Source of the DNA: a virus | Strand: one strand, 5' to 3' | IMG/VR virus record: IMGVR_UViG_3300048927_000230 | Location: 1-63,104 of that record | Length of the DNA stretch: 63,104 nucleotides | In this document: piece after piece, positions 1-63,104 of the stretch | Numbering within the stretch: position 1 is the first letter of the stretch | Layout of the letters: each line of letters opens with the position of its first letter | The notes under the pieces: generated by a model | The model's database searches: none | What the model was told of the DNA's origin: nothing | The model's input: the letters and a program-made list of their open reading frames with translations, nothing else | Translations under genes and position numbers: made by a program

Positions 1-148
1 GCTCCGGCGGGGTTTCTTTTTGGAGCTGCCTGCGCTGACTGACGCCGGGCATGTCACCCTGACCGGATCGGCCGCCGTCAGGGCTTCACCTGCGTGGAGG
101 ATTATACACAGTCGCGTATCATAAATGCCGCACTCCGATAAAAGCTGC
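1..148. other. Host chromosome left of the prophage
   Basis: No gene is visible. The first 20 bases (GC-rich, then a T-run) look like the 3' half of a rho-independent terminator of a gene outside the window. The stretch ends at the attL core. With the sequence right of attR it would rebuild an intergenic attB site. Confidence 0.5.
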
Positions 149-165
149 GCATCCGTAATGGAACC
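149..165. repeat. attL core (17-bp direct repeat)
   Basis: GCATCCGTAATGGAACC occurs here and again at 62805-62821. The flanking bases differ at once on both sides, so the identity is exactly 17 bp. The two copies bracket all phage genes, and an integrase gene lies about 1 kb inside this one, as expected of attL and attR. The core contains the word ATCCGT that recurs in the phage operators. Confidence 0.9.
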
Positions 166-221
166 GCAGCCGTCCGCCAAAGCAACGGATAAACAGGCGA
201 ATATTGAGAGTTTATCGTAAC

Positions 222-250
222 TTGACATATCCGTTAGCGTCCGTTATATC
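222..250 (+). promoter_or_regulatory. Promoter with phased ATCCGT words, upstream of the integrase operon
   Basis: TTGACA (222-227), a 17-bp spacer and TATATC (245-250) face the 377-2322 genes. ATCCGT/GTCCGT words lie at 229, 239 and 258, with a related word near 248, so they repeat about every 10 bp on one face of the helix. A second, weaker TTGACG starts at 263. The array lies between attL and the arm sites, where an excisionase/Cox-type protein or repressor could act. Confidence 0.55.
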
Positions 251-288
251 CGCCATTGTCCGTTGACGTTCGCCCATTGCCGCGCATT

Positions 289-322
289 AAGTGGGCATAA
301 AAATGGGCGCTAAAGTGGGCAT
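289..322. repeat. Integrase arm-type sites, left arm
   Basis: AAGTGGGCAT occurs at 289-298 and 313-322, with the related ATGGGCGC between them. The same word lies beside attR at 62738-62747, and a one-mismatch version (AGTGGGCGT) at 62751-62759. Short repeats shared by the two prophage ends are what the N-terminal arm-binding domain of a tyrosine integrase recognises. The assignment is by position and repetition. Confidence 0.55.
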
Positions 323-376
323 GAACGCCGATCACCGGAATGGTTCCGGCCATGGCGTGAGTGGAGAATGTGGGCG

Positions 377-754
377 ATGAAATGCAAATCTTGCGGCGCG
401 GAGGCGCGCCAGCTTTGGTTGCCGGACGAATGCGGCGCATGCTTTGGGGCGCGCTTTGAGGCGGGTACGGCCGGGCCGACGATCGAGGCATTGATTGAGG
501 AAGGGCTTTTGGCGCCGTTCGAATTGAAAACGGCGGGCGGGGATAGTGCTGCCAGCCATGAGGCGCAGGGCGCGCTCTATCAGCAGAGTTGGGGGCGGGC
601 ATTCCGGCCCATACCGCCGTCTCGCGCGCAGGCGGCGAAGACCATTATAGGCGACTTGCTGGAGTTGGCGGAGGATAATCAGGGCGAATTCCATCCCCGA
701 CGCAAAGAAATCTTATCGAGTGCGCACGCATGGCTGGCGGAGCATGGCGAATGA
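377..754 (+). CDS. Small CxxC zinc-finger-like phage protein
   Basis: The product is 125 residues. It begins with a CKSCG pair and has CGAC near residue 19, giving a C2C2 zinc-ribbon-like N-terminus; the rest is soluble and unassigned. ATG 377 is preferred because GGAG at 363-366 sits at good distance, whereas ATG 368 would be too close. The stop overlaps the next start (ATGA), so the gene is coupled to its neighbour and to the integrase. No function can be given. Confidence 0.7.
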   Translation: MKCKSCGAEARQLWLPDECGACFGARFEAGTAGPTIEALIEEGLLAPFELKTAGGDSAASHEAQGALYQQSWGRAFRPIPPSRAQAAKTIIGDLLELAEDNQGEFHPRRKEILSSAHAWLAEHGE

Positions 755-1116
755 TTGTCGCTTGCGCCTTTTGCGGGTTCGACTTCACTCCCGCTGGCGG
801 CGATCATGGTTGCCCTGAAAGCAAGCCCAATCCCAGCCTCGTCGCCCGTCTGCGCGAAGATCATTGCGATACGGTCGAGTGCGAGCATGGTTTCACACTG
901 CATCGCGATCCGTGCCCCAACATCGTTTGCCTTGGGCGTGATCTGGCCGCGGCGGCGGATCGCATCGATTGCAATGCATTACCGTGGCGCGTCGTGGGGC
1001 GAAAGTCTGACTTTGTGCTGGCCACATTTGCGACCGAAAGCGCTGCCCGCGACTATGCGCGCTGGAGGAATGAAGGGCGACGCACGTGGCGCGCCGAACA
1101 GAATTTGGAGAACTGA
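751..1116 (+). CDS. Small zinc-finger-like phage protein
   Basis: The product is 121 residues. It starts ACAFCGFDF and carries further Cys/His residues in its first 60 residues (HGC, CEHGF, CPNIVC), which suggests a metal-binding fold. The C-terminal 50 residues look like a small alpha/beta domain ending in a charged tail. ATG 751 overlaps the stop of the upstream gene, and the stop lies 3 bases before the integrase start, so the three genes form one unit. Possibly an integration accessory factor, by position only. Confidence 0.7.
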   Translation: MIVACAFCGFDFTPAGGDHGCPESKPNPSLVARLREDHCDTVECEHGFTLHRDPCPNIVCLGRDLAAAADRIDCNALPWRVVGRKSDFVLATFATESAARDYARWRNEGRRTWRAEQNLEN

Positions 1117-1119
1117 CAC

Positions 1120-2322
1120 ATGGCCCGCGCCATCAATCGTCTGACCGACCGCAAAGTGCAATCTATCAAAGAGCCGGGCCGTCATCCTGACGGCGGCGGC
1201 CTTTATCTCCGCATCACGCCCAAGGGTGCGAGATCATGGGTCTTTATGAGTGCTGCGGGCGGCGCCGGTCGGCTGGAAATCGGCCTCGGCGCAGCGTCAG
1301 CCATCGGGCTTGCGGCCGCGCGGCGGAAGGCCGAGGCGTTGCGGGAGGCTGTGGCGAACGGCGCTGATCCCCGCGAAACCCATGCGAAGATGCAAGAGGC
1401 CGAGCGCCCGCAAAAGGACATTGAAGTTCCGACCTTCAAGGATTTCGCGGAAGAGTATATCCGTAATCAGGAATCGGCGTGGAAGGGTGGCGCTACCGCC
1501 AGAATGTGGCGGCAGACCATTCGGGATTTCGCCGGGCCGGTGCTTTTGATGGGTGTCGATGCGGTCGAAACCAAAGACATAATTTCAGTCTTACGCCCGA
1601 TCTGGGATCAAAAAAAAGCTACAGCCGACAAGTTGCGCTCGCGATTGGAGAAGATTTTCGGGGCAGCAAAGGCTGCGGGCTATCGCCCTACGGACTCGAT
1701 TAATCCCGCCGCGTGGGACGGCCACCTTCAGCATTTCCTGTCCGATAAATCCGGCAACGTGACTCACCGCAGCGCGATTCCGTGGAAGGAAATGCCAGAA
1801 TTTTGGGCGACACTCTGTGCGCGCAGGCGCACGGCGACCACTGAAGCGCTGAAGTTGGTCATTTTGTGCGCCAGCCGAGCGGGGGAAGTCAGGGGCGCGC
1901 GGGTGAGCGAATTTGATTTGGAGAATGCTTTGTGGATCATTCCGGCGGAGCGCATGAAGACGGGAATCGAGCACGTGGTGCCGCTATCCACCGCCGCGCT
2001 TTCTATTGTGCGAGAAATGATGGCGCACAAAGGGCCGGACGCTTATGTTTTTCCAGGGCAGTCGATTTCCAGCCCCCTAAGCCCCACCGCCATTTGGTCA
2101 TATCTTCGCTTGGCGATGGGCCGTGCGGAAACCGTCCACGGCTTTCGCTCCAGTTTCCGCGATTGGGCAGGCGATGCGACCCACTATCCGCGCGAAGTGG
2201 CCGAAATGGCGCTGGCGCATACCGTGGGAGGCGTCGAGGGCGCATATCGGCGCGGTAGGGCCGTGGAGAAGCGCCGCCCGCTCATGGCCGATTGGGCGGC
2301 GTTTTTGGAGGGTGCGACATGA
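1120..2322 (+). CDS. int: Tyrosine site-specific integrase
   Basis: A 400-residue phage integrase. The N-terminus (about 1-90) is the DUF4102-type arm-binding domain, with GGGLYLRI and a GLGA/S turn. A core-binding helical domain follows (105-205) and then the catalytic domain. Visible catalytic residues are Arg253 or Arg258 in the ASRAGEVRGAR stretch, Lys280, His340 and Arg343 in HGFRS, His367 in LAHT, and nucleophile Tyr376. It would catalyse recombination between attP and attB. It follows two co-transcribed small genes and lies 1 kb from attL. Length and motifs are complete. Confidence 0.96.
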   Translation: MARAINRLTDRKVQSIKEPGRHPDGGGLYLRITPKGARSWVFMSAAGGAGRLEIGLGAASAIGLAAARRKAEALREAVANGADPRETHAKMQEAERPQKDIEVPTFKDFAEEYIRNQESAWKGGATARMWRQTIRDFAGPVLLMGVDAVETKDIISVLRPIWDQKKATADKLRSRLEKIFGAAKAAGYRPTDSINPAAWDGHLQHFLSDKSGNVTHRSAIPWKEMPEFWATLCARRRTATTEALKLVILCASRAGEVRGARVSEFDLENALWIIPAERMKTGIEHVVPLSTAALSIVREMMAHKGPDAYVFPGQSISSPLSPTAIWSYLRLAMGRAETVHGFRSSFRDWAGDATHYPREVAEMALAHTVGGVEGAYRRGRAVEKRRPLMADWAAFLEGAT

Positions 2323-2334
2323 AGCTGTCGACCG

Positions 2335-2769
2335 TTATGGAGAAACCGCTGCACCCTCCGCCAAATCGGCATAGCCTTTTTGCGCGGCTAACGCAGCGGC
2401 GCCCTTCGCCATGTCGAGGGAGTTCTCCCACTGCGGCCATGAAGGGCTATAGCCACTTTCATGTTCAAGGTGGATGCTCCAGCGCGCGTGTGTCTGGCGC
2501 GTCACCCACGCCTTAAATTCACCGATCTGCGCGGTATAACCATGCTCATATTCAGACCACGCAATATCGCCAACCCGGCCCTGCACACGCTTCGCCATGA
2601 GCGGACGGGCACGGAGGAAGCCTATGGCCAGTTCCGTTCGCCTCTCAATGGGTTTGTCGCCGCGCTCCATCTTGCCGACATATCCGGGGGTAAAGCCCAA
2701 CGCTTCGTCAAGCTGACCTTGGGACATGCCCAGCTTGAGGCGGGCTTCCTTCAATTCATGTCCTTGCAT
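2335..2769 (-). CDS. XRE-family helix-turn-helix regulator
   Basis: The product is 144 residues with an N-terminal XRE helix-turn-helix at about 5-60 (KLGMSQGQLDEALGF, then YVGKMERG). The C-terminal half, rich in Trp and Tyr, is unassigned. It is convergent with the integrase, ending 12 bases beyond it. Its upstream region (2770-3012) holds two large palindromes built around CACTAGGT, the likely binding sites for this protein. A second in-frame ATG lies three codons in, after AAGGAC. Confidence 0.8.
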   Translation of the reverse strand: MQGHELKEARLKLGMSQGQLDEALGFTPGYVGKMERGDKPIERRTELAIGFLRARPLMAKRVQGRVGDIAWSEYEHGYTAQIGEFKAWVTRQTHARWSIHLEHESGYSPSWPQWENSLDMAKGAAALAAQKGYADLAEGAAVSP

Positions 2770-2896
2770 CGACTTGGCTCAACCCTTAATATGAGGCTTG
2801 GAACCAAACGCCGATATTTCGGTCGCTTGGCCCCGGTCAGGTTAGAAGCGGATTTCCATTTCAATGGTTATCCACTTCGTCACCAACCGAATGATG

Positions 2897-3012
2897 AACC
2901 TAATCACTAGGTTTCTCCTTCGGTTTGTCAGTCAGGGCTGCTTCCCTGCTGACAAGACACTTATGCACTAGGTGCACATTCTGCGCAAGTGGAATTTGTG
3001 CACCTAGTGCAT
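2897..3012. promoter_or_regulatory. Operator region with paired palindromes
   Basis: TGCACTAGGTGCA (2964-2976) and TGCACCTAGTGCA (2999-3011) are each palindromic. Together they form a perfect 16-bp inverted repeat (2963-2978 with 2997-3012) around 18 bp. A third palindrome, AACCTA-N5-TAGGTT, lies at 2897-2913 and shares CACTAGGT. On the minus strand TTGCGC, 17 bp and CATAAG overlap the pair, which suggests an autoregulated promoter for the XRE gene at 2769. No convincing gene occupies 2770-3078. Confidence 0.6.
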
Positions 3013-3078
3013 TTATTTTGCGTTGCCCGCTTCCCCGACAAATGATAATCGAGCGCTCACAATGGGTTGGGGGTGGAT

Positions 3079-3324
3079 ATGCTGTTTGCGATTTTGTTGG
3101 CTGGCGGGCTTTGGGATACAGCCGCGCCGCAGCCCTCTCCATCATGCGCAAAAGCGCAGGAATTGCGGGCCTATTTGGCCAAGAATGGCGATCTTCCGAA
3201 GGTCATGCGCGCTGGCGTGGAAAAGAAGGCTGTTGCCGCCGAGGCAGATTGCAACGCTGCGCCTACTGTTGATCAAAAACCAGTTATCAGCGATCGGAAA
3301 GAGACTGGCCGCCTTTGGGATTAG
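3079..3324 (+). CDS. Small secreted or membrane-anchored protein
   Basis: The product is 81 residues. A hydrophobic N-terminus (MLFAILLAGGLW) is followed by a Pro/Ser-rich linker and a charged body with a few Cys. It looks like a signal peptide or anchor plus a small periplasmic domain. GTG 3073 and TTG 3067 are in-frame alternatives and no strong ribosome site decides. It overlaps the convergent gene at 3321 by four bases and lies downstream of the palindromic operator. Function unknown. Confidence 0.5.
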   Translation: MLFAILLAGGLWDTAAPQPSPSCAKAQELRAYLAKNGDLPKVMRAGVEKKAVAAEADCNAAPTVDQKPVISDRKETGRLWD

Positions 3325-3512
3325 TGCGAGCCAGCCTGTTCGCTCGGCACGTCGCTAAATTGCCTCTTGCCGAGCGCGTAAGGCCTAATGGCGCGCTCCA
3401 TGCGGTTATAATCTGCAATCAGGCGGCGCTTTTCCCGCCCGGTTGCCTCATATGCCAATTCGCGCGCATGCTCCATCATTCGGAGGGTGCGCGCATAGTC
3501 GTCGCGGGTCAT
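3321..3512 (-). CDS. Small helical protein, last gene of the leftward operon
   Basis: The product is 63 residues, rich in Arg, Glu and aromatics in its first 45, and probably all-helical. It starts at ATG 3512, overlapping the stop of the SLOG gene (ATGA), and ends overlapping the convergent gene. It is the distal gene of the operon read from the promoter near 10690. No family recognised. Confidence 0.6.
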   Translation of the reverse strand: MTRDDYARTLRMMEHARELAYEATGREKRRLIADYNRMERAIRPYALGKRQFSDVPSEQAGSH

Positions 3513-4060
3513 AACAAAGGCACTCCAGCCCTCAGGCAGCGCGCCACCATGTCGGCGGTCCCATTGCCGCCTGGCAGGGCAAGGCAGGCGTCGGGGCGCT
3601 CTTCATCAAGCATCGACTGATTGCGGGCAAATCCTGCATTGGCATTGTAGGGCAGTCCGCCGCGCCTTACGCGCACGACCGCGCCCGATGCTGTAATGTC
3701 GTCCCAATCCGCCGGGCATCGCTTTGAAGGGCGTCCGAGGCGTTGCCATGACCATGCCCGCGCCAGTGCGTCGCCGCCTTTCGCCCCGCCTTCGATGATG
3801 CGGCGAACCGGGCCGTGTGGGCCTGTATGGATTTCGTCCAATCGTCTGAACGCATATTCCTTGTCCGTGAAGCCCCGGCCGCCGGTCACAAGCAAGTCAA
3901 TGCCATCGGCGCTTAGCGGTTCCGGGGAGAATGGGCGCTCATCCATTTCGAGTTGCGGAGGATCGGCATAGAAGATCGACCGGGGTGGCCACGGTTCATT
4001 TGTCATGACGGGATCAATGCCCACAGCCAACGCCATGCGCTTCATTATGTCTTCGTGCAT
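3509..4060 (-). CDS. DUF2493/SLOG-family nucleotide-binding protein
   Basis: The product is 183 residues. LLVTGGRGFTDKEY gives the first strand and glycine-rich turn of a Rossmann-like fold, followed by IIEGGAKGGDALA, an ARNQSML segment and LPGGNGTADM. This is the layout of the YspA/cpYpsA-related SLOG family, proposed to bind nucleotides or nucleotide-derived ligands. ATG 4060 overlaps the stop of the DUF4031 gene, so the two are coupled, a pairing that may reflect a joint role. A longer upstream reading is rejected because it would run through that gene. Confidence 0.85.
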   Translation of the reverse strand: MHEDIMKRMALAVGIDPVMTNEPWPPRSIFYADPPQLEMDERPFSPEPLSADGIDLLVTGGRGFTDKEYAFRRLDEIHTGPHGPVRRIIEGGAKGGDALARAWSWQRLGRPSKRCPADWDDITASGAVVRVRRGGLPYNANAGFARNQSMLDEERPDACLALPGGNGTADMVARCLRAGVPLL

Positions 4061-4446
4061 CACGCCACTTCCTCCGGCTGCGGGAACCCCTGCGCGGCCA
4101 GCCATTCCGCCAAGCGGGCACGTTCTCCAGCAAGGTAGCCGCTGAAATAGCGCAACGGGTCGCGCGTCTGCCCATAGGCCGAATTTTTGACGACGGTTGC
4201 CATTGCCACCATCTGATAGCGATCGCATTCAATCGCGCCGAATTGGACGGCAAGGGCGCGTTTCGTCCTGGCAATGTCATAGTGCGGCCAAGACACTTTT
4301 TGCATTGTGCGCGGGTCTTGAAACCAGCGGCGCGCAACGCCGATCCGGTCGGCCATAGCGTGCAGTTCGTCAATATTCGGGCTGAACATATGGCACATGA
4401 TCATACGGCCGAAGGGGTGGGCTGCGGCGTCGACATAGACGCTCAT
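4060..4446 (-). CDS. DUF4031 family protein
   Basis: The product is 128 residues. It opens MSVYVDAAAHPFGRMIMCHM and continues with ELHAMADRIGVARRWFQ and PHYDI, the signature of DUF4031, a small family common in phages and actinobacteria, of unknown activity. The Asp and His residues in PHYDI and the VYVD strand suggest a metal or phosphate site (inference). Translationally coupled to the SLOG gene downstream. Confidence 0.85.
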   Translation of the reverse strand: MSVYVDAAAHPFGRMIMCHMFSPNIDELHAMADRIGVARRWFQDPRTMQKVSWPHYDIARTKRALAVQFGAIECDRYQMVAMATVVKNSAYGQTRDPLRYFSGYLAGERARLAEWLAAQGFPQPEEVA

Positions 4447-4805
4447 GCCGCCGCCCCCATTGGCGCGCCCGCGCCACCCGCACTGGCGGGGAAGCGCACG
4501 GCTATGCCGACTGTTTCATCATCCGGGCATCCCCAAGACTCTCCGCACAACTTACCCGGCAGAAGGTCGCGCAACGCCTTTTCCCGTTCCGCGATCCGCT
4601 CAAGCAAATAGCCGACTTTCACGTCGTTCCAGCAGGCAGGCGAAAACATGGGCGCTTCGTCTTGATGAACGAAAGTAACGCCGCAGTCGGCCAGCGCCTC
4701 GCCCTCATCCTGAGTGTAGCGCCCGGCGCGCGCCTTGACGCCGGTATAGCCTTGGCGGTTGGGGGCGTAATACAGCCCGCGCTTGATCAGAAGATATTCG
4801 GTCAT
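4443..4805 (-). CDS. Hypothetical phage protein
   Basis: The product is 120 residues. It begins MTEYLLIKRGLYYAPNRQGY, a compact beta-rich N-terminus seen in small phage proteins, and ends in an Ala/Gly-rich tail. It overlaps both neighbours by four bases (ATGA), so it belongs to the same polycistron. No function recognised. Confidence 0.7.
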   Translation of the reverse strand: MTEYLLIKRGLYYAPNRQGYTGVKARAGRYTQDEGEALADCGVTFVHQDEAPMFSPACWNDVKVGYLLERIAEREKALRDLLPGKLCGESWGCPDDETVGIAVRFPASAGGAGAPMGAAA

Positions 4806-5101
4806 TTGCGCAATGCCTCATAGGAGCGGTCGGCCAGGTCGCGGCCCGGCCACCAAAAAATCGAATTGCGGGCCGACAGGCGGTGGTCGCGATGGATGCG
4901 TCCAGCATTTTCCAACAGCATAAGTCGACGATACATGGCGCGGCGGTTTATTCCGCGTTCATTAATGCTGGGGTTGAGGCGGAAGATTACATGCCCAGCC
5001 CGGCCGCCGCAATAGTCGCCCCGGTCCAACGCTGCGACAATTTCATCGTCGGTGAAGTCGGCAATCCGCGTGCGCGTCTCGGCTATGTTGGGATAGATCA
5101 T
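4802..5101 (-). CDS. Hypothetical protein, possible winged helix
   Basis: The product is 99 residues, basic. The middle part (RAMYRRLMLLENAGRIHRDH, followed by FWWPGRD) reads like a recognition helix and wing of a winged helix-turn-helix domain. This is a shape inference only. The ATGA overlaps with both neighbours are kept. Confidence 0.65.
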   Translation of the reverse strand: MIYPNIAETRTRIADFTDDEIVAALDRGDYCGGRAGHVIFRLNPSINERGINRRAMYRRLMLLENAGRIHRDHRLSARNSIFWWPGRDLADRSYEALRK

Positions 5102-5340
5102 GGTTCGCGTTCCGGCGGCAAATGAAAATCAACCCGACAATTCTGGTCAGCCTCATTAAAGGAGCGGCCATCCTTTGCCGCCGCGTAGGCGCATGCGACC
5201 ACCCAACGGTCGTATCCCATGCGGACCATGAACACGGCGGCTTGTTCGGCTGGGTTGGGGGCGGGCGGGCACGGCTTCTGGCCGACGCACCCTGAAAGCG
5301 CCATGGCGGCGAGGATGATTAATCCCCTCACAGCTTCCAC
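5098..5340 (-). CDS. Small lipoprotein
   Basis: The product is up to 80 residues. The N-terminal signal peptide ends in a lipobox (ALSGC), so it should be lipidated and exported; the mature part is short, with two more Cys. It starts at GTG 5340 or GTG 5331; the latter overlaps the upstream stop (GTGA) and fits the pattern of the operon. Inner- or outer-membrane placement is unclear. A small envelope modifier is possible, but that is inference. Confidence 0.65.
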   Translation of the reverse strand: MEAVRGLIILAAMALSGCVGQKPCPPAPNPAEQAAVFMVRMGYDRWVVACAYAAAKDGRSFNEADQNCRVDFHLPPEREP

Positions 5341-5507
5341 CTCGGAAATTCAGGCGGAAGTGCGCCTATCTCTTCGGCCGTCAGCTTGAAGATATGGCCG
5401 TTGCTCAATTCGTAAATTGCGCCTTGACCACCCCTGCCAATGACTTGGCCGTCGATCACGGGATGCCGCTTATTCGCCCGGATAAAATCCGCCACCTGCT
5501 CATTCAT
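5328..5507 (-). CDS. Small hypothetical protein
   Basis: The product is 59 residues from ATG 5507, with compact repeats of hydrophobic and charged residues (GQVIGRGGQGAIYEL, HIFKLTAEE). Longer upstream starts run into the neighbouring gene and are rejected because ATG 5507 overlaps its stop. Unknown function. Confidence 0.6.
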   Translation of the reverse strand: MNEQVADFIRANKRHPVIDGQVIGRGGQGAIYELSNGHIFKLTAEEIGALPPEFPRWKL

Positions 5508-5866
5508 CCCAAAATCTCCCGCATTGCGGCCAGTTCGCCCGGCGTAGCCTTGTCGAGCCAGCGTTGCGCCCACCACCGATCAGTCGTCTTTTCAGCGTCG
5601 GCCAGCGCGCCACGGACTTCTCCCACCTTCAGCGGCATCGGGACCGGCGCGTCATCGGTGAAGGGGGCGAGCTTCACGGCAAGGCTAGGCTTGCACGGCT
5701 GGCGCAGCGCTTCGTGGCAATCCGGCGAAGCTGCTGACATGCGGCAATGCTGGCAAATGGGATCGCTGATTGTAAAGCCCTCTTCGCGCACGTCGTGGGA
5801 GGCGTGGACGGCGGACGAGTGGAGGATGCCGTAGCTATCGGCGTCGGCGGGCTTGGCGACTGTCAC
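5504..5866 (-). CDS. Hypothetical protein with Cys-rich centre
   Basis: The product is 120 residues. The central ICQHCRM and PDCHEAL segments with a nearby Cys suggest a zinc-binding knuckle. The C-terminal 40 residues are helical and charged and end AAMREILG. It overlaps both neighbours by four bases. Unassigned. Confidence 0.65.
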   Translation of the reverse strand: MTVAKPADADSYGILHSSAVHASHDVREEGFTISDPICQHCRMSAASPDCHEALRQPCKPSLAVKLAPFTDDAPVPMPLKVGEVRGALADAEKTTDRWWAQRWLDKATPGELAAMREILG

Positions 5867-6246
5867 GCCGCCACCCCACCGCGTGCCGCGCGCAAGCGCT
5901 CCGGTTCCGCGATCAAGCGCATGAGCGTCTCAACTTCCGCCTGATTGAAGCCGCCGACACCTTCCCCTGTGGTGTCTTTCCCATTGCGGACCCATTCCGC
6001 CGTCCCATCGAGCATTTCATCGACGGCGGCCGGGGACTTGTGAAATATCACCACCCAAGCCTGCCGCTTTGTGCAATCGAGTCGCCAGCGAATGAAGCGC
6101 GCGCCGAGATGGAGCCACCACTGACTGCGCATCAAACCAGCGGCCATGATGCCGCAGGCCAAATTGAGCCGGTCGGCTGGATCGGTGAAGGCAACACGGG
6201 CGGCGAGGGCACGCATATCGGAGCGGGATTTTGCGTTGTAGGTCAT
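5863..6246 (-). CDS. Hypothetical phage protein
   Basis: The product is 127 residues. ATG 6246 is chosen for the strong ribosome site GGAGG just upstream and the four-base overlap with the preceding gene. A Trp-rich central segment (SQWWLHLGARFIRWRL) may be membrane-peripheral or part of a helical core. The C-terminus is acidic to neutral and helical. No family recognised. Confidence 0.65.
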   Translation of the reverse strand: MTYNAKSRSDMRALAARVAFTDPADRLNLACGIMAAGLMRSQWWLHLGARFIRWRLDCTKRQAWVVIFHKSPAAVDEMLDGTAEWVRNGKDTTGEGVGGFNQAEVETLMRLIAEPERLRAARGGVAA

Positions 6247-6929
6247 CCCGCCGCCTCCGCTGCTATGGACGCGCGGTTGCGGGTCATGGCAAACATTTCC
6301 GGCGCAACGAACGTATGCCCCCACTTGGCCAACCACGCATCGAGGACGGCCTGCAATTCGGCGTCCGCCGCCGCGATTGCGTCTCCGCCACCCGCACGAT
6401 CCGGCTCGCCATGCTCGCCGCTGAAATAGTCATCGTCTTCAAAATACTGGCTGTCGATCAGTTGGTCGGCGCTGAATTGCACGCTCTTCTTGACGGCCTC
6501 GACAATGAAGCCGCCATAGCCGTCTAATGCAGAGATTGCCGCCTCACGGCTCGCGAATGGGCCGTTTGTATAATATTCGTCGTTTGAGCCGGACCACCAT
6601 TCCCATACTGCCGCGCGGTCGGCTATGGGTCGGGCGGGCATAGCGGGGAGGGGGTGATTTTCGATTTGTTGGGCTAGAATATCGTTGCCGTTCGTCCGAG
6701 CCTCTTCGGCCAATATGTCCCGCATAGCCGCCGCGCCCAGCCGAAATGCGCCCTCGCTTGTCGCCTGGATGGGGATTTCTTGCGCCGCGCGCAGGGCGTT
6801 CAGTGCGCACAGATATAGCGGCGCTTTACTATCCCCCAACTCCGACTTAATGCCATCGGCCTCGGCAAATGTCACATGGATCGAATTGTCAGGGTGGCGG
6901 AAAAGATTCATTGTCGCCAGATGCCTCAT
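6243..6929 (-). CDS. Hypothetical phage protein
   Basis: The product is 228 residues, the largest unknown in this part of the operon. The first 85 residues are a mixed alpha/beta segment. The second half contains EWWSGSNDEYYTNGPFAS and an acidic FEDDDYF patch before a helical C-terminus. The two parts could be fused domains. Overlaps both neighbours. Function unknown. Confidence 0.7.
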   Translation of the reverse strand: MRHLATMNLFRHPDNSIHVTFAEADGIKSELGDSKAPLYLCALNALRAAQEIPIQATSEGAFRLGAAAMRDILAEEARTNGNDILAQQIENHPLPAMPARPIADRAAVWEWWSGSNDEYYTNGPFASREAAISALDGYGGFIVEAVKKSVQFSADQLIDSQYFEDDDYFSGEHGEPDRAGGGDAIAAADAELQAVLDAWLAKWGHTFVAPEMFAMTRNRASIAAEAAG

Positions 6930-7108
6930 GCGGATTCCCTTCCACTTTCTAGATATTTCAAGAGATCGCTGCGCAGAATGAGGGTGCGCCGCCCCAACTT
7001 GACCTTTGACAACTGGCCAGCGGCCATTGCCTCATAGATTTTCGTCTTGCCCAGACCGGATGCGGCGCAGGCATCTTCAATCGAATATGCTAGGGGTTCG
7101 TTATTCAT
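6926..7108 (-). CDS. Excisionase-like MerR/helix-turn-helix protein
   Basis: The product is 60 residues. It reads as the excisionase-family helix-turn-helix: YSIEDACAASGLGKTKIYEA, then a wing with LSKVKLGRRTLILRSDLLKYL. Such proteins bind DNA near att sites or act as small regulators; this one is the best candidate for Xis or a Cox-like factor. ATG 7108 has AAGGAA upstream. It lies deep in the leftward operon, away from int, so expression is under a different promoter. Confidence 0.8.
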   Translation of the reverse strand: MNNEPLAYSIEDACAASGLGKTKIYEAMAAGQLSKVKLGRRTLILRSDLLKYLESGRESA

Positions 7109-7250
7109 CGACAATTCCTTCGGCGCCGCAGCGCACGCAGTCGAAGCCGTGGCGATCCACGCATTTGCCGCGGCAGTCCGGGCAAGGCTTCGACTGCGCC
7201 TCTTCTTCCAATTCCCGCGCGATCTGGCGGAGCCGGTCGGCCAGTTTCAC
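7101..7250 (-). CDS. 49-residue zinc-ribbon microprotein
   Basis: A short gene starting at GTG 7250 and stopping at TAA 7101-7103. An amphipathic N-terminal helix (KLADRLRQIARELEEEA) is followed by CPDCRGKC and CVRC, four paired cysteines of a zinc ribbon. The GTG overlaps the stop of the upstream gene (GTGA) and its end overlaps the excisionase start, the same coupling used throughout the operon. It is below usual ORF size cut-offs. Confidence 0.75.
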   Translation of the reverse strand: MKLADRLRQIARELEEEAQSKPCPDCRGKCVDRHGFDCVRCGAEGIVDE

Positions 7251-7618
7251 GAAAGCGCGGCCTTAATCGCAGCCCATGGCGAGCGACCATTGAAGGCTCG
7301 CCGGAGGGCGTAAGAGCGCGCCAAGGAAATGGCCGTGTAGATCACGCCCAGCGCAAGCGCCTGCCCCTGAGACACCGGCACGCCAAACACCAATGGCAAC
7401 ACGATCAGGTTGGCGGCCTGTGAAACCGCAAGGCCGATCAGAATATTGACGACCGCCTCCATGAAGCTATCTGCGCGGGACTGACGTTCGCGCGGGACGG
7501 GGGCCGGAGCGGGTTGCCGGTTCGGCAAATCCACGCCCGCAACATGGCCACAGGTGCAATCCGCGTCGCGCTGATCAACGTGCCAGCCGCAGAAGTCGGA
7601 ATGGTTCAGATATTTCAT
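7247..7618 (-). CDS. DUF7220-like small membrane protein
   Basis: The product is 123 residues. The N-terminus has paired Cys and His residues (DFCGWHVDQ, CTCGH). From about residue 48 it matches a DUF7220-like pattern: QSRADSFMEAVVNILIGLAV, a second hydrophobic segment, then IYTAISLARSYALRRAF. Two transmembrane helices are expected. Phage proteins of this family have no established role. Coupled to both neighbours. Confidence 0.7.
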   Translation of the reverse strand: MKYLNHSDFCGWHVDQRDADCTCGHVAGVDLPNRQPAPAPVPRERQSRADSFMEAVVNILIGLAVSQAANLIVLPLVFGVPVSQGQALALGVIYTAISLARSYALRRAFNGRSPWAAIKAALS

Positions 7619-8067
7619 TCGCGCCCCCGGAGTGCGTCGGGATGATGCAGGATCGTCTCGCCCATGATGCGGTTGCCTGCATTATCCTCTTGAACAAGAC
7701 GATGGCCGCTTGCGGTTGTTCGTCCCGGCGAGTCTGCGGCGTCGTTGCCACCCCACCCCGCCTGCCGTTCTGGCGCAGGGTGCATCGCTTCAATCATTGC
7801 GAAGTTCGCGGCATCAACAAGAAAGTGCTTGTTGCCGCATGCACGGTACTTGGCCATCCGGGCGCGAACGTCACTGGCCGCATCAAATTTGAGCGGATAG
7901 GCGTCGGCAACGCGGCCATACTTGTGAAAGCTGACCATCATAGCTGACAGCATGCGGACCACGAAATCGGGGTCAAACTCGGTGATCGGCACGCCAGCAG
8001 CGGCCATGTATTCGCGAACAGCGCGGCGGATCGCATCGGCGCCTTCGCCTTTTATTTCGGTTATCAT
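7615..8067 (-). CDS. Hypothetical phage protein
   Basis: The product is 150 residues. The N-terminal 90 residues are helical (DAIRRAVREYMAAAGVPITE and so on) and the C-terminus is disordered and His-rich. It follows the HTH gene with a four-base overlap. No recognised domain. Confidence 0.65.
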   Translation of the reverse strand: MITEIKGEGADAIRRAVREYMAAAGVPITEFDPDFVVRMLSAMMVSFHKYGRVADAYPLKFDAASDVRARMAKYRACGNKHFLVDAANFAMIEAMHPAPERQAGWGGNDAADSPGRTTASGHRLVQEDNAGNRIMGETILHHPDALRGRE

Positions 8068-8546
8068 GCCGCAATTCCTTCAAAAAGCGATGCCTGGCCC
8101 GGCAATACGCGGGAGCGCTTGGCGCTCTTGGGTGGTTCGGGTCGCCTCTCCGCAACGCCGCCGATTGCGGCGGGCGCACGGGTGGCGAGGGGCACGCGGC
8201 AGACGGTGGCAAGAAGCTGGCAAAGTAGGGCATTCTTGTCGCCCCACTTCTCTGCCAGCTTATCCAGCCCCGCCTGCACGTCGGGCGGCAGATGCTCCAA
8301 ACGGGGCACCGGCACCACGGCCCAGCCAAGGGCACCCAACGCGGCCTCAAGCGATTCAAGGTTTGGGCGGTTCTGCCCGCGCCACGCCTTTACGGTTGAT
8401 TGCAGGACTCCGGCCCGCCACTCCAATTCGTCATAGGTGACGCCCTGACGCCGCATTTCAGCAAAGACGATCTTGGCCATCGGGTTGCACCGTTCGGGGA
8501 CGGTAATCTTTGACGGGCGGACAGGCGGTGCGGTGTCGCGTGCCAT
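8064..8546 (-). CDS. Helix-turn-helix DNA-binding protein
   Basis: The product is 160 residues. Residues 22-70 (MAKIVFAEMRRQGVTYDELE, then GVLQSTVKAWRG and an LEAALGALGW strand) form an XRE-like helix-turn-helix. The C-terminal half is Pro/Ala/Arg-rich. GGAG lies nine bases before ATG 8546. It may regulate the operon or bind the origin; its place beside the clamp gene leaves both open. Confidence 0.7.
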   Translation of the reverse strand: MARDTAPPVRPSKITVPERCNPMAKIVFAEMRRQGVTYDELEWRAGVLQSTVKAWRGQNRPNLESLEAALGALGWAVVPVPRLEHLPPDVQAGLDKLAEKWGDKNALLCQLLATVCRVPLATRAPAAIGGVAERRPEPPKSAKRSRVLPGQASLFEGIAA

Positions 8547-8547
8547 G

Positions 8548-8943
8548 TTAGTCGCTCCAGTACTGGCGGTCTTCGGAGAGGGCGTCGACCGGCGAAATCA
8601 TGACATCATCGTCGCGGCGGCAGTCGCTTTCCCATGCCTCATAGGATGCGAAGCCCTCGCGCCACGCTTCCAGCCAGCCCCAGCGAAAAGGGCTTTTGTG
8701 AAGAAGGCGGGCATAGCGAAATTGCCACCACCATCGATAAAGGAGCGCGCTGGGCAGGGTGGCGCAAAGCAGGCTCCACAGGACCACCGAAATGCCGATG
8801 TTCGCGGCGCCATAGATGAAACCGTTGGCAGGGCTGAGAACGATGAGGCCAGCCATGCCAAGCAGCACCATAATCGATACGACGGCGATGCCGTCACCGA
8901 TCGCGAGAAACCCCGCCAGCGCGAATCGCGCGGCCCGGCTCAT
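8548..8943 (-). CDS. Small membrane protein
   Basis: The product is 131 residues. Three hydrophobic segments occupy about the first 65 residues (ALAGFLAIGDGIAVVSIMVL, then VLSPANGFIYGAANIGISVV, then LLCATLPSALLYRW), and the tail is Trp-rich, soluble and acidic. Inner-membrane location is expected. No family recognised. Confidence 0.65.
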   Translation of the reverse strand: MSRAARFALAGFLAIGDGIAVVSIMVLLGMAGLIVLSPANGFIYGAANIGISVVLWSLLCATLPSALLYRWWWQFRYARLLHKSPFRWGWLEAWREGFASYEAWESDCRRDDDVMISPVDALSEDRQYWSD

Positions 8944-9200
8944 GCCGCCACCTTCAGAGCAGCCGTCACGGTCGGCACGCCGCGCACGATCTTGACGCCC
9001 TCGGCCTCAAATTCCAGCACCTTCACGTCGGGATGGCTGGTCGGGAAGGTTTCTCCGAACTGAGTAGCCATGCGGATGAAACCGCCGCCATACGGGACGT
9101 AAACCTTTTCGCCCCGGCGATAGACTTTGACCTGCTTGTGCACGCCCTTCTTGAGCGAAATAATTGCGCTCGAATCTTCAATTGCGGTGAAGAGTTCCAT
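8940..9200 (-). CDS. Small beta-rich hypothetical protein
   Basis: The product is 86 residues from ATG 9200. It alternates hydrophobic and charged residues (VHKQVKVYRRGEKVYVPYGG), which suggests a small beta barrel. It follows the clamp gene by 13 bases. A longer upstream reading would overlap the clamp gene and lacks support. Confidence 0.6.
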   Translation of the reverse strand: MELFTAIEDSSAIISLKKGVHKQVKVYRRGEKVYVPYGGGFIRMATQFGETFPTSHPDVKVLEFEAEGVKIVRGVPTVTAALKVAA

Positions 9201-9213
9201 AGTTCTTGTCCCC

Positions 9214-10341
9214 TTACAGCGTGGGCATGAGCAGCCCGATAAAGTCGGGCGCGTCGTGGGAAATGATGATATGCGGGACCATCTTGCCGTCATCGGGTTC
9301 CGGCGGCTGCTCTATGGTCAATTCCGGCACGTTCAGCGTGCGGATAAAGTCTGCCGCGTAGCGAGGATTGAATTTGAATGGCCGGAAAACTTCACTGACT
9401 TCCGCGTCCAGTCGCTCGATCGCTTCTCCGCCTTTCTGATTATTGGCCGTAAGAAGGATGGCACCATCGTCGGGCGCGAAGGTGATCGCAGCATAACGAT
9501 CCGCTCCGGCGATGGTGTTGGCCCGGTCGAGGCAGTCCACAAAGTCGGCCCGCTTGAAATGGGCGGTCGGCAAATCGTCACGCGCCGGGACGACGCGCAT
9601 ATATTCGGGGAACGTCCCCTCGATCAGCTTCGCGGCGAGGCGAAGATTGTCGGCCGACAAGCTGATCGACTTTTCGTTCACCGCCACGGCAACGGATGTT
9701 GCGCCCTTGAAGACTTGCAAGGCCGCATCGACCGTTTCGACCGGCACGATAACGCGCGGGCAGTTTTCAGCGCCCTCCGGTATCGGCATGCCGGAGAGGG
9801 CAAGCCGGTGTCCGTCAGTGGCCACGAAGTGCATCGCGTCACCGAGCGTCACGTCGATGCAGACGCCTTGCAAATACCACTGATTATCGGCGGTCGACGT
9901 TGCGAAACGAACCCGGCTGAATGCGCGCTCGAAATCCTGCCCATTCAGATTGAAATTGCTGGTGGCAGGCTGATCGGCCCAAGCGGGGAAGCTGTCAGCC
10001 GAGATCGTACCCAGCTTTACGCGGGACCGGCCACCTTTGACGGTAAGGACGCCCTCGTCCGTCAGTTCAAGACTAACCTCCGTCGCCTTCTGATGCTTGC
10101 CGATCAGTGTTTTGAGCGCGTCGAAGCCGACCAAGAAACGGCCTGACGCCTCAACCTTCGCGGTAATGTTCGCTTCAGCAAAGCGGTCAATGTCGCAGGA
10201 TGCCAGCGAAATGGTCTGTGCGTCAGCGTCGGCAGTGATGCGGACACATTCCAGCGCTGGAATGACGCCCTTCTTCTGGGCCACCGCGCCGCCCCGGTCG
10301 ATCAGGGCTGCGAAGATGGGCTGGGGGATGAGGGCGCGCAT
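9214..10341 (-). CDS. dnaN: DNA polymerase III beta subunit (sliding clamp)
   Basis: The product is 375 residues, the full length of a bacterial beta clamp with three DnaN domains. Recognisable segments include a VSLELTDEGVLTVKGGRSRV strand, MHFVATDGHRLALS in domain 2, a GTFPEYMRVVP segment and the C-terminal LLMPTL end that shapes the peptide-binding pocket. It encircles DNA as a dimer and tethers polymerases, ligase and repair factors. The phage has no visible replicative polymerase of its own, so the clamp must work with host or phage factors. It starts at ATG 10341, overlapping the upstream lipoprotein gene. Confidence 0.95.
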   Translation of the reverse strand: MRALIPQPIFAALIDRGGAVAQKKGVIPALECVRITADADAQTISLASCDIDRFAEANITAKVEASGRFLVGFDALKTLIGKHQKATEVSLELTDEGVLTVKGGRSRVKLGTISADSFPAWADQPATSNFNLNGQDFERAFSRVRFATSTADNQWYLQGVCIDVTLGDAMHFVATDGHRLALSGMPIPEGAENCPRVIVPVETVDAALQVFKGATSVAVAVNEKSISLSADNLRLAAKLIEGTFPEYMRVVPARDDLPTAHFKRADFVDCLDRANTIAGADRYAAITFAPDDGAILLTANNQKGGEAIERLDAEVSEVFRPFKFNPRYAADFIRTLNVPELTIEQPPEPDDGKMVPHIIISHDAPDFIGLLMPTL

Positions 10342-10628
10342 CAGTTGGCGAGGCCAATTTGATTGTCAGCCGGTCCCGCACAAATTGGCTGGCCCATATG
10401 ATCGAGGCGGGGCGTCAAGCTTGGCTCGCGATAGCCGATTGCGATGTATTCGCAGCCACTCGCGGCGTCGGTCACTATGCCGATATCGCCAGAAATTGTG
10501 AGTCCGGAGAAGACTTCGCCGTCAACGCGGCTGGAAAATTCTTGGGAGTATCGGGCGTGAAGCCCGCCGCACGCCAGCAAGGCGAGCAGAGGGGTGGCGG
10601 CAAAAAGCCGCATGACATGACGGTTCAA
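10341..10628 (-). CDS. Lipoprotein-like, possibly DUF6440-related
   Basis: The product is 95 residues, first gene of the leftward operon. The N-terminus is a signal sequence with LLALLACGG, close to a lipobox. The rest (FSGLTISGDIGIVTDAASGC, then IAIGYREPSLTPRLDHMGQP) resembles the DUF6440 pattern in which a short beta hairpin ends in a TPLLDxxGxP turn. That match is from memory and tentative. The ribosome site AAGGA lies rather far upstream, between operator words. Confidence 0.6.
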   Translation of the reverse strand: MNRHVMRLFAATPLLALLACGGLHARYSQEFSSRVDGEVFSGLTISGDIGIVTDAASGCEYIAIGYREPSLTPRLDHMGQPICAGPADNQIGLAN

Positions 10629-10696
10629 CGGATGATTCCTTCGGACGGTTGGAACTGTCCGTCAGCTATCCGTTGTCATCCGTCATGTCAACGGAT
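10628..10696 (-). promoter_or_regulatory. Leftward promoter and operators of the dnaN operon
   Basis: On the minus strand TTGACA (10686-10691), a 17-bp spacer and TAGCTG (10663-10668) face the 10628 gene. Plus-strand ATCCGT words lie at 10668 and 10678, ten bp apart, and the inverted word ACGGAT lies at 10691 and 10628. The promoter is thus built from operator words, as in the immunity region, and should be shut in the lysogen if the repressor binds them (inference). Confidence 0.55.
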
Positions 10697-10758
10697 CATA
10701 GGAACAAATTTTCTCTGATCCGGCGGCGTGAGCGCTAGACCAATGAAATGAAGGAAAA

Positions 10759-11463
10759 TTATCCGACAGAACCGATAATGCGATGGATGGAGGCAATTTC
10801 TTCTGCATTCACAGAACGGGAACGCAGCTTCTCCGGCGCGCCGATGAAATCGAAGCCTACCGATTCGCCATCAGCGGCCGCGAGTCGCGCTACACCAGCC
10901 TCGCCGTTCTGGAATTTGACGAAGACGAAATCCCCAACGCGCGGCGAAGCCGCTGGGGAAATATAGACCACTTCACCCGCCATATAGCGCGGCGCGTTCA
11001 TATCGTTGGGCACCGTGAAGGCATAAGCGCCACGAACATGCTCAAGAGAAGGCAGAGTAGGTAACATGCCCACTGGATCGCCAGTGAACGGGAGAAACGC
11101 TTGATTCATCGCGATATTTGCCCCGACCGCATATAGGGGGACCATGATTTGGTGATTGCCCCCGCCCGAACCGCCCAGAGAGGTTGGCGGTGCCGATCCC
11201 CCCGGAACATCACCGCTCGCAACCAACTGCGAAATGCTCATTTCAAGCACTTCAGCCAGCTTTATAATGTTGTCTTCGCTGGGCTTTTTGCTTCGTCCAC
11301 TTAAGAAATCGTTAACAAAACTAAGCCCCAAACCCGCCATTTCCGAGGCTTCCCTAGCGGAAACGCGCATCTGCTTAAGCCTGGCCCGCGTCCGCAGCCG
11401 CATCGCGTCAAGCTGCTCAGGGGTCAATCCATCCGTCATAATATCCGTTCCATCCGTTGACAT
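10759..11463 (-). CDS. CI-like phage repressor with an S24-type C-terminal domain
   Basis: The product is 234 residues. An XRE-like helix-turn-helix occupies about 18-82 (RVSAREASEMAGLGLSFVND). A Gly/Pro-rich linker follows, then a LexA/CI-type dimerisation fold at 105-230. At the usual catalytic serine position it reads VPNDMNAPRY, and at the usual lysine position GVARL, so the Ser/Lys dyad seems absent. Self-cleavage is then unlikely. The start at ATG 11463 sits inside operator words; ATG 11439 is an alternative. The operator-rich region upstream and the divergent replication operon mark this as the immunity gene. Confidence 0.88.
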   Translation of the reverse strand: MSTDGTDIMTDGLTPEQLDAMRLRTRARLKQMRVSAREASEMAGLGLSFVNDFLSGRSKKPSEDNIIKLAEVLEMSISQLVASGDVPGGSAPPTSLGGSGGGNHQIMVPLYAVGANIAMNQAFLPFTGDPVGMLPTLPSLEHVRGAYAFTVPNDMNAPRYMAGEVVYISPAASPRVGDFVFVKFQNGEAGVARLAAADGESVGFDFIGAPEKLRSRSVNAEEIASIHRIIGSVG

Positions 11464-11485
11464 GACGGAAGCCGTCCGTTACTTC
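11431..11485 (+). promoter_or_regulatory. Rightward early promoter with operator words
   Basis: TTGACA (11457-11462), a 17-bp spacer and TACTTC (11480-11485) point to the 11604 operon. The spacer contains GACGG-AAG-CCGTC, a small inverted repeat. ATCCGT words occur at 11431, 11443 and 11452. The promoter overlaps the repressor start codon, so repressor bound here would block it while transcription of the repressor itself passes through. Confidence 0.6.
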
Positions 11486-11524
11486 CGTCATCGCTCCTGA
11501 CCGACAGGAGCATCCGTTGCATCC

Positions 11525-11553
11525 GCTATACCCGTAAAAAATCCGTCTGTGAA
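11525..11553 (-). promoter_or_regulatory. Leftward repressor promoter
   Basis: On the minus strand TTCACA (11548-11553), spacer GACGGATTTTTTACGGG and TATAGC (11525-11530) make a 17-bp-spaced promoter for the repressor gene. The spacer ends GACGG/ACGGG match the palindromic-spacer family seen at other phage promoters. Its predicted start is only about 25 bp from that of the rightward promoter and faces it, so the two should interfere. Confidence 0.55.
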
Positions 11554-11603
11554 TACGTGGGCGGAATGAATCAGGGTTAACGAAATCAATTTTGGAGCGA
11601 TTT

Positions 11604-12416
11604 ATGGCAATTAGCCTTGCTTCCTTGAAGAAAACCAGCGGGAAAGCCCATCCGCTGACGTTTATTTATGGGCCGGAAAAGGTCGGCAAGACGACCTTGG
11701 CCGCCGAATGGCCGAATCCCGTGCTGATTCGGACGGCGGGCGAAAACCCACCGGCAGAAATCGGCTTGCCCAGCTTCGACAACGAAGACGGCACGACGAA
11801 AATCACTGATTATGATGCGTTGATGAGCGCAATCGAAGCGCTGTTCGTGGAAGACCACGGCTTCGAAACGCTCATCGCCGACGCCATCGACGGTATCGAG
11901 CGTCTGGTCTGGGCCGAAACCTGCAAGCGCCACGGGTGGAAGAGTCTGGAGGAGCCGGGCTATGGCCGCGGCTACATCGAGGCCGATCAGGTCTGGGGCG
12001 AATTTTTCGACGCCATGCGCGCCCTGAATGAACAAAAGGGCATGAAAATCGTCCTGCTGGGCCATGTCGAAATCAAGAGTTTCGATGACCCGGCCAACGG
12101 CAGCTATTCGCGCTTCCAGCCGAACTTGCACAAGCGTGCATCCGATGCCCTCAAGGCCATGTGCGACATTATCGCTTTCGTGAGTCACCGCGTGTCGATC
12201 ACGAAGGAAAAAACCGGATTCGGCGCCGAAAAGACGACCGCGGGCGGGCAGGGGCTGCGCATGATCTATCTGGAGGCGCGCCCCGGCTACGTGGCTGGCA
12301 ATCGCTATTCGATGCCGGACTCGCTGCAATACACGAAGGGCAAGGGATTCGCGGCGATCGCCAAGCACCTGCCCGCTCCGGCCAACACCTCAAACGAGAA
12401 GGAGCAGGCCGCATGA
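11604..12416 (+). CDS. RecA-like AAA ATPase, probable recombination mediator (Sak4-like)
   Basis: The product is 270 residues. Walker A is GPEKVGKTT near residues 23-31, and ETLIADAID fits Walker B. A conserved LLGHVEIK strand and a C-terminal RPGYVAGNRYSMPD segment follow, as in phage RecA-core ATPases of the AAA_24/Sak4 group that work with single-strand-binding proteins in annealing. The DUF669 protein, nuclease and helicase downstream fit a recombination module. ATG 11604 follows GGAG; the TTG at 11592 is less likely. First gene of the rightward operon. Confidence 0.85.
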   Translation: MAISLASLKKTSGKAHPLTFIYGPEKVGKTTLAAEWPNPVLIRTAGENPPAEIGLPSFDNEDGTTKITDYDALMSAIEALFVEDHGFETLIADAIDGIERLVWAETCKRHGWKSLEEPGYGRGYIEADQVWGEFFDAMRALNEQKGMKIVLLGHVEIKSFDDPANGSYSRFQPNLHKRASDALKAMCDIIAFVSHRVSITKEKTGFGAEKTTAGGQGLRMIYLEARPGYVAGNRYSMPDSLQYTKGKGFAAIAKHLPAPANTSNEKEQAA

Positions 12417-12820
12417 GGGGTCTCGGTATGATGGGCGCGATTGCCGCGCTGGCAAGCAGTGCAATGTCTTTCGGCGGACGGGTGGCAATGTCCATCGGCG
12501 CGCCGTCGCTGGAATCGCTTCGTCGCGAACCGATGAAGGATGCGCGCCGGAAGGCTGCAAAAGCGCGCGACCCCTATTTCGGCATCAAGTCGAAGGGGCG
12601 CACGGGGGCGCGGGCGCGGGCGCAACTGATGGTGGCGGCGCGCCGGAAGACGTCGGTTGGCAAGCTGGATGCGCGCGGCGCTGATCAGTCCAATCCCTTC
12701 AAGGATTATGACCGCCGCATCGCCTACAACAGTGCGGTTCGAAACCTGAGTGGCGCTTTCCCCGATGCCGCATTCGTGCGGGCGCTTGCCATGAAGTCGG
12801 CACGGAGGGTTGCAGCATGA
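12413..12820 (+). CDS. Basic hypothetical protein
   Basis: The product is 135 residues, Arg/Lys/Ala-rich, with a weakly hydrophobic N-terminus (GMMGAIAALASSAMSF). The middle part (GRTGARARAQLMVAARRKTS) is strongly basic and may bind nucleic acid. ATG 12413 overlaps the stop of the ATPase gene. Unassigned. Confidence 0.6.
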   Translation: MRGLGMMGAIAALASSAMSFGGRVAMSIGAPSLESLRREPMKDARRKAAKARDPYFGIKSKGRTGARARAQLMVAARRKTSVGKLDARGADQSNPFKDYDRRIAYNSAVRNLSGAFPDAAFVRALAMKSARRVAA

Positions 12821-13080
12821 GCGGGGCGGCGCAGCAATCCACGCGCAGCGGCATCGGCTTTGCTGGCCTGCTAACTCTGGTTTTCGTGATCGCCAAGCTG
12901 ATGGGCGCGGTGACGTGGCCGTGGTGGCTGGTGTTCCTGCCAATTTACATCTTGCCGCTCGTCGTGCTGGCGATCATGGCCGCAGTTCTGGCCGTGGCGG
13001 GCGTCGGCTGGGCGCTGGTCTGGCTTTTCTCTCTGGTCGCGCCGTACTTCTATCGCGCGTATCGCAAAGTTCGGGGGTGA
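12817..13080 (+). CDS. Small two-helix membrane protein
   Basis: The product is 87 residues with two clear transmembrane segments (GLLTLVFVIAKLMGAV and a longer LPLVVLAIMAAVLAVAGVGW stretch) separated by a Trp-rich turn, TWPWWLVFLP. Many phages carry a protein of this shape in their early operon; the role is unknown. ATGA overlap with the gene before it. Confidence 0.7.
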   Translation: MSGAAQQSTRSGIGFAGLLTLVFVIAKLMGAVTWPWWLVFLPIYILPLVVLAIMAAVLAVAGVGWALVWLFSLVAPYFYRAYRKVRG

Positions 13081-13205
13081 GCGCTTCGGCGCCACCCAAC
13101 CCGCCCCCAATGTCCAATCGCTTGCGCTTAGCGCTCTTTGCAACCCTCGCGCTTGCCGCGTGGGCCGCCATTTCTGCACCCAATTTTCCCTTGAAAGGCT
13201 TCTGA
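13077..13205 (+). CDS. 42-residue membrane microprotein
   Basis: GTG 13077 overlaps the upstream stop (GTGA), giving a 42-residue product with a Pro-rich start and one hydrophobic segment (LALFATLALAAWAAISA). ATG 13110 is a shorter alternative. The hydrophobicity and coupling favour a real gene, but it is short. It ends three bases before the DUF669 gene. Confidence 0.45.
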   Translation: MSASAPPNPPPMSNRLRLALFATLALAAWAAISAPNFPLKGF

Positions 13206-13208
13206 CTT

Positions 13209-13811
13209 ATGGCTTCCCTTGGTGGTTATCTTGAACAGGATACCGTCCCCGATACCGGCAATGGCGGCGGTGGCGAACCGCACCCGGTCGGCATCTATGA
13301 ATTCGAAATGCGCGAGTCCGACGTGAAGGCGACCGGCGGCGGCACGGGGCTGATGGCGGCATATGTCGCATTCGGCACCGGCAACAGCCAGGCGCCCAGC
13401 GACAACAAGGACAAGCGCGTCTGGGTCAATTTCAATATCAAGAACAAGAGCGCGCAGGCGCAATCCATCGGCCAGTCGCAATATAAGGCGCTGTACGAAG
13501 CCTGTGGCGGCGTCGACGTCGTGCGCTGCGAATATCACCAGATGGAGGAAACCGACCGGCTGCATTTCCTGCCGTTCTGGGCCGAGGTCGTGCATGAGCA
13601 GCGCAAGACGAAGGATTCCGGTTACAAGGAACTGGCATTCAAGCCGGACGGCTCGCCCGACATGCAGGCCGTGTTCAAGCGCTTTATGTTCGAAGGCATG
13701 GACGACGTCGCACAGTCCCCGCCGCCCAGCAAGGCGCCCGCGCAGAAGTCCGAACCCGAACAGAAACCCGCACCGGCAGCCGGGCGCGCGCGCCCCTGGT
13801 CGAAGCCCTGA
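13209..13811 (+). CDS. DUF669 family protein (putative ssDNA-binding protein)
   Basis: The product is 200 residues. The PVGIYEFEMRESDVKATGGG start, the KRVWVNFNIKN strand and IGQSQYKALYEACG match the DUF669 layout, a family often encoded beside phage RecA-like ATPases and thought to coat single-stranded DNA. The C-terminus is Pro-rich and ends RARPWSKP. Its place between the ATPase and the nuclease supports a recombination role. Confidence 0.8.
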   Translation: MASLGGYLEQDTVPDTGNGGGGEPHPVGIYEFEMRESDVKATGGGTGLMAAYVAFGTGNSQAPSDNKDKRVWVNFNIKNKSAQAQSIGQSQYKALYEACGGVDVVRCEYHQMEETDRLHFLPFWAEVVHEQRKTKDSGYKELAFKPDGSPDMQAVFKRFMFEGMDDVAQSPPPSKAPAQKSEPEQKPAPAAGRARPWSKP

Positions 13812-13818
13812 CCTGAAC

Positions 13819-13838
13819 GGGGCGGCTTAGTCCGCCCC
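13819..13838 (+). terminator. GC-rich hairpin after the DUF669 gene
   Basis: GGGGCGG (13819-13825) pairs with CCGCCCC (13832-13838) over a 6-base loop. There is no following T-run, so it could attenuate transcription or stabilise the upstream mRNA rather than act as a full intrinsic terminator. Confidence 0.4.
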
Positions 13839-13893
13839 ACACCCTTCCCAATCTCAAAATTTCACCAACTCTTATTTAAGGGAATGATCCCGC

Positions 13894-14211
13894 ATGCCTC
13901 CCGTAACCGTGAAAGTTCTGCACGTCGAAAAGGTGCAGGTTACTGCCGAAAATGAACTGGAAATCCTGAGAGGCGAATACGAGCGCCGGTACGACGACCG
14001 GGATTTCTGCGAAGGCGACGACGTCGAATTCATCCGCGAAGGTCGCCAGCGTCATGCCGACGCTTTTGGCGCCAACTATGTCGGCAAGCGCGCCGTTGTA
14101 ACGGCGCTGTCAGAGAATGGCGAAGACGTGAAGGTGTTGGCCATCACGGCTGATGGCTCGTTCGGTGAATTCTGGACGCCCGAAGCCTGCCTGGTGCGGA
14201 TCAAGGCATAA
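13894..14211 (+). CDS. Hypothetical protein
   Basis: The product is 105 residues, acidic, with VKVLHVEKVQVTAENELEIL and a final GEFWTPEACLVRIKA strand. It looks like a small beta-rich protein. Its TAA shares a base with the next ATG (TAATG). Unassigned member of the recombination operon. Confidence 0.65.
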   Translation: MPPVTVKVLHVEKVQVTAENELEILRGEYERRYDDRDFCEGDDVEFIREGRQRHADAFGANYVGKRAVVTALSENGEDVKVLAITADGSFGEFWTPEACLVRIKA

Positions 14212-15203
14212 TGGCCAAGCTTCCGCCGCTCAATAACAGCCGCTTGGCCGAAATGGTTTACGCTGCGCGTGCGGCGGAAGCCAATGATTGGGATGGGCTT
14301 GGCTTCAGCCCTTCCATGCTGGACTCATCGTGCGACAAGTTCCTTTGGCTGTCGCTCCGCTGGGCATTTCCGAAAGAGAAGATCGGCGGGCGGCAACACT
14401 TGCTGTTCGATAGCGGCCACTATCACGAAGCCAAAATGGTGGAAGGCCTGCGCCGCGCAGGGCTGGAACTGCACGAAGTGGACCCCGACACCGGCAAGCA
14501 ATTCCCCGTCCGCGCGCTGGCCGATCATCTGCGCGGCAAAATGGATGGCCGCATAGATCGCGGCGTGCCGGAGGCGCCGGAGAAACTGCACCTATTCGAA
14601 GCGAAATCCCACGGCGAAAAGTCGTGGAAGGCGCTGATTAAAGGGCCGACCGTCAAGGAAGGCAAATTCGCCCATTGGGTGCAGATGCAAGTCTATATGG
14701 GCATCACGGGTATTGACCGCTGCCTATATGGCGCGGTCTGCAAATCCACGGACGAATTGCACTTCGAACGCGTTCGGTTCGATCATGAATTCTATACGCG
14801 CCTTATCACCCGGCTAGACCGCATTTTGCGCACTTCGGAGCCGCCTGCCGGTATCTGTAAGGACGCAAAGGATTTTCAGGGCATGTTCTGCCGTGCGCGG
14901 GCCTTGTGCTTCGAATTCAGCTTTGCGCGCGTGAATTGCCGGACCTGTGTTCACAGCAACCCGGAAATGACCGGCAATGCCGCGTGGTCGTGCGCCCGAC
15001 ACGTCCAGCCGATCAATGCTGATCAGCAGCGCGAAGCGTGCCCCAATCATCTTTATATTCCGCAGCTTGTCCCCGGCGAAATGCTGGACGTGAGCGAGGA
15101 CGCTGAAACGATCCAGTACCGGCTGCATGACGGCCGCACATGGACGGACGGCGAAGACCGGGCCGACGCGCCCATTGCTGTTGAGGCAAATCCCAATGAC
15201 TGA
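14211..15203 (+). CDS. PD-(D/E)XK nuclease, Cas4/RecB-like
   Basis: The product is 330 residues. The nuclease core shows a buried Asp in GKMDGRID, FEAKS (the E-x-K pair near 142-146) and WVQMQVYMGITG (the Q-x-x-x-Y helix). Cys residues lie at FCRAR, LCFEF, NCRTC and further on, consistent with an iron-sulphur cluster as in Cas4/AddB-type exonucleases. It probably resects DNA ends for the ATPase/ssDNA-binding pair. Overlaps the methyltransferase start by eight bases. Confidence 0.85.
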   Translation: MAKLPPLNNSRLAEMVYAARAAEANDWDGLGFSPSMLDSSCDKFLWLSLRWAFPKEKIGGRQHLLFDSGHYHEAKMVEGLRRAGLELHEVDPDTGKQFPVRALADHLRGKMDGRIDRGVPEAPEKLHLFEAKSHGEKSWKALIKGPTVKEGKFAHWVQMQVYMGITGIDRCLYGAVCKSTDELHFERVRFDHEFYTRLITRLDRILRTSEPPAGICKDAKDFQGMFCRARALCFEFSFARVNCRTCVHSNPEMTGNAAWSCARHVQPINADQQREACPNHLYIPQLVPGEMLDVSEDAETIQYRLHDGRTWTDGEDRADAPIAVEANPND

Positions 15204-16491
15204 TTTTGAGAAATTCTTAGGCGGGCGTGTGCGCCTTGCCCACGGCGACAGCCGCGACGTGCTGAAAAGCCTTCCCGACAATTCTATTGATAGCGTTTGC
15301 ACCGATCCGCCGTATGCACTGGTGTCGATCGTCAAGCGGTTTGGCGGGGCGAACGCGGCGCCGACGCGTGACGGCGACGTGTATTCGCGCGCCTCGGCTG
15401 GCTTCATGGGGCAGAATTGGGACACGGGCGAAACCGCCTTTGCCGTCGAATTTTGGCAGGAGGTCATGCGCGTCCTGAAACCCGGCGGCCATGTGATCGC
15501 CGCCAGCGGCACGCGCACATATCACCGGCTCGCTGTGGCGATCGAGGACGCGGGCTTTGAAATCCGGGATATGGTGTCTTGGCTCTATGGGTCGGGCTTC
15601 CCGAAGTCGCACGACGTGTCGAAGGGCATTGATAAGGCCGCGGGTGCCGAGCGCGAAGTCGTCGGCCAAGCTAAGCGCACCGGCAAAGAGGCCGGAACTT
15701 ACGGCGCGATGGCGGGCGACAATGTCATTACCGCCGCCGCAACACCTGAAGCCAAGCAGTGGGAAGGGTGGGGGACCGCCCTAAAGCCCGCGTGCGAGCC
15801 ATGGGTGCTGGCGCGGAAGCCTTTGGCCGGGACTGTTGCGGGCAATGTGCTGGCCCATGGCACGGGCGCGCTGAATATCAATGCCTGCCGCGTTGGTGAA
15901 GAAGAGCGCACCTATGAGCCTAAAGGCACAAGTGCGAATGCCGCTATGATCCGCGTTCCGATCCATCGGATAGGCGTATCTGGCGAAGAGGTTACAGTAA
16001 AAGGCCGCTGGCCCGCCAACGTCATTCACGACGGCAGCGATGAAGTGGTCGGGGCCTTCCCGGATAGTAAATCAACCATCGGCAAACCGAGGAGCGCTGC
16101 CCCTGGTATCGGTTACGGGATGACGCATACCGGCGCCGAATATTCGGACGAAGGCTCCGCCGCCCGCTTCTTCTACAGCGCAAAAGCCGACGCCATGGAC
16201 CGCATCGGTTCGAAGCATCCGACAGTCAAGCCGGTCGATCTGATGCAGTATCTTTGCCGCCTCATTACGCCGCCCGGCGGCACGGTGCTCGATCCATTCG
16301 CAGGCAGCGGCTCGACCGGCGAGGCCGCTTATCGGGAAGGCTTCAACTGCGTCCTAATAGAGCGCGAGGCCGACTATGTGGAGGACATCCGCGAACGTCT
16401 CCGTCTGGCTCCTGCCGGAGCGCGCGCACGCAAGCGCGCCGTGTCTAAGAAAAAGGCCGTTGCTCCGTCCATCGGCGGAATGTTCTCATAA
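15196..16491 (+). CDS. DNA N6-adenine/N4-cytosine methyltransferase
   Basis: The product is 431 residues. The catalytic motif IV TDPPY lies near the N-terminus (residues about 35-39), and the AdoMet-binding FxGxG motif near the C-terminus (VLDPFAGSGSTGEAA), the beta-class order. Between them is a long insert (about 140-330) typical of phage enzymes, which may carry target recognition. No restriction nuclease partner is visible, so it is an orphan methylase, perhaps for evading host restriction. ATG 15196 lies inside the end of the nuclease gene. Confidence 0.92.
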   Translation: MTDFEKFLGGRVRLAHGDSRDVLKSLPDNSIDSVCTDPPYALVSIVKRFGGANAAPTRDGDVYSRASAGFMGQNWDTGETAFAVEFWQEVMRVLKPGGHVIAASGTRTYHRLAVAIEDAGFEIRDMVSWLYGSGFPKSHDVSKGIDKAAGAEREVVGQAKRTGKEAGTYGAMAGDNVITAAATPEAKQWEGWGTALKPACEPWVLARKPLAGTVAGNVLAHGTGALNINACRVGEEERTYEPKGTSANAAMIRVPIHRIGVSGEEVTVKGRWPANVIHDGSDEVVGAFPDSKSTIGKPRSAAPGIGYGMTHTGAEYSDEGSAARFFYSAKADAMDRIGSKHPTVKPVDLMQYLCRLITPPGGTVLDPFAGSGSTGEAAYREGFNCVLIEREADYVEDIRERLRLAPAGARARKRAVSKKKAVAPSIGGMFS

Positions 16492-16589
16492 TGTTCTCTT
16501 TTTAGCTTTCCTACACGGTTCGTTCTCCAGTAATTCCGAATCATCACGACGGAAAAACGAACCAAAATGAACAGCACAAAATCACCGGA

Positions 16590-16817
16590 ATGGAACAATA
16601 TATGCCATCACACGATCGCACGGCTATGGTCCTGCGCGGCGTACTTCGCCGCATTGCGCGGCAAGGCGACATGCCGATTCGCATATCGCGGCAAACATGG
16701 ACAATCATCCTGCGCGCAAACGGCTCCCGTTGGGAGGTTCAGGACAACCACCGCGAAATCGACGCCATGGCGCTTGAAGCGCTTGTCCGTCTTGCCGGGG
16801 GGAGGGCTTCGCTGTGA
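16590..16817 (+). CDS. Small basic hypothetical protein
   Basis: The product is 75 residues, or 71 from ATG 16602. It is Arg-rich with an RISRQTWTIILRANGSRWEV beta hairpin. It overlaps the helicase start by four bases and may be its co-translated partner. Unassigned. Confidence 0.6.
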   Translation: MEQYMPSHDRTAMVLRGVLRRIARQGDMPIRISRQTWTIILRANGSRWEVQDNHREIDAMALEALVRLAGGRASL

Positions 16818-18559
16818 GCCTTTGGACTCCCCGCTATTATCAAGAGGACGCAATAAACGGAACCTTCGACTATTGGGCCGAGGAAGGTGGCTCCCCCCTG
16901 ATCGTGATCCCGACCGGGGGCGGGAAGGCTGGTGTCTTGGGCACGATCATGCGCCGCCTGTTCGACAACTGGTCGGATATGCGCATCGTCAACCTTGCGC
17001 ACGTCGCGGAACTGGTCGGGCAGAATTACGAAGAATTGATCGGCATGTGGCCGTGGGCGCCCGCCGGTATTTATTCGGCTGGCCTCAACCGCCGTGACAC
17101 CCGCGCCCAAATCCTCTTCGCTTCGATTCAGTCCGTATGGAACAAGGTGGAACAGCTTGGCGCCATCGACCTTCTGATTATTGACGAAGCGCACATGGTG
17201 CCGCGGAAAGACACCACGACTTACGTGAAATTCATCAAGCGCGTTCTGGAACTGAATCCCGACTGCCGCTTGCTGGGCCTGACGGCCACTGACTACCGGC
17301 TTGATAGCGGACGGCTGACCGATGGCGAAGACCGGCTATTCGATAAGATCGCCTATGAAATCTCCATTCGCGAACTGATTGACGAGGGCTATCTAACCCC
17401 TCTCATTTCCAAGGCAACCGCGACATCGTTGGACGTGTCCGGCGTCGGCAAGCGCGGCGGAGAATTCGTGGCGGGCCAGTTGCAGGCCGCCGTCGACAAG
17501 GAAGACCTGAACCGGGGCATTATTGACGACATCGTCCGCTATGGAGCCAATCGACGCTCATGGCTGGGCTTCGCGTCAGGCGTGGAGCATGCGCACCACC
17601 TTGCCGAGGAGACGCGGTCGCGCGGATTCTCCGCTGCCGTTTTGGACGGCACAACGCCGGACGGCGAACGGCGGCAGATGATTGCCGATTTCAAGGCTTA
17701 TCGCCTGCGGAGCCTTTGGAACTGCGGGGTTCTGACGACCGGCTTCAATCATCCTGGCGTCGACCTGATTGCTGCGGCGCGACCGACCGAAAGCGCGGGC
17801 CTCTATGTTCAGATTGCCGGACGCGGGACGCGCAACGTCTATGCGCCGGGCATGCCGCTGTCCACGCGGGAGGAGCGGCTGGCGGCGATCGCCGCCGGGC
17901 CAAAGCCCAATTGCCTGTTTCTGGATTTCGGCGGCCTTGTGCGCCGTCATGGGCCTATCGACCTTGTGCAGCCCAAGCGCCCCGGCAAAGGTGGTGGGGA
18001 CGCGCCGGTTAAGGAATGCCCGGAATGTCATAGCCTTGTGCATGCCAGCGTCATGATATGCGGCGATTGCGGCTATGAATGGGAGCGCCAGCTTTCGCAG
18101 AAGATCACGCGTTCAGCGTCCGCCGGGCCGATTATTTCGAAGGCCGAGCCGGTCTGGAAGGACGTAACGCGGCGCAGCTTCTTCCGTCATGAGAAGTTCG
18201 GCTCGCCGCCGTCGATCCGCGTCGAATATTCCTGCAACGACGTGGCGCATAAGGAATGGATCGCGGTTGAAAATGAGAAGGCGGCCGGGCTTGTGGCGCG
18301 CTGGTGGAAAGCGAACGGCGGACAAGAGCCGATCCCCGCCACTGTGACGGAGGCATTGGAACGTGTCCCCGAATTGAAGCCCGTCGCGCAAATCCGCATC
18401 GAGCCGGATGGCAAATTCTTCAAAATTACAGGCAGGCGCATGGGCGGAGACGCACCCGACGAAGTGGACACCGGGCCGAAATATATCCGGGATGCGAACG
18501 GCAACAATATTGAGCCGAAGAGAGGCAACCTTGCCTCGCTGTTGAGGCCTGCGGCATGA
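16814..18559 (+). CDS. Superfamily 2 DEAD/DEAH helicase
   Basis: The product is 581 residues. Motif I reads IPTGGGKAG, motif II DEAH (LLIIDEAHM), motif III LTATD, and motif VI IAGRGTRN, an SF2 layout. Motif I has Ala where Thr/Ser normally holds Mg-ATP. After the second RecA domain lies a zinc knuckle (CPECHSLV, CGDCGYEW), then a C-terminal 150-residue domain. It would unwind or remodel DNA in replication or recombination. GTG 16814 overlaps the previous stop. Confidence 0.9.
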   Translation: MSLWTPRYYQEDAINGTFDYWAEEGGSPLIVIPTGGGKAGVLGTIMRRLFDNWSDMRIVNLAHVAELVGQNYEELIGMWPWAPAGIYSAGLNRRDTRAQILFASIQSVWNKVEQLGAIDLLIIDEAHMVPRKDTTTYVKFIKRVLELNPDCRLLGLTATDYRLDSGRLTDGEDRLFDKIAYEISIRELIDEGYLTPLISKATATSLDVSGVGKRGGEFVAGQLQAAVDKEDLNRGIIDDIVRYGANRRSWLGFASGVEHAHHLAEETRSRGFSAAVLDGTTPDGERRQMIADFKAYRLRSLWNCGVLTTGFNHPGVDLIAAARPTESAGLYVQIAGRGTRNVYAPGMPLSTREERLAAIAAGPKPNCLFLDFGGLVRRHGPIDLVQPKRPGKGGGDAPVKECPECHSLVHASVMICGDCGYEWERQLSQKITRSASAGPIISKAEPVWKDVTRRSFFRHEKFGSPPSIRVEYSCNDVAHKEWIAVENEKAAGLVARWWKANGGQEPIPATVTEALERVPELKPVAQIRIEPDGKFFKITGRRMGGDAPDEVDTGPKYIRDANGNNIEPKRGNLASLLRPAA

Positions 18560-20172
18560 TTTACGGCAGTGTGTGCAGCGGCATTGAGGCTGCGTCCGTC
18601 GCATGGCAAGGGATGGGCTGGAAAGCGGCCTATGTGGCCGACATAGAGCCGTTTCCGTGCGCCGTGCTGGCGCATCGGTTCGGCGCTGGGCGTCCAATCC
18701 ATATGCCGGACCCGAATGAAGTTGGCCTGGACGACGAGGCTGCGCGGGAACGGCGCAATGCTATCAAGGCTGTCGCGGACCTACCCGAAGTGGCGGCCAT
18801 CCCGAACTATGGCGACTTCACCCGCATTGCCGACGACGCCCCGGCGATTGATTTGCTGGTCGGCGGCACGCCCTGCCAGGCGTTCAGCTTCGCGGGGCAG
18901 CGCCAGTCGCTTGCGGATGCGCGCGGCAACCTCACTCTTGAATATGTCAGGCTCGTTCATGCAACAAAGTCTCTTCGATACGCCGTCTGGGAAAACGTCC
19001 CCGGCGTTCTCTCCACCGACGACAACGCCTTCGGCTGTTTCTTGGGCGGACTTGTCGGCGCGGATGATGCCATACCACAGCCACGGGGGGGCAAATGGCC
19101 AGATAATGGCATGGTCGCTGGACCCGGCGGACGCGCCGCGTGGACTGTTAAGGACGCTCAACATTTCGGACTGGCCCAACGGCGCAGTCGCGTGTTCCTT
19201 GTCTTCTGTCCTGCTGCCGCCGGAGGCGATCCAGCCGCGATACTTTTTGAGCGCAAAGGCGTGCGCGGGGATATTGCGCCGGGCCGCGGCGCGGGCCAAG
19301 GAATTGCCGGAAATGCTGGCGCGGGCGCTGCGCGCGGCTGCGGGCATAGCGCCGCCTCCGGCGACGGCTTAGTTCAGGACATCGTTGGGACGCTTTGCGC
19401 TGACACGCACCCCGGCAGCTACACTGGGCAAGATGCCTATTCCGGACGTCTCATACCTTTACAAATTGCGCACACCCTGCGCGGCGAGGGTTTCGACGCC
19501 AGCGAAGACGGCACAGGGAGCGGGACTCCACTCGTGCCGGTTGCATTTTCCGCGAAGGATTATGGCAACGACGCGACCGCCGACCTTGCGCCGACCTTGC
19601 GGGCGGGCGGGCATACTGGCAGCCACGCAAATGGCGGGGTAATGCCTGCGGTGGCGATCCCCATTCTGGAGGCTGGCGCGCGCACGGGGAGTTCGACCAC
19701 CGACACGCGTGCGGGCATGGGGGTGGGCGATGATGGCGACCCCATGTTTACCCTTCAGGCCAGCAAGCAGCACGCCGTGGCCTTTCAATCAGGCCAATCG
19801 GGCATGCGGGAAGGTGGGATACATGCCACCCTCGATGCAAATAACGGGAGCCGGAGGCACAATGACGTCATTCAAGCCTCCGCCGTTCGCCGTCTCACGC
19901 CCACGGAATGCGAACGCCTTCAGGGCTTCCCCGACAATCACACGCTTATCCCATGGCGCGGCAAGGCCGCACCTGACGGCCCCCGCTATAAGGCGCTGGG
20001 CAATTCCATGGCCGTTCCCGTGATGCGTTGGATAGGCGAGCGGATTCAGGCGTATGAGGATGGCACGCTCGACTCCTATGTGTGGCACCCCATCCCCGCT
20101 GGTTGGGCCTCCCCCCTGGCCGCGGAATTACACGAAGAAGACTTAGAGCATGACGCCAGTGAGGACGCATGA
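18556..20172 (+). CDS. DNA cytosine-5 methyltransferase
   Basis: The product is 538 residues. Motif I is SVCSGIEAASVAW, motif IV VGGTPCQAFSFAG with the catalytic Cys, motif VI WENVPG, motif VIII QRRSRVF, and the C-terminal motifs LTPTECERLQGFP and ALGNSM. An insert of about 200 residues between motif VIII and the C-terminal part is Gly-rich with loose repeats (TLRGEG, TLRAGG), in the target-recognition position. Orphan C5 methylase of phage type. It starts by ATGA overlap with the helicase gene. Confidence 0.93.
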   Translation: MIYGSVCSGIEAASVAWQGMGWKAAYVADIEPFPCAVLAHRFGAGRPIHMPDPNEVGLDDEAARERRNAIKAVADLPEVAAIPNYGDFTRIADDAPAIDLLVGGTPCQAFSFAGQRQSLADARGNLTLEYVRLVHATKSLRYAVWENVPGVLSTDDNAFGCFLGGLVGADDAIPQPRGGKWPDNGMVAGPGGRAAWTVKDAQHFGLAQRRSRVFLVFCPAAAGGDPAAILFERKGVRGDIAPGRGAGQGIAGNAGAGAARGCGHSAASGDGLVQDIVGTLCADTHPGSYTGQDAYSGRLIPLQIAHTLRGEGFDASEDGTGSGTPLVPVAFSAKDYGNDATADLAPTLRAGGHTGSHANGGVMPAVAIPILEAGARTGSSTTDTRAGMGVGDDGDPMFTLQASKQHAVAFQSGQSGMREGGIHATLDANNGSRRHNDVIQASAVRRLTPTECERLQGFPDNHTLIPWRGKAAPDGPRYKALGNSMAVPVMRWIGERIQAYEDGTLDSYVWHPIPAGWASPLAAELHEEDLEHDASEDA

Positions 20173-20687
20173 CGCCCATTGAAGCGGCCCTGAAAGCCTT
20201 CCCCGATGCTGAAATAGTAGGAATTGAACCATTGAACGGCCTCCATAACCACGATGCTGGCGAATCCGGCTTCTGCTTTGAATGTGACGCCAAAGATGAA
20301 GAGTTGGAACGATTGCGCGCGGAAGTGGCGGAAAAAATCAGCCCCGCAGAAGCCGCCCAGCTTATCCGCTACTCTGTGCCATCCCGCGCCTGCGCAAATT
20401 GCATGCGCGAGGCACTGGACGGCCTGAATTACCATCACGCGCCCCTTTGCACCACATGCGCCCCTCATGCCGGAAGTTTGGACAAGATGACCACTGACAC
20501 CGAAGAAGAAGCGATCGAGGCTGGCGGCATGAAGGCTGGCGAATATCTGGACGGGCTGGCGCAGGGCGCGGGCAAATATGATCTGGCCGACCTGTCGCCC
20601 CATGAATGGCGGACCTTCCTTGCGAGGGTATTGGAAGGCTATTCCGAACACATGCGCGAAGCGGTTAAAACCACGGCACCGTTTTGA
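20169..20687 (+). CDS. DUF6511-like zinc protein
   Basis: The product is 172 residues. Cys pairs (CFEC, CANC, CTTC) lie in the first 100 residues. The C-terminal GGMKAGEYLDGLAQ ... DLADLSPHEWRTFLARVLEG matches the DUF6511 pattern as I recall it. Function unknown. Located between the C5 methylase and the primase, with overlaps on both sides. Confidence 0.7.
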   Translation: MTPIEAALKAFPDAEIVGIEPLNGLHNHDAGESGFCFECDAKDEELERLRAEVAEKISPAEAAQLIRYSVPSRACANCMREALDGLNYHHAPLCTTCAPHAGSLDKMTTDTEEEAIEAGGMKAGEYLDGLAQGAGKYDLADLSPHEWRTFLARVLEGYSEHMREAVKTTAPF

Positions 20688-20701
20688 GGCCGCCGCATAG
20701 C

Positions 20702-23167
20702 ATGACAAGCGCATATTCTAACGACGCCGCCCTCTATCTGGAGAACGGATTGTCGGTCATCCCTTGCGGGCCGGGGACAAAGTTCCCCGGTCGATATACC
20801 GCCGCCGAAGGCTGGATGGCGGCCTATGATTGGCAAAAATATTGCACGCGCCTGCCGACCGGCTTTGAAACCAGCCTGTGGGACCGGTGGCCCGGCGCGG
20901 GCATCTGCCTAGCGCTTGGCGAAGCGTCCGGCGCAAATGGCCTGCATCTGGTCGCCATGGACATTGACACGGACGTGCCGGAGGAAGTTGCGGCCATCCG
21001 TTCCGTTCTGCCAGGTTCGCCGTGCGCCAAGCGCGGCGCCAAGGGTGAAACGCAATTCTACCTTGCCAGCGCTGCCGTAGTGTCCCGCCCGTTCAATGAC
21101 GGGCACAGGCGGCGCATACTGGACCTTCTGGCGTCCGGTCGTCAGACGGTCATGTCGCCAACGATGCACCCCGATTGCCAGTCATGCGGCGGCAAGGGTA
21201 CGGTGCTGGCCGACGCTGCCTGTAATGCCTGTGGCGCGGACGGGCAGGCCTATCGCTGGATCACGCCTGACACGCTGGCCGATTTTGCGGTTGCGGACTT
21301 GCCGGTTCTGCCCGACGATATTGCCGACAGGCTGGCGGAAGCGCTGGCCCCGTTCGGCTATGAGGCGGCGAGCCTGACGGTCGGCGCGGCCGGCAACGGC
21401 GAAATTGATCCGAACAACCCGCACCGCGCGCTAAACGATTCCGCGCTGGCAAACCTCGGCGCATGGGTGCCCGCGCTCCAGCTTTACGGCTGTCGCCAGA
21501 CCGGCGGAAAATATAAGGCGGTAGCCCACTGGCGCCCGTCGTCGTCGGGCCGCCCCATGTCGAAGCGCGCCACCAATCTCGCCATATCAGGCGACGGCAT
21601 CAAAGACTGTGGCGAAAACAAAGGCTACACTCCGCTTGATCTGGTCATGGCCGCGTGCGGCACGGATCTGGACACGGCTTTTGCGTGGTTGCAGGAGCGC
21701 GTTGCGCCGCATCCTATTCTGCAATTGAAGGCCTCGCCCGCGCCCGTGGAAGCGCCGGAGCAGCCGGAGGAACCGCGCCGCCGTGGCAACCTTTCGGGCG
21801 TGCGGCTGGCCGCCGTTGATGGTGTCGCGCTGGAGGCGGATGAGGAAATAACGGAGCCGGATGAAGAGGCGCCGGAGGGTTTGCCGGGCGGCTTGATCGC
21901 GCCCGATCTTTGCACCCCGCCCGGCCTGATTGGCGACGTTGTGGAGTGGATGAACGGCAGCGCTGATCGTCCGTTGCCGCAGGCCAATCTGGGCGCAGCC
22001 CTGGCATTCCTTGGCTCGCTCATGGGCCGTCGGTTCGAAGGGCCGACCCGCGCGCGAACGAACCTGTATTGCGTCGGCGTGGCGCCGACCGGGCGCGGGA
22101 AGAACCACCCGCTTACCGCCATCACCGAATTGGCCACGTCGTCGGGCGTGGATGGTTTCCTTGGTCCGGAGGGGATCAAGTCAGAAACCGCCATCCGCAA
22201 GCTGCTGGAGAACAAGCCCACCGTCGTCTGCATGATTGACGAAATGGGCGAGTTTATCAAAAAGATCATGTCGAAACGCGCCAGCGCGCACGAGTCCGGC
22301 ATTCGCGCAATCATGCTGTCCATTTTCTCTAAAGCGAACACGACCTATCACGGGTCCGAAGGCGCGATGGAAAAGGCCAACCCGATCCGCAACCCGAATT
22401 TCTGCGTCTATGGCACCAGCACGCCGGAAGACCTTTGGACGCAGTTTTCCACCGGCAACGCGGACGACGGCTTCCTCCCGCGCTGGCTGGTATTTGACGG
22501 CGGCGACAAGCGCGTGCGTCCGGTCACGCCGGAATTTGACGTGTCGGAGCCGCCGCGCGAATTGGCCAAGAAACTGCACGCGCTTCTTGACGTGCGCCCG
22601 CCGGGGAACCTGAACGGCACGGGCATGGTGAATAAGCCGATCCGCGCCACATGGGGCGACGGCGCGCAGGATATGTTCGCGGCGCTTCAGGATGAAATGG
22701 AAGACCGCATGGAAGAGGCGAAGGCCGACCGGCGCTTCACCGAGCAGAAGGTCGCCAGCCGCTTTGCCGAGCACACGATCAAGTTGGCCCTGATCTATGC
22801 CGTTGGATCGGCGGAGGACATGCGCCAGCCGGTAATATCGTGCGCGGCGCTGCATTGGGCGCGGGCGGTCGTTGAATCGTCCTCGATCGCGCTGACGATG
22901 GCCATTGAGGGCAAAATCGCGGACAGCGACATTCAGGCGCAATATCTGTGGGTGTTGGGTGCGATCCGCGACGCCGGGCCGGACGGCATCCTTGAGTCTG
23001 CGCTGCTCAAAATGGTCCGTGGCCGGTGGGATCAGCGACGGCACGGCGACATTCTGGGCCAGCTTGCGGGCGCGGGGGAGATATGGCGCGGCATTCGTGC
23101 GCCTGCCCATGGCGGACGCCCCGGTGCGCGGGTCGGGGCTTGGGGGCTTGAGGAGAAGGCGGGATGA
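20702..23167 (+). CDS. Primase-polymerase/DUF3987 ATPase replication protein
   Basis: The product is 821 residues from ATG 20702. The N-terminus (about 10-190) is a bifunctional primase/polymerase domain (GLSVIPCGPGTKFPG, then VAMDIDTD and a FYLAS strand), with a zinc pair CQSCGGKG/CNACGADG after it. The C-terminal half is DUF3987-like: Walker A APTGRGKNHP, Walker B VVCMIDEMGEF, and YGTSTPEDLW. It probably primes and unwinds phage DNA and is the main replication protein. A terminator follows directly. The next start upstream (20684) overlaps the previous gene and is less likely. Confidence 0.88.
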   Translation: MTSAYSNDAALYLENGLSVIPCGPGTKFPGRYTAAEGWMAAYDWQKYCTRLPTGFETSLWDRWPGAGICLALGEASGANGLHLVAMDIDTDVPEEVAAIRSVLPGSPCAKRGAKGETQFYLASAAVVSRPFNDGHRRRILDLLASGRQTVMSPTMHPDCQSCGGKGTVLADAACNACGADGQAYRWITPDTLADFAVADLPVLPDDIADRLAEALAPFGYEAASLTVGAAGNGEIDPNNPHRALNDSALANLGAWVPALQLYGCRQTGGKYKAVAHWRPSSSGRPMSKRATNLAISGDGIKDCGENKGYTPLDLVMAACGTDLDTAFAWLQERVAPHPILQLKASPAPVEAPEQPEEPRRRGNLSGVRLAAVDGVALEADEEITEPDEEAPEGLPGGLIAPDLCTPPGLIGDVVEWMNGSADRPLPQANLGAALAFLGSLMGRRFEGPTRARTNLYCVGVAPTGRGKNHPLTAITELATSSGVDGFLGPEGIKSETAIRKLLENKPTVVCMIDEMGEFIKKIMSKRASAHESGIRAIMLSIFSKANTTYHGSEGAMEKANPIRNPNFCVYGTSTPEDLWTQFSTGNADDGFLPRWLVFDGGDKRVRPVTPEFDVSEPPRELAKKLHALLDVRPPGNLNGTGMVNKPIRATWGDGAQDMFAALQDEMEDRMEEAKADRRFTEQKVASRFAEHTIKLALIYAVGSAEDMRQPVISCAALHWARAVVESSSIALTMAIEGKIADSDIQAQYLWVLGAIRDAGPDGILESALLKMVRGRWDQRRHGDILGQLAGAGEIWRGIRAPAHGGRPGARVGAWGLEEKAG

Positions 23168-23168
23168 A

Positions 23169-23196
23169 GAAAAGGGGCCGGTTGGCCCCTTTTTTA
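23169..23196 (+). terminator. Intrinsic terminator of the rightward early operon
   Basis: A stem AAAGGGGCC/GGCCCCTTT with a short loop (about 23171-23193) is followed by a T-run. It lies directly after the primase stop and overlaps the stop of the convergent gene at 23194. Complementarity makes it usable in both directions. Confidence 0.85.
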
Positions 23197-23376
23197 TGCT
23201 GGGACGTATTGCGACCCGTTCCAGACTTCCAAATCTACACGCTTCGGCTTGTCCGTGCTTCGTGCCGCTTGGCGCATTGCATCTTCGTCGTCCCGCGCGC
23301 CTATCATGACCCAGCCAAAGGGTGATTTGCAGCGGTAGCTGATGAGGCCGGGTGCGGCCATAGGGCGGTCGCTCAT
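23194..23376 (-). CDS. Small hypothetical protein
   Basis: The product is 60 residues. A compact SYRCKSPFGWVMIGARDDED segment is followed by a DLEVWNGSQYVPA strand. Last gene of a three-gene leftward cassette; its stop codon lies in the shared terminator. Unassigned. Confidence 0.65.
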   Translation of the reverse strand: MSDRPMAAPGLISYRCKSPFGWVMIGARDDEDAMRQAARSTDKPKRVDLEVWNGSQYVPA

Positions 23377-23645
23377 CCCTCTATCTCATGCCCCATGACG
23401 TGCAAGGCATAGCCGATAGGGCATTCGCATTCTCCCCAATCGAAATCATAAAGCCTGTCACGCTGGGCGTTCAGAAACGCCGCCTCTTCACGGTCAAGGT
23501 GATCGTTGGTTTCATGAAGGCAATCGACAGCGCAGTCGTCAAAGTGCCACATAAGGCCCGCGCTATGCAGCGCCTTAATGAAATCTTTTGCTGCGCCAAT
23601 GTCGGCAATGCTGGCTCGCATGGTTTCGGTGAGAACTTTGGTCAT
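23373..23645 (-). CDS. Small hypothetical protein
   Basis: The product is 90 residues, acidic, with several Cys and His residues (DDCAVDCLHETNDH, ECECPIGYALH), so metal binding is possible. Four-base overlap with the 23376 gene. Unassigned. Confidence 0.65.
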   Translation of the reverse strand: MTKVLTETMRASIADIGAAKDFIKALHSAGLMWHFDDCAVDCLHETNDHLDREEAAFLNAQRDRLYDFDWGECECPIGYALHVMGHEIEG

Positions 23646-23648
23646 TTC

Positions 23649-23870
23649 TCAAATCTCCACAATCTCGACTGAAAGAACGCTCACCCGCGCACCTGTTTCA
23701 CGGTCCAGCAAGTTGCGCCCAATCTTGCGGCGCTCCCCAATAGCGTAATTTTCAGCAGTGGCGGCGCTGCGCGTTTCGTGCCGCCGCGTTGCCCCGCCTC
23801 TATAATGCGTGACGACCGCATGGGTTTTAGGGGCGGCTAGTGCGGCGGCGATGCGGTCCATGGCGGTCAT
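23649..23870 (-). CDS. Small hypothetical protein, first gene of a cassette
   Basis: The product is 73 residues; an Arg-rich centre (RGGATRRHETRSAATAENYA) and a beta end (SVLSVEIVEI). AAGGGA precedes ATG 23870, and a good minus-strand promoter of the palindromic-spacer family lies at 23896-23924. Unassigned. Confidence 0.65.
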   Translation of the reverse strand: MTAMDRIAAALAAPKTHAVVTHYRGGATRRHETRSAATAENYAIGERRKIGRNLLDRETGARVSVLSVEIVEI

Positions 23871-23895
23871 GTCTGATTCCCTTGCTGTTGAAAAT

Positions 23896-23924
23896 TCAAT
23901 ACCCGGATATAATCCGGCTGTAAA
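23896..23924 (-). promoter_or_regulatory. Palindromic-spacer promoter of the 23870-23194 cassette
   Basis: Minus strand: TTTACA (23919-23924), 17-bp spacer GCCGGATTATATCCGGG, TATTGA (23896-23901). The spacer contains the inverted repeat CCGGAT/ATCCGG. The same design recurs at 31209, 36492 and 56517, with the same TATTG-type -10, so this is one promoter/operator family. Confidence 0.7.
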
Positions 23925-23946
23925 CGGAAAAAGTCCGGGTATAGAA

Positions 23947-23966
23947 AAAGGGGCCGAAGCCCCTTT
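23947..23966. terminator. Bidirectional hairpin terminator between cassettes
   Basis: AAAGGGGC (23947-23954) pairs with GCCCCTTT (23959-23966) over a 4-base loop, with A-rich and T-rich flanks. It ends the long leftward operon that stops at 23970 and isolates the three-gene cassette with its own promoter. Confidence 0.75.
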
Positions 23967-23969
23967 AAA

Positions 23970-24209
23970 TTATCTCCCCCGGAACCGCGCCGCCTGTTCA
24001 GCTATTCGGCGGCTGCGCATTATTCCGCGCGCACGGCATGACGCTATTGCCTGTTCACGGCTTGCGCCCATCGAGCGCATTTCGGCCAGAATTTCGGACT
24101 CGGTGACGTCGCACATGGGCGCGCTCCTTTCGGTGGTTGGTGTGCCGATCAGGGCTTGGCCTTCGGCAATGAGGCGGGGGCGGTCGCGCGTGGATAGGTG
24201 GCGGGTCAT
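23970..24209 (-). CDS. Small basic hypothetical protein, distal gene of the second leftward operon
   Basis: The product is 79 residues from ATG 24209, which overlaps the upstream stop. A second in-frame ATG at 24116, preceded by a strong AAAGGAG, would give 48 residues starting MCDVTESEILAEM, with a helical Arg-rich body. Either or both starts may be used. Unassigned. Confidence 0.6.
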   Translation of the reverse strand: MTRHLSTRDRPRLIAEGQALIGTPTTERSAPMCDVTESEILAEMRSMGASREQAIASCRARGIMRSRRIAEQAARFRGR

Positions 24210-24370
24210 GGGGTGGCCCTTTGCAAATGGTGGTGGCTGGTGCCGCGATAGCGAATGGCGCAACCGGCATGCTGCGTTCGCCATCGCCCGGCGGATCGTT
24301 CGAAGTGGCCTGCGCCCGCTGGCACGTGTTCGCCGCAGCGGTAGCATGTGCCGGGATAGCGGTTACGCAC
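24206..24370 (-). CDS. 54-residue zinc-knuckle microprotein
   Basis: GTG 24370 to TGA 24206-24208. Reads RYPGTCYRCGEHVPAGAGHF followed by RTQHAGCAI: a CxxC pair with a distal His and Cys, a small zinc-knuckle layout I recall from other phage proteins. Its start overlaps the stop region of the upstream gene and its stop overlaps the next ATG. Below common ORF size limits. Confidence 0.75.
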   Translation of the reverse strand: MRNRYPGTCYRCGEHVPAGAGHFERSAGRWRTQHAGCAIRYRGTSHHHLQRATP

Positions 24371-24794
24371 TGGTTTTTAGAGCGAGGATGGCTTCTATCA
24401 CGCCGTCGATTTGCCGGTCGCCGTCCTGTGGCGGCCACTCCATGGCAACAAGCGCGTCGCGGGCGGCCATTGCCGCGCGTTCCAGGGTTGCGGCTTCACA
24501 GCTTGCTGCTGGCGTGGAGAACGCAAGGCGGGCAATTTCATCTAAGCCTTCGTTCAGCCGCATTGTCCCCGCACGGATACCAGCGACCGTGGCCGCTATC
24601 TGTGCCAGCGCCTCCCGGTCAGCCTCTGTCGGCTCACGATGCAGGGATGGGGGTGGCGGGGTGGCCACATCCTTGACGGCGACATGCCCCTTGACCTCGG
24701 CCACCACAGAAGGCGCTCGGCATGGCGTATACATGCAGTCCTGATGGCGCTTGCATGATCCAACATGGCATCGGGTCCAGCGTTCCTCGCTCAT
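24363..24794 (-). CDS. Hypothetical protein
   Basis: The product is 143 residues. The N-terminal Cys/His-rich part (CHVGSCKRHQDCMYTPC) could bind zinc; after a Pro-rich linker there is a helical domain (EADREALAQIAATVAGIRAG). Overlaps both neighbours. Unassigned. Confidence 0.65.
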   Translation of the reverse strand: MSEERWTRCHVGSCKRHQDCMYTPCRAPSVVAEVKGHVAVKDVATPPPPSLHREPTEADREALAQIAATVAGIRAGTMRLNEGLDEIARLAFSTPAASCEAATLERAAMAARDALVAMEWPPQDGDRQIDGVIEAILALKTSA

Positions 24795-25120
24795 GCCTTA
24801 TCCCCCGCTAGATGTTCGCCGCAACGGCGTTCGTAACCAAGCGCGTGGCGAGCGTCGGCTATGCTTGGTCGAATGTCATAGACAGCCATTGCGAAGCAGC
24901 AGGGCTGGCACCAACGATAAGTTTCCAGCCCATCATCGCCTCGCTCGGTCAGGACACGGTTGCGCGTCCCCGGCTCACACTCACCAGCGCAGGTGTGGCA
25001 TGTGCCGCCCTTGCGGTTCGTGACCATCTTGTCCGACAACGCGATCTCTCCGCTGCCGAAGTCACCCGCGAATGGGTCATCCGACATGCAACGGTCCTCC
25101 CAACGGAACGGCTTAGTCAT
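24791..25120 (-). CDS. Zinc-binding hypothetical protein
   Basis: The product is 109 residues from ATG 25120. GGTCHTCAGEC and RWCQPCCFAM supply paired cysteines; between them is ETYRW. The C-terminal GEHLAGDKA closely resembles the end of the upstream gene product (GEHLAGEG). An earlier start would overlap that gene fully and is rejected. Confidence 0.7.
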   Translation of the reverse strand: MTKPFRWEDRCMSDDPFAGDFGSGEIALSDKMVTNRKGGTCHTCAGECEPGTRNRVLTERGDDGLETYRWCQPCCFAMAVYDIRPSIADARHALGYERRCGEHLAGDKA

Positions 25121-25704
25121 TACCCCTCTCCCGCTAGATGCTCGCCGCTGGTGACAAGGTGGGCACCGCGTCCGATCATGCTGGCGGCCTGATCGTAATA
25201 TCCGGCGCGCATCAGGTAGAGCGGTGCCATTTCTTCGCTGCATCCCCTGTCCAGCATCGCGCGGCAGTCAGCCGCTTCCTTTTCCATCCAAGCAACGGTC
25301 CGCTGCGTCTCTGTCGGCTGTGGGGTGGCAAGGGCTGCGCGAATGGCGGCGTGATTATCCGCCAGCCATTCCACAACCTCATTGTTCCGGTAGGCCCAAT
25401 CGCGGTTGCTCTCCATGTAATCCAGCGGCGTGTCGCTGAACGGCAATTTACCGAAAGGTTCTCGGTCATCGCATGACGGCATCGGAGGTAGCGCCACCGC
25501 CTCTGCCTCCCCCGCTGCTTGCTTACCGCAGACAGCGCACGGGTTGTTTTCGGGCGCGGGCTTACCTTCGCATCCTGAGCAGACAGTCGCTTGCTGGGAT
25601 GACAGGGCTGGCAGTTTGACGCAGAAGCAATCAGCCCATGCATGATCCGATACTGGCGACACAATCTGGATGCGCTTGGCATCGCCGCAATAGACACAGG
25701 TCAT
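25120..25704 (-). CDS. Hypothetical protein with N-terminal zinc pairs
   Basis: The product is 194 residues. CVYCGDAK, VCSGCEGK and CAVCGKQ give three CxxC pairs in the first 60 residues; the rest is helical and acidic with EVVEWLADNHAAIRAALATP. Ends GEHLAGEG. Unassigned; coupled to the downstream gene by a one-base overlap. Confidence 0.65.
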   Translation of the reverse strand: MTCVYCGDAKRIQIVSPVSDHAWADCFCVKLPALSSQQATVCSGCEGKPAPENNPCAVCGKQAAGEAEAVALPPMPSCDDREPFGKLPFSDTPLDYMESNRDWAYRNNEVVEWLADNHAAIRAALATPQPTETQRTVAWMEKEAADCRAMLDRGCSEEMAPLYLMRAGYYDQAASMIGRGAHLVTSGEHLAGEG

Positions 25705-25943
25705 GCCTTCCCTCCATCTGTAAGGGGTGCGGCGGGGAGGCTACTACCATCGAACGTGTAGCACTTCGCGCTGCGGTCATAGTCGATCAGGTCTGGGTAG
25801 GCCGCGATGAACGCCTGAATATCGGCGGACGCGATGGCGATCGTCACCTCGAACCGATCAACGATCTGCTGGCGGCGGATCATGCCATAGGCTGCAAGGT
25901 TGGCACGGATGAAGTCCTGCCTCTGTTTCATGAACCATGTCAT
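25701..25943 (-). CDS. Small winged-helix-like protein
   Basis: The product is 80 residues. RANLAAYGMIRRQQIVDRFEV, ASADIQAFIAAYP and a final YDRSAKCYTFDG strand read as helix-turn-helix plus wing, suggesting DNA binding. Four-base overlaps both sides. No family is certain. Confidence 0.6.
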   Translation of the reverse strand: MTWFMKQRQDFIRANLAAYGMIRRQQIVDRFEVTIAIASADIQAFIAAYPDLIDYDRSAKCYTFDGSSLPAAPLTDGGKA

Positions 25944-26092
25944 TGGTGCTTGTAACCTTTTCTGGCGCGTTCAAATGCCGCCAACATCTTGCCCTTGGCG
26001 TTACCGCAGCACTCATGGGGCGAGCGGCATTCCTGCACCCGTTCGCAATGGGTGGAGCAGCACTCGACGCGATCCATGTTTTCGCGCTTCAC
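25940..26092 (-). CDS. 50-residue Cys-rich microprotein
   Basis: GTG 26092 is chosen: GGAGG lies six bases upstream and the codon overlaps the upstream stop (GTGA). The product has six cysteines in its first 35 residues (VECCSTHC, ECRSPHECC), likely a zinc or disulphide-stabilised fold, then a basic tail. ATG 26077 is a shorter alternative. Confidence 0.6.
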   Translation of the reverse strand: MKRENMDRVECCSTHCERVQECRSPHECCGNAKGKMLAAFERARKGYKHQ

Positions 26093-26808
26093 TTGCTGCC
26101 TCCCTCTTGCTGGGCTGCGGGTTCGGGTTGCGTGAGGGCTTCGATGCACGACGACAGCATGTGGGTAATTCTCACCCAACGCTTAGGCTGCTGGTCTGCA
26201 CGTATCCCGGCCCGGATGAAATCATACGCCTCTTTCAAAGCCTCCCTCGTTTCTGCTGCGAGTGGCTGGGATGTGGGGGTGGAGAGGAAATCGACGGGAA
26301 GCGTATATTTCCCTCGCTCCTCATGATCCTGCCAATAAACATCAACCCTGCCGTCGCCCTTGACCTCGGCGGAGCGGCATTCGCTATTCGGCATGTTGCG
26401 CGTCCACCAAATGCGGGCAGCCGCAATGAGGGTTGACCGAAATGCTTTAACCTCCCCTTCGTCGGTCGCTGCTTTCTGGGGGAGAGTGGAAAGGGCTTTG
26501 CGCGCTTTGCTGATCGGATGATCGGCGGGATAATCGCACATGCCTGCCACGGTCGCTGGCGGCCCATACATGGCCAGCATTGCTTCCAGCGCATCCCGTA
26601 GCCCCTGATCGTGGGGTACGGGGGGTGTGGATAACGCCTTCCGCACGACACTGCACGCGGCCAGCAAGCCAGCGTCCCAATCGCAACCGCGCTGCCCTTG
26701 GTGCTGCGGATCGGTGAAATCGGACGCGCAGCGCTGGCGAAGGGCGATCAAAGCCTTGCCGATAGGATGCTGTTCGAAATCAAAGATGGACATGGCTTTA
26801 TCGCTCAT
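26089..26808 (-). CDS. Hypothetical phage protein
   Basis: The product is 239 residues. The middle half has ARIWWTRNMPNSECR and GRVDVYWQDHEERGKY strands. Two similar helical stretches, KALSTPP and KALSTLPQ, occur about 45 residues apart, hinting at an internal repeat. Unassigned; part of the coupled leftward operon. Confidence 0.6.
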   Translation of the reverse strand: MSDKAMSIFDFEQHPIGKALIALRQRCASDFTDPQHQGQRGCDWDAGLLAACSVVRKALSTPPVPHDQGLRDALEAMLAMYGPPATVAGMCDYPADHPISKARKALSTLPQKAATDEGEVKAFRSTLIAAARIWWTRNMPNSECRSAEVKGDGRVDVYWQDHEERGKYTLPVDFLSTPTSQPLAAETREALKEAYDFIRAGIRADQQPKRWVRITHMLSSCIEALTQPEPAAQQEGGSK

Positions 26809-27011
26809 GCGGCTTTCTCCAGATATTCACGGACCAAGTAGCCAAGCGCGTTCGGCCGGATGGAGGGGAAGCGATGCCCTGGCCGCGTGTGCCATTTGGC
26901 AAGTCCAACCCGGAACAGGCATTGACGGTTTGTGGCGCAAGGCTTCAGGGCTTCGCGTTGTTGCTGGGTGAGGCTGGCGGCGATGGCCGCGACTTCTGCG
27001 GCGGCGCTCAT
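26805..27011 (-). CDS. Small hypothetical protein
   Basis: The product is 68 residues. SLTQQQREALKP and PNALGYLVREYLEKAA resemble the small helix-turn-helix-like phage proteins read as 'winged helix plus LG..V..YL', but assignment is weak. Overlaps both neighbours by four bases. Confidence 0.6.
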   Translation of the reverse strand: MSAAAEVAAIAASLTQQQREALKPCATNRQCLFRVGLAKWHTRPGHRFPSIRPNALGYLVREYLEKAA

Positions 27012-27319
27012 TGCGCACCCGCCTCGGCAGCCAGAAGGCTGCGCAACCGCTCCATGGCCGCCGTCTGATCGGTGACGCCCAACAGCGCCCAGATTTCGGC
27101 CAGGGCGTTGCTACTGGCCTGTGCTGCAACGCTTTCGCTAGTCCAGCCTTGCGCCCAGATTGGGCGCATCTCCTCAAACGCTGCATCCGATCGTTCGGCG
27201 TGCCGCTTATATTCCTGAACAAGCCCGGAAGCGGCTTCCAGCAATTCGGTGGCGGGGTTAATCAGTTCATGCTCAACGCGCTGGCGGGCATGCATGTATC
27301 GCCGTTGGGCTTCCGTCAT
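27008..27319 (-). CDS. Helical hypothetical protein
   Basis: The product is 103 residues from ATG 27319, nearly all predicted helix (EAQRRYMHARQRVEHELINP and so on), with coiled-coil character. ATG 27319 overlaps the stop of the upstream gene; the longer reading (27361) does not fit that pattern. Unassigned. Confidence 0.65.
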   Translation of the reverse strand: MTEAQRRYMHARQRVEHELINPATELLEAASGLVQEYKRHAERSDAAFEEMRPIWAQGWTSESVAAQASSNALAEIWALLGVTDQTAAMERLRSLLAAEAGAQ

Positions 27320-27570
27320 GCCGCCTTCTCCAGCAATGGCACGCCGACGCAACAGTCGCACGGCGCTCGCTTGTGCATCTGGTGGGGACGCTGATCATAT
27401 GCGGCCAAGCCAGTGATATGCCGCAGGCTGTCGGCGGCCATTTCCGCCCGCGCGTTACCCGCATCGTTGTCGGGGAAGCAAAACAGACTATGGGCGCCGC
27501 GCTTGCTGGCGATGCTGACTGTGACGTGCGGCGTCGGCGTCAACTGACCGTAGCGGGAAATGAAGATCAC
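27316..27570 (-). CDS. Hypothetical protein
   Basis: The product is 84 residues from GTG 27570, which overlaps the stop of an 18-residue reading frame (27567-27623) that itself starts on the stop of the 27620 gene. A FISRYGQLTPTPHVTVSIAS beta start, LFCFPDNDAG and a Cys pair in PCDCCVG are visible. An ATG at 27651 in the same frame is an alternative that would overlap the upstream gene. Unassigned. Confidence 0.5.
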   Translation of the reverse strand: MIFISRYGQLTPTPHVTVSIASKRGAHSLFCFPDNDAGNARAEMAADSLRHITGLAAYDQRPHQMHKRAPCDCCVGVPLLEKAA

Positions 27571-27619
27571 GGGCTTGCGCTGCCGGTGCGGCGCAAGCGG
27601 CGCAGGGATTGCAAAAGCC

Positions 27620-28261
27620 TCATGCCGCCTTCTCCAGCTTGGCCACTTCATGCTGGGCGATCGCCAAATCATAATGGGCGCGGGTCAGCGGTTCCATGCC
27701 ATCGGGCGCGGTCCAGCCCATCGGTTCGACCGTGTAGCCGTCAGCAACATATTCCGCGGCCTCTGCATCGGCGTCGGGCGCCGCGATCCAGAATTCATCG
27801 CCTATCCATCCGATATGAACGGTGGTGAAGAAAAACGGTCGGAGGGCGCAAACGCCATAGACCTGTTCGGACTTGCGGTAGTGCAGGCTATGTGGAAACG
27901 CGAACCGGTCGCAGAATTCGTTCATGGACGGCAACCCTTCCAGCGCCTCCATTTCTTTGTTCAGCGCCTTGCCTTCTGCCGAACGCTTGGCAGGCGCATA
28001 AATGACATAGCCATCGGCCGACCGACGCTTGCGGGCCTTCCACAGCTTAGCGTCGGGTGGCGTGTCATTTTCGAAGATCAAGCCATTGATGGCCCATCCG
28101 CCGATTGCATCGCTGCCAACGCCGGGCACCCATCCCTTGGCGCCATGGGCTTCCGCCCATGCCATCAATTCGGCGCCACGTGCGCGCCAGCGCTCCAGCC
28201 AGTCTTTGCAGAACGCATGCGGTTCGCCGCCCGTGACGCGGTAATAGATCAGTTTATCCAT
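27620..28261 (-). CDS. Hypothetical phage protein
   Basis: The product is 213 residues, mixed alpha/beta and Trp-rich (DWLERWRARGAELMAWAEAH, then VHIGWIGDEFWIAAPD). No known motif. It starts at ATG 28261, 15 bases after the preceding gene. Confidence 0.65.
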   Translation of the reverse strand: MDKLIYYRVTGGEPHAFCKDWLERWRARGAELMAWAEAHGAKGWVPGVGSDAIGGWAINGLIFENDTPPDAKLWKARKRRSADGYVIYAPAKRSAEGKALNKEMEALEGLPSMNEFCDRFAFPHSLHYRKSEQVYGVCALRPFFFTTVHIGWIGDEFWIAAPDADAEAAEYVADGYTVEPMGWTAPDGMEPLTRAHYDLAIAQHEVAKLEKAA

Positions 28262-28276
28262 GATGATTTCCTTCGC

Positions 28277-28630
28277 TTAGGCCGCGTGGCCCAAGATTTG
28301 GCGGTGAACCGCGCGATGCTTGTCGTAATAGCGGTGGAGCGCGGCCACGAATTTGGCGTTGCGCTGTTCCAAATCTTCGACCGGATCGCCTTCAATTACG
28401 CGGCGAGTCATACCCTCAACACCCGGCACCGCATAAACCCGGCGCTGCCCTTCGCCCACGACTTCGACGCGTCCGGTAGCGATCAGGCAGGCCATGATTT
28501 GCGCCACCTTGTGGGTATTGATGTCGGTTTCGGCGGATATGGCGGCGAATGACGGGGTTATGCCCCCGTCAAGGATCGCCTCTTCAATCACGCCCAGAAC
28601 GAGCGCGTCCTGTTGGGCTTGGGTGATCAT
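28277..28630 (-). CDS. Winged-helix DNA-binding protein
   Basis: The product is 117 residues. Residues 1-75 read as a winged helix: SFAAISAETDINTHKVAQIM as the helix pair, CLIATGRVEVVGEGQRRVYAV as helix and wing. The C-terminus is helical and basic. Probably a regulator or DNA-binding accessory. ATGA overlap with the large gene upstream. Confidence 0.65.
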   Translation of the reverse strand: MITQAQQDALVLGVIEEAILDGGITPSFAAISAETDINTHKVAQIMACLIATGRVEVVGEGQRRVYAVPGVEGMTRRVIEGDPVEDLEQRNAKFVAALHRYYDKHRAVHRQILGHAA

Positions 28631-30369
28631 TCCGCCGCCGCCCCAAGGTGAAAGAAGGAAGGGGATATGATGGGGAAGATGGTGGCGGGCTGGGCGGGGG
28701 CGCTGATCGGCAGAAATCGCTTAACTATCGACCAATCCTGATCGCTGTGCGCGGTGAATAGCCTGTCGGATTTCGCGTCGCCCCAATCAACATTGTATGT
28801 CACGCCCTGTTCGAAGGGGCCAGCCTTGGTGCCGTCCCAATCGTGCCATTCACCGATGCGGTAGGCGCGGCGAAACTCATGGATTTCAGGCTTAAGTGAT
28901 CCGCTGTTGAATTTGATGCCCGGATACGGTTGCGAGCCGTTAATGCAACGCCACTCATATGGTGCATTAACTGGCGCACGGAATTCGCCACCATTCACCC
29001 AAGGGCCGAACACATATTCCGGCGCCTCCGCAGCCGCAGCCCACGCCGCGCCAGCTTTGGCAGACATGGCCAGAGTTTTCCGCGCCGCATCCTCATGCCG
29101 CTGAAAGCGCGAATTCAAGTCACGGAAGGCCGCAACCCATTCGTCGCGATCAGCGGTCACGGTGGCAAGGTCATCCTGCGATTTTTCGAAGTCGCGGCGG
29201 ATGTCGCGAACCTCTTCGACCAGCCCGTTATTCGCGTCCAGCAGTTCTTTGACGCGCTCGGCAAGGCGACCGCTGTTGGTCACGATGTCGGCAATGTCAG
29301 CAGCGCTGAATGACAGCGTGGGGGCTGGGGGTGTTTCGGGGGCAGCGAATGCGCGGTGGTTGTAGCCGATGATGTCCAAATCCGCATATCGCGCGCAGTC
29401 GCCAGCGTATCCGCGCTGCCAGTTCGAGTGAGTCTTGCTCGTCGGCATAAATATTGCCCCGTCGCGCAAAAGCGCCTTGCCGCCATCCCAATCGGCCGGA
29501 GCAGTGGCGCCGCCTGCCCATGGCGTGAAGCCGCGTTTGATCGGCTCATAGGCCCAATGGCCCGGCACAAGCTGGATCGCCTCGGTTTCCATCCAATCCG
29601 ACGCAGCGAATTGATGGACAAGCCATGAGGGGCCGCCGTTGCGCGTGAAGCGGTCGCTATCATCCAGCCAATCCGGACGGTAGCCATCGAGCGGAATCTT
29701 GGCGCCCCATTCGCTGATCGGCTTGCCAATTACCTCCGCTGCGGGGAGCGTGGCGTAGGCCTTTCGATAGCCGATGATTTCGCAATTTGGGTGCATCGCC
29801 GCGCCGTGCCTCCAATCGCTGTAGGTGCGGAAAATATTGCCGCCACGCGCCAGCACTTCGCCGCCGTCAGCGTCCGCAGGAGCGCAATCACCACCGGGCC
29901 AATAGGTGAAGCCCTTCGCGGTCGCGGCGTAATAGGGGTGGTTGGCAGGCAGGCGGATGGTGTAAAACCCTCCCCAATGAAGCGTGAAGGCGTCGACACC
30001 TTTGGGGGAGTTGGCGTCCCACCAGTGATCCCCCATGTCGCCGCGATACCAGCGGACAAAATCACCTTTGCGCAGCCAGTCGGGGCGCTTGCGGCGCTTG
30101 CCGTCGATCTGGATTTCCGCCCCCCACGCCACCCGCGCAGGAGCAGTGCACGGCAGCGCCGCCTTTTCGAACTCGCCGGAGTTATCCTTGATGTTGGGAT
30201 CGCGGCGTGCACCCTTCAAATCGATAATGTGCGGCCCGTCGTTATCGCGCTCGACCGTAAACAGGCTGCCAATGACCCACCCGCCCATAAGGTCGCGGAC
30301 GATGGCGCGGATACGGTCGCCAGCTTTGAAGGGGCTGGCCACGGTCGCAGCGTCAGTCACGGCGCTCAT
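28627..30369 (-). CDS. Large protein with an internal tandem duplication and coiled coil
   Basis: The product is 580 residues from ATG 30369. Residues about 82-202 and 221-337 are diverged copies: both start WGAxIxxDG with RPDWL, and both contain GFTxWxGG, APAD, DGG and a final IIGY. Residues 365-450 form a likely coiled coil (LAERVKELLDANNGLVEEVR). The C-terminal 110 residues are a third Trp/Tyr-rich beta segment with related spacing. Longest gene of the leftward accessory operon. I know no family; a binding or scaffolding role is inference. Confidence 0.7.
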   Translation of the reverse strand: MSAVTDAATVASPFKAGDRIRAIVRDLMGGWVIGSLFTVERDNDGPHIIDLKGARRDPNIKDNSGEFEKAALPCTAPARVAWGAEIQIDGKRRKRPDWLRKGDFVRWYRGDMGDHWWDANSPKGVDAFTLHWGGFYTIRLPANHPYYAATAKGFTYWPGGDCAPADADGGEVLARGGNIFRTYSDWRHGAAMHPNCEIIGYRKAYATLPAAEVIGKPISEWGAKIPLDGYRPDWLDDSDRFTRNGGPSWLVHQFAASDWMETEAIQLVPGHWAYEPIKRGFTPWAGGATAPADWDGGKALLRDGAIFMPTSKTHSNWQRGYAGDCARYADLDIIGYNHRAFAAPETPPAPTLSFSAADIADIVTNSGRLAERVKELLDANNGLVEEVRDIRRDFEKSQDDLATVTADRDEWVAAFRDLNSRFQRHEDAARKTLAMSAKAGAAWAAAAEAPEYVFGPWVNGGEFRAPVNAPYEWRCINGSQPYPGIKFNSGSLKPEIHEFRRAYRIGEWHDWDGTKAGPFEQGVTYNVDWGDAKSDRLFTAHSDQDWSIVKRFLPISAPAQPATIFPIISPSFFHLGAAAE

Positions 30370-30503
30370 GGCTTCACCGCCACGAGCAGCAGGCCGAAGG
30401 CAAGCACGGCTGGCCCGCCATAGAACAGGCCGGGGACAATCCATTCCTTGAAGTCTTCCCATGCCTGTTCGGCCACGGGGTCGAAGCGCTCGATGCGGTC
30501 CAT
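30366..30503 (-). CDS. 45-residue single-pass membrane protein
   Basis: From ATG 30503, preceded by GGAAGGAA. A charged helix (DRIERFDPVAEQAWEDFKEW) leads into one transmembrane segment (YGGPAVLAFGLLLVAV). First gene of the leftward operon ending at 23970. Longer upstream starts lack a ribosome site. Confidence 0.6.
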   Translation of the reverse strand: MDRIERFDPVAEQAWEDFKEWIVPGLFYGGPAVLAFGLLLVAVKP

Positions 30504-30526
30504 TTCCGATTCCTTCCGTTGCGGTG

Positions 30527-30622
30527 ACGGACGGATGCCGCGAATCGTCCGGCGCGTCAAGCGTAATAACGGATGGTGACGGATGGATGATCCGTCATGC
30601 CCGGAAAAAGTCCGTCTATATC
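30527..30622. promoter_or_regulatory. Operator cluster between divergent operons
   Basis: ACGGAT words at 30531, 30569 and 30579 (the last two 10 bp apart) and the inverted ATCCGT at 30590. A plus-strand promoter of the family fits: spacer CCCGGAAAAAGTCCGTC (30600-30616) followed by TATATC (30617-30622), although its -35 (GTCATG) is poor. A leftward TTGACG at 30555-30560 exists but its -10 is weak. The cluster likely controls both the 30503 and 30728 genes. Confidence 0.5.
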
Positions 30623-30727
30623 TATATAGTAGTTTTTAGTTTTTTAGTTTTTTTAGATACACTATATGTTATTGATATGGACCCCCCTAGGGGTAGGGGG
30701 GTGTATTTCATAAAAAGGGTATATAGT
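30623..30727. other. AT-rich island with G-run hairpin
   Basis: About 50 bases of T/A-rich sequence with repeated TTTTTAG runs contrast sharply with the GC-rich surroundings. It is followed by CCCCCC-N8-GGGGGG near 30680-30700, a G-rich hairpin or quadruplex candidate, and then AAGGG before ATG 30728. No gene. Could be a leader, an unwinding element of a replication origin, or a transcription pause site. Confidence 0.45.
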
Positions 30728-31183
30728 ATGGAAGAAACTAGATTGCCTGAAACCGCAATGCCGCGCCTGATCGCGCTCGCTGTGGCAGGCAAGGGTGATG
30801 AGGCCATGATTTTTGCGGGCCATATGATCCCGCGAGGCGCGCCACTATCTGGCTTGCGCGATCAGGTCAAAAGTGCATGTTCATCGACGTTCTGGCCGCA
30901 TATCTGTGCGGCGCTGCCATGGCTTGCGGGGGAGAGTTTCAACCCGCGTCCAGATAAGGGGCAGGCTGCGGCAGCGCGCTCAATGGATGATGTTTTTGCG
31001 ATGCTGGACGAGGCTGGCTGGCGCGGTTTGCCCAAGCGAGACTTTTTGCCTTCTGAGTTGGAGGGGGTAGGGGGTATGATTGCGGAAGTCAGCCAGCCGA
31101 CCAAGGGAAGGCCAAAAACTATGATCCGGCTCAAGGTGCATGACGTGCGGCATAATGGATTTGCTATGCCCGGTGATTACTGA
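30728..31183 (+). CDS. Hypothetical protein
   Basis: The product is 151 residues. It is Ala/Pro-rich with CSSTFWPHICAALPWL, SMDDVFAMLDEAGWRGLPKR and a C-terminal basic beta hairpin (TMIRLKVHDVRH). AAGGG lies about nine bases before ATG 30728. Transcribed alone from the AT-rich island; ends just before the next operator cluster. Unassigned. Confidence 0.6.
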   Translation: MEETRLPETAMPRLIALAVAGKGDEAMIFAGHMIPRGAPLSGLRDQVKSACSSTFWPHICAALPWLAGESFNPRPDKGQAAAARSMDDVFAMLDEAGWRGLPKRDFLPSELEGVGGMIAEVSQPTKGRPKTMIRLKVHDVRHNGFAMPGDY

Positions 31184-31193
31184 CGGACGATTT

Positions 31194-31237
31194 ATCCGTC
31201 ACCATCCGTTGACACCCGGAAATTATGCGGGTATTGA
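31194..31237 (+). promoter_or_regulatory. Palindromic-spacer promoter with phased ATCCGT words
   Basis: ATCCGT at 31194 and 31204 (10-bp spacing) leads into TTGACA (31209-31214), spacer CCCGGAAATTATGCGGG and TATTGA (31232-31237). The -35 and spacer are identical to those at 56517. It serves the single gene at 31264. Confidence 0.75.
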
Positions 31238-31263
31238 GGGTGCATCAACGGAGGAAATGACAG

Positions 31264-31536
31264 ATGCAAATAACCAGCGACAAGAATGGCCGGGCCTTCC
31301 TCAAGGCGGACGGTAAGCGCATTGGAATTACCATTGCAGCAGGGCCATGGGTTGCTGGCGTACCTGCCGACCTGATCAAGCTTCGCCCGCGCGGCCAGTC
31401 GCACTTTCCGCGCGAGATCCGCACAGCCCTTGCGGTCGAAAACAACAGCGACATGACCATTGATTATTTCGAAGCTGATTGCATCCGGCTTATGCCGGGA
31501 CATTCGCTGTATGGGGAAGCGAAAGCGGCAGCCTAA
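31264..31536 (+). CDS. Small protein from a monocistronic cassette
   Basis: The product is 90 residues: MQITSDKNGRAFLKADGKRI, an AGVPADLIKLRPRG turn and a FEADCIRLMPGH strand, giving a compact beta-rich protein. GGAGG lies nine bases upstream of ATG 31264. It has its own strong promoter and terminator, so it may be expressed in lysogens or as an early regulator. Function unknown. Confidence 0.7.
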   Translation: MQITSDKNGRAFLKADGKRIGITIAAGPWVAGVPADLIKLRPRGQSHFPREIRTALAVENNSDMTIDYFEADCIRLMPGHSLYGEAKAAA

Positions 31537-31563
31537 GCCCGCTACCCAACCAATCCCGCAAAG

Positions 31564-31589
31564 CCCTGCCTTTATCGGCAGGGTTTTTT
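31564..31589 (+). terminator. Intrinsic terminator
   Basis: CCCTGCC pairs with GGCAGGG over a 6-base loop, followed by TTTTTT. It closes the single-gene cassette at 31264-31536. Confidence 0.9.
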
Positions 31590-31675
31590 CATGTCTGGTT
31601 CAATCCCACCCGCATGGCTGATCGCAGCCATCAAGCCCAAGCCAACGCCCTCGCCCACGCCCGCGAGTCTTCCGC

Positions 31676-32104
31676 ATGGGTGATCGCGTCAGCAATCGAA
31701 TTCCAGAATGGCGCTTGCAAGCCGAAGTGTGCGCCAAACTGAATGCCGCGATAGATGCGGGCGCGCCGTTCGAATTTGCCGCCAGTCTTGAGGGTGTTCG
31801 ACTTAACCGCACGCAAGCGCTTCAGGCAAAAGCGACCGGCATGAAAGCTGGCGAGCCAGACTTGCGACTTTATTTCGAAGACCGGCGAGTCGTTTTCGTG
31901 GAAATGAAGGGTGAGGGCGGCAGACTCAACGCTGATCAGTTGCAGCGCATTCCCAAGCTACACGCGTTGGGCTTCACCGTGCACGTTGTGAAGGCTGCAA
32001 CATGCGAAGAAGCAATAGACCTAGTCTTGTCCATCGTTCGGGCGGAACTGACAGGCTCATGTGGCTCGTCGGCTCTCCCTACCGCGTGGTGGCCAAAGGC
32101 ATGA
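31676..32104 (+). CDS. VRR-NUC domain nuclease
   Basis: The product is 142 residues. GEPDLRLYF and VFVEMKGEGG supply the D and ExK of a PD-(D/E)XK nuclease; RLNADQLQRIPKLHALGF and VHVV complete the VRR-NUC fold. Stand-alone VRR-NUC proteins occur in many phages and are linked to DNA-junction or packaging-end processing. It overlaps an upstream 30-codon frame and the next gene by ATGA. Confidence 0.85.
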   Translation: MGDRVSNRIPEWRLQAEVCAKLNAAIDAGAPFEFAASLEGVRLNRTQALQAKATGMKAGEPDLRLYFEDRRVVFVEMKGEGGRLNADQLQRIPKLHALGFTVHVVKAATCEEAIDLVLSIVRAELTGSCGSSALPTAWWPKA

Positions 32105-32271
32105 GCGGCTTTATTGAAGGATGCTTGGTGGGCATGGCGCTGTCCGCCGTGCTGCTGGGCGGGGGCGGTGGGGGAGGCTCCGGCTATCAGCCTCGACCGT
32201 CTGATCGTCTGCTTGGGGCGCCGCCCCGTAGCGGATCGTTGGCAGCAAAGCCCGCAAGGCCTTCCCGATGA
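32101..32271 (+). CDS. Small membrane protein
   Basis: The product is 56 residues from ATG 32101, overlapping the upstream stop. One transmembrane segment (FIEGCLVGMALSAVLLGGGG) and a Pro/Arg-rich tail. ATG 32059 is an alternative that would overlap the nuclease gene. Unassigned. Confidence 0.55.
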   Translation: MSGFIEGCLVGMALSAVLLGGGGGGGSGYQPRPSDRLLGAPPRSGSLAAKPARPSR

Positions 32272-32858
32272 GTGCCGAACTAACCCTCGAACTGGATAGG
32301 CGAAGTCTGGGCCGCTTCCGCACGCTCATGAAGGCTAACCGCACCATGGCGGCCAAGTCCCTCACATTCACGGCGGAGAAGGCGCAAGCGAACTGGCGGG
32401 CCGAAATGCCAGGAGAGTTTCATTTGCGCCGCAAATGGCTGCCGATGGGGGTGCGGATCAAGCACGCCAACGCCTCCAATCTTGTGGCTCGCGTGGGATC
32501 GATCGACGCTTTCTTCGGGCGGCACGTCAAGGGCGTGGATGATCCCAAGAAGGCGGGGCGGTCTGCATTGTTCGTGCCTGCCCAGCCTGTGACTGAGCAG
32601 GGCACGCACACTCAAATACGGTCGGCTATGCGCCGCATGTGGCGGACCAAGACGAAGCCATTCAAGCGCAATGGCATGTGGTTCAGGCGCGTGGGCCGCA
32701 AGGGTAACGCAGGCCTGCGGCTGTTGGGCGTCATGCGCCAGAGCGTTGAGATTGAGCCGCGATTCGATGCGCTAGGCATCACGGCACGGGCAGTCAACCA
32801 GCACTTCCCCACCATCTATGAGCGCCTGCTGATCAAGTGGGCAGCCAGTGGAAAATAA
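32268..32858 (+). CDS. Basic phage protein, possible virion component
   Basis: The product is 196 residues, strongly basic (many Arg and Lys). TLMKANRTMAAKSLTFTAEK and LGVMRQSVEIEPRFD stretches are visible, but I cannot place the family. Its position just before packaging genes and its basic charge allow a minor virion or DNA-binding role. Coupled to the membrane protein before it. Confidence 0.6.
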   Translation: MSAELTLELDRRSLGRFRTLMKANRTMAAKSLTFTAEKAQANWRAEMPGEFHLRRKWLPMGVRIKHANASNLVARVGSIDAFFGRHVKGVDDPKKAGRSALFVPAQPVTEQGTHTQIRSAMRRMWRTKTKPFKRNGMWFRRVGRKGNAGLRLLGVMRQSVEIEPRFDALGITARAVNQHFPTIYERLLIKWAASGK

Positions 32859-33183
32859 ATGCGCGCGCGCCCGTCATTCCTGACATTTATCTCTTGACAT
32901 TGGACGGGAGGCCTGAACCACGGCCCTCACGACTCGGTGGTTCCTCCCGGCACCCCCACCCTATGCGGGTTCGCGCGAATGCGAGGAGTCCCGCCAGCCA
33001 AGGATTCAAAAAACCTTTTGTTTCCATCGTCGGTTCCAGCAGCAGCAAAGCGCCCGGAAACGCCGGATTTTTTGCGGGTATAGCCATAATCTGCGGTTGG
33101 AAAGTCAAAGACCACTGGACCCACCCCATCGGCCAGCCATCCCGGTCCTAGTGAATGCTCACCTTCAAACAGGAGACTTCACT
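32859..33183. other. Noncoding or doubtful stretch
   Basis: About 325 bases without a convincing gene. One plus-strand frame from ATG 32963 to 33151 would give 62 residues with a hydrophobic segment, but it has no ribosome site and an equally long frame exists on the other strand. A TTGACA lies at 32895-32900. A conserved leader cannot be excluded. Confidence 0.35.
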
Positions 33184-33342
33184 ATGACCGTTGCTGTTGG
33201 CAGCCGCGTGACCTTCAATACCCCCGGCCGATTTTCCAAGGAACTGACCGGCACCGTCGAAAGCATCGACGGCGCATTCGCGGTCGTCAATGTGGGCGAC
33301 CGCACCGTGAAGGCCCGTCCGGCCACGCTGCGCGCCGCCTGA
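33184..33342 (+). CDS. 52-residue SH3-like protein
   Basis: Reads SRVTFNTPGRFSKELTGTVE, then IDGAFAVVNVGDRTVKARPA: short alternating strands typical of a small KOW/SH3-like barrel. AGGAG lies upstream of ATG 33184. Too short for common ORF cut-offs. Possibly nucleic-acid binding. A large hairpin follows. Confidence 0.65.
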   Translation: MTVAVGSRVTFNTPGRFSKELTGTVESIDGAFAVVNVGDRTVKARPATLRAA

Positions 33343-33348
33343 TTGGCG

Positions 33349-33384
33349 GGATGGCGCGCCACTCGCATAGTTGGCGCGCCATCC
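33349..33384. repeat. 13-bp inverted repeat (hairpin)
   Basis: GGATGGCGCGCCA (33349-33361) is perfectly complementary to TGGCGCGCCATCC (33372-33384) over a 10-base loop. There is no T-run. It could be a terminator with a degenerate tail, an operator, or an mRNA-end stabiliser between the 52-residue gene and the dNMP kinase. Confidence 0.6.
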
Positions 33385-33415
33385 GATCCAACATCGACCG
33401 GGCGGAGTTTTCCAA

Positions 33416-33964
33416 ATGATCATTGGCCTCTGTGGGTTCGCGGGTAGCGGCAAAAGCGAAGTTGCGCGCGTTCTGATCGAAGAATTCGGCTTTGAGCGCG
33501 TGAAGTTTGGCGACGGCCTCAAAAACATGCTGCGCGCCCTCCTAACCACGGCTGGTTACGACGCGGGCCTGATCGAGCGCTATATCGAGGGCGACCTGAA
33601 AGAGTCGGTGATCCCGGCGCTTGGCGTTACCTCTCGTCAAGCGCAAATCGACATTGGCGAAAACGCCCGGCGCGATTGGGGCGCTGACGTGTGGGCCGAC
33701 ATTGCCAGCCAGCGGCTCCGCCTGAATGATTTTGACCATGTCGTGCTTGATGACGTGCGCCGCCCGAATGAGGCGGATGCGGTGCGTAAACTCGGCGGCG
33801 AACTGTGGCGCGTCACGCGTCCTGGCATCGTCAGCAACGGTCATGAAACGGAGCGTCACGCCGATAATCTGTCACCCGACAATGTGATTCAGAATGCCCA
33901 CGGGCTTGCTGATCTTCGTGAGGCCGTTCGGGCTATGGTGATGGCGGCTGTCTCTTGCGCGTAA
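33416..33964 (+). CDS. Deoxynucleoside monophosphate kinase
   Basis: The product is 182 residues. MIIGLCGFAGSGKSEVARVL gives the P-loop at the very N-terminus; FERVKFGDGLKNMLRALL, a QIDIGENARRDWGADVW segment and VVLDDVRRPNEADAV match the phage deoxynucleotide monophosphate kinase family (T4 gene 1-like). It would phosphorylate dNMPs for replication. GGAG lies eight bases before ATG 33416. Confidence 0.85.
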   Translation: MIIGLCGFAGSGKSEVARVLIEEFGFERVKFGDGLKNMLRALLTTAGYDAGLIERYIEGDLKESVIPALGVTSRQAQIDIGENARRDWGADVWADIASQRLRLNDFDHVVLDDVRRPNEADAVRKLGGELWRVTRPGIVSNGHETERHADNLSPDNVIQNAHGLADLREAVRAMVMAAVSCA

Positions 33965-34506
33965 ACCGTACTGAACTTGCCGAAATAATGGGCATTTCCA
34001 TGCCGACCGTCACCGCGTGGATGGGTGACGGCATGCCCTACGTCGAGGGCGGTGGGAAGGGCAAGCCCTTCACCTTCGAAACGACCGATTGCCTGCAATG
34101 GTGGGCAGAAAACAAATTCCGTCGCAAGCAGCGCGGTCCCGCCGCGGGCGGCGACCCGTTTGAGGAGGGTGACGGCCGGGAAACGATCGATGAGGCCGAG
34201 CGCCGCAAGATGATCGCCAATGCGGACAAGGCGGAATTGGAACTTGCCAAGGCCGCCGGGCGCGTCGTGCTGATTGAGGACGTGGCCGCGATCATTGCGG
34301 AAATGCATGTCCGCGTCCGCACGCGACTTTTGGGCATCGGCAATCAGGCGCGTTTGCAGGTCCGATCCTTGCTGGGCGGCGATCGTGAGGCGGAAGAGCG
34401 CGTCGTCAAATCGGTGGAAGACGTCGTTAGCGATGCGATGGCGGAACTGCGTGACGATCCATTCGAGTCTGAGGACGCTGATGGCGGGGCAGACGCGGAA
34501 GAGTGA
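33955..34506 (+). CDS. Terminase small subunit (Nu1-like)
   Basis: The product is 183 residues, starting at TTG 33955 inside the end of the kinase gene. NRTELAEIMGISMPTVTAWM is the helix-turn-helix of lambda Nu1-type DNA-packaging proteins, followed by DGMPYVEGGGKGKPFTFE. The C-terminus is acidic and should contact the large subunit. It recognises packaging sites. Confidence 0.88.
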   Translation: MRVNRTELAEIMGISMPTVTAWMGDGMPYVEGGGKGKPFTFETTDCLQWWAENKFRRKQRGPAAGGDPFEEGDGRETIDEAERRKMIANADKAELELAKAAGRVVLIEDVAAIIAEMHVRVRTRLLGIGNQARLQVRSLLGGDREAEERVVKSVEDVVSDAMAELRDDPFESEDADGGADAEE

Positions 34507-36467
34507 GCGAGCCTAAGCCCTACGCCGTCCTTGATCGACTGAAAGAACCGCAGAGAAACGCTTTTTACGATGCGTTGCGGAAGGCTGCTGCGCGTGCCTA
34601 TGCGCCGCCGCCCAAAATGCCATTGGACGAATGGGCGGACAAGTACCGCGTTCTTTCGCCGGAAGCTGCGGCGCTGCCAGGGCGGTGGAAGACCGATGCT
34701 GAGCCTATGGCCCGCGGCCCCATGCGCGCCGTTACCGATCCGCTTGTCGAAAAAGTCACCGCCATGTGCGGCGCCCAGATTCTCAAAACGGAATTCGTGC
34801 TGAATTCCATCGGCTATTACGCCCACGGCGAACCCGGCCCGATGCTGGTGGTCTATCCGATCGTTGATTCGGGCGAAATGTTCTCCAAAGAGCGGTTGGC
34901 GCCGATGGTGCGCGACACGCCGGTTTTGAGGAAGGTTTTCAGCCGGGAAAAGTCGCGCGCGTCCGACAATACGATCCTTCAAAAGTCGTTCGTCGGCGGG
35001 CGCCTAAGCATCGTCGGTGCGAACGCCCCGGCTGGCCTTGCTTCGCGCCCGATCCGGTTCGTTCTCATGGACGAAGTCGACCGCTTCCCCGCCAGTGCGG
35101 GTGGCGCGGGCGCAAAGGCCGAAGGCGATCCGGTTGGCCTGGCCGAGGAGCGCACGTCCACTTTCCACAACCGAAAAATCGTGCTGGTTTCCACGCCGAC
35201 GACCAAAGGCGCGTCGCGCATCGAGTCGAGCTATCTGGAGGGCGACCGGCGCGAATTCTATGCGGCGTGCCCCCATTGCGGCGTTCGGCAGGTTATCAAA
35301 TGGTCGGGCGTAAAGTGGGACGATAGCAACCCGAACACAGCGCGATATGAGTGCCGGACGGAGGCCCACGACCCGGAGACGGGTGAAATGGGCTGCGGTA
35401 AGCCATGGACGGAAGCGCAGCGGCTTGACGCGATCGATGCAGCGGGCCGGTCGTTCAACTTCGGTTGGTTTGCATCGCGGCCGTTCAAGGGGCACGCGAG
35501 CTTTCATGCATCGCAGCTTTCATCGAAGCGCGTGCCACTGTCTCAGGTCGTCAAGAAATTCCTTGAGGCTAAAAACAACGGCGTCGAAGGCATTCGCAAA
35601 TGGATCAACCTGTCCCTTGCCGAAACCTTCGAAGAGGATGGCGACAAGGTCGACCCGGATTCGCTCTATGGCAGGCGGGAGGATTATGACGCGTTCACGA
35701 TGCTGCCGCCCGGCGTCGGGTACATTACGGCAGGCGTCGACATTCAGCGCAATCGCTGGGAATGCGAAATCGTGGGTTGGGGCGAAGGCGATGAGCGCTG
35801 GAGCCTTGCCTACAAGGTTCATTACGACGACCCCGGAATGGCGTCCTATTGGGAGGCGCTCGACACGTGGCTGTTGCAGCGATTCCGCCATCCCACCGGA
35901 ATCGACTTCCATATCGAGACTTCGTGCGTCGATTCGGGCGATAATACGCAAAAGGTCTATGATTTTTGCCGTCCCCGCTTCCCGCGTCGAGTATTCGCGA
36001 TAAAAGGCCCATCCACCAGCATCGGGAAACCAATATGGCCCAAGAAGGCTTCGAGAAATAACGCCAAAAATATTGATGTTTTTCTAATTGGACTCGACAA
36101 TGCCAAATCTGACATGCAGACTATGCTGAATAGACGCGAGTCCGGTGCTGGATTTTGCCATTATCCACTCGCGCCAGCGTATGACCAGAACTATTTTAAC
36201 GGCCTGACGACTGAAAAGGCCGTGACAAAGTATAAATATGGGCGCCCATATCGTGTGTGGGAATGCCCTGTTGGTGCGCGAAATGAACCGTGGGACTGTG
36301 CAATTTATGCTTATGCAGCGCTGAAATCGTCCGTGATCGACATTGCCGCGCGCCTTGCACAACTGCGGGCGGCAGCGTTGAAGCGTGCGGCCTCGCCCGC
36401 ACCCACCGAAGCCCCCAAGATTGGGCGAAAGGCGCGGCGCGTCGTTAGTCGCGGCGTTTCCGCCTAA
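34503..36467 (+). CDS. Terminase large subunit (GpA family)
   Basis: The product is 654 residues, the size of lambda gpA. DEWADKYRVLSPEAAALPGR, VLMDEVDRFP and VLVSTPTTKGASRIE (ATPase), then a zinc-like CPHCG, and a nuclease region around ITAGVDIQRNRWE and CVDSGDNT. It cuts and packages DNA into the prohead. GTG 34503 overlaps the small-subunit stop. Confidence 0.93.
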   Translation: MSEPKPYAVLDRLKEPQRNAFYDALRKAAARAYAPPPKMPLDEWADKYRVLSPEAAALPGRWKTDAEPMARGPMRAVTDPLVEKVTAMCGAQILKTEFVLNSIGYYAHGEPGPMLVVYPIVDSGEMFSKERLAPMVRDTPVLRKVFSREKSRASDNTILQKSFVGGRLSIVGANAPAGLASRPIRFVLMDEVDRFPASAGGAGAKAEGDPVGLAEERTSTFHNRKIVLVSTPTTKGASRIESSYLEGDRREFYAACPHCGVRQVIKWSGVKWDDSNPNTARYECRTEAHDPETGEMGCGKPWTEAQRLDAIDAAGRSFNFGWFASRPFKGHASFHASQLSSKRVPLSQVVKKFLEAKNNGVEGIRKWINLSLAETFEEDGDKVDPDSLYGRREDYDAFTMLPPGVGYITAGVDIQRNRWECEIVGWGEGDERWSLAYKVHYDDPGMASYWEALDTWLLQRFRHPTGIDFHIETSCVDSGDNTQKVYDFCRPRFPRRVFAIKGPSTSIGKPIWPKKASRNNAKNIDVFLIGLDNAKSDMQTMLNRRESGAGFCHYPLAPAYDQNYFNGLTTEKAVTKYKYGRPYRVWECPVGARNEPWDCAIYAYAALKSSVIDIAARLAQLRAAALKRAASPAPTEAPKIGRKARRVVSRGVSA

Positions 36468-36491
36468 AAAAGAGTGATGAAAATAGCTTAC

Positions 36492-36520
36492 TCGACGCCC
36501 GGATAAATTCCGGGTATTGT
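36492..36520 (+). promoter_or_regulatory. Palindromic-spacer promoter inside the late operon
   Basis: TCGACG (36492-36497), a perfectly palindromic 17-bp spacer CCCGGATAAATTCCGGG and TATTGT (36515-36520). The spacer is the cleanest example of the family's operator. It drives the small HTH gene at 36545 independently of the surrounding head genes. Confidence 0.7.
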
Positions 36521-36544
36521 GGCCACCGAACAGGAGGCGAATTG

Positions 36545-36826
36545 GTGAAGAAAAAGTATGAATGGCCGATGCCTATGGAGGCGGTGCGAGAGGAACTCGG
36601 CCAGCTTTGGGGATTGGATCGCTCACTGACAAGGATTGAGTTGGCCCGCGCCCTCAATTTGTCTGCCAAGAATGGCGGGGATTATATATCGCGAATGGAG
36701 CGGAACAGCGAGACGCCCAGCGGGGCAATGGAAGTGGCTGTGCGCATGATGCTGGATGGCGGGGTGCCGTTCACGATGGAGAATGTCGTCAAGCCGGGCT
36801 ATCCACGGGGTGCAGTGCGCAAGTAA
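36545..36826 (+). CDS. HTH regulator embedded between terminase and connector genes
   Basis: The product is 93 residues from GTG 36545, eight bases after GGAGG. LTRIELARALNLSAKNGGDY and ISRMERNSETPSGAMEVAVR form an XRE-like helix-turn-helix. It has its own operator-promoter, so it is probably controlled by the repressor system or by itself. A TTG at 36542 is also possible. Confidence 0.75.
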   Translation: MKKKYEWPMPMEAVREELGQLWGLDRSLTRIELARALNLSAKNGGDYISRMERNSETPSGAMEVAVRMMLDGGVPFTMENVVKPGYPRGAVRK

Positions 36827-36902
36827 TCTGGCCCGCCTCAGACCGGCCGCAGAACACTGAAACCGTCCGGAGGGGCGTGCCGTAATTCCCTAGCGTTCGG
36901 GG

Positions 36903-37130
36903 ATGGCCGACGCCCCGAACCCTTTCATATTGTTTCTGCCCCATGAGCAATTGGCGCATCTGAATGCAGCCATCGCCAAGGCAGAAAATTCGCAACGCTA
37001 CAAAATTGGCGACCGTGAATTGCATCGCGGCGATCTCCGTTGGATGTACCCGGAGCGGGCACGCCTCGAAAAATTGTGCGCTAAGCTGGCGCGTGGCGGA
37101 CCTCGCGTGCGCCGGGTGGTGCCGCTGTGA
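36903..37130 (+). CDS. Head-tail connector/completion protein, gpW-like
   Basis: The product is 75 residues. EQLAHLNAAIAKAENSQRYK, a short ELHRGDLRWMYPERARLEKL hairpin-helix and position directly before the portal gene match gpW-like head-completion proteins (lambda W). It caps the packaged head. It overlaps the portal start by four bases. Confidence 0.8.
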   Translation: MADAPNPFILFLPHEQLAHLNAAIAKAENSQRYKIGDRELHRGDLRWMYPERARLEKLCAKLARGGPRVRRVVPL

Positions 37131-38713
37131 AAGGCCTTACCGCGCTGGAACGCGCCGTCAGCGTCTTCTCGCCCAGCCGCGCGCAAGCAATGGCGGGCAC
37201 GCGGCTGGGCGTCGCATTCGCCGGGCAGTACGCGGGCGCGCGCAGCACAAAAACGTCGCTCCGCAACTTCAACCCCACGGCAGGCTCGGCAGATAGCGAC
37301 AGCATCGGGGATTTGCCCGCTTTGCGATCGCGTTCGCGCGACCTTGGCCGAAATGCTCCAATAGCCCGCGGTGCGCGCAACACGTCAAAGACCAGCATCA
37401 TCGGCTCTGGATTGCGCCTTCGCGCCGTCCTGCAACGCGAAGTTCTTGGCCTCACGGATGCGCAGGCGGAAGAATGGGAAGACCGGATTGAAGTCCTGTT
37501 CGACCTTTGGGCGAAGCAGAAGACGGCTTCCGTCGACCGCAAGCTGAATTTCTATGAAATGCAGGCCGTAGCCTTCACGTCGGCATGGGATTCGGGCGAC
37601 TGCTTCATGCTGCGTCGGTTCAAGGAATCGACCAGCTTCCTTGCCTTGTGCGTCCAGCTAATGGAGGCCGACCGGGTTTGCACACCGAACGATCGCACCG
37701 TCGCCCAGGCCGACAAGCCGGAAGTGCGTGATGGTGTGGAGGTTGATGGGGACGGGGAGGCGATCGCCTATCACGTTCTGAATCGCCACCCCGGCGACGA
37801 CCTTTTGGCCCACAGCTACAAGCCGGAGGATTGGGCGCGCATCCCTGCGCGCGGCTCGAACGGCTTGCCGCTCATGGTTCACCTGATGGACCCGGCGGAC
37901 ATCCGCATTGGCCAGACGCGCGGCATTCCGGCGCTTGCGCCCGTCATTGAGGCGCTCAAGCAGCTTGATCGGTACGCCGAAGCCGAATTGATGGCCGCCG
38001 TCGTATCCGCTTTTTTCACCGTCTTCATTGCCACCGAAGGCAATGAGGGCGGCGGAGAAGGTATCACGGGGCTGGCTGGCGTCGAAACCGACACGCGCGA
38101 AATGGCGCTCGGCTCCGGCACAATCATTGAGGGCGCGCCCGGCGAAAAGCCGGAAATCATCAATCCGAACCGTCCGAATGCCAATTTCGATCCCTTCTTT
38201 CTAGCTGTCATCCGCCAAATCGGAATTGCGCTGGGCATTCCCTACGAAGTGCTGATCATGCATTTTTCGTCGTCATACACCGCAAGCAAGGCGGCAATTG
38301 AAACGGCGCGGCAGTATTTCGAAGATCGGCGCAACTGGCTGGCCACAAACGCATGTCAGCCCGTTTATGAGTGGTTCCTGTGGGAAATGGTGACACGTGG
38401 CATCGTCAAAGCCCCCGGCTTTTTTGACGATCCGGTGAAGCGCATCGCTTGGTCCGGCTCAACATGGATCGGACGCGCCCCGATCGTCCTAGATTCCAAG
38501 AAGGATGCTGACGCGGCCGAAAAGTGGATCGACCTTGGAGTTGAAACGGTCGAGTCCACAACGATTGCCAAGAATGGTGGCGATTGGTGGCGCAATCAGG
38601 AGCAGCGGAAGCGTGAGCAGGACTTGCGCACGGGCTTCGAGCCTGCCGTCCCACAGCCCGCCAAGCCTGAACCAATCAAATCCGAAAAGGAGTCTGAAGA
38701 TGCTGGCGCTTGA
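37127..38713 (+). CDS. Portal protein (lambda gpB family)
   Basis: The product is 528 residues. ARSTKTSLRNFNPTAGSADS, RDLGRNAPIARGARNTSKTS and IGIALGIPYEVLIMHFSSSY are typical of lambda-type portals. The C-terminal 60 residues are charged and overlap the protease gene. Forms the dodecameric ring through which DNA enters. GTG start. Confidence 0.93.
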   Translation: MKGLTALERAVSVFSPSRAQAMAGTRLGVAFAGQYAGARSTKTSLRNFNPTAGSADSDSIGDLPALRSRSRDLGRNAPIARGARNTSKTSIIGSGLRLRAVLQREVLGLTDAQAEEWEDRIEVLFDLWAKQKTASVDRKLNFYEMQAVAFTSAWDSGDCFMLRRFKESTSFLALCVQLMEADRVCTPNDRTVAQADKPEVRDGVEVDGDGEAIAYHVLNRHPGDDLLAHSYKPEDWARIPARGSNGLPLMVHLMDPADIRIGQTRGIPALAPVIEALKQLDRYAEAELMAAVVSAFFTVFIATEGNEGGGEGITGLAGVETDTREMALGSGTIIEGAPGEKPEIINPNRPNANFDPFFLAVIRQIGIALGIPYEVLIMHFSSSYTASKAAIETARQYFEDRRNWLATNACQPVYEWFLWEMVTRGIVKAPGFFDDPVKRIAWSGSTWIGRAPIVLDSKKDADAAEKWIDLGVETVESTTIAKNGGDWWRNQEQRKREQDLRTGFEPAVPQPAKPEPIKSEKESEDAGA

Positions 38714-39899
38714 CGCTGCACTGAATGCCGTTTGGGCGATGGATGAGCAGGCGCTTGAGCGCTTGCTTGACATTGCCGCGCGCCAGAATGAACCGACGCC
38801 GGAAATGCTGGAGGCGTACCGGGCCAAGAACCTGGCTGGTGCCGAAAAAGCGAAGATCAGCGGCAAGGTCGCGATTCTGAATGCCACCGGCCCGATGTTC
38901 AAGCGCGCCAGCCTCATGACCGCGCTTTCCGGTGCCACGTCTTACGACGTGTTGCGTCGCGATTTGCAGGCGGCGGTTGACGCTGGCGTGAATTCGCTTT
39001 TGCTGAACATCGACACGCCCGGCGGCGAGGCCTCCGGCGTGAACGAACTTGCGCAAGCCGTGCATGACATGCGCGATCAAATGCATATCGTCGCTTATGT
39101 CGGCGGAACGGGAGCCTCGGCAGGCTACTGGCTGGCCAGCGCGGCGCATGAAATCGTGGTCGATCCGACCGCCATGCTTGGCTCGATTGGCGTGCAGGTC
39201 GCATTCGCGGAACCCGGCACAAAGGCTGGCGAAAAACGCTTCCGCTTCGTGTCGTCTCAATCGCCGCTGAAAAACGCCGATCCCGCGTCCGAAGAAGGGG
39301 CGGCGGGAATTCAGGCCACCATTGACGCGATGGCGCAAGTCTTTGTTCAGACGGTTGCCCGCAATCGCGGCGTAGCCACTGAAACCGTCCTTAACGAATT
39401 TGGCAAGGGCGGCATATTCGTCGGGCAAGGTGCAGTCTCCGCCGGTTTGGCCGACCGCATCGGAAGTTATGAATCGGTGCTGGCAGAGTTGTCGGCGCGC
39501 AAATCGCCCAAAAAGGGCCGCACAGGAGCGAAAGCTACTATGGACGACGAAACCTTTACCGCCGAGCAGCGCAACGCCGCCGTCGCGGCGGCTGTGACGG
39601 CGGATCGGGACCGCGTCGCAGGCCTGCAAACGCTGGCCGCAACCTTCGGCACTCCGCCCGCCGAACTGACCGCCGCCATTGCGGGCGGGCAGACGATTGC
39701 CGCCTTTTCGCTTGAGCAGGCGGGCAAGGCGGGCGAGCGCGCTGCCGCAGCCAAGGCCAAGGCTGACGCTGATGAGGCCACCCGCATCGAGGCGCTCAAA
39801 AAGGATGAAGAGGACGCCGCTGCGGCAGGGGCTTCGTCCGGCAATGAGCCGGAACCCAACGGCGTCGACGCCGTCGCCGCACGCATCAGCGCAGCATAA
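38700..39899 (+). CDS. S49-family head maturation protease with scaffold domain
   Basis: The product is 399 residues. An SppA-like core: NIDTPGGEASGVNELAQAVH, the catalytic Ser in GGTGASAGYWLASAAHEI, DPTAMLGSIGVQ. The C-terminal 120 residues (from about 281) are Ala/Lys/Glu-rich and resemble a scaffold. This is the lambda C/Nu3 arrangement: protease plus in-frame scaffold. AAAGGAG lies upstream of ATG 38700. Cleaves proteins in the prohead. Confidence 0.92.
   Translation: MLALDAALNAVWAMDEQALERLLDIAARQNEPTPEMLEAYRAKNLAGAEKAKISGKVAILNATGPMFKRASLMTALSGATSYDVLRRDLQAAVDAGVNSLLLNIDTPGGEASGVNELAQAVHDMRDQMHIVAYVGGTGASAGYWLASAAHEIVVDPTAMLGSIGVQVAFAEPGTKAGEKRFRFVSSQSPLKNADPASEEGAAGIQATIDAMAQVFVQTVARNRGVATETVLNEFGKGGIFVGQGAVSAGLADRIGSYESVLAELSARKSPKKGRTGAKATMDDETFTAEQRNAAVAAAVTADRDRVAGLQTLAATFGTPPAELTAAIAGGQTIAAFSLEQAGKAGERAAAAKAKADADEATRIEALKKDEEDAAAAGASSGNEPEPNGVDAVAARISAA
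39540..39899 (+). CDS. Probable nested scaffold protein (Nu3-like internal start)
   Basis: An in-frame ATG at 39540 inside the protease gene, with AGGAG upstream (12-base spacing), would give 119 residues (MDDETFTAEQRNAAVAAAVT and an Ala/Lys-rich helix). In lambda, Nu3 is made this way from the end of gene C. The product would guide capsid assembly. The internal start is inference. Confidence 0.55.
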   Translation: MDDETFTAEQRNAAVAAAVTADRDRVAGLQTLAATFGTPPAELTAAIAGGQTIAAFSLEQAGKAGERAAAAKAKADADEATRIEALKKDEEDAAAAGASSGNEPEPNGVDAVAARISAA

Positions 39900-39916
39900 T
39901 TGGGAGAGGCTGAGTC

Positions 39917-40309
39917 ATGTCCAGCAATTACGCGCACCAGCACGCCAACGGCTTCACGTCGGAAGGCAACGTTACCGAAGACAATCTGTACGACCGCTTC
40001 GACGTTCGCCGCAAGGGCACCATCGCCAGCGGCCAGGGTGTTCTTGCCCGCGGCACAGCACTCGGCAAGATCACGGCGTCGGGCAAGTGGGTGAAGTCGC
40101 TTTCGGCTTCGTCTGATGGTTCGCAGGTGATCCGCGCCATCCTACTGCACGACGTCGATGCTACCAGCGCCGATGTTGAGGCGGTCATGGGTCGGCGTGG
40201 CCGCTGCAACGCCAACGCCGTTACCTTGGGAACGGGACACACCCTCGCCAGCATCGACGATGCCTGCATCGATCGCGGCATCATCCTTGAAACTGTAGTT
40301 GGCGCGTAA
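39917..40309 (+). CDS. Head decoration protein (gpD-like)
   Basis: The product is 130 residues. GTIASGQGVLARGTALGKIT, VIRAILLHDVDATSADVEA and RGIILETVVGA match the HDPD decoration family. Trimers of such proteins stabilise the expanded capsid. Sits between scaffold and major capsid genes as in lambda. Confidence 0.88.
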   Translation: MSSNYAHQHANGFTSEGNVTEDNLYDRFDVRRKGTIASGQGVLARGTALGKITASGKWVKSLSASSDGSQVIRAILLHDVDATSADVEAVMGRRGRCNANAVTLGTGHTLASIDDACIDRGIILETVVGA

Positions 40310-40336
40310 GGCGCGGCCAAAGGGAGCATTTGACTA

Positions 40337-41374
40337 ATGGTCGACGCACATAGCACGCAGGTTCTCAACCGCGTCATCGACAATATGCCGGACACCACTA
40401 GCTTTCTGGTGGACACCTTCTTCCCCGGCGTTGACGTGTCGCAGGAAGAAACGATCCTGTTCGACACCACCAGCGGCCGCAAGCTCGTTACGCCGTATGT
40501 GGCGCCGCAGGCGGAAGGCAAGATCATTGCTGCGCTGGGCTATGAAACGGACTCGTTCCGGCCCGCCTATCTCAAGGATAAGCGGCTGTTTGATCCCAAC
40601 AAGGGTTCGAAGCGCCTGCCCGGCGAAAAGATCGGCGGCGAACTGACGCAGATGCAGCGCATCGACCGCGCCATCAAGGCGAACCTGCGTGAGCAGATTG
40701 ACATGGTCGGCCTCCGCATGGAGCAGCAGGCGGGCGAAATCCTTAAGCTGGGCCGGGTGACGATTTCGGGTGAACGCTATCCCACTCGCGTCGTGGATTT
40801 CAAGCGCCGCGCGGAAAACCGGATCGTGCTGACCGGCGGCGACCGCTGGGGCGAAGTGGGCCTGGCTGTCACCCCGTGGCAGAGGGTGGACAACGAGATT
40901 CAGGAACTTTCGGATGCCACCGGCTGGGGTCCGACTGATGTGATTTTCGATCCGCTGGCCTGGAAACTGTTCGAGCCTTCCATTCCTGAGAAGGTGCTTG
41001 ACAAGAACGTCAAGGACAGCGGCGTCACCGAAATTCAGATGGGGTATGTCACGCAGCCGCGCGACGGCGTGGTGTACCGTGGCCGGTCCAACCATGTTCG
41101 CTTCTGGACGTATTCGGGGACTTATACCGATCCTGAGGATATGCTGACCAAGAAAACCCTTGGTGACTATGAAGTCCTGATCGGTGGCGCATCCATCGAC
41201 GGTGTTCGTCACTTCGGCGCCATCAAGGATTTCTCCGCAGGAATCCAGGCCCGCCAGTATTTCGCAAAGTCGCGGGAACTGTTCGATCCTTCGGGCTATG
41301 AATATCTGCTCCAGTCGGCCCCGCTGTTGGTTCCGTATCGCCGGAACAACGTCAAGTCTCTGAAGGTGCGCTGA
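40337..41374 (+). CDS. Major capsid protein E
   Basis: The product is 345 residues. It matches the lambda gpE family: SFLVDTFFPGVDVSQEETIL, KRLFDPNKGSKRLPGEKIGG, FDPLAWKLFEP and the C-terminal SAPLLVPYRRNNVKSLKVR. Forms the HK97-fold shell. Preceded by the decoration gene. Confidence 0.95.
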   Translation: MVDAHSTQVLNRVIDNMPDTTSFLVDTFFPGVDVSQEETILFDTTSGRKLVTPYVAPQAEGKIIAALGYETDSFRPAYLKDKRLFDPNKGSKRLPGEKIGGELTQMQRIDRAIKANLREQIDMVGLRMEQQAGEILKLGRVTISGERYPTRVVDFKRRAENRIVLTGGDRWGEVGLAVTPWQRVDNEIQELSDATGWGPTDVIFDPLAWKLFEPSIPEKVLDKNVKDSGVTEIQMGYVTQPRDGVVYRGRSNHVRFWTYSGTYTDPEDMLTKKTLGDYEVLIGGASIDGVRHFGAIKDFSAGIQARQYFAKSRELFDPSGYEYLLQSAPLLVPYRRNNVKSLKVR

Positions 41375-41375
41375 T

Positions 41376-41993
41376 ATGGTGCGCCTGACTGGAAACGGCT
41401 TCGTTCTGATGGGGGCGGAGGGCAGTTCGCCCCCGCTTCCCTATATCGAAGTCGATGAGAATGAGGCTCGCGCCTTGATCCGCTCCGGCGACGCCATTCT
41501 TTACGCTGGTTCAGCCGAGTTGGCGGCTGAATGGGCTGAAGGGGAGCGCCAGGCAAGCGAGGACGCACAGGCGGCCCTCGCCGCGCAAGCGACCGCTGAC
41601 GCCGAGGCGAAGGCCAAGGCAGATGCGGAATCGGCTGCGCAGGCCGCCGCCGAGGCAGATGCGAAGGAGAAGGCTGACGCCGACGCGCAGGCGGAGGCTG
41701 AGCGCCTTGTTGCGGAATCGCTGGCCAATGGCACGCCCCTGCAAGTCGATGAAGGCTTACTGGTTCCCGGCGGCGAAGGCGAAGGCGGCGAAGGCGGGCA
41801 GGCAGATGACGCTGTCGCCGCGCGCAAGCAGACCATCGCGGATGCGCTGGAACTGGTTGAGGACGAGCATCTCGTCAAGACGGGCGCCCGCGCTGGCAAG
41901 CCGACGCTCAAGGCGATGGAAGAAATCACAGGTCTGGCAGACCTGACGGTTGCCGAAATCGACGCAGTGGTGGCCGACAAGGCTGCCGAATAA
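41376..41993 (+). CDS. Ala/Asp/Glu-rich coiled-coil head protein
   Basis: The product is 205 residues. The N-terminal 45 residues form a small beta domain; residues 55-125 are a long Ala-rich charged helix with many short near-repeats (ADAEAKAKADAESAAQAAAE). The C-terminal 60 residues contain a Gly/Glu-rich linker then TLKAMEEITGLADLTVAEID. It follows the capsid gene where lambda has FI, a DNA-packaging helper; FI-like role is inference from place and charge. Confidence 0.65.
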   Translation: MVRLTGNGFVLMGAEGSSPPLPYIEVDENEARALIRSGDAILYAGSAELAAEWAEGERQASEDAQAALAAQATADAEAKAKADAESAAQAAAEADAKEKADADAQAEAERLVAESLANGTPLQVDEGLLVPGGEGEGGEGGQADDAVAARKQTIADALELVEDEHLVKTGARAGKPTLKAMEEITGLADLTVAEIDAVVADKAAE

Positions 41994-42013
41994 CACATTA
42001 GGATCGCGCGCAG

Positions 42014-42337
42014 ATGATTGAAGATGATGAACTGCGCGCGATCTTCCTTTCGGACTTCAATGAACCGGAAGAAGGGGCGCCCCGCGTGACGCCCAATCTT
42101 GGCCCTGCCTTCGAAATCCCTTATTCTATCTTCGATCTGAAACCGACGCAGGAAACAATTGCGGCGGCAAAGGGCGTCATTTCTGGCGCGCACCCGACGT
42201 TGCGTTGCCTGTCCAGCCAGTTCCCCCTGTCGCTCATGGGTCAATGCACTGTGCGCATTCGTGGGCAGGATTATGGCGCGTTTGACGTGAAGCCGGATGG
42301 CACCGGGTTCACTTGGGTGGAGTTGAAGCGCAAATGA
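42014..42337 (+). CDS. Head-tail joining protein (FII-like position)
   Basis: The product is 107 residues. VTPNLGPAFEIPYSIFDLKP and LKAK-type beta strands resemble phage head-tail joining proteins, and the gene lies between head genes and the first tail gene. Lambda FII-like by position and size. Overlaps the next ATG. Confidence 0.65.
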   Translation: MIEDDELRAIFLSDFNEPEEGAPRVTPNLGPAFEIPYSIFDLKPTQETIAAAKGVISGAHPTLRCLSSQFPLSLMGQCTVRIRGQDYGAFDVKPDGTGFTWVELKRK

Positions 42338-42900
42338 CGCACCCCCGCCGCGTGATCCGTGATGCAATCGCTGACGCCATCCTGAACGGTGGCACGAATG
42401 CCGAAGGCCGCGTCTGGGCTTCGCGAGAACCGCCGGTAAAGGTGGAATCCGTCCTGATTGAGCAAGGGCCGGTTGTCCTCGTTTATACTTGCCGGGATTT
42501 CGTTCAGCCGGAGGATTACCCCGTTGCCGGGGCGGGCCGGACTCGTCGCACCGTCGAAATAGCCATTGAAATCACCGCGGCTGGTAACGACGTGGTCGAG
42601 GACAAGCTGGACGACCTTGCGGAGCAGGTTGAAGCCATCATCGACGTCGTGCAAATCCCTGATCAGGCGGCCACCGAAATTCGCTATGTGTCGACCGACA
42701 CGGACATTTCCACCGAGTTTGAAATGCCGCTGGGCGGCGCGCTTATTAAGGTTGAAGCGAAATACTGGAAAAATTGGCGCGTGCAGGACGAGCCGGAATG
42801 GAGCGCGTGTGGCGGCTCCGTCTATTCGGTTCCCTTCATGAATGGCGCGCAAGTTGGTCCCGTGGAATTGGTAAGTTCGGCGGAAGATTGTCCATGTTGA
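42334..42900 (+). CDS. Tail completion/terminator-like protein
   Basis: The product is 188 residues. RRVIRDAIADAILNGGTNAE at the start, VYTCRDFVQPEDY, TVEIAIEITAAGNDVVEDKL and DDLAEQVEAI fit small tail-terminator proteins of the lambda U/gpS type that cap the tail. ATG 42334 overlaps the previous stop. The family assignment is moderate. Confidence 0.65.
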   Translation: MTHPRRVIRDAIADAILNGGTNAEGRVWASREPPVKVESVLIEQGPVVLVYTCRDFVQPEDYPVAGAGRTRRTVEIAIEITAAGNDVVEDKLDDLAEQVEAIIDVVQIPDQAATEIRYVSTDTDISTEFEMPLGGALIKVEAKYWKNWRVQDEPEWSACGGSVYSVPFMNGAQVGPVELVSSAEDCPC

Positions 42901-43532
42901 TGATGGAGCGTGGCGCCGGGGGCGTCGGTTCGCCGGGCATGAACGATCTGGAGCGCCGCAGCGCGGACTCCATTAAATTCGGCGTGGTTCGTGAAGTCGA
43001 TTACTCCCGCAAGCCGCCCTCGGTCCGCGTCGCCATTGGCGACGAGGAGGATGACGAAGGTTGTTTGCTCACTGGCTGGCTGCAATTCGGGGGCGGTCGC
43101 GCGCGGGGGGATAGCGAGTGGCACCCGCCCGAAGAGGGCGAAAAGGTTGTCGTGCTATCCGAGTCCGGCGAGGTGCAAAATGGCATCGTTCTGCCACTTG
43201 GCCTTTATTCGGACGATGACCCCGCGCCCGGCGACAAAGCTGGCCTTTGGCGCAAGTCCTTCGCGGATGGGGCCAAGCTGGAATATGACCGCGATAGCGG
43301 CGAATTAACTTTCGAGGCCATGTCAAAGGGCACGGTCCAGGTAGGTGACGCAACGTTGGCAATCGTGAGTGGCTCGATCACTATGACGGTGGGCGGAGTA
43401 TCGCTTCAAATCTCCTCCAGCGGCGTCGCTATATCCGGCGGTTCCGTCAGCCATGACGGAAAGAACGTCGGCAAGGATCACAGGCACAGCGGTGTTCAGG
43501 CGGGCGGAGCGCAGACAGGCGCGCCGGTTTGA
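42894..43532 (+). CDS. V: Baseplate assembly protein V (tail spike)
   Basis: The product is 212 residues. FGVVREVDYSRKPPSVRVAI, LTGWLQFGGG, PPEEGEKVVVLSESGEVQNG and a C-terminal beta-helix with KDHRHSGVQAGG match P2 gpV: an OB-like N-terminus, then a spike ending in an HxH metal site. It punctures the outer membrane. First visibly P2-like tail gene. ATG 42894 overlaps the previous stop. Confidence 0.88.
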   Translation: MLMMERGAGGVGSPGMNDLERRSADSIKFGVVREVDYSRKPPSVRVAIGDEEDDEGCLLTGWLQFGGGRARGDSEWHPPEEGEKVVVLSESGEVQNGIVLPLGLYSDDDPAPGDKAGLWRKSFADGAKLEYDRDSGELTFEAMSKGTVQVGDATLAIVSGSITMTVGGVSLQISSSGVAISGGSVSHDGKNVGKDHRHSGVQAGGAQTGAPV

Positions 43533-43540
43533 TAATTTTT

Positions 43541-43565
43541 ATCCGTCACATCCGTTGACATCCGT
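43541..43565 (+). promoter_or_regulatory. Phased operator words and promoter before the RNA island
   Basis: ATCCGT at 43541, 43550 and 43560, with TTGACA at 43555-43560. A -10 at the 17-bp position is poor (CAAAAG), so this may act as an operator or need an activator. It is the only such element upstream of the tRNA and tmRNA genes and could control them. Confidence 0.5.
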
Positions 43566-43656
43566 TACCGAATCGGACAAAAGGGCTTCATCGAACGAAC
43601 ACCAACCGAAAGGCGGTGACAGATGCATACCGGAGCCTAAAGCCCTCCAATGCCAT

Positions 43657-43733
43657 TGCAGCGTAGCGCAGCCGGGTAGCGCGGCAGGCTCATAATCTGT
43701 AGGTCCGTGGTTCAAATCCACGCGCTGCAACCA
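43657..43733 (+). tRNA. tRNA with CAU anticodon (Met)
   Basis: Full cloverleaf of 77 nt ending in encoded CCA. Acceptor TGCAGCG/CGCTGCA, D-stem GCGC/GCGC, anticodon stem GCAGG/TCTGT with two G-U pairs, loop CTCATAA, T-arm CGTGG-TTCAAAT-CCACG. The first pair is U1-A72, unusual for elongator tRNA-Met. Could also be read by TilS as tRNA-Ile2; the sequence alone does not decide. Confidence 0.88.
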
Positions 43734-43884
43734 GTTTTCAAGAGTGCGCCGAACGTCGCCATCCTGCGGGATGGATTAACGATGGCAGCCCCCGCCACCG
43801 CCTTAGCTTAGCGCTGGGAAGACCGTGGACGTCGCGAAAGCGGCCACCTGTTAGGCCGGGTGAACGGGGTCATGATTTGCCCGA

Positions 43885-43966
43885 ATGGGTGACGTGGGTG
43901 AGGCGCTGGCGCTGACAGGGACTCCAAATCCTATGTCCGCAGGTTCGACTCCTGCCACCTGTGCCA
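43885..43966 (+). tRNA. tRNA-Trp-like (CCA anticodon), irregular D-arm
   Basis: Anticodon loop CTCCAAA, T-arm GCAGG-TTCGACT-CCTGC, acceptor 3' strand CACCTGT, G73 and encoded CCA. The 5' acceptor strand is ATGGGTG (43885) or GTGGGTG (43894); the second gives a 73-nt RNA with a 3-bp D-stem (GCG-CTGG-CGC). The 3' half is strong, the D-arm weak, so it may be a degenerate or specialised tRNA. Confidence 0.55.
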
Positions 43967-43974
43967 AATACGAG

Positions 43975-44034
43975 TTTCGCCCGGCACGCCGTTATCGCCC
44001 GCGATCAGTAATGTTCGCGGGGTGCCGGGCGAAA
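43975..44034 (+). ncRNA. Long perfect hairpin between tRNA and tmRNA
   Basis: TTTCGCCCGGCAC (43975-43987) pairs perfectly with GTGCCGGGCGAAA (44022-44034), and inside it CCCGCGA (43998-44004) pairs with TCGCGGG (44015-44021). Two stacked stems without a T-run. Two more hairpins follow: TGGTCC/GGACCA near 44053-44067 and GGCTTGCA/TGCAAGCC at 44076-44103. Processing signal or separate RNA. Confidence 0.6.
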
Positions 44035-44119
44035 GATATAATCCTGCGGTATGGTCCTTGCGGACCAGAAAGGCGGGCTTGCAGACTCCGCATAATGCAA
44101 GCCTTGAAGTGGTAGCAGA

Positions 44120-44480
44120 CAATTGATGCTAGAGCCGGGACAGCTACAGACCACGCCGGTATGATGATCGTAATTCGATCAAACTGGATGAAGGCAAGAC
44201 GCGGGGGCAGTACCCGCCGCCTCCACCATCACCGCTACGGGCGCATGCGAGCCGTACTATCTGTGCCGAAGATTTGGTTCGTTCGGAATGTCAGATCGGT
44301 GTTGATGGGGGCGAACTAGGATCGATTGCCAACGGAAGGGATGAGCGCGATCAAGTGAGGCCCGGCTTTGACAGGACCACAAGACTTAACCGTCAACGAC
44401 AACGACGCCCCTGTGGCGTTCCGTCTGGCCGCTTAATCGCGACCAAGGGGTTGCCCGGCACCTTGCAACAGAAGCCGGGT
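44120..44480 (+). ncRNA. ssrA: Circularly permuted (two-piece) tmRNA
   Basis: The acceptor piece comes first: GACGCGGG, T-stem GCGGG/CCCGC (44201-44217), acceptor 3' strand CGCCTCC (44218-44224), A73, CCA (44226-44228). The coding piece starts GGGGGCG (44307-44313), pairing fully with CGCCTCC and giving G3-U70, the alanyl-tRNA synthetase identity pair. TTGCC (44326-44330) pairs with GGCAA (44193-44197) as helix P2. The tag frame runs GTC 44392 to TAA 44434-44436: VNDNDAPVAFRLAA. It would rescue stalled ribosomes together with SmpB. Ends are approximate. Confidence 0.85.
44392..44436 (+). other. tmRNA tag-peptide reading frame
   Basis: Resume codon GTC (Val), 14 codons, stop TAA. The tag contains the NDN core of alphaproteobacterial tags and ends in -LAA, the Clp-protease degron form. 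A Val resume codon is unusual, since most tmRNAs resume on Ala or Gly (GCA, GCC, GGC). Confidence 0.75.
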
Positions 44481-44489
44481 TTGAGTTTT

Positions 44490-44563
44490 GTCCGCGAGGT
44501 AGTTCAACGGTAGAACGGAGCATCCCGCCCAAATGCAGGTTCGACTCCTGCCCTCAAGGCCAG
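44490..44563 (+). tRNA. tRNA-Gly-like element, probably degenerate
   Basis: A perfect D-arm (GTTC-AACGGTA-GAAC) and a perfect T-arm (GCAGG-TTCGACT-CCTGC, identical to the tRNA-Trp-like gene) with encoded CCA. But the anticodon region is about five bases too short, and the acceptor pairs only in its inner four positions. Looks like a tRNA-Gly pseudogene or a tRNA mimic. Confidence 0.4.
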
Positions 44564-44564
44564 T

Positions 44565-45450
44565 TTCGCCCGCAAGGGCGTCCGAGCAGGGGGTTTCCTG
44601 CCCATCGGGTTCATAGCCTCGTGGGGTCACTACTGGAAACAGCGGGACGGAGTAGTGACCGGCCCCCGCACCCCGCGAAGTCTAGCTGGCGACAAGCGAG
44701 CCGCGGCGCGACTGCGTTAAAGTTGCGACCCCTTCCCACGGGCGGAAAAATGGGCGTCGGCTCCCGACGAAAGTGGAAGGAATTCCACAACAAGCAGACA
44801 GCCGGAAAGACGGTGCTGGCGTAGCGCTGCGCTAGTCCGGGGTGGGATACGTCGCGATTACGTGGCCGCGACCCCGACCAAGATAGCCTTGCAATCTCTC
44901 CTCCGTTGCAAGGTGGGCGACGTGGCTTTCAGCCGACCCCCTTAAGCGTCGCCCAACATTATCAGCAGCAACGACGGGCCATTCAGTGTCCTGTCGGTTG
45001 GCTGATGGCGGTAATGGCAAGCGACGTGGCCCGCAGGACGTGAAGCGCGTTATGGGTGGCTCCGGTAATCCGGGACGGCAAGCGTTCGGCGCTCCGAGTG
45101 GGAGTATCCCCCACGCCCGGCGCCACCCATTTTCAGCCGGAATGGTCGTGATACCCGACCGTTGGTGATGCGCCCTTGGCCGGGCGGCGCAGCAGGAGCC
45201 GTAACCATTCGGCACGGATCGAACCCCGCATGTGTGCGGAAGCGTCACCGAATTTAGAGTTTCCTTGCGTCCGCGCAGGGCCGAAGCAGAGGCGAGTCCG
45301 ATCAGTCGCCAGCCGTGGTTGATGCCTGACGAGGCATGTAGGAGCAAATCGGTAAATCACTGTTCGGGGCAAATGGGTGGCGGCGCGAAGCTGGAGCGAC
45401 GGCGCAAGGCGATAACGCCGCCACCCAAACCGCCCAATCCCCTGCCATCC
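44565..45450 (+). ncRNA. Long highly structured noncoding RNA candidate
   Basis: About 890 bases with no credible gene but many perfect stems: CGCCC-GCAA-GGGCG (44567-44580); GGTCACTACT/AGTAGTGACC (44625-44634, 44651-44660); GTGGAA/TTCCAC near 44773-44788; GTCGCG/CGCGAC (44851, 44867); CTTGCAA/TTGCAAG (44888, 44906); GGGCGACG/CGTCGCCC (44915, 44947); ATGGGTGGC/GCCACCCAT (45052, 45122); TGGGTGGCGGCG/CGCCGCCACCCA (45374, 45416). Next to phage tRNAs this recalls giant ornate RNAs such as GOLLD or ROOL, by analogy only. Confidence 0.5.
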
Positions 45451-45469
45451 CCCCGCCTATCGTCCGCCA

Positions 45470-45826
45470 ATGGCAGGCATGGACCGTAACACCGGCAAAG
45501 CCCTTATCGGCTTCGCGCATGTTGAGCAAAGCATAGGTGTTTTGCTGACGACGCCGCGCATGCGGCGGGTGATGCGACGCGCATTCGGATCGGACCTTGT
45601 TCGCTTGGTCGATGCGCCCATCAATCAAGCCTCTCTCATTGAATTTTATGCCGCCACGGCAAAGGCAATCAATATGTACGAGCCACGGTTTCGCGTGTCC
45701 CGCCTGACGGTGGAGGGCGCCGAGCGGGGCCGTATCAAGCTGCGAGCGGAAGGCACGTATTATCCGCGTGGGCATCTGGGGGACTTCTCCATTTCGTCGG
45801 CGGAAGTCACGGCGGTGCTGCTGTGA
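45470..45826 (+). CDS. W: Baseplate protein W (gp25-like)
   Basis: The product is 118 residues. ALIGFAHVEQSIGVLLTTPR, MRRVMRRAFGSDLVRLVDAP and a C-terminal beta strand match the GPW/gp25 wedge family. Structural part of the baseplate. Starts at ATG 45470 right after the RNA island and overlaps gene J. Confidence 0.9.
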   Translation: MAGMDRNTGKALIGFAHVEQSIGVLLTTPRMRRVMRRAFGSDLVRLVDAPINQASLIEFYAATAKAINMYEPRFRVSRLTVEGAERGRIKLRAEGTYYPRGHLGDFSISSAEVTAVLL

Positions 45827-46818
45827 CGTCGACATTCAGCGCTATCGATCTTTCCAAGCTGGAGCCGCCCGCAGCGGTGGAGCAGCTTAGTTATGAATCG
45901 ATATACCAGCTTCATTTGGCGGAGTTTCAGGCCCGTTGGCCTGACTACGACGTTACGCTCGAAACCGATCCGGCGATCATCCTGCTTCAAGTGGGTGCGT
46001 ATCGCGAGTATTTGTTGCGCGGACGCGTTAACGATGCGGTTAGGGCTGTCATGCCCGCATTTGCGGTGGGCGCCGACCTTGACCATATCGCCGCCATTCT
46101 GGGCGTGTCACGACTGGAAATTTCCCCCGCCAATACCGAGGAAGGCATTCCGGCGGTCATGGAAAGCGACGACGCGTTTCGGCGCCGGATGGTCCTCGCG
46201 CCCGAAGGCTATTCGGTGGCCGGGCCGGAGGGGGCTTATGTCTATCATGCGCTGACTGCCGACTCTGAGGTGATGGACGCGGCAGCGGCCAGCCCGGAGC
46301 CTGATGACATCAAGCAATTGGTTCTTTCCGTTCTGGCAAGCAATGGCGCTTCTGCCCCCTTGGTGAACGCTATGACTGCGGCGCTTGACGCGGCCACTTG
46401 GCCCGGGGAAGTCGTCGTCTCCGTGCTGTCGCGGGAAGGCGATGGGGCGGTGTCGCCAGATTTGGCGGCGGCGGTTCAGGAATATCTTTCCGACGAAACT
46501 ATTCGCCCTCTCACTGATCACGTGATCGTGCAGGGCGCCGAGATTGTGCCCTATAGCGTGGACGCGACTATCTGGACGTTCGGGGGGCCGGATGGTGCGG
46601 TCGTTGTCCAGGCTGCGCGCACGCGCCTCGATGCCTATGTGGCTGCTTGCCACAGGCTGGGCCGCGACATTACGATTTCTGGCTTGCATGCAGCCCTCCA
46701 CATCGACGGCGTGCAGCGCGTGGCGCTATCTTCCCCCGCAGAAGACATCGTCATTGCGCGCAATCAGGCGCCGTTCTGCACCGGCATTACGATCGCCTAT
46801 GGTGGGTTGGGCGAATGA
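45823..46818 (+). CDS. J: Baseplate protein J
   Basis: The product is 331 residues. YQLHLAEFQARWPDYDVTLE, REYLLRGRVNDAVRAVMPAF and AVGADLDHIAAILGVSRLEI are the baseplate J (gp47-like) signature; the C-terminus is DITISGLHAALHIDGVQRVA. GTG start overlapping W. Wedge component. Confidence 0.92.
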   Translation: MTSTFSAIDLSKLEPPAAVEQLSYESIYQLHLAEFQARWPDYDVTLETDPAIILLQVGAYREYLLRGRVNDAVRAVMPAFAVGADLDHIAAILGVSRLEISPANTEEGIPAVMESDDAFRRRMVLAPEGYSVAGPEGAYVYHALTADSEVMDAAAASPEPDDIKQLVLSVLASNGASAPLVNAMTAALDAATWPGEVVVSVLSREGDGAVSPDLAAAVQEYLSDETIRPLTDHVIVQGAEIVPYSVDATIWTFGGPDGAVVVQAARTRLDAYVAACHRLGRDITISGLHAALHIDGVQRVALSSPAEDIVIARNQAPFCTGITIAYGGLGE

Positions 46819-47369
46819 CGCACGCCACCCTTTTGCCTCCGAATGCAACAAATCTTGAGCGTGCTCTTGAACAGGCGTCGGCCCGCATTGCTGATGTGCC
46901 GACGCCTGTGCGCAATATCTGGTCGCCGGACAATTGCCCTATCGAGTTGCTTCCCTGGCTGGCTTGGGGTCTTTCGATTGATAACTGGTCAAGCGATTGG
47001 GCGGAGGCCGTTAAGCGCTCCCGTGTGCGCAACGCGATCCCGATCGCCAGAAAGAAGGGCACGGCAAAATCTGTGCGGGACGTTGTCGCCAGCTTTGGTG
47101 GCACGGTCGCAATCCGCGAATGGCATCAACTGGAGCCGAAGGGCAACCCGCACAGCTTCAATTTGCTGCTGAACCTCAATCAGAACGGGGCGCCCGCCAA
47201 CGCTGCATTTGTAGAGCAGGTTATTGATGAGGTCCGCCGGACCAAGCCTGTACGCTCCTATTTCACCTTTACGCAGGGCGTGTCCTTCAGCGCGGGCATC
47301 CGGCTCGCCGTGGTAGCCCGTCCCGCGCTCATCGTTCGCTTGTCCTGTGACGCCCCGGCGGCAGTCTGA
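46815..47369 (+). CDS. I: Tail protein I
   Basis: The product is 184 residues. LPPNATNLERALEQASARIA, IWSPDNCPIELLPWLAWGLS and VRDVVASFGGTVAIREWHQL match P2 gpI, which links the baseplate to tail fibres. ATGA overlap with J. Confidence 0.92.
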   Translation: MTHATLLPPNATNLERALEQASARIADVPTPVRNIWSPDNCPIELLPWLAWGLSIDNWSSDWAEAVKRSRVRNAIPIARKKGTAKSVRDVVASFGGTVAIREWHQLEPKGNPHSFNLLLNLNQNGAPANAAFVEQVIDEVRRTKPVRSYFTFTQGVSFSAGIRLAVVARPALIVRLSCDAPAAV

Positions 47370-47380
47370 CCGGAGACATT

Positions 47381-49108
47381 ATGGCACTTTCCTTCATTAT
47401 TACGAACGCGGGGCGCGCCGCCCTCATCAACGCCGCAAATACCGGCACTGCTCCAGTGACGGTAACGCAGTGCGGTCTTTCCGCCACCGCACTCACGCCC
47501 TCGCCTGCTGGAACGAGTCTGCCGGGCGAATTCAAACGCATATCGACCCTTTCGGGCGACATCGTGTCTGACGATATGATTCACCTGATCGTGCGAGACG
47601 AAGGATCGACGGCCTATTCCGTGCGAAGTCTTGCCCTGTATTTGGGGGACGGCACGCTATTTGGCCTTTATGGCCAGGCCGACGTGCTGGTTGAAAAATC
47701 CGCGCAGGCAATGTTGCAACTTGCCATTGACATCAAGTTTGCCGACATCGACGCCAATCTGCTCCAGTTTGGTGACACAAATTTTCTCAATCCCCCAGCG
47801 ACGACTGTAATTCAGGGCGTTGTGGAATTGGCCACCGATGCCGAGGGCGCTGCGGGGACTGACGCGCAACGCGCAGTAACGCCCAAGGCGATGAAGTTCG
47901 CCGTCACCAACTGGCTGGATGCTCGATTTGGCAGTGGCGCGCCGTCTGCTTTCGTGAAGGGGCTTTTGACGAGTGCCTCCGCCGCGGCGCTTCGCCTCTC
48001 TCTGGGCATCAAAAGCGCAGCGCTCAAGGATGAGGGAGCAGGGAACAATCTCGACGCCGATCGCCTCGACGGGCAGGAAGGCGCTTATTATGCCGACGTG
48101 CCTGCGCGGCAGGGCTTCACGTCCGTTCAGCAGGGCGGCGGCGCAGGGCAAGGTACGAGCAAGATTCGCATCGGCTGGAGCGGAACGCGCCTAAAGGCGC
48201 AAGTTGACGCTGTCGATCAAGGCAACATCGTCTTCGACGCCCAGATGACAAAAGGCAATGTTGGGCTGGGCAACGTTGACAATACGTCGGACATTGCCAA
48301 GCCTGTAAGCACTGCGACCCAGAGCGCGTTGAACGGCAAGGTTGATAAAACATCTGGCAATCGTCCCGGTGTGACCCGTCTATATCGCAACGACGATGAC
48401 ACCGGGTTTAATGTTCAAGTCAATTGGGACGGCGGGCGTTGGTTCCTGCGCGGCTTTAATGGCGACGCTTATCATGGCGAGTGCCGCGTCAGCTTCGCCA
48501 ACAATGCCGACTATGCTGGCGCAGCGGGCAGTGTCGCATGGAGTAACGTCTCCGGTCGCCCTACCAATTTGTCCGCCTTCGCCAATGGCCCCGGATTTAT
48601 CACTGCGGAAGGCCGCGCCTATCCGCGCCGTGCTGATGGCGGCAACCTGAATTTTAACTGGTCTGGCCAAGGTGGCCAGCCGCAGTGGCTTTGGGGCGGG
48701 AGCGACGGTACAAATATGTACGTCTACAATCCGTCCAATTTTAGCGTCAATTATGCGAATGGCGCCGGTAACGCCGATACTGTTGACGGCTATCACGCGG
48801 GCGACTTGGCCAAGTATGCGGATTTTGCTCGGAATTTGGGGGGCACGGGCTATATGCGCTTGCCAGGGGGGCTGATCCTGCAATGGGGCACGTTTACCGC
48901 GACCGCCAATAGCGGGGGAGCGATTACATATCCTATTCAGTTTTCAAGCTGGGGGCTTCCGTTCATGGACGGTCCCGCTGGCTCGAATGGCGATGGGTCC
49001 GCATCAGAAAACGGCGCTTGGCCGACGTCGCGGTCGAATAGCGGATTTAATTATTTCACCCCGCAAAACACTTCATGGCCTTCCTGGTGGTTTGCGATCG
49101 GAGTTTGA
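47381..49108 (+). CDS. Tail fibre protein (DUF3751 N-terminus)
   Basis: The product is 575 residues. The N-terminal 150 residues (FIITNAGRAALINAANTGTA; LALYLGDGTLFGLYGQAD) match the DUF3751/tail-collar domain that attaches to gpI. The middle has QGVVELATDAEGAAGTDAQR (a fibre repeat signature), KGNVGLGNVDNTSD, and the C-terminus LPGGLILQWGTFTATANSGG is the gp53-like receptor-binding tip. Determines host range. Confidence 0.9.
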   Translation: MALSFIITNAGRAALINAANTGTAPVTVTQCGLSATALTPSPAGTSLPGEFKRISTLSGDIVSDDMIHLIVRDEGSTAYSVRSLALYLGDGTLFGLYGQADVLVEKSAQAMLQLAIDIKFADIDANLLQFGDTNFLNPPATTVIQGVVELATDAEGAAGTDAQRAVTPKAMKFAVTNWLDARFGSGAPSAFVKGLLTSASAAALRLSLGIKSAALKDEGAGNNLDADRLDGQEGAYYADVPARQGFTSVQQGGGAGQGTSKIRIGWSGTRLKAQVDAVDQGNIVFDAQMTKGNVGLGNVDNTSDIAKPVSTATQSALNGKVDKTSGNRPGVTRLYRNDDDTGFNVQVNWDGGRWFLRGFNGDAYHGECRVSFANNADYAGAAGSVAWSNVSGRPTNLSAFANGPGFITAEGRAYPRRADGGNLNFNWSGQGGQPQWLWGGSDGTNMYVYNPSNFSVNYANGAGNADTVDGYHAGDLAKYADFARNLGGTGYMRLPGGLILQWGTFTATANSGGAITYPIQFSSWGLPFMDGPAGSNGDGSASENGAWPTSRSNSGFNYFTPQNTSWPSWWFAIGV

Positions 49109-49118
49109 GGGCGCAGAT

Positions 49119-49505
49119 ATGACAATTTATTACAGTGCCGCAAGTCGAGGCTTTCTTGACAATGAAATCCATTCGGAACTGCCGTCCGATGCAATTGAAA
49201 TAGGGCGTGAATATCATGCCGAACTCATGGCGCGCCAGTCCGGCGGAGCGGTGATTGTTCCGGGGGCGGATGGCAGCCCGATCGCGGTCGATCCTGCTCC
49301 GCCTTCTTCGGCCGACTTATTGTCCGCGTTGCGCAGCGAGCGCAACAGGCGCCTAACCGCCTGTGACTATACACAACTGGCGGATTCCCCCATGGACGAG
49401 TCTTGGCGCGAAGAGTGGCGAATTTATCGACAGGCGCTTCGCGACCTTCCGGAAACCGTCAGCGATCTCAATGAAATTGCTTGGCCCTCCATGCCCCTCA
49501 ACTGA
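49119..49505 (+). CDS. Tail fibre assembly/chaperone-like protein
   Basis: The product is 128 residues. The N-terminus (IYYSAASRGFLDNEIHSELP, SDAIEIGREYHAELMARQS) and the C-terminal RSERNRRLTACDYTQLADSP, REEWRIYRQALRDLPETVSD match the tail fibre assembly (Tfa-type) pattern. Needed to trimerise fibres. Follows the fibre gene as in P2-like phages. Confidence 0.85.
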   Translation: MTIYYSAASRGFLDNEIHSELPSDAIEIGREYHAELMARQSGGAVIVPGADGSPIAVDPAPPSSADLLSALRSERNRRLTACDYTQLADSPMDESWREEWRIYRQALRDLPETVSDLNEIAWPSMPLN

Positions 49506-49589
49506 GGTTTAGGCGCTACCCAAACAGCCCTCGCGGTTGCTGAGCCATCGCTACTCTGGCCGCACGTTTTTCGGAAGGGTTGAGCCGCG

Positions 49590-51035
49590 ATGGCCACTGA
49601 TTTTCTCCACGGCGTTGAGATTGTTTCTGTTGAAGGCGCTGTGCGCCCGATACAGACTATTCGCAGCGCGATTATCGGACTTGTAGGGACCGCACCCGAC
49701 GCAAGCGAATCCGCGTTCCCGCTGGATACGCCTGTGCTGGTCAACACTTCGGGCGGCTTTGCTGGCATCGGCGAAACGGGCACTCTGCCCAAGGCGCTGC
49801 GCGGCATCTTCGATCAGTTCTCACCCTTCGTCGTGGTGATCCGCGTTGAAGAAGGGGCGAACGAAAGCGAAACCCGCGCCAACGTCATCGGCGGCGTGGA
49901 CACGACCACCGGCGCGCGTACCGGCATTCAGGCTTTGCGCGATGCGCAATCCATCGTGGGCGTGACCCCAATGCTTCTGGTTGCGCCCGGCTTCACTTCT
50001 GATCGCCCGACCGGCGTGACCGCAATCGCGGTCGCAAACCAGGGCGCGGAATATGTGTCGGCTCCGGCAGTCTCCTTTACCGGCGGCGGCACCGCAGTCG
50101 GCAAGGTCATGCCCACCGCACATGCGGTTCTCGGCACGGGGGCAACCGCTGGTAAGGTGGTGTCGATCGTCATCGACACGCCCGGCGTTGGCTTGACGGA
50201 GGCTCCTGCGGCCTCCCTGACTGGCGGCGGCGCCTCCATGGTTGCAACCTTGGGCGCTGTCACCTTTGCGGCGTATGCCAATCCTGTCGCGTCGGCGCTG
50301 CTGGCGGTTGCCGAGAAGCTGATCGCGCATTGTGTGGTGTTCGGCCCGAACACGACTGACGCGGCTGCTGTGGCCTATCGGCAGGACTTTGGTAGCCGCC
50401 GGGTTTTCATCGTGGACCCGTTTCCAAAGGTTTATGACACCGATGCGGCCGCTTATGTTTCGGAGGATGCGGCGCCCCGCGTGGTCGGCCTGATCGCGCG
50501 TATCGACCATGAGCGCGGATTCTGGAAGTCACCGTCCAACGAAGTGGTGAACGGCATCGGCGGACTTGATCGGCCCATCGACTATGCCTTGGGCGATCCC
50601 AACACGCGCGCCAACTTCCTGAACGAGAATGAGGTTGCAACCTTCATTCGCGATGAGGGCTGGCGCCTGTGGGGTTCGCGCACTGCCGCGCCAACGGGTG
50701 ACACCTTCGCATTTCTGCCGGTGAGCCGCACCAAGGATATGATCGACCTTTCCATTCAGCGGGCGCACCGTTGGGCCTGCGATGAAGTCATGAACAAGGG
50801 CTATTTCGACGCGGTCACTGATAGCGTCAATGCGTACCTGCGGCAGTTGCAGACCCGTGGCGCGATCCTTGGCGGCGCTTGCTGGGTCGATCCCGACTTC
50901 AATTCGCCGGCTGACATCGTGAACGGCAACGCGACGTTTTCCTACGACTTTACCGCGCCGTACCCGGCGGAGCGCGTGACGTTCCGGTCGACCATCACCG
51001 ACAAGTATATCTCCAGCCTGTTCGCGGCTGCGTAA
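49590..51035 (+). CDS. FI: Contractile tail sheath protein FI
   Basis: The product is 481 residues. FLHGVEIVSVEGAVRPIQTI, PMLLVAPGF, RRVFIVDPFPKVYD, SPSNEVVNGIGGLDRPIDYA and the C-terminal AERVTFRSTITDKYISSLF match P2 FI sheath. Residues about 140-229 are an added Gly/Ala/Thr-rich domain with two copies of an SAPAVSFTGGG-like motif inside a position where P2 FI is continuous. Forms the contracting outer tube. Confidence 0.94.
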   Translation: MATDFLHGVEIVSVEGAVRPIQTIRSAIIGLVGTAPDASESAFPLDTPVLVNTSGGFAGIGETGTLPKALRGIFDQFSPFVVVIRVEEGANESETRANVIGGVDTTTGARTGIQALRDAQSIVGVTPMLLVAPGFTSDRPTGVTAIAVANQGAEYVSAPAVSFTGGGTAVGKVMPTAHAVLGTGATAGKVVSIVIDTPGVGLTEAPAASLTGGGASMVATLGAVTFAAYANPVASALLAVAEKLIAHCVVFGPNTTDAAAVAYRQDFGSRRVFIVDPFPKVYDTDAAAYVSEDAAPRVVGLIARIDHERGFWKSPSNEVVNGIGGLDRPIDYALGDPNTRANFLNENEVATFIRDEGWRLWGSRTAAPTGDTFAFLPVSRTKDMIDLSIQRAHRWACDEVMNKGYFDAVTDSVNAYLRQLQTRGAILGGACWVDPDFNSPADIVNGNATFSYDFTAPYPAERVTFRSTITDKYISSLFAAA

Positions 51036-51050
51036 GGGGAATTTTCGCTT

Positions 51051-51548
51051 ATGTTTCCTCGCATCCTCAAAAACTTCAATGCGTTCGTGAACGGCCGCGG
51101 CTTTCAGGGGCGCATTGACGAAATCGAATTGCCCGAACTCGCCCTGAAAATGGAAGAGATTCGGATGGGCGGCATGGACGGCTCTTATGAAGTCGACATG
51201 GGGATGGAAACTTTGACGTCGAAACTGACGATCAAAGACCCAGACGCGGGCCTGTATCGCCTGTTCGGTGTCGCCAATACGCGCGTCCAGTTTCGTGGCC
51301 ATTTCGTTCGCGATCAGACGAACGAGTCCGTCAATGTCGTCGTGACGCTGGGCGGCAAGATGAAGAAGCTGGGGCAGGGCAGTTGGAAGTCGGGCGATCC
51401 CAATTCGACCGAATGCGAATTCACGCACGATTTCTACAGCCTGAGCATTGGCGGTGAAGAAGTCCATTACGTGGATATTCCCAACATGATCCGCCGTATC
51501 GGCGGAATCGACCAACTGGCCGACGCCCGCGCTGGCATCGGCATTTAA
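51051..51548 (+). CDS. FII: Tail tube protein FII
   Basis: The product is 165 residues. FPRILKNFNAFVNGRGFQGR, DEIELPELALKMEEIRMGGM and VDIPNMIRRIGGIDQLADAR match P2 FII, the inner tube. Directly after the sheath gene. Confidence 0.94.
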   Translation: MFPRILKNFNAFVNGRGFQGRIDEIELPELALKMEEIRMGGMDGSYEVDMGMETLTSKLTIKDPDAGLYRLFGVANTRVQFRGHFVRDQTNESVNVVVTLGGKMKKLGQGSWKSGDPNSTECEFTHDFYSLSIGGEEVHYVDIPNMIRRIGGIDQLADARAGIGI

Positions 51549-51576
51549 TTCAATCTCATTTCGTAGGAGCATCACT

Positions 51577-51861
51577 TTGGCAAGCGCAGACCTTAGCACT
51601 TCGGCCGTCATCGCCCTGAATTTCCCCATCACGATCGATGGCCAGACCATTTCGGAACTCACCATGCGTCGCCCCAAGGTGGGCGACAATCTGCGCGCCA
51701 AGCGCGCGAAGGGTGACGAAGCCGACAAGGCAATCGCGCTCATGACGCTGCTGGTCGACCTTGCGCCGGAGCAGTTCTCCGAACTGGACGAAACTGATTT
51801 CGATCAGGTTCAGGAGCAGTATCTGGCTTTTACGGGGCGGACTGCGACGAACGAGAACTGA
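51577..51861 (+). CDS. E: Tail assembly chaperone E
   Basis: The product is 94 residues from TTG 51577, preceded by AGGAG. VIALNFPITIDGQTISELTM, RRPKVGDNLRAKRAKGDEAD and LAPEQFSELDETDFDQVQEQ match phage tail assembly protein E. Made also as an extended form by -1 frameshift into the 52007 frame (see next entry). Coats the tape measure. Confidence 0.88.
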   Translation: MASADLSTSAVIALNFPITIDGQTISELTMRRPKVGDNLRAKRAKGDEADKAIALMTLLVDLAPEQFSELDETDFDQVQEQYLAFTGRTATNEN

Positions 51862-52007
51862 GAATCGCAGTCCTCAGCCTCATGAAGTGCGCCAAGGGTG
51901 GCATTACCCTTGGCGACGCCATGGGGATGGAAATCACGGAACTTGAAGACTGGATCGGCGCCGCTTCTGAACTTGAGGAGCGGATAGCCAAGGCCATGAA
52001 AGGGTAA
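51832..52007 (+). CDS. E' extension in the -1 frame of gene E
   Basis: The -1 frame is open from within E to TAA 52005-52007. It reads ELRIAVLSLMKCAKGGITLG and then MEITELEDW, the pattern of E' extensions. Coding similarity begins before the first ATG of this frame (51882), so the product should be E-E'. A run CTTTT at 51827-51831, with TTT in the zero frame, is a candidate slip site. P2 E/E' uses such a frameshift (known). Confidence 0.65.
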
Positions 52008-52010
52008 GTT

Positions 52011-54287
52011 GTGGCCAATCGCGGCATGAACGTGTGGGTTAACATCGGCGCGAAGGTTGCCGGTTCGCTCGGCACGTCCATGACGCGAGTCGAACAGCGC
52101 TTTGGGCAGATGGGTCGCAAGCTGAAATTGATTGCGGCCGAAAGCAAGGTGGCGTTCAAAGAGGCTGCTGCGGCGATCAAGCCCTTGGCTGGTATGGCTG
52201 CCGCCGGTGGCCTTACGCTGGGCGTCAAGAAGGCGATTGGCAGCGGCGCCGGATTTATGCACGAAATATCGCTGTTGCGGATTTCGGGGCGAACTGCGAC
52301 CGAGACGGCGCTGGCGATTAAACAGGCGCATAAGACGGTCGGTGAAGTGCCCACGTCGACGCTCACGGATAATCTGAAAATCATTCGTGAGACGACGGGT
52401 GCCTATGGCGACATGAAGCACGCGCTCGATAATCTGAGTTTCAACCAGCGCTTGGGCTATTCCTTGTCCAACGTGATGGGGCTGGATCAAACTGAGGCCA
52501 TGCACACGCTGGTTGCGGGTATCCAGGCGCTCGAAATCCGTGGCTCGGCCATGGACCATCACCGCTATCAAAAGGAAATGAACGCACTGTTCCAATCGTC
52601 CGCATTCTTTGCGGGCAAGGAAGGTGCGTTCACAACCGCGTCGCTGCGCGACTTCGCCAAGACGGGCAACATTCCGCTTAAGATGATGGGTGAGCGATTC
52701 ATGACGCGCATCCTGCCTGCCATCATCACGGAAGTTGGTTCCGGCGACATTGTCGGCACGCAGATGACGGCATTCAACAACTGGCTGAACGGCAACACCG
52801 GCACCGGCAACAAGTCGAAGACGGAATTTGCCAAGAAAATCGGCCTTGTTGACGTGACCAATCCCAGCAATTTCACAAAGACGGGTTGGAAGCCTGGCGC
52901 CGTGATCGGCACCAATATGGCGAAGACCGATCCTTTCGAGTGGGTGGAAAAAATCCTGTTGCCGAAGCTGGAGAAGGCTGGCGTCAACATCAAGGATACG
53001 AAGTCTCTCGAAATCGGCCTGAGTCAGTTGATGACGAAGGAAACTGCCAAGCGCTTCGTCATGGGCTTGGCAGACCCTTTGCAGCGCAAGCGGCTGCACA
53101 AGGACGAGGCCAACATCAACAAAGCCATGTCGTCGGAAGAGGGCTATAGCTTCATGCTGGCCAACGACCCGACTGCGGCATGGGCAAAGGTTATGTCTAG
53201 CCTTGAAAACCTGACAACCAACCTCGGCAAGCACATTTTCACCGACCGATTTTTTAACGCGACGGATAAATTCGTATCGGCGATTGATCGCGTTTCGGGT
53301 TTCTTCGACCGCAATGCTGCTGCATCCAACGTGGCGGTCGGAGGTATGGGCATCGCCTCGTTTGGCTTAATTGCCACGCTGCTGGGCGGTGGCGGCCTTA
53401 TCCGATTGTTGGGCGCTGGCCTTGGGCGGCTTTTTGCGAGCTTCACGTCGATTGTCGGTCGTGCCCTCATGGGCGCGATCATGCGCGCTGGCCCTTACAT
53501 CATGGCGGGCCTGCGTGGCTTGGGCAGCTTCTTCATGTCCGGCTTTCGCGCCTTCGGGCCGTTCGTCGGGGCGGGACTGCGCGCCCTTGGCCCGTTCTTT
53601 ATGTCCGGCCTTCGCCTGATCGCGCCTTTTCTGCTGGGTGGCCTTCGGATCGCCTTTGGCATTCTCTCCGGCCCGGTTGGTTGGGCTATCCTTGCGGCCA
53701 CGGCTATTGCGCTGATCTGGAAATTCCGCGATCAGATTGCCACGGCTTGGCACTTCGTGGTTGATTGGTTCAAGACGTCGGCATGGCCTGCCATCACTGC
53801 CACTTTTTCGGCCGTGGTCGATTGGGGCGCGGGGATCGTCAACAATCTGATTTCCGGCCTATCCAGTGCATGGCCACGGCTGAAGGCATGGTTTGCGACG
53901 CAGTGGAATGGGCTGGTCCCGCAGTTCATGCAGGTTGCAGCCGGGTCCACGATGCCGGTCAAGGCTGGGCCTTCACAGGTCAAGATTGCGGGCGCGCGCG
54001 CAAAGGGTGGCCCCATGGGGGGAGGCAAGCCCTACCTTGTTGGTGAAGAGGGGCCGGAACTCGTTATCCCGCGCAATCCGGGGACGGTGCTTCCGGCGCA
54101 CGCGACGGCTGCGGCCATGAGCGGCGGCTCATCCGCTGGCGGTCGCGGCGGGCGTGGGGGAGATACCAACATCCATGTTGGGAAAATCATTGTACAGGGT
54201 GCGCACGATCCCAACGCTACGGCCAAGGCCGTTCGCGATGAAATTCGTAAATTGGGTCGCCGTCAGAATGCCCTACTGACAGACTAG
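52011..54287 (+). CDS. T: Tail tape measure protein T
   Basis: The product is 758 residues from GTG 52011. A charged helical N-terminus (MTRVEQRFGQMGRKLKLIAA), a middle domain, then a long hydrophobic stretch at about 440-590 (repeats such as RALGPFFMSGLR, FLLGGLR), and a C-terminal KPYLVGEEGPELVIPRNPGT. It sets tail length and may enter the host membrane. 758 residues would correspond to a tail of roughly 110 nm at 1.5 A per residue. Confidence 0.9.
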   Translation: MANRGMNVWVNIGAKVAGSLGTSMTRVEQRFGQMGRKLKLIAAESKVAFKEAAAAIKPLAGMAAAGGLTLGVKKAIGSGAGFMHEISLLRISGRTATETALAIKQAHKTVGEVPTSTLTDNLKIIRETTGAYGDMKHALDNLSFNQRLGYSLSNVMGLDQTEAMHTLVAGIQALEIRGSAMDHHRYQKEMNALFQSSAFFAGKEGAFTTASLRDFAKTGNIPLKMMGERFMTRILPAIITEVGSGDIVGTQMTAFNNWLNGNTGTGNKSKTEFAKKIGLVDVTNPSNFTKTGWKPGAVIGTNMAKTDPFEWVEKILLPKLEKAGVNIKDTKSLEIGLSQLMTKETAKRFVMGLADPLQRKRLHKDEANINKAMSSEEGYSFMLANDPTAAWAKVMSSLENLTTNLGKHIFTDRFFNATDKFVSAIDRVSGFFDRNAAASNVAVGGMGIASFGLIATLLGGGGLIRLLGAGLGRLFASFTSIVGRALMGAIMRAGPYIMAGLRGLGSFFMSGFRAFGPFVGAGLRALGPFFMSGLRLIAPFLLGGLRIAFGILSGPVGWAILAATAIALIWKFRDQIATAWHFVVDWFKTSAWPAITATFSAVVDWGAGIVNNLISGLSSAWPRLKAWFATQWNGLVPQFMQVAAGSTMPVKAGPSQVKIAGARAKGGPMGGGKPYLVGEEGPELVIPRNPGTVLPAHATAAAMSGGSSAGGRGGRGGDTNIHVGKIIVQGAHDPNATAKAVRDEIRKLGRRQNALLTD

Positions 54288-54790
54288 GAGCGTTTCGCCT
54301 GTGAAAGCAAAACTGGATCAGGCGAAACGCAACTTTCGCTCATTGCAGAAAACCCGCTCTCCGCTCCATCGAGAGCATCACTCCGCCCGCCCTTGGCCGC
54401 GTCAAGATAGTCATTAGCGGCGGCGACGGCGAACCAGCAATCTGTAATTCTAAAGTCTGGCTTCTCTGTCGATTTTAAGGTCACTAGGGCGCGCAGGTTG
54501 TGTTCACAGTTCCTTTCGGCGTTGCCGATCATTTGATTGAACGCCTTTGTGTGCGCCCTATCGATTGCGCCCTTGATTGGAGCAATATCGGCAGCGCACT
54601 GCCGAAACTCCGCTTGCGCCTTCTTTACTTTCGCATCTGGCGCCATCGCATAGACGGTTCTGGGCTTCTCAAGCTGCAATGCGGCTTCATTCATTATCGG
54701 CGCGTCCGCTTCCTGCATGTTTTGAACCGCCTGCTCAGAGCAGCTTGAGAGGAGAAGGGCGGACAGGGCTAGGCCGAATTGAATGCGCAT
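54284..54790 (-). CDS. Lipoprotein on the opposite strand (moron candidate)
   Basis: The product is 168 residues. A signal peptide with LLLSSCSEQ at the lipobox, then a soluble helical domain with two or three Cys. GGAGGG precedes ATG 54790. It is the only minus-strand gene within the tail module, convergent with T and divergent from U, so it must have its own promoter. Such isolated genes (morons) are often expressed in lysogens and change the cell surface. Confidence 0.75.
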   Translation of the reverse strand: MRIQFGLALSALLLSSCSEQAVQNMQEADAPIMNEAALQLEKPRTVYAMAPDAKVKKAQAEFRQCAADIAPIKGAIDRAHTKAFNQMIGNAERNCEHNLRALVTLKSTEKPDFRITDCWFAVAAANDYLDAAKGGRSDALDGAESGFSAMSESCVSPDPVLLSQAKRS

Positions 54791-54874
54791 ACTTCCCTCC
54801 TATCGCTCGCGCTTCGGAATGCAAGCCACTGTACCGTGCCAATACCGGACTGCGGCAACGGTTAACCTGCTGCC

Positions 54875-55276
54875 ATGTCTGATAATGGTTATGTCATGAT
54901 GGCGCTTGGCGATTACCGATTCGGTATCGATACGGCGACCTATGAGGATTTGGAGCAAGTCTCCTCATGGCGCTGGCCGCTTGTCGACCGGATCGGCGTT
55001 GCACCCGCCGCGCAATATGTCGGCCCCGGCGAAGATACCGTGTCGATGCGCGGCAGCATCTATCCGTTCTTCCGGGGTGGCCTCAATCAGATTGAGGATA
55101 TGAAGGCGGTGGCCAATAAAGGCGAACCCCTTGATATGGTCGATGGCACTGGCCGCGTCTGGGGCCGGTTCGTGATCACCGAAATTCGTCAGCGCCATGC
55201 CGCCTTTTTCAGCAATGGTACGCCGCGCCGGATCGACTTTGACATCACCCTTCTTGGTTACGGGGACGATCAATGA
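54875..55276 (+). CDS. U: Tail protein U
   Basis: The product is 133 residues. VMMALGDYRFGIDTATYEDL, SSWRWPLVDRIGVAPAAQYV and RIDFDITLLGYG match P2 gpU, needed for tail completion. Precedes X and D as in P2. Confidence 0.92.
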   Translation: MSDNGYVMMALGDYRFGIDTATYEDLEQVSSWRWPLVDRIGVAPAAQYVGPGEDTVSMRGSIYPFFRGGLNQIEDMKAVANKGEPLDMVDGTGRVWGRFVITEIRQRHAAFFSNGTPRRIDFDITLLGYGDDQ

Positions 55277-55488
55277 CGACGTTCGAAGAATATCGCTGCC
55301 AAGAGGGCGATACGGTCGACATGATCGCGTTTAGCCGTTTCGGCGCGCATGGCATGGAGGCGGAAATCCTTGCGGCCAATCCGGGTCTTGCCGATCTGGC
55401 GCCATTCCTGCCGCTGGGCCATGTCGTGCGAATCCCGATCACCGAAGTCAAAAAGACGGTGGTCACGACGGGGAGGCTTTGGGACTGA
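55273..55488 (+). CDS. X: Tail protein X
   Basis: The product is 71 residues. YRCQEGDTVDMIAFSRFGAH, VLAANPGLADLAPFLPLGHV and VVRIPI match the small LysM-like gpX that binds the tail or peptidoglycan. ATGA overlaps on both sides. Confidence 0.9.
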   Translation: MTTFEEYRCQEGDTVDMIAFSRFGAHGMEAEILAANPGLADLAPFLPLGHVVRIPITEVKKTVVTTGRLWD

Positions 55489-56492
55489 TGAAGCCCGCCG
55501 CGCGCATAGAATTGAACGGCAAGGACGTGACCACCCGCTTTATTGGGACGGGCGGCGCGCTCATTTCGCTGACAATCACCGATGAGGCTGGTGTGGCGTC
55601 CGACACTCTTGAACTGGAGTTGGACGGCTACACGGTCGATGCCGAAAGCAAAAACCGGAAAATCAACGCAGCGCCGACCATTGATGCGGACATTAAAATT
55701 TGGCTCGGCTACGAACCTGAGCCGGTTTATATGGGCGCCTTTAAGGTGTCGTCCTGGTCGAAGCGCGGGCCACTCCGCAGCCTATCCGTTTCGGCCAAGG
55801 CTGCCGAGATGACAAAGGAAATCAAGTCCTCAAAGACCCGCAGCCATCACGACACGACCCTTGGCGCGATCGTTACCAAAATCGCGAATGAGCATAAGCT
55901 GACGCCGGTTATCGATAAGGCTTTGGCTGACCGAAAAATTTCCCATGTCGATCAGCAAACGGAATCGGACATGAGTTTTCTGTCCCGGTTGGCGAAGCGC
56001 AATGGCGCGGTCTTCAAGTTGAGTGACAGCAAGCTGATTTTTACGGCCAAGGGGTCGAAGAAGCTGCCGTCCGGCAAGGATAAGCCAACCATAGAATTGA
56101 AGCAGTCGCAACTTACGGATTGGGAATTCACGTCTGAGGAGCGCGGCCACTACAAGGCAGTGAAGGCGGCCTATATGGATCGAGCCAAAGGCAAGCGCGT
56201 CTACGTGACGGCAGGCTCTGGCCAGCCCTGTCACCGCGACAAGCATATTTATGGCACGGCGGCGGAGGCAACGGCTGCGGCGCGGGCAACGCTGGGCGAC
56301 CTGAACCGAGGCAAGTTGACGGGCGAACTAAACATGCCGGGCAATCCCGCGATGTTCGCGGAAACTTTGGTGTCCGTCGACATGGGCGATGCCGACGTTG
56401 ACGGGTTGTACTTTGTCAAATCCGTCACGCATACTTTTTCCGCTAGCGGTTACACAACCACGGCCAGCCTCGAAACTGATGGCAGTAAATGA
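55488..56492 (+). CDS. D: Tail protein D (baseplate hub)
   Basis: The product is 334 residues from ATG 55488. ARIELNGKDVTTRFIGTGGA, LTITDEAGVASDTLELELDG and VSSWSKRGPLRSLSVSAKA match P2 gpD (gp27-like hub), with LTDWEFTSEERGHYKAVKAA and a C-terminal YFVKSVTHTFSASGYTT. Last gene of the tail operon. Confidence 0.92.
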   Translation: MKPAARIELNGKDVTTRFIGTGGALISLTITDEAGVASDTLELELDGYTVDAESKNRKINAAPTIDADIKIWLGYEPEPVYMGAFKVSSWSKRGPLRSLSVSAKAAEMTKEIKSSKTRSHHDTTLGAIVTKIANEHKLTPVIDKALADRKISHVDQQTESDMSFLSRLAKRNGAVFKLSDSKLIFTAKGSKKLPSGKDKPTIELKQSQLTDWEFTSEERGHYKAVKAAYMDRAKGKRVYVTAGSGQPCHRDKHIYGTAAEATAAARATLGDLNRGKLTGELNMPGNPAMFAETLVSVDMGDADVDGLYFVKSVTHTFSASGYTTTASLETDGSK

Positions 56493-56545
56493 TCCGTCAG
56501 CATCCGTCACCATCCGTTGACACCCGGAAATTATGCGGGTATCAA
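56492..56545 (+). promoter_or_regulatory. Palindromic-spacer promoter with phased words, antirepressor cassette
   Basis: ATCCGT at 56492, 56502 and 56512, exactly 10 bp apart. Then TTGACA (56517-56522), spacer CCCGGAAATTATGCGGG and TATCAA (56540-56545). The sequence is nearly identical to that at 31209. It leads through a 250-base leader to the BRO gene at 56797. Confidence 0.75.
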
Positions 56546-56796
56546 AATCGTGTTGCAATTGGGAAGTAGGTTTGTCATCTAGCCCGTGTCTGGCAAAATC
56601 CAGGCAAGGGATTGGAACCCCTATCACCAATGAGCGCACCCGCGCCAAACTTCGTCGTTAGGCGCGGTTTCTTATGGTCGGGCATGTTGCGAGCCTCTTC
56701 GGGGGCGCCGTTCTCATTGGCGGTAGTTCCAATCGCGGCATGTCCGGCCACCAAGTATTGGAACACTTGACCCGGACGCAATTGAAGAGGCGTCCA
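56546..56796 (+). other. Leader of the antirepressor gene
   Basis: About 250 bases without a gene. GATTGGAAC (near 56610) and GTTCCAATC (near 56727) are inverted copies, and several shorter stems lie between them. A minus-strand T-arm-like element is also visible. It may fold into a regulatory leader that controls antirepressor translation. Confidence 0.4.
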
Positions 56797-57567
56797 ATGA
56801 GCAATGCACTCGTTTCATATCAGTTCGAAGAAAATCCCGTCCGCATAGAGGTGATTGCGGGCACCCCCTGGTTCGTCGCGGGTGACGTTGCCCGTGCCCT
56901 TGGCTATGCGCGACAGCAAGAAATGTCCCGTAATCTCGATGATGATGAAAAGGGGGTGCACAATGTGCACTCCCTTGGCGGGATGCAGGAAATGACAGTC
57001 ATTTCCGAAAGCGGCCTATACGCGGCCATCCTGAAAAGCCGCAAGCCGCAGGCCAAGCGCTTTCGCCGCTGGGTCACGGGCGAAGTTCTGCCGTCGATCC
57101 GCAAGACCGGCTCTTATTCGGCCAGCCCGGTCGAGGCAACGCTGCCGCCGCGCTATTGGGGAACGCCGCTCGTCTACATGTTCTTTCGTGATCATCAAAT
57201 CCGGGCGATCGGGGACGCGACGGGGCGGACCTTCTATTCCCTGCACGACATAGCTGCCGCGCTGGGCACGACTGATTTGCGCGAATTGTTCCGCATGGTT
57301 CCGCAAGAGTATCGGGCAATGGCGTCGTTCGATAAGCGCTGGCCCACTATCGCAGTGATTGACGCTGGATTTGAGGAAATGCTTTTGGGGTGCGCCGATG
57401 AGTTGGGCATGCCCGAAGACCTTACCCGCGAAATGGCGGGGTGGTTCAAAACTGTGGCCTGCGCCCGCATGACGAAGGAAAATCAGTTGCGCAAGGCGCC
57501 GCGCTTCCGCCCGGAACTGCTGCGGCCACCCAACCAGACCCCCGCGCTGCCACATATCGCCCCATAG
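56797..57567 (+). CDS. BRO-N domain antirepressor
   Basis: The product is 256 residues. The N-terminal 110 residues are BRO-N (YQFEENPVRIEVIAGTPWFV, GDVARALGYARQQ, SESGLYAAILKSRKPQAKRF, RRWVTGEVLPSIRKTGSY). The C-terminal half has VYMFFRDHQIRAIGDATGRT and HDIAAALGTTD. Such proteins oppose phage repressors in Enterobacteria. AGAGG lies upstream. Its promoter carries repressor-type operators, so repression and antirepression cross-regulate (inference). Confidence 0.85.
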   Translation: MSNALVSYQFEENPVRIEVIAGTPWFVAGDVARALGYARQQEMSRNLDDDEKGVHNVHSLGGMQEMTVISESGLYAAILKSRKPQAKRFRRWVTGEVLPSIRKTGSYSASPVEATLPPRYWGTPLVYMFFRDHQIRAIGDATGRTFYSLHDIAAALGTTDLRELFRMVPQEYRAMASFDKRWPTIAVIDAGFEEMLLGCADELGMPEDLTREMAGWFKTVACARMTKENQLRKAPRFRPELLRPPNQTPALPHIAP

Positions 57568-57715
57568 TCATGGCCGGGGTGAGCCGGAAGCGACACAGCT
57601 TTTTAGAGCCACTGTGCAAAGAGTCGCCATTCGCGGCCACCCCACCCGCCACCCAAACAACCCCGTTCGCCTCTCATTTTGCAGGCACCTTTTCACCAGA
57701 AAAGGAGTTACCGAC

Positions 57716-58246
57716 ATGGCAAAGCCGCCCCGTTGGCTGACGTATGCAAAGACGCTGATTGGCGTCCGCGAAATCGTCGGCCCAAAGCATTCCCCGACGA
57801 TTATGGGCTGGATCAAAGCCCTTGGCGCCAAAGTCCTCGGCATCAATGTGACCGACGATGAAACGCCATGGTGCGGCACCTTTGTCGCGCACGTCATGCA
57901 GACCATGGCAATAAAGCCTCCCGCCGTTGCTGTCCGCGCTTCTTCGTGGGCGACGTGGGGGCGGGCGCTGGTTGGGCCGCGCCCTGGCTGCGTCCTCGTC
58001 TTTACGCGCACTGGCGGCGGACACGTGGGCCTGTATGTGGGCGAAGGCGTGGTTACGCTAGGCGGCAAGAAGGTCGAAGCCTATCGCGTCCTTGGCGGCA
58101 ACCAGTCAAACGCCGTCAATGAAACGTGGATCGCAAAAGACCGGCTGGCGCCCGGCGGCCTGCGCTGGCCCCTGAATGAACCCCTTCCGCCCGTCGAGCG
58201 TGTGGTGCTGACTGCGGCCGGGTCGCTGTCGGAGAATGAGGCATGA
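57716..58246 (+). CDS. Endolysin candidate (TIGR02594/NlpC-P60-like)
   Basis: The product is 176 residues. WLTYAKTLIGVREIVGPKHS, TPWCGTFVAHVMQTMAIKPP (Cys nucleophile), VFTRTGGGHVGLYVGEGVVT (His) and RVLGGNQSNAVNETWIAKDR match the TIGR02594 family, a Cys/His peptidase fold. AAAGGAG precedes ATG 57716. It should cut peptidoglycan during lysis; no signal peptide, so it needs a holin. Confidence 0.82.
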   Translation: MAKPPRWLTYAKTLIGVREIVGPKHSPTIMGWIKALGAKVLGINVTDDETPWCGTFVAHVMQTMAIKPPAVAVRASSWATWGRALVGPRPGCVLVFTRTGGGHVGLYVGEGVVTLGGKKVEAYRVLGGNQSNAVNETWIAKDRLAPGGLRWPLNEPLPPVERVVLTAAGSLSENEA

Positions 58247-58416
58247 GCAAGACTGTTGCCTTCGTGCGTCGTCGCCTTGGCGAACGGTCGACGTGGACGG
58301 GCATTGTGCTGGCCGTAACTGGCGCGGCCATCGTCCCGGAGCCTTATAGTTGGCTGGCATTGGCCGCAGGTGTAATCGGCGCGATTGTCCCTGACGGCCC
58401 GGTCGGGGCTGCATAG
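58243..58416 (+). CDS. 57-residue holin-like membrane protein
   Basis: From ATG 58243 (overlapping the endolysin stop) to TAG 58414-58416. A short basic N-terminus (VAFVRRRLGERSTW), then two hydrophobic segments (GIVLAVTGAAIV and WLALAAGVIGAIV). Size, charge and place between endolysin and Rz fit a class II holin. Below usual ORF cut-offs. Confidence 0.65.
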   Translation: MSKTVAFVRRRLGERSTWTGIVLAVTGAAIVPEPYSWLALAAGVIGAIVPDGPVGAA

Positions 58417-58799
58417 TGCCTGCGCTTCTTGCCCGGTTCATCCCCCACATAGCCGCCGCGCTGGCGATAGTTGGCGCGGTGTGGTGGATCAATGACGCGG
58501 GATATGAGCGGGCGCAGGCCGATCAAGCGGCGCTTGAAAAGCGCCTGACGGCGCGGATTGACGCCACCGTTGCCGACATTGATCGCGTGACTGCCGATCG
58601 CTTGGGCGGAATTGACGCTGCCGATCGAACCATCATTCAACCTCTTTTGACGCGGGAGATTGCCGGTGCGCCGCGCTATTCCGATCCTGATTGCGCTCTT
58701 ACTCCCGGCGTGTTCGATGCGCTCAACCGGGCCATCGCCCTTTCGGCCACTGTCGGCGCAAACGGCCAGCCCGTGCCCGCCGCTGCCTCCGCTGATTGA
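58416..58799 (+). CDS. Rz: i-spanin (Rz-like)
   Basis: The product is 127 residues from GTG 58416. An N-terminal membrane anchor (FIPHIAAALAIVGAVWWI) and a long periplasmic coiled coil (QAALEKRLTARIDATVADID) are the Rz layout. It spans the periplasm to the Rz1 lipoprotein for outer-membrane disruption. Overlaps the holin stop by one base. Confidence 0.8.
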   Translation: MPALLARFIPHIAAALAIVGAVWWINDAGYERAQADQAALEKRLTARIDATVADIDRVTADRLGGIDAADRTIIQPLLTREIAGAPRYSDPDCALTPGVFDALNRAIALSATVGANGQPVPAAASAD

Positions 58800-58926
58800 C
58801 GGTATGCTCGGCACGCTGGCGCAGGGCTACAAAGACGCCGCCGTCGCTTATGCTGAATGTCAGCAAAAGCACGCGGGCGCGGTGGCGTCCTATGAGGCTG
58901 CGCGCACCGGAGGCGTGATCAAATGA
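58660..58926 (+). CDS. Rz1: o-spanin lipoprotein (Rz1-like), overlapping Rz
   Basis: The product is 88 residues from TTG 58660 (or GTG 58666), in the +1 frame inside the last part of Rz and running 127 bases beyond it. A signal peptide with LLLPACSM lipobox, then a Pro-rich segment (SPCPPLPPLIDG). This is the embedded Rz/Rz1 arrangement. Ends overlapping the next gene. Confidence 0.8.
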   Translation: MPVRRAIPILIALLLPACSMRSTGPSPFRPLSAQTASPCPPLPPLIDGMLGTLAQGYKDAAVAYAECQQKHAGAVASYEAARTGGVIK

Positions 58927-59249
58927 GCGCCAACGAAATCATTGCGCTCGCTGGCCTAGTCCTGACGGGTGCGGGCGGCTTCGTGGTCGTGATCATGCGC
59001 TTTGGCAAGGTTGAGGCGGTGGCGGAGGCCGCGCTCGCTGCGGCGGAAGGCGCGGAAATCAAAGCCGATACCGCCGACAAGGAACTGTCCGAATTTAAGG
59101 AACGGGTCGCGCGGGAATATGCCACCTCGGCAATGGTCGTTGCAGTCGAAGGCCGCGTGGTCGCTGCCATCGACCGGCTAGGCGATCGCATTGACCGCAT
59201 TCTTGAATCCCGCCCCGTCACGCCCGCCCGGCGTCCATCAGCCAAGTAA
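58923..59249 (+). CDS. Membrane-anchored coiled-coil protein
   Basis: The product is 108 residues. One transmembrane segment (IIALAGLVLTGAGGFVVVIM) then a charged helix (VEAVAEAALAAAEGAEIKAD) to the end. XhlA-like or lysis accessory by place and shape; unassigned. ATGA overlap with Rz1. Confidence 0.7.
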   Translation: MSANEIIALAGLVLTGAGGFVVVIMRFGKVEAVAEAALAAAEGAEIKADTADKELSEFKERVAREYATSAMVVAVEGRVVAAIDRLGDRIDRILESRPVTPARRPSAK

Positions 59250-59257
59250 GGTTCTTC

Positions 59258-60433
59258 ATGGCAAAGCATGCAATCGATCCAGAATTGAAAGAGTGGGCGA
59301 CCAAGCGGCAGGGCGAATATATCGACGCCGTCAACGCCCACGGTGGCAAGCGCGCCGCCGCGCGCGCCCTTGGAGTTGATATGGCCTGCGTAGTTCGGGG
59401 CATTGCTGCCGTCGAAAAGCGGGCGGCGGCGGCGGGCTATGCGCCCGGCCATTTCGAGGATGGAGTGGCGCCCGGCTATCGCATGGGCAAGGTTACGGTG
59501 CAGCGCGGTCCTGGGGGCGAAGTCGAGCGAACATGGGAACGCCAATCCCCCGATGCGGACGCGATGCGTGAGGCGATGGAGGAGGCTGCCGCAGCGATGG
59601 CCGCCGATCTGCCGCGCGCCCTGCCGGTTCCCGCGCCGACGAAAACAGGCTGCGCTGCCCATGCCCTATGCAACCTGTTCACGATCACCGATGCGCATGT
59701 TGGAATGCTGGCGTGGCAGCGGGAAGGTGGCGATAGCTGGGATTTGAAGATTGCGGAGCAAACGCTTGTCGATTGTTTCGCGCATATGATCCAGGCTGCG
59801 CCGCGTGCGCGGGTGGCCGTCGTCAATCAGCTTGGTGATCTAATGCACTTCGACGGGCTGGACGCAGTGACGCCATCGCACGGGCATTTACTTGACGCGG
59901 ATGGCAGGTTTTCGAAGGTGGTGGGCGTGGCCATCCGCATCCTCCGGCGTGTCATCGATATGGCGCTTGCCACCCATGACGAAGTTCATGTCGTTATGGC
60001 GGAGGGCAATCATGATTTGGCATCCTCCGTTTGGCTGCGGCATATGTTCGCCGCGCTCTATGAGAATGAGCCGCGCCTGACCGTCAACGATAGCGAATTG
60101 CCATATTACGTCTATCAACATGGCTCGGTGATGCTGGGCTTTCACCATGGCCACAAAAAGAAGAATGAGGGGCTGCCGCAGCATTTCGCGACGCAATATG
60201 CACGCGTGTGGGGTGACACGACGCACCGCTATGCCCACGTCGGCCATCGACACCACGTCGAAGAGAAAGAGCATAGCGGCATGAAGGTCATTCAGCATTC
60301 TACCTTGGCCGCCCGCGACGCCTACGCTGCACGCGGGGGCTGGCACACCATGCGGCAGGCGATTGCCATCACCTATCATGAGCGCCATGGCGAAGTCGCC
60401 CGCGCAACCGTCACACCCGGAATGCTCCAGTAA
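59258..60433 (+). CDS. Calcineurin-like metallophosphoesterase with N-terminal HTH
   Basis: The product is 391 residues. The N-terminus (RAAARALGVDMACVVRGIAA) is helix-turn-helix-like. The catalytic part shows ITDAHVGML (D-x-H), GDLMHFD, EGNHDLAS, FHHGHKKK and VGHRHHVEE, the ligands of a calcineurin-type phosphoesterase. In phages such proteins may be DNA or nucleotide phosphoesterases. Own ribosome site; late position. Confidence 0.82.
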   Translation: MAKHAIDPELKEWATKRQGEYIDAVNAHGGKRAAARALGVDMACVVRGIAAVEKRAAAAGYAPGHFEDGVAPGYRMGKVTVQRGPGGEVERTWERQSPDADAMREAMEEAAAAMAADLPRALPVPAPTKTGCAAHALCNLFTITDAHVGMLAWQREGGDSWDLKIAEQTLVDCFAHMIQAAPRARVAVVNQLGDLMHFDGLDAVTPSHGHLLDADGRFSKVVGVAIRILRRVIDMALATHDEVHVVMAEGNHDLASSVWLRHMFAALYENEPRLTVNDSELPYYVYQHGSVMLGFHHGHKKKNEGLPQHFATQYARVWGDTTHRYAHVGHRHHVEEKEHSGMKVIQHSTLAARDAYAARGGWHTMRQAIAITYHERHGEVARATVTPGMLQ

Positions 60434-60501
60434 CGAGGCCATCTAAGCAGGCCGATTGACCGAAATCGGCTGCGCTATCGTCCGCGCAAAGGAGTTTTTG
60501 C

Positions 60502-62475
60502 ATGGCAAAGCGCGGTGGTGTCGTATCGGTTTCCAGGGCTGACGGGGTTAGCCTGTTCTGGTCATCTGACGGCACGACGTCCGGCGTCCTGACGCCGATC
60601 GATCCGAATGGGAGCGTTCGGGCCTACTTTACGGCGCAGGGGGATTCTCGATATTGGGCAAGCCCGAATGGGCAGGTTGTCGACATCGGACTGGCTACGG
60701 GGGGCGTTGTGCCGCCGACGCCCGTGCGTGCATTCGGCGCCGTCGCCACGACTCATGACGCATCTACCGGCCAGACCTATTACGCGCCAGCAGGAATGAC
60801 GAATCCCCAATGGTATCGCGAGGCTCTAACCAGCGACCGGACCAAGACACTGATCGCCGGGGCGACGGGCGCATCCTATGTGGCGATGGCAGCAGATGAG
60901 CGGTCCCGCCTTGGCGTGCAGGGCATGGTCAACGGAGTTCTGACTTTTGCGGTGGCGATCCCCGATGTTCGCCCCGCTCCGATCGTTCTTATCGGCGCGC
61001 AGACCATCACGGGCTGGACCACCAACGCCGGGGTACTGGCTGACGATACGGCCATCAAGTTTCGCGGCAATCAATCCATCAAACTGACCTTGGCCGGAGT
61101 CGCAGGCGCGACCATGACCGCCCCCGCAACCGGCATTACCGATGTTCCGACGAACCTTGGCGTTATCACGTCCTTCTTTCGCGTGCCGACTGATTGGGTT
61201 GATTCCCTTTCCTTCACCAGCGTTGACACGCGCATTGGTGTAAGTGGCACTTATTACGGCCAAACCAACAAGGTTTGGAACGGATCGGCCGTTTCAGCGG
61301 ACGTGACCGGCCCTACGGGCTTGGCCACTTCGATTAAAAATGGCGGCTGGAGGGTTCACGCCTTCAATGTTAACGAAGTCGATACGCTAAAGGATTTCGC
61401 GACGCCTCAGGTCATTCAGGCCCGCGCCGTTGTAGGGTCGCAAAACCCCTATAACGCCAGCATGAATTTCGGCGGCGCGCTTGCGAAGTCCGGCGGGCGG
61501 CCGTCGTTGGTTCTCACGGGCGACGACAGCTATAATAATCTGGCGAAGCTGCATCCGATACTAGAGCAATATCAAATCCCTCTAACGCTCTTTGTGGCCC
61601 CCAATTATGTCGGGAACGCCACCGCGCTGGCCTATGAGCAAATGCGGTGGATGAAGTCGACCGGGCTTTATGAGTTCCAATGCAACGGGAAGATGGATGA
61701 CACCACGTCCATGATTTCCATGGCGACGATGGACGAGGCTGTCACCAGTCTTTCCACCGGCCTGCTGGGGGTTCGTCAAAAGGTCATTTCCGAAGGGCTG
61801 AACGACAACCCAATGGCCCTGTGCTACCCGTTCGGATCGGTGGGCAATGTGCCGCCGACAGTCGGTCTTGCCAATGTCAACAAAACCATCGACTCGAACA
61901 TCGTAACCGTACCCAGCACATCGGGCCTCGTGCAAGGCTCCGTGCTGGATAGCGTCGGGCTGCCCAAAGGCACGACCATTTCGCTGATCATGGACGGAAC
62001 GACGCTGCAACTGTCCGCGAATGCAACCGCCACGAACACGCTGGTAGGACGCGCCACCGACATGTCGGGCATTTTCGCGGCGGCGAAGCTGGTGGACGCC
62101 ATTGCGGCCACGGGCTACTTCAAGATAGGCCGGACCACGAGCGGAACGGTGCCGAAATCCGCTATTGTCCCGCATCGGTTCGGCCTGGGTGATCTGCGCC
62201 AATCCTTGACGTTCCCCGGAACTTCCCTGTCCACCCGCACCGATCTGGGGGTGGATATGTGCAACGCCATGGACCTGATGATTGCGCGAGGCGGCGCGAT
62301 GATGCCCTACCTTCACATTGTGGACGACACCAGCGCCAGCGGCTTGAGAACGTCCGAAGCGGACGTGGCAATGATCTGCGCATATGCGGCAGCACGGCGA
62401 AACGCGGGCGAAATGGACCCGCTATTCTGCTCCCACCTGTGGGCTGGGTATGGGGGCGCGTCGCCGCCGATCTAA
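60502..62475 (+). CDS. Polysaccharide-deacetylase-like surface protein
   Basis: The product is 657 residues. An N-terminal 70 residues of fibre-like repeats, a central beta domain (about 150-310), and a NodB-like fold from about 330: VLTGDDSY replaces TFDDG, LTLFVAPNYVG is conserved, and CYPFGS fits motif 3. But the second motif, usually with two His, reads EFQCNGKMDD here. Residues about 450-518 are an inserted Ig-like stretch. Probably binds or trims cell-surface polysaccharide. GGAG precedes ATG 60502. Confidence 0.72.
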   Translation: MAKRGGVVSVSRADGVSLFWSSDGTTSGVLTPIDPNGSVRAYFTAQGDSRYWASPNGQVVDIGLATGGVVPPTPVRAFGAVATTHDASTGQTYYAPAGMTNPQWYREALTSDRTKTLIAGATGASYVAMAADERSRLGVQGMVNGVLTFAVAIPDVRPAPIVLIGAQTITGWTTNAGVLADDTAIKFRGNQSIKLTLAGVAGATMTAPATGITDVPTNLGVITSFFRVPTDWVDSLSFTSVDTRIGVSGTYYGQTNKVWNGSAVSADVTGPTGLATSIKNGGWRVHAFNVNEVDTLKDFATPQVIQARAVVGSQNPYNASMNFGGALAKSGGRPSLVLTGDDSYNNLAKLHPILEQYQIPLTLFVAPNYVGNATALAYEQMRWMKSTGLYEFQCNGKMDDTTSMISMATMDEAVTSLSTGLLGVRQKVISEGLNDNPMALCYPFGSVGNVPPTVGLANVNKTIDSNIVTVPSTSGLVQGSVLDSVGLPKGTTISLIMDGTTLQLSANATATNTLVGRATDMSGIFAAAKLVDAIAATGYFKIGRTTSGTVPKSAIVPHRFGLGDLRQSLTFPGTSLSTRTDLGVDMCNAMDLMIARGGAMMPYLHIVDDTSASGLRTSEADVAMICAYAAARRNAGEMDPLFCSHLWAGYGGASPPI

Positions 62476-62689
62476 CGCCAAGGCGCGCTTGCCCCGACTC
62501 GTCGTTCCCAATATGTTCCTCATTATGGATGACGAAGATCAGGGCAAGCGCGATGCAACCGAAGCGGTGGTGGGGTATTTCCACGCCAAGCGAAAGATGG
62601 CCAAAGAGGCCCGGAAAGGTGCGGCAAAATCGGTGCAGATGCACCATCGGGCGAACACCGATTGGTGGAACGATGTTTGGCGAAAGTGA
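62450..62689 (+). CDS. Small basic hypothetical protein, last phage gene
   Basis: The product is 79 residues from ATG 62450, overlapping the previous gene. It is Arg/Lys-rich with FHAKRKMAKEARKGAAKSVQ and ends HHRANTDWWNDVWRK. Unassigned. Start not certain. Confidence 0.5.
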   Translation: MGARRRRSNAKARLPRLVVPNMFLIMDDEDQGKRDATEAVVGYFHAKRKMAKEARKGAAKSVQMHHRANTDWWNDVWRK

Positions 62690-62737
62690 TTCGATTGTTC
62701 GTAGGCGTTCGTTGGCGTTCAGCAGGAACCGCGCAAA

Positions 62738-62759
62738 AAGTGGGCATCGGAGTGGGCGT
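62738..62759. repeat. Integrase arm-type sites, right arm
   Basis: AAGTGGGCAT at 62738-62747 is identical to 289-298 and 313-322. AGTGGGCGT at 62751-62759 differs by one base. Located 45-67 bases inside attR, mirroring the left arm. Confidence 0.55.
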
Positions 62760-62804
62760 GCACTACGCCTTATGGACTAGCATGTTGAAAATAATCGGAA
62801 ATAT

Positions 62805-62821
62805 GCATCCGTAATGGAACC
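62805..62821. repeat. attR core
   Basis: Second perfect copy of GCATCCGTAATGGAACC. Phage genes end about 115 bases before it and host sequence follows. Integration was intergenic, upstream of the lipoprotein gene at 62960. Confidence 0.9.
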
Positions 62822-62959
62822 TTGCGGCTTTATCCTGAGTTAAACCCCCCGGCCGTGATCCGTTCACCCGAGGGGAGGCACAGTCGGTCATTATGGGATT
62901 GTTCGTTTCGCTGTGCTCGGCTTGTCACTCAATTCCTAGTTAACCAAGGAGAAAAAAAT

Positions 62960-63104
62960 ATGTCGCCGTCTATGATGAAAATCGCACCTTTGGCCCTCGT
63001 TGTCGTGGGTTCTCTGGGGCTGGGCGGTTGCGCCACCAAGGGTTTCGTGCGTGAGCAGGTTGGCGCGGTGAACCAGCGCGTCGATGCGCTCGACAGCCGC
63101 CTTC
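62960..63104 (+). CDS. Host lipoprotein, OmpA-family-like (partial at window end)
   Basis: The first 48 codons only. A signal peptide (IAPLALVVVGSLGLGGC) ends in the lipobox LGGC; the mature part begins ATKGFVREQVGAVNQRVDAL, a coiled-coil start as in lipoproteins with an OmpA-type C-terminal domain in sphingomonads. AAGGAG precedes ATG 62960. The prophage lies about 140 bases upstream and may alter its promoter. Confidence 0.75.
   Translation, partial: MSPSMMKIAPLALVVVGSLGLGGCATKGFVREQVGAVNQRVDALDSRL

Follow-up and report, generated by a model that had tools for sequence, protein, structure and literature searches.

A two-piece tmRNA gene with a valine-first tag in a temperate myophage that looks integrated

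The window (the whole stretch of DNA that we analyzed) covers one entire virus record (63,104 bases; 60% G+C). It is a temperate myophage, in which we found genes for a tyrosine integrase, repressor, terminase, portal, head protein, baseplate, sheath, and tape measure. An exact direct repeat of 17 bp lies at its two ends (about 1e-4 such repeats are expected by chance between two 1.5-kb ends), and we therefore read the two copies as candidate attachment sites. The right copy is followed by a fragment of a lipoprotein-like open frame, probably a host gene, for which the best plasmid hits come from Sphingomonas (25 residues, 68-72%). The prophage proposed in the initial annotation agrees with the integrase, the repressor, and the flanking repeats: the element looks integrated, tentatively in a sphingomonad-like alphaproteobacterium, the host call being weak. 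The features of the element that matter here are:

149-165: candidate left attachment site GCATCCGTAATGGAACC (17-bp exact direct repeat)
1120-2322, + strand: tyrosine integrase
10759-11463, - strand: repressor
42774-43532, + strand: baseplate spike protein gpV
43533-45469, + strand: RNA-rich insert of 1.9 kb between gpV and gp25/gpW (tRNA-Met, tRNA-Trp-like element, tmRNA, tRNA-Gly-like element)
43657-43733, + strand: tRNA with CAT anticodon (tRNA-Met; ARAGORN and Rfam)
43894-43967, + strand: tRNA-Trp(CCA)-like element with a weak D arm
44493-44559, + strand: tRNA-Gly-like element with a shrunken anticodon arm
45470-45826, + strand: baseplate wedge protein gp25/gpW
62805-62821: candidate right attachment site (the same 17 bp, exact direct repeat)

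In two related contigs (L129 and L132) the gpV and gp25/gpW genes are adjacent, about 50 bp apart and without the insert. The RNA block has therefore been inserted into a conserved late operon. No permuted tmRNA was found in the records brought in via related terminase and gpJ proteins.

Within this block the two-piece (circularly permuted) tmRNA gene with its own tag, as claimed in the initial annotation, is confirmed by two Rfam models and by direct reading of the sequence. In a search of the 63 kb, RF01849 (alpha_tmRNA) matched 44119-44482 (+ strand) with 87 bits (cut-off 50, E 3.6e-22) and RF04321 (tmRNA_permuted) matched 44166-44436 (+ strand) with 97 bits (cut-off 47, E 1.3e-17); these matches are far beyond chance, and both were reproduced on a second run. 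From 5′ to 3′, the T arm is followed by the acceptor 3′ strand, ACCA, a 78-nt spacer, and a coding piece that begins GGGGGCG; the CCA, this start, the seven acceptor pairs, G3-U70, P2, and the tag had all been read correctly. The parts of the gene are:

44119-44482, + strand: precursor of the permuted tmRNA (ssrA), full RF01849 match
44166-44228, + strand: core of the acceptor piece (strands GATCG and GGCAA, T arm, CGCCTCC, A73-CCA), 5′ end approximate
44166-44170 with 44348-44352, + strand: distal long-range helix (GATCG with CGATC), joining the two pieces
44193-44197 with 44326-44330, + strand: helix P2 (GGCAA with TTGCC), joining the two pieces
44201-44217, + strand: T arm GCGGG-GGCAGTA-CCCGC, read on the sequence
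44218-44224, + strand: acceptor 3′ strand CGCCTCC, read on the sequence
44225-44228, + strand: A73-CCA, read on the sequence
44229-44306, + strand: spacer of 78 nt, presumed to be removed by tRNA-processing enzymes
44307-44482, + strand: coding piece (GGGGGCG, D-arm analogue AACTAGGATCGA, P2, tag frame, 3′ hairpin)
44307-44313, + strand: acceptor 5′ strand GGGGGCG, 7/7 pairs with G3.U70
44392-44433, + strand: tag frame encoding VNDNDAPVAFRLAA, stop TAA at 44434-44436
44453-44480, + strand: 3′-terminal hairpin; its loop is the conserved CAACAGAA, as is typical of alpha tmRNAs

The tag frame (GTC AAC GAC AAC GAC GCC CCT GTG GCG TTC CGT CTG GCC GCT TAA) is intact, with LAA before the stop, i.e., a hydrophobic-Ala-Ala end. 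The Ala resume codon that is usual in alphaproteobacteria, though not strictly defining, is absent: GTC (Val) stands at tag residue 1, where the Rfam consensus has GCa, and Asp stands at residue 5, where the consensus has uaU (Tyr). No promoter clearly above chance was found for the tmRNA (one weak match versus 0.9 expected). Further downstream, 44851-44867 and 44902-44915 are complementary to the 3′ part of the tmRNA (44427-44443 and 44459-44472), in non-nested order.

To place this copy among its relatives, we searched viral contigs for exact copies of the T arm CGCGGGGGCAGTACCCGC, which gave at least 120 stretches; among the matches listed together with the cultured phages, 89 distinct mature copies could be parsed for structure. 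These 89 copies contain ten versions of the acceptor stem, for example GGGGGCG/CGCCTCC, GGGCCTG/CAGGTCC, GGGCTGG/CCAGTCC, and GGGAGCG/CGCTTCC, in which pairs 4-69, 5-68, and 6-67 covary with both sides changing. The full acceptor pairing is partly built in, because the parser chose the best-pairing 5′ strand; the invariance of G3.U70, which is the alanine identity pair, was not a selection criterion of the parser, and the pair is kept in 89/89 copies, as is A73-CCA. For P2, 44% of the copies exceeded the threshold with their own strands versus 13% with swapped strands, and the window’s own P2 beats all swapped pairings. The distal helix was weakly above swaps in the bulk test (mean 5.41 versus 4.93 over the same 89 copies), probably because the region boundaries are crude; its partners change together, GATCG/CGATC of the window being replaced by CGTCG/CGACG in CcrPW and by GAGCG/CGCTC in Mesorhizobium phage Cp1R7A-A1.

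The closest relatives among the matches listed are other viral copies, with 71-72% identity to L100 and Erythrobacter phage L02, and in a tree from which the tag columns had been removed the window copy groups with mostly viral rows in a supported set of 26. Tags like that of the window are found in L100 (VNDNDAPVAYKIAA) and in the cultured Caulobacter phages CcrPW (VNDNDAPVMEQRLAA) and CcrColossus (VNDNDAPVMEQLLAA). No match to a viral tmRNA copy was found in the plasmids searched.

Among the matches listed and the cultured phages, 18 of 95 parsed copies have a Val-first tag, 17 of them with GTC, and the carriers include the cultured phages CcrPW, CcrColossus, Erythrobacter L02, and XM05. Residue 5 is D or E in 16/18 Val-first tags versus 11/77 other tags (Fisher p 2.7e-9 over these 95 copies), a p value that overstates independence, because the tag rows are related, and that concerns a residue chosen for the test after the tags had been seen. 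The tree without tag columns places 14 of the 18 Val rows in the one supported set of 26 (98/82); grouping counts of Val versus Ser on this tree omit unlabelled rows and are therefore uninformative. Almost every viral copy among the matches listed retains the frame, the stop, and an LAA, IAA, or VAA end (LAA in 72/95). For bacterial tags our baseline was the Rfam consensus and one Sinorhizobium copy; in addition, an exact-pattern scan for VNDN[DE]APVA over 84,980 bacterial and archaeal species genomes gave five unrelated hits, all outside tmRNAs and outside alphaproteobacteria. This viral V-N-D-N-[D/E] tag class may be new. Ser-first tags were also considered as an alternative resume codon and rejected: the codon immediately before the Ser is GC-rich, mostly GCA (Ala), so resumption probably starts one codon earlier in these copies.

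In E. coli, the SspB adaptor contacts the start of the coded tag and its aromatic residue, and ClpX contacts the last three residues. By this measure the phage tags alter the residues that SspB would contact and keep the ClpX-contact end. We tentatively suggest, as one possibility read from the tags, that a viral class of tmRNA with a degradation signal of its own (V-N-D-N-[D/E]...) has arisen in phages of alphaproteobacteria, in which class the adaptor half is altered, the ClpX end is kept, and a different proteolytic route may be taken; if so, proteins rescued by the phage RNA would follow another route than host-tagged ones. The initial annotation had suggested that a prophage copy with a Val resume codon could alter ribosome rescue. 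A Val codon, GTC, does stand at the resume position, but this is not unprecedented: H. pylori uses GUA, and in E. coli GUA and GUC both work, although GUA gave some breakage of the tag (PMC2862035). The H. pylori tmRNA shares the Val resume codon with that of the window; unlike it, the H. pylori RNA is one-piece and its tag is unrelated. With Val in place of Ala, resumption could be weaker.

Phage-borne two-piece copies of tmRNA, an RNA that releases stalled ribosomes and tags their incomplete proteins for degradation, are already known. The earlier view that phage tmRNAs are mainly one-piece genes is out of date: a 2022 paper counts 133 unique phage tmRNAs, of which 53, mostly aquatic, are two-piece (PMC9004378), the tmRNA with which Lacusarx was published (PMC5648845) is permuted too, and a 2025 database holds 79 phage tmRNA sequences of all forms (PMC11915505). 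The initial annotation is thus supported in part. In the literature searched, most subscription journals lying outside it, we found no description of Val-first phage tags or of a permuted tmRNA in a prophage that looks integrated. To the question of why phages carry tmRNA, the window adds the case of an apparently integrated temperate phage.

The gene resembles the alphaproteobacterial two-piece tmRNA (RF01849; Caulobacter ssrA) in its piece order, G3.U70 acceptor stem, T arm, P2, NDN tag core, LAA end, and CAACAGAA 3′ hairpin, and differs from it in its score (87 bits versus 310 for Sinorhizobium), in Val at the resume position, and in Asp at residue 5. Like the two-piece tmRNAs of Melnitz, Pelagibacter phages, and cyanophages (PMC9004378), it is permuted and borne by a tailed phage, with SmpB not found in the records checked; those phages are mostly marine or aquatic and Melnitz is without integration genes, whereas the window is a temperate myophage that looks integrated and, also unlike them, has no riboswitch match in Rfam. 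Nearest relatives of the mature sequence, among the copies compared, are in CbK-like and related phages (Lacusarx, CcrPW, CcrColossus, Erythrobacter L02, and XM05), most of which have tags beginning VNDNDAPV or VNDND, and some of which have the gene in or near tRNA genes. These are large siphophages of 130-310 kb, with the gene near tRNA clusters or replication genes, whereas that of the window is in the baseplate operon.

ARAGORN called the tRNA-Met alone in the window and missed the permuted tmRNA, which suggests that ARAGORN alone undercounts phage permuted tmRNAs. Unannotated permuted tmRNAs were present, among the stretches examined, in the Caulobacter phages CcrPW, CcrColossus, CcrBL10, CcrRogue, and RB23, the Erythrobacter phages L02 and XM05, and Mesorhizobium phage Cp1R7A-A1. 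Caulobacter is a model for two-piece tmRNA, ClpXP, and SspB, and with close tag relatives in its cultured phages CcrPW and CcrColossus, gene deletion and tag mass spectrometry are therefore practical in a laboratory strain.

No SmpB gene was found in the window or in another 26 records of phages or viruses, almost all of which carry a tmRNA, while positive controls were found in both searches; the phage RNA would therefore need host SmpB, and we infer that it would also need host AlaRS, processing enzymes, and ClpXP. The best explanation, to which we give a probability of about 0.8, is that the phage carries a genuine two-piece tmRNA gene of alphaproteobacterial type, with the rescue mechanism proposed here; the tmRNA on this prophage is real and probably working. 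The precursor would be transcribed as a part of the late baseplate operon or as an insert in it, its spacer would be cut out by host tRNA-processing enzymes, and the two pieces would be held together via the acceptor stem, P2, and the distal helix. Host AlaRS would charge the RNA (G3.U70, A73), and host SmpB would bring it to ribosomes stalled on non-stop mRNA, where translation would resume at GUC. Rescued proteins are predicted to end in Ala-VNDNDAPVAFRLAA, with tag-ended peptides carrying AVNDNDAPVAFRLAA (or AVNDNDAPVMEQLLAA) ends, and the -LAA end would hand them to host ClpXP, and their handling by host SspB is probably different, given the changed first half of the tag (Val replacing Ala, and an acidic residue replacing the aromatic one at residue 5). 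Many stalls arise during infection or induction, as mRNA decays and templates run short, and the phage would in this way keep ribosomes free; in E. coli, propagation of phage requires functional SsrA (PMC2862035).

The phage RNA might instead act mainly as a decoy or inhibitor, titrating SmpB or competing with the host tmRNA and so blunting the tagging of phage proteins. There are precedents in the tag-less, tRNA-like tmRNA of mycobacteriophage DS6A, which inhibits tmRNA (PMC4131195; PMC11915505), and in the suggestion of the Lacusarx authors that its tmRNA counteracts host tagging (PMC5648845), and the absence of SmpB from the window and the further records fits this as well. A pure decoy would not need a tag, however, so the tag frame, stop, and end kept in nearly all viral copies count against it, and we consider it unlikely.

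Still less probable is a passenger, that is, a host ssrA copy that the phage acquired when it excised imprecisely and that is now degenerating. Integration at ssrA is common among mobile elements, the Melnitz authors consider an imprecise-excision route (PMC9004378), and the two adjoining tRNA-like elements look degenerate. However, all key elements of the tmRNA are intact, its nearest relatives among the matches listed are viral (L100 and Erythrobacter L02, as above), and the integrase and candidate attachment sites are at the ends of the element, at least 18 kb away, which argues against a scar of integration at ssrA. The tmRNA was likewise rejected as the attachment site itself, since the 17-bp repeat is outside ssrA. 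A chance match or misread tRNA cluster, for which the missing ARAGORN call might speak, is refuted by the two Rfam scores, the conserved G3.U70, and the recurrence of the tag in other phages.

Some of the records examined have further genes beside the permuted tmRNA. In Erythrobacter phages L02 (L154) and XM05 (L155) and in L077 (record G029), the tmRNA has a gene for an HslV-like peptidase (phrog_1040) at a distance of 0.5-1.1 kb, and a tagging RNA beside such a peptidase might constitute a phage-made degradation route; as a general partner of the tmRNA we rejected this peptidase, which is far away or absent in other records and absent from the window. In DSS3_MAL1 (L165), a GOLLD RNA (169-632) lies just upstream of the permuted tmRNA, with a tRNA-Arg inside the GOLLD.

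We also observed several other RNA elements in the window. The tRNA-Trp(CCA)-like element is ∼80% identical to the pseudo-tRNA-CCA of Bradyrhizobium phage BDU-MI-1, which also follows a tRNA-Met, and the T arm GCAGGTTCGACTCCTGCC of the tRNA-Gly-like element at 44493-44559 is identical to the T arm at 43939-43956. Between the tRNA-Trp-like element and the tmRNA, 43975-44034 forms a very stable hairpin (-39.2 kcal/mol, z -5.4). A 41-nt exact direct repeat (ATCCGTCACCATCCGTTGACACCCGGAAATTATGCGGGTAT) at 31194-31234 and 56502-56542 is possibly a shared promoter or operator; one copy is upstream of a C4-type antisense RNA (56670-56755, 55.5 bits), which overlaps the start of a Bro-N/Ant open frame (56674-57567), an arrangement as in P1/P7-type immunity regions.

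Follow-up and report, generated by a model that had tools for sequence, protein, structure and literature searches.

A candidate large noncoding RNA next to a permuted tmRNA in the late tail operon of a temperate phage

Two families of large noncoding RNA, GOLLD and ROOL, are encoded in phage and prophage genomes, in many cases close to tRNA islands, and their function is unknown. Many GOLLD members exceed 800 nt, the 3' region of GOLLD is universally conserved, its expression rises during lysis, and it forms an RNA-only 14-mer cage; a Met-tRNA lies upstream of one member, GOLLD env-38 (all these points are from excerpts of PMC12286853). Here we describe a 0.9-kb stretch of a phage genome that may, as a tentative first choice, be a large noncoding RNA specific to its phage lineage, comparable to GOLLD and ROOL in place and size and a member of neither.

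The phage is temperate. The window, that is, the whole stretch of 63,104 bases that was analysed, encodes an integrase (1120–2322), a GpA-type terminase, a capsid E protein and a P2-like contractile tail. The host may be alphaproteobacterial, perhaps a sphingomonad, because the best matches of the tmRNA among named phages are those of Erythrobacter and Mesorhizobium phages. Several genes outside the tail operon were also recorded. A C4 antisense RNA (RF01695, 55.5 bits) is present at 56670–56755, at the beginning of the frame of a Bro-N protein, an arrangement like that of P1-type antirepressor control. The phage carries its own DNA polymerase III beta clamp (9214–10341) with all three Pfam domains, and the best bacterial matches found for it are about 33% identical. 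Two DNA methyltransferase genes of differing types (N6/N4 and C5) are located at 15127–16491 and 18556–20172, and a large protein close to the right end (60502–62475) has a polysaccharide deacetylase domain slightly under the Pfam cut-off.

Within the late tail operon, an insert of 1,937 nt separates the tail spike gene V from the baseplate gene W, and the noncoding stretch forms the 3' half of this insert. The region is organized as follows:

42936–43532, + strand: gpV baseplate spike gene, left flank (PF04717, PF18946; start codon provisional)
43533–45469, + strand: insert between tail spike gene V (end at 43532) and baseplate gene W (gp25; start at 45470)
43657–43733, + strand: tRNA-Met (CAT), from ARAGORN; RF00005, 65.1 bits at 43657–43730
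43894–43966, + strand: weak tRNA-Trp (CCA), from ARAGORN at relaxed thresholds only
43975–44034, + strand: hairpin 3' of tRNA-Trp with 17-nt arms, 94% complementary, from a repeat search
44119–44482, + strand: permuted alpha-type tmRNA (RF01849, 87 bits; RF04321, 97 bits)
44493–44559, + strand: tRNA-like element with a short anticodon arm (RF00005, 34.1 bits; cut-off 29)
44560–45450, + strand: orphan noncoding stretch, candidate large RNA (no coding signal, excess of long stems, no Rfam match, no homologue)
45470–45826, + strand: gp25/W baseplate wedge gene, right flank (PF04965)

An earlier reading, made from the sequence alone, had located the stretch in a late operon next to tRNAs and a tmRNA. 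This placement was borne out by the tRNA-Met, the weak tRNA-Trp, the permuted tmRNA and the tRNA-like element, all upstream of it. The segment 43897–43967 matches, by blastn, a tRNA-Pseudo-CCA of a Bradyrhizobium phage. The element at 44119–44482 is a permuted alpha tmRNA according to its Rfam model matches and its tag reading frame, and a relaxed ARAGORN run reads the tag VNDNDAPVAFRLAA at 44392–44436, which resembles the tag VNDNDVVVARDEVRLAA of Erythrobacter phage vB_EliS-L02. This tmRNA motif is common among viral contigs (at least 120 stretches), and a tRNA adjoins it at several of the loci inspected. In vB_EliS-L02, about 8.3 kb (13312–21613) are without annotated genes, and the right half of this region contains the tRNA array and the tmRNA. 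The tRNA-like element of our phage aligns to RF00005 only if a local gap is opened in its anticodon arm, and it looks truncated.

The V-W distance is much shorter in related phages. Both genes could be placed in 20 of the 24 gp25 relatives, the nearest of which came from IMG/VR, and the gap ranges from 56 to 612 nt. The six nearest relatives, all 54% identical in gp25 and probably of one lineage, have a gap of 56 nt; the remaining 14 have 163–612 nt, and in several of these the gap contains additional frames.

The 0.9-kb stretch is real and noncoding. For 11 sub-windows of 44560–45450, the codon log-likelihood of the best of the six frames was between −0.05 and −0.21 per codon, compared with a 5th percentile of +0.05 for 76 windows from 13 held-out genes (17 genes of the window supplied the codon usage). 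Codon phases differed in GC by 0.02–0.08 in 300-nt sub-windows starting at 44550–45300, as against a background median of 0.19, and ten ORFs of the insert and its edges were compared with PHROGs and Pfam families, with no match at E ≤ 0.1. Codon scores are negative in all frames, and the initial claim that the stretch contains no credible gene was confirmed.

The same initial reading had proposed that the stretch might belong to GOLLD or ROOL or represent a new class. A covariance-model check spoke against membership of GOLLD or ROOL, with no match to either family at the gathering score, at E ≤ 5 or at E ≤ 10. More generally, no Rfam family matched the stretch at its gathering score, and none at E ≤ 5 in a search of 2 kb; in 1 kb at E ≤ 10, only two sub-threshold matches lay inside 44560–45450 (E of 6 and 9.9). 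The families without a match include introns and other large RNAs as well as GOLLD and ROOL. Two further candidates were rejected. For an interrupted tRNA, ARAGORN, with introns allowed and at normal thresholds, found no tRNA within the stretch (its relaxed runs gave many overlapping spurious tRNA predictions among those listed), and a decayed tRNA array was dismissed, the Rfam tRNA model finding only 44493–44559 there.

Homologues of the stretch were sought in phages, plasmids, viral contigs and bacterial genomes. None of 50,697 phage records matched it at E ≤ 5. A blastn comparison with phages gave 12 matching records, all in tRNA or tmRNA parts; among plasmids, 230 records matched, and the 30 of them that were listed match in tRNA-Met. 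For 18 records of relatives, matches were obtained in nine, all of 28 nt or less (E of 0.03–1). Relatives were also sought by protein: the capsid protein gave none, the terminase gave two, which were included in the blastn/nhmmer and covariance-model searches, and the baseplate J protein, searched in genomes, gave four (Acinetobacter and Vibrio); two Acinetobacter/Vibrio genomes gave no match to the stretch. Among 337 alphaproteobacterial genomes, matches were seen in five, all to the tmRNA. In 397 genomes of presumed Sphingomonadaceae, assigned because the 23S rRNA of the central genome shares 92% identity with its Sphingobium sp. V4 counterpart, 16 genomes had matches of 24–40 nt (best E 4.7e-4; roughly 2 expected from the E-values), which we read as chance similarity of GC-rich DNA because none extends further. 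In both of these genome searches, two first-look candidates were scored per listed genome. A small family of 16 gave no match.

In 192 loci, 119 of them viral with the permuted-tmRNA motif, the only matches to the stretch by blastn and nhmmer were the same short ones of 24–40 nt, and 50 whole virus records had no match to the stretch. A stricter tmRNA pattern retrieved one viral contig, which carries a tmRNA and has no match to the stretch. Noncoding gaps were surveyed around the 119 viral tmRNA loci and four others, by a crude ORF rule that puts the right boundary of the gap in the window itself at a wrong position, and Rfam searches of 15 selected loci yielded tRNAs and tmRNAs only. Three exact patterns from the stretch had 0, 1 and 0 matches in viral contigs, the single match being AT-rich, coding-like DNA. 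For the middle domain described below, a covariance model was built from the window sequence alone; as a single-sequence model, it has low power. It found only itself and chance matches (E of 0.68 and 0.89) in 155 sources and one match (E of 0.075) in the 397 genomes. Close relatives may exist, because the collections searched may lack records that are very close to the window. In the literature, the element is not named among the matches listed for GOLLD/ROOL, phage permuted tmRNA, tRNA-cluster large noncoding RNA and Sphingomonas tmRNA.

To assess the stems of the stretch, we counted perfect stems and compared them with 400 dinucleotide shuffles and 267 overlapping background windows from elsewhere. 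There are four stems of at least 9 bp (loop ≤100 nt), a number reached in none of the 400 shuffles and in two of the 267 windows, and six of at least 8 bp with the same loop limit (2 shuffles, 10 windows). For shorter stems the counts were nine of at least 7 bp (loop ≤100 nt; 78 shuffles, 88 windows), 21 of at least 6 bp (loop ≤60 nt; 22 shuffles, 27 windows) and 13 of at least 5 bp (loop ≤10 nt; 30 shuffles, 22 windows). Thus, the many perfect stems noticed originally are in excess at 8 bp and above, whereas the shorter ones are ordinary or slightly high in number. The GNRA or UUCG-like loops noticed at the same time were confirmed in part: of the 11 listed stems of at least 5 bp with loops of up to 9 nt, two have GNRA loops (GCAA, GGAA) and none has a UUCG loop.

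Folding energies do not separate the stretch from the coding DNA of this genome. The z-score over 881 nt was −2.44 on the + strand and −1.07 on the − strand, and 14 of 70 background windows were as low; the advantage of + over − was also ordinary, as 16 of 35 background windows showed as much. Local folding z-scores, calculated by two methods, were no better than those of coding DNA of the same GC-rich genome. The part containing the tmRNA and tRNAs itself scores no better, and therefore these local tests have little power either way. The GC skew of the stretch was ordinary compared with the background, and Rho-type C-over-G stretches showed nothing unusual. The stretch has no conspicuous promoter or terminator of its own, and no promoter-like or terminator-like site was seen on the + strand inside the stretch.

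Partition-function folding suggests the following elements:

44586–44595, + strand: 5' arm of a possible closing helix; predicted to pair with 45436–45445 at a mean probability of 0.94 when the span is unlimited
44835–45039, + strand: predicted branched domain with a closing stem and three hairpin arms; MFE and centroid structures agree; z −3.70 on +, −0.51 on −
45366–45436, + strand: predicted hairpin with a 12-bp perfect stem (45374–45385 with 45416–45427); z −4.58
45436–45445, + strand: 3' arm of the possible closing helix

An end-to-end helix as long as this one of 10 bp occurred in 13 of 2000 shuffles and in 17 of 990 background windows. The span 44586–45445 has a z-score of −3.46 (20 shuffles), and the segment 45045–45166 one of only −0.93. 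The closing helix and the domain boundaries were picked after folding, so that the z-scores of the chosen pieces are flattering. When base pairs were allowed to span no more than 300 or 150 nt, alternative pairings won over much of the stretch, and therefore its overall fold is not fixed. In addition, the stretch and the tmRNA share complementary arms of 17 nt and 14 nt, the two pairs of which are not collinear.

Taken together, a structured RNA that works in a similar way to GOLLD/ROOL is the single most likely explanation, put forward tentatively. It is favoured by 1.9 kb without coding signal, by the length of the insert in comparison with that of relatives, by genuine RNA genes directly upstream on the same strand and by the excess of stems of at least 8 bp; a possible helix closing the ends and a branched domain that is better on the + than on the − strand also speak for it, as does the fact that known large phage RNAs often lie near tRNA islands (in the excerpts of PMC12286853). 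Against it count the lack of a homologue, and hence of covariation, the whole-stretch z-score matched by 14 of 70 windows and local z-scores no better than those of coding DNA, the ordinary strand advantage and GC skew, the lack of an own promoter or terminator, and the choice of domains and closing helix after folding. Under this explanation, the stretch would be transcribed within the late tail operon, and a cut at the 3' terminus of the tRNA-like element (44559) would release the 5' end of the RNA. Such a release from the transcript might be expected because tRNA-processing enzymes cleave permuted tmRNA transcripts (excerpts of PMC11915505). The RNA, approximately 44586–45445, would then fold on itself, with the 10-bp helix closing it, the branched domain in the middle and the strong 3' hairpin just before W, and its role late in infection might be a structural one, of the sort that GOLLD and ROOL are suspected to have.

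Ranking a close second is passive or decayed filler: a tRNA and tmRNA cassette with 0.9 kb of leftover DNA, idle as RNA, in which GC-rich sequence folds by chance. The unremarkable folding energy, the lack of conservation in any search and the truncated look of the neighbouring tRNA-like element all fit this explanation. However, chance folding does not readily account for stems of at least 9 bp in a number that so few shuffles and windows equal, the late operons of phages are compact, and neither a trace of a former gene nor a decayed tRNA is present inside the stretch.

It is unlikely that the stretch is instead a cis-acting leader, that is, a long 5' untranslated region of W-J-I that sets translation or message stability after tRNA excision, mainly via the 12-bp hairpin. 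The hairpin (45374–45427) does end 42 nt before the W start at 45470, and the + strand is free of terminator-like sites, but 0.9 kb far exceeds what a leader needs, and the nearest relatives manage with a V-W spacing of only 56 nt. A series of adjacent small RNAs in place of a single large one is more improbable still: the separate, well-defined hairpin domains would suit them, but the possible closing helix joins both ends, and the lack of promoter-like and terminator-like sites on the + strand also argues against them. There is very little chance that the stretch is a highly diverged GOLLD or ROOL member, which its place, its size and the precedent of env-38 downstream of a Met-tRNA (excerpts of PMC12286853) would allow, given that no match was obtained even at E ≤ 10 and that GOLLD is described there with a universally conserved 3' region. 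Least probable of all is that either strand carries a protein gene, such as the existing 171-aa minus-strand frame at 44832–45347, which was rejected on codon scores, GC phases and the lack of family matches, long chance frames being common in GC-rich DNA.

If the large RNA proves functional, a large tRNA-linked noncoding RNA would have been reached by phages of this kind without sequence shared with GOLLD or ROOL. Such RNAs would then look like a general strategy of phages, and the stretch would provide a new case for asking what their role is. It is conceivable, though improbable, that it would then form a new class of its own among large phage RNAs, related to neither family, of about 860 nt, with a 10-bp closing helix, released from the late tail transcript by tRNA processing beside a tmRNA and serving late in infection as a scaffold or assembly made of RNA. 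In addition, the locus is a clean place to ask whether a late operon can accommodate an untranslated RNA of 1.9 kb.

Compared with the known systems, the tmRNA at 44119–44482 belongs with the permuted alpha-type tmRNAs (RF01849/RF04321) of Erythrobacter phages vB_EliS-L02 and XM05 and Mesorhizobium phage Cp1R7A-A1, whereas the 0.9-kb stretch differs from these three phages, whose whole records contain only matches to it of 26 nt or less. With ROOL it has no covariance-model match, yet it shares the location in a phage or prophage near tRNA islands, the large size and the noncoding nature (excerpts of PMC12286853). Unlike GOLLD, it has no covariance-model match, no recognizable conserved 3' domain and no homologues in the collections searched. 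What it has in common with GOLLD is the location in a phage or prophage, adjacent tRNAs (Met-tRNA in the case of env-38), a length of roughly 0.8–0.9 kb and the lack of coding capacity (excerpts of PMC12286853), so that the resemblance to both families is one of place and size only.
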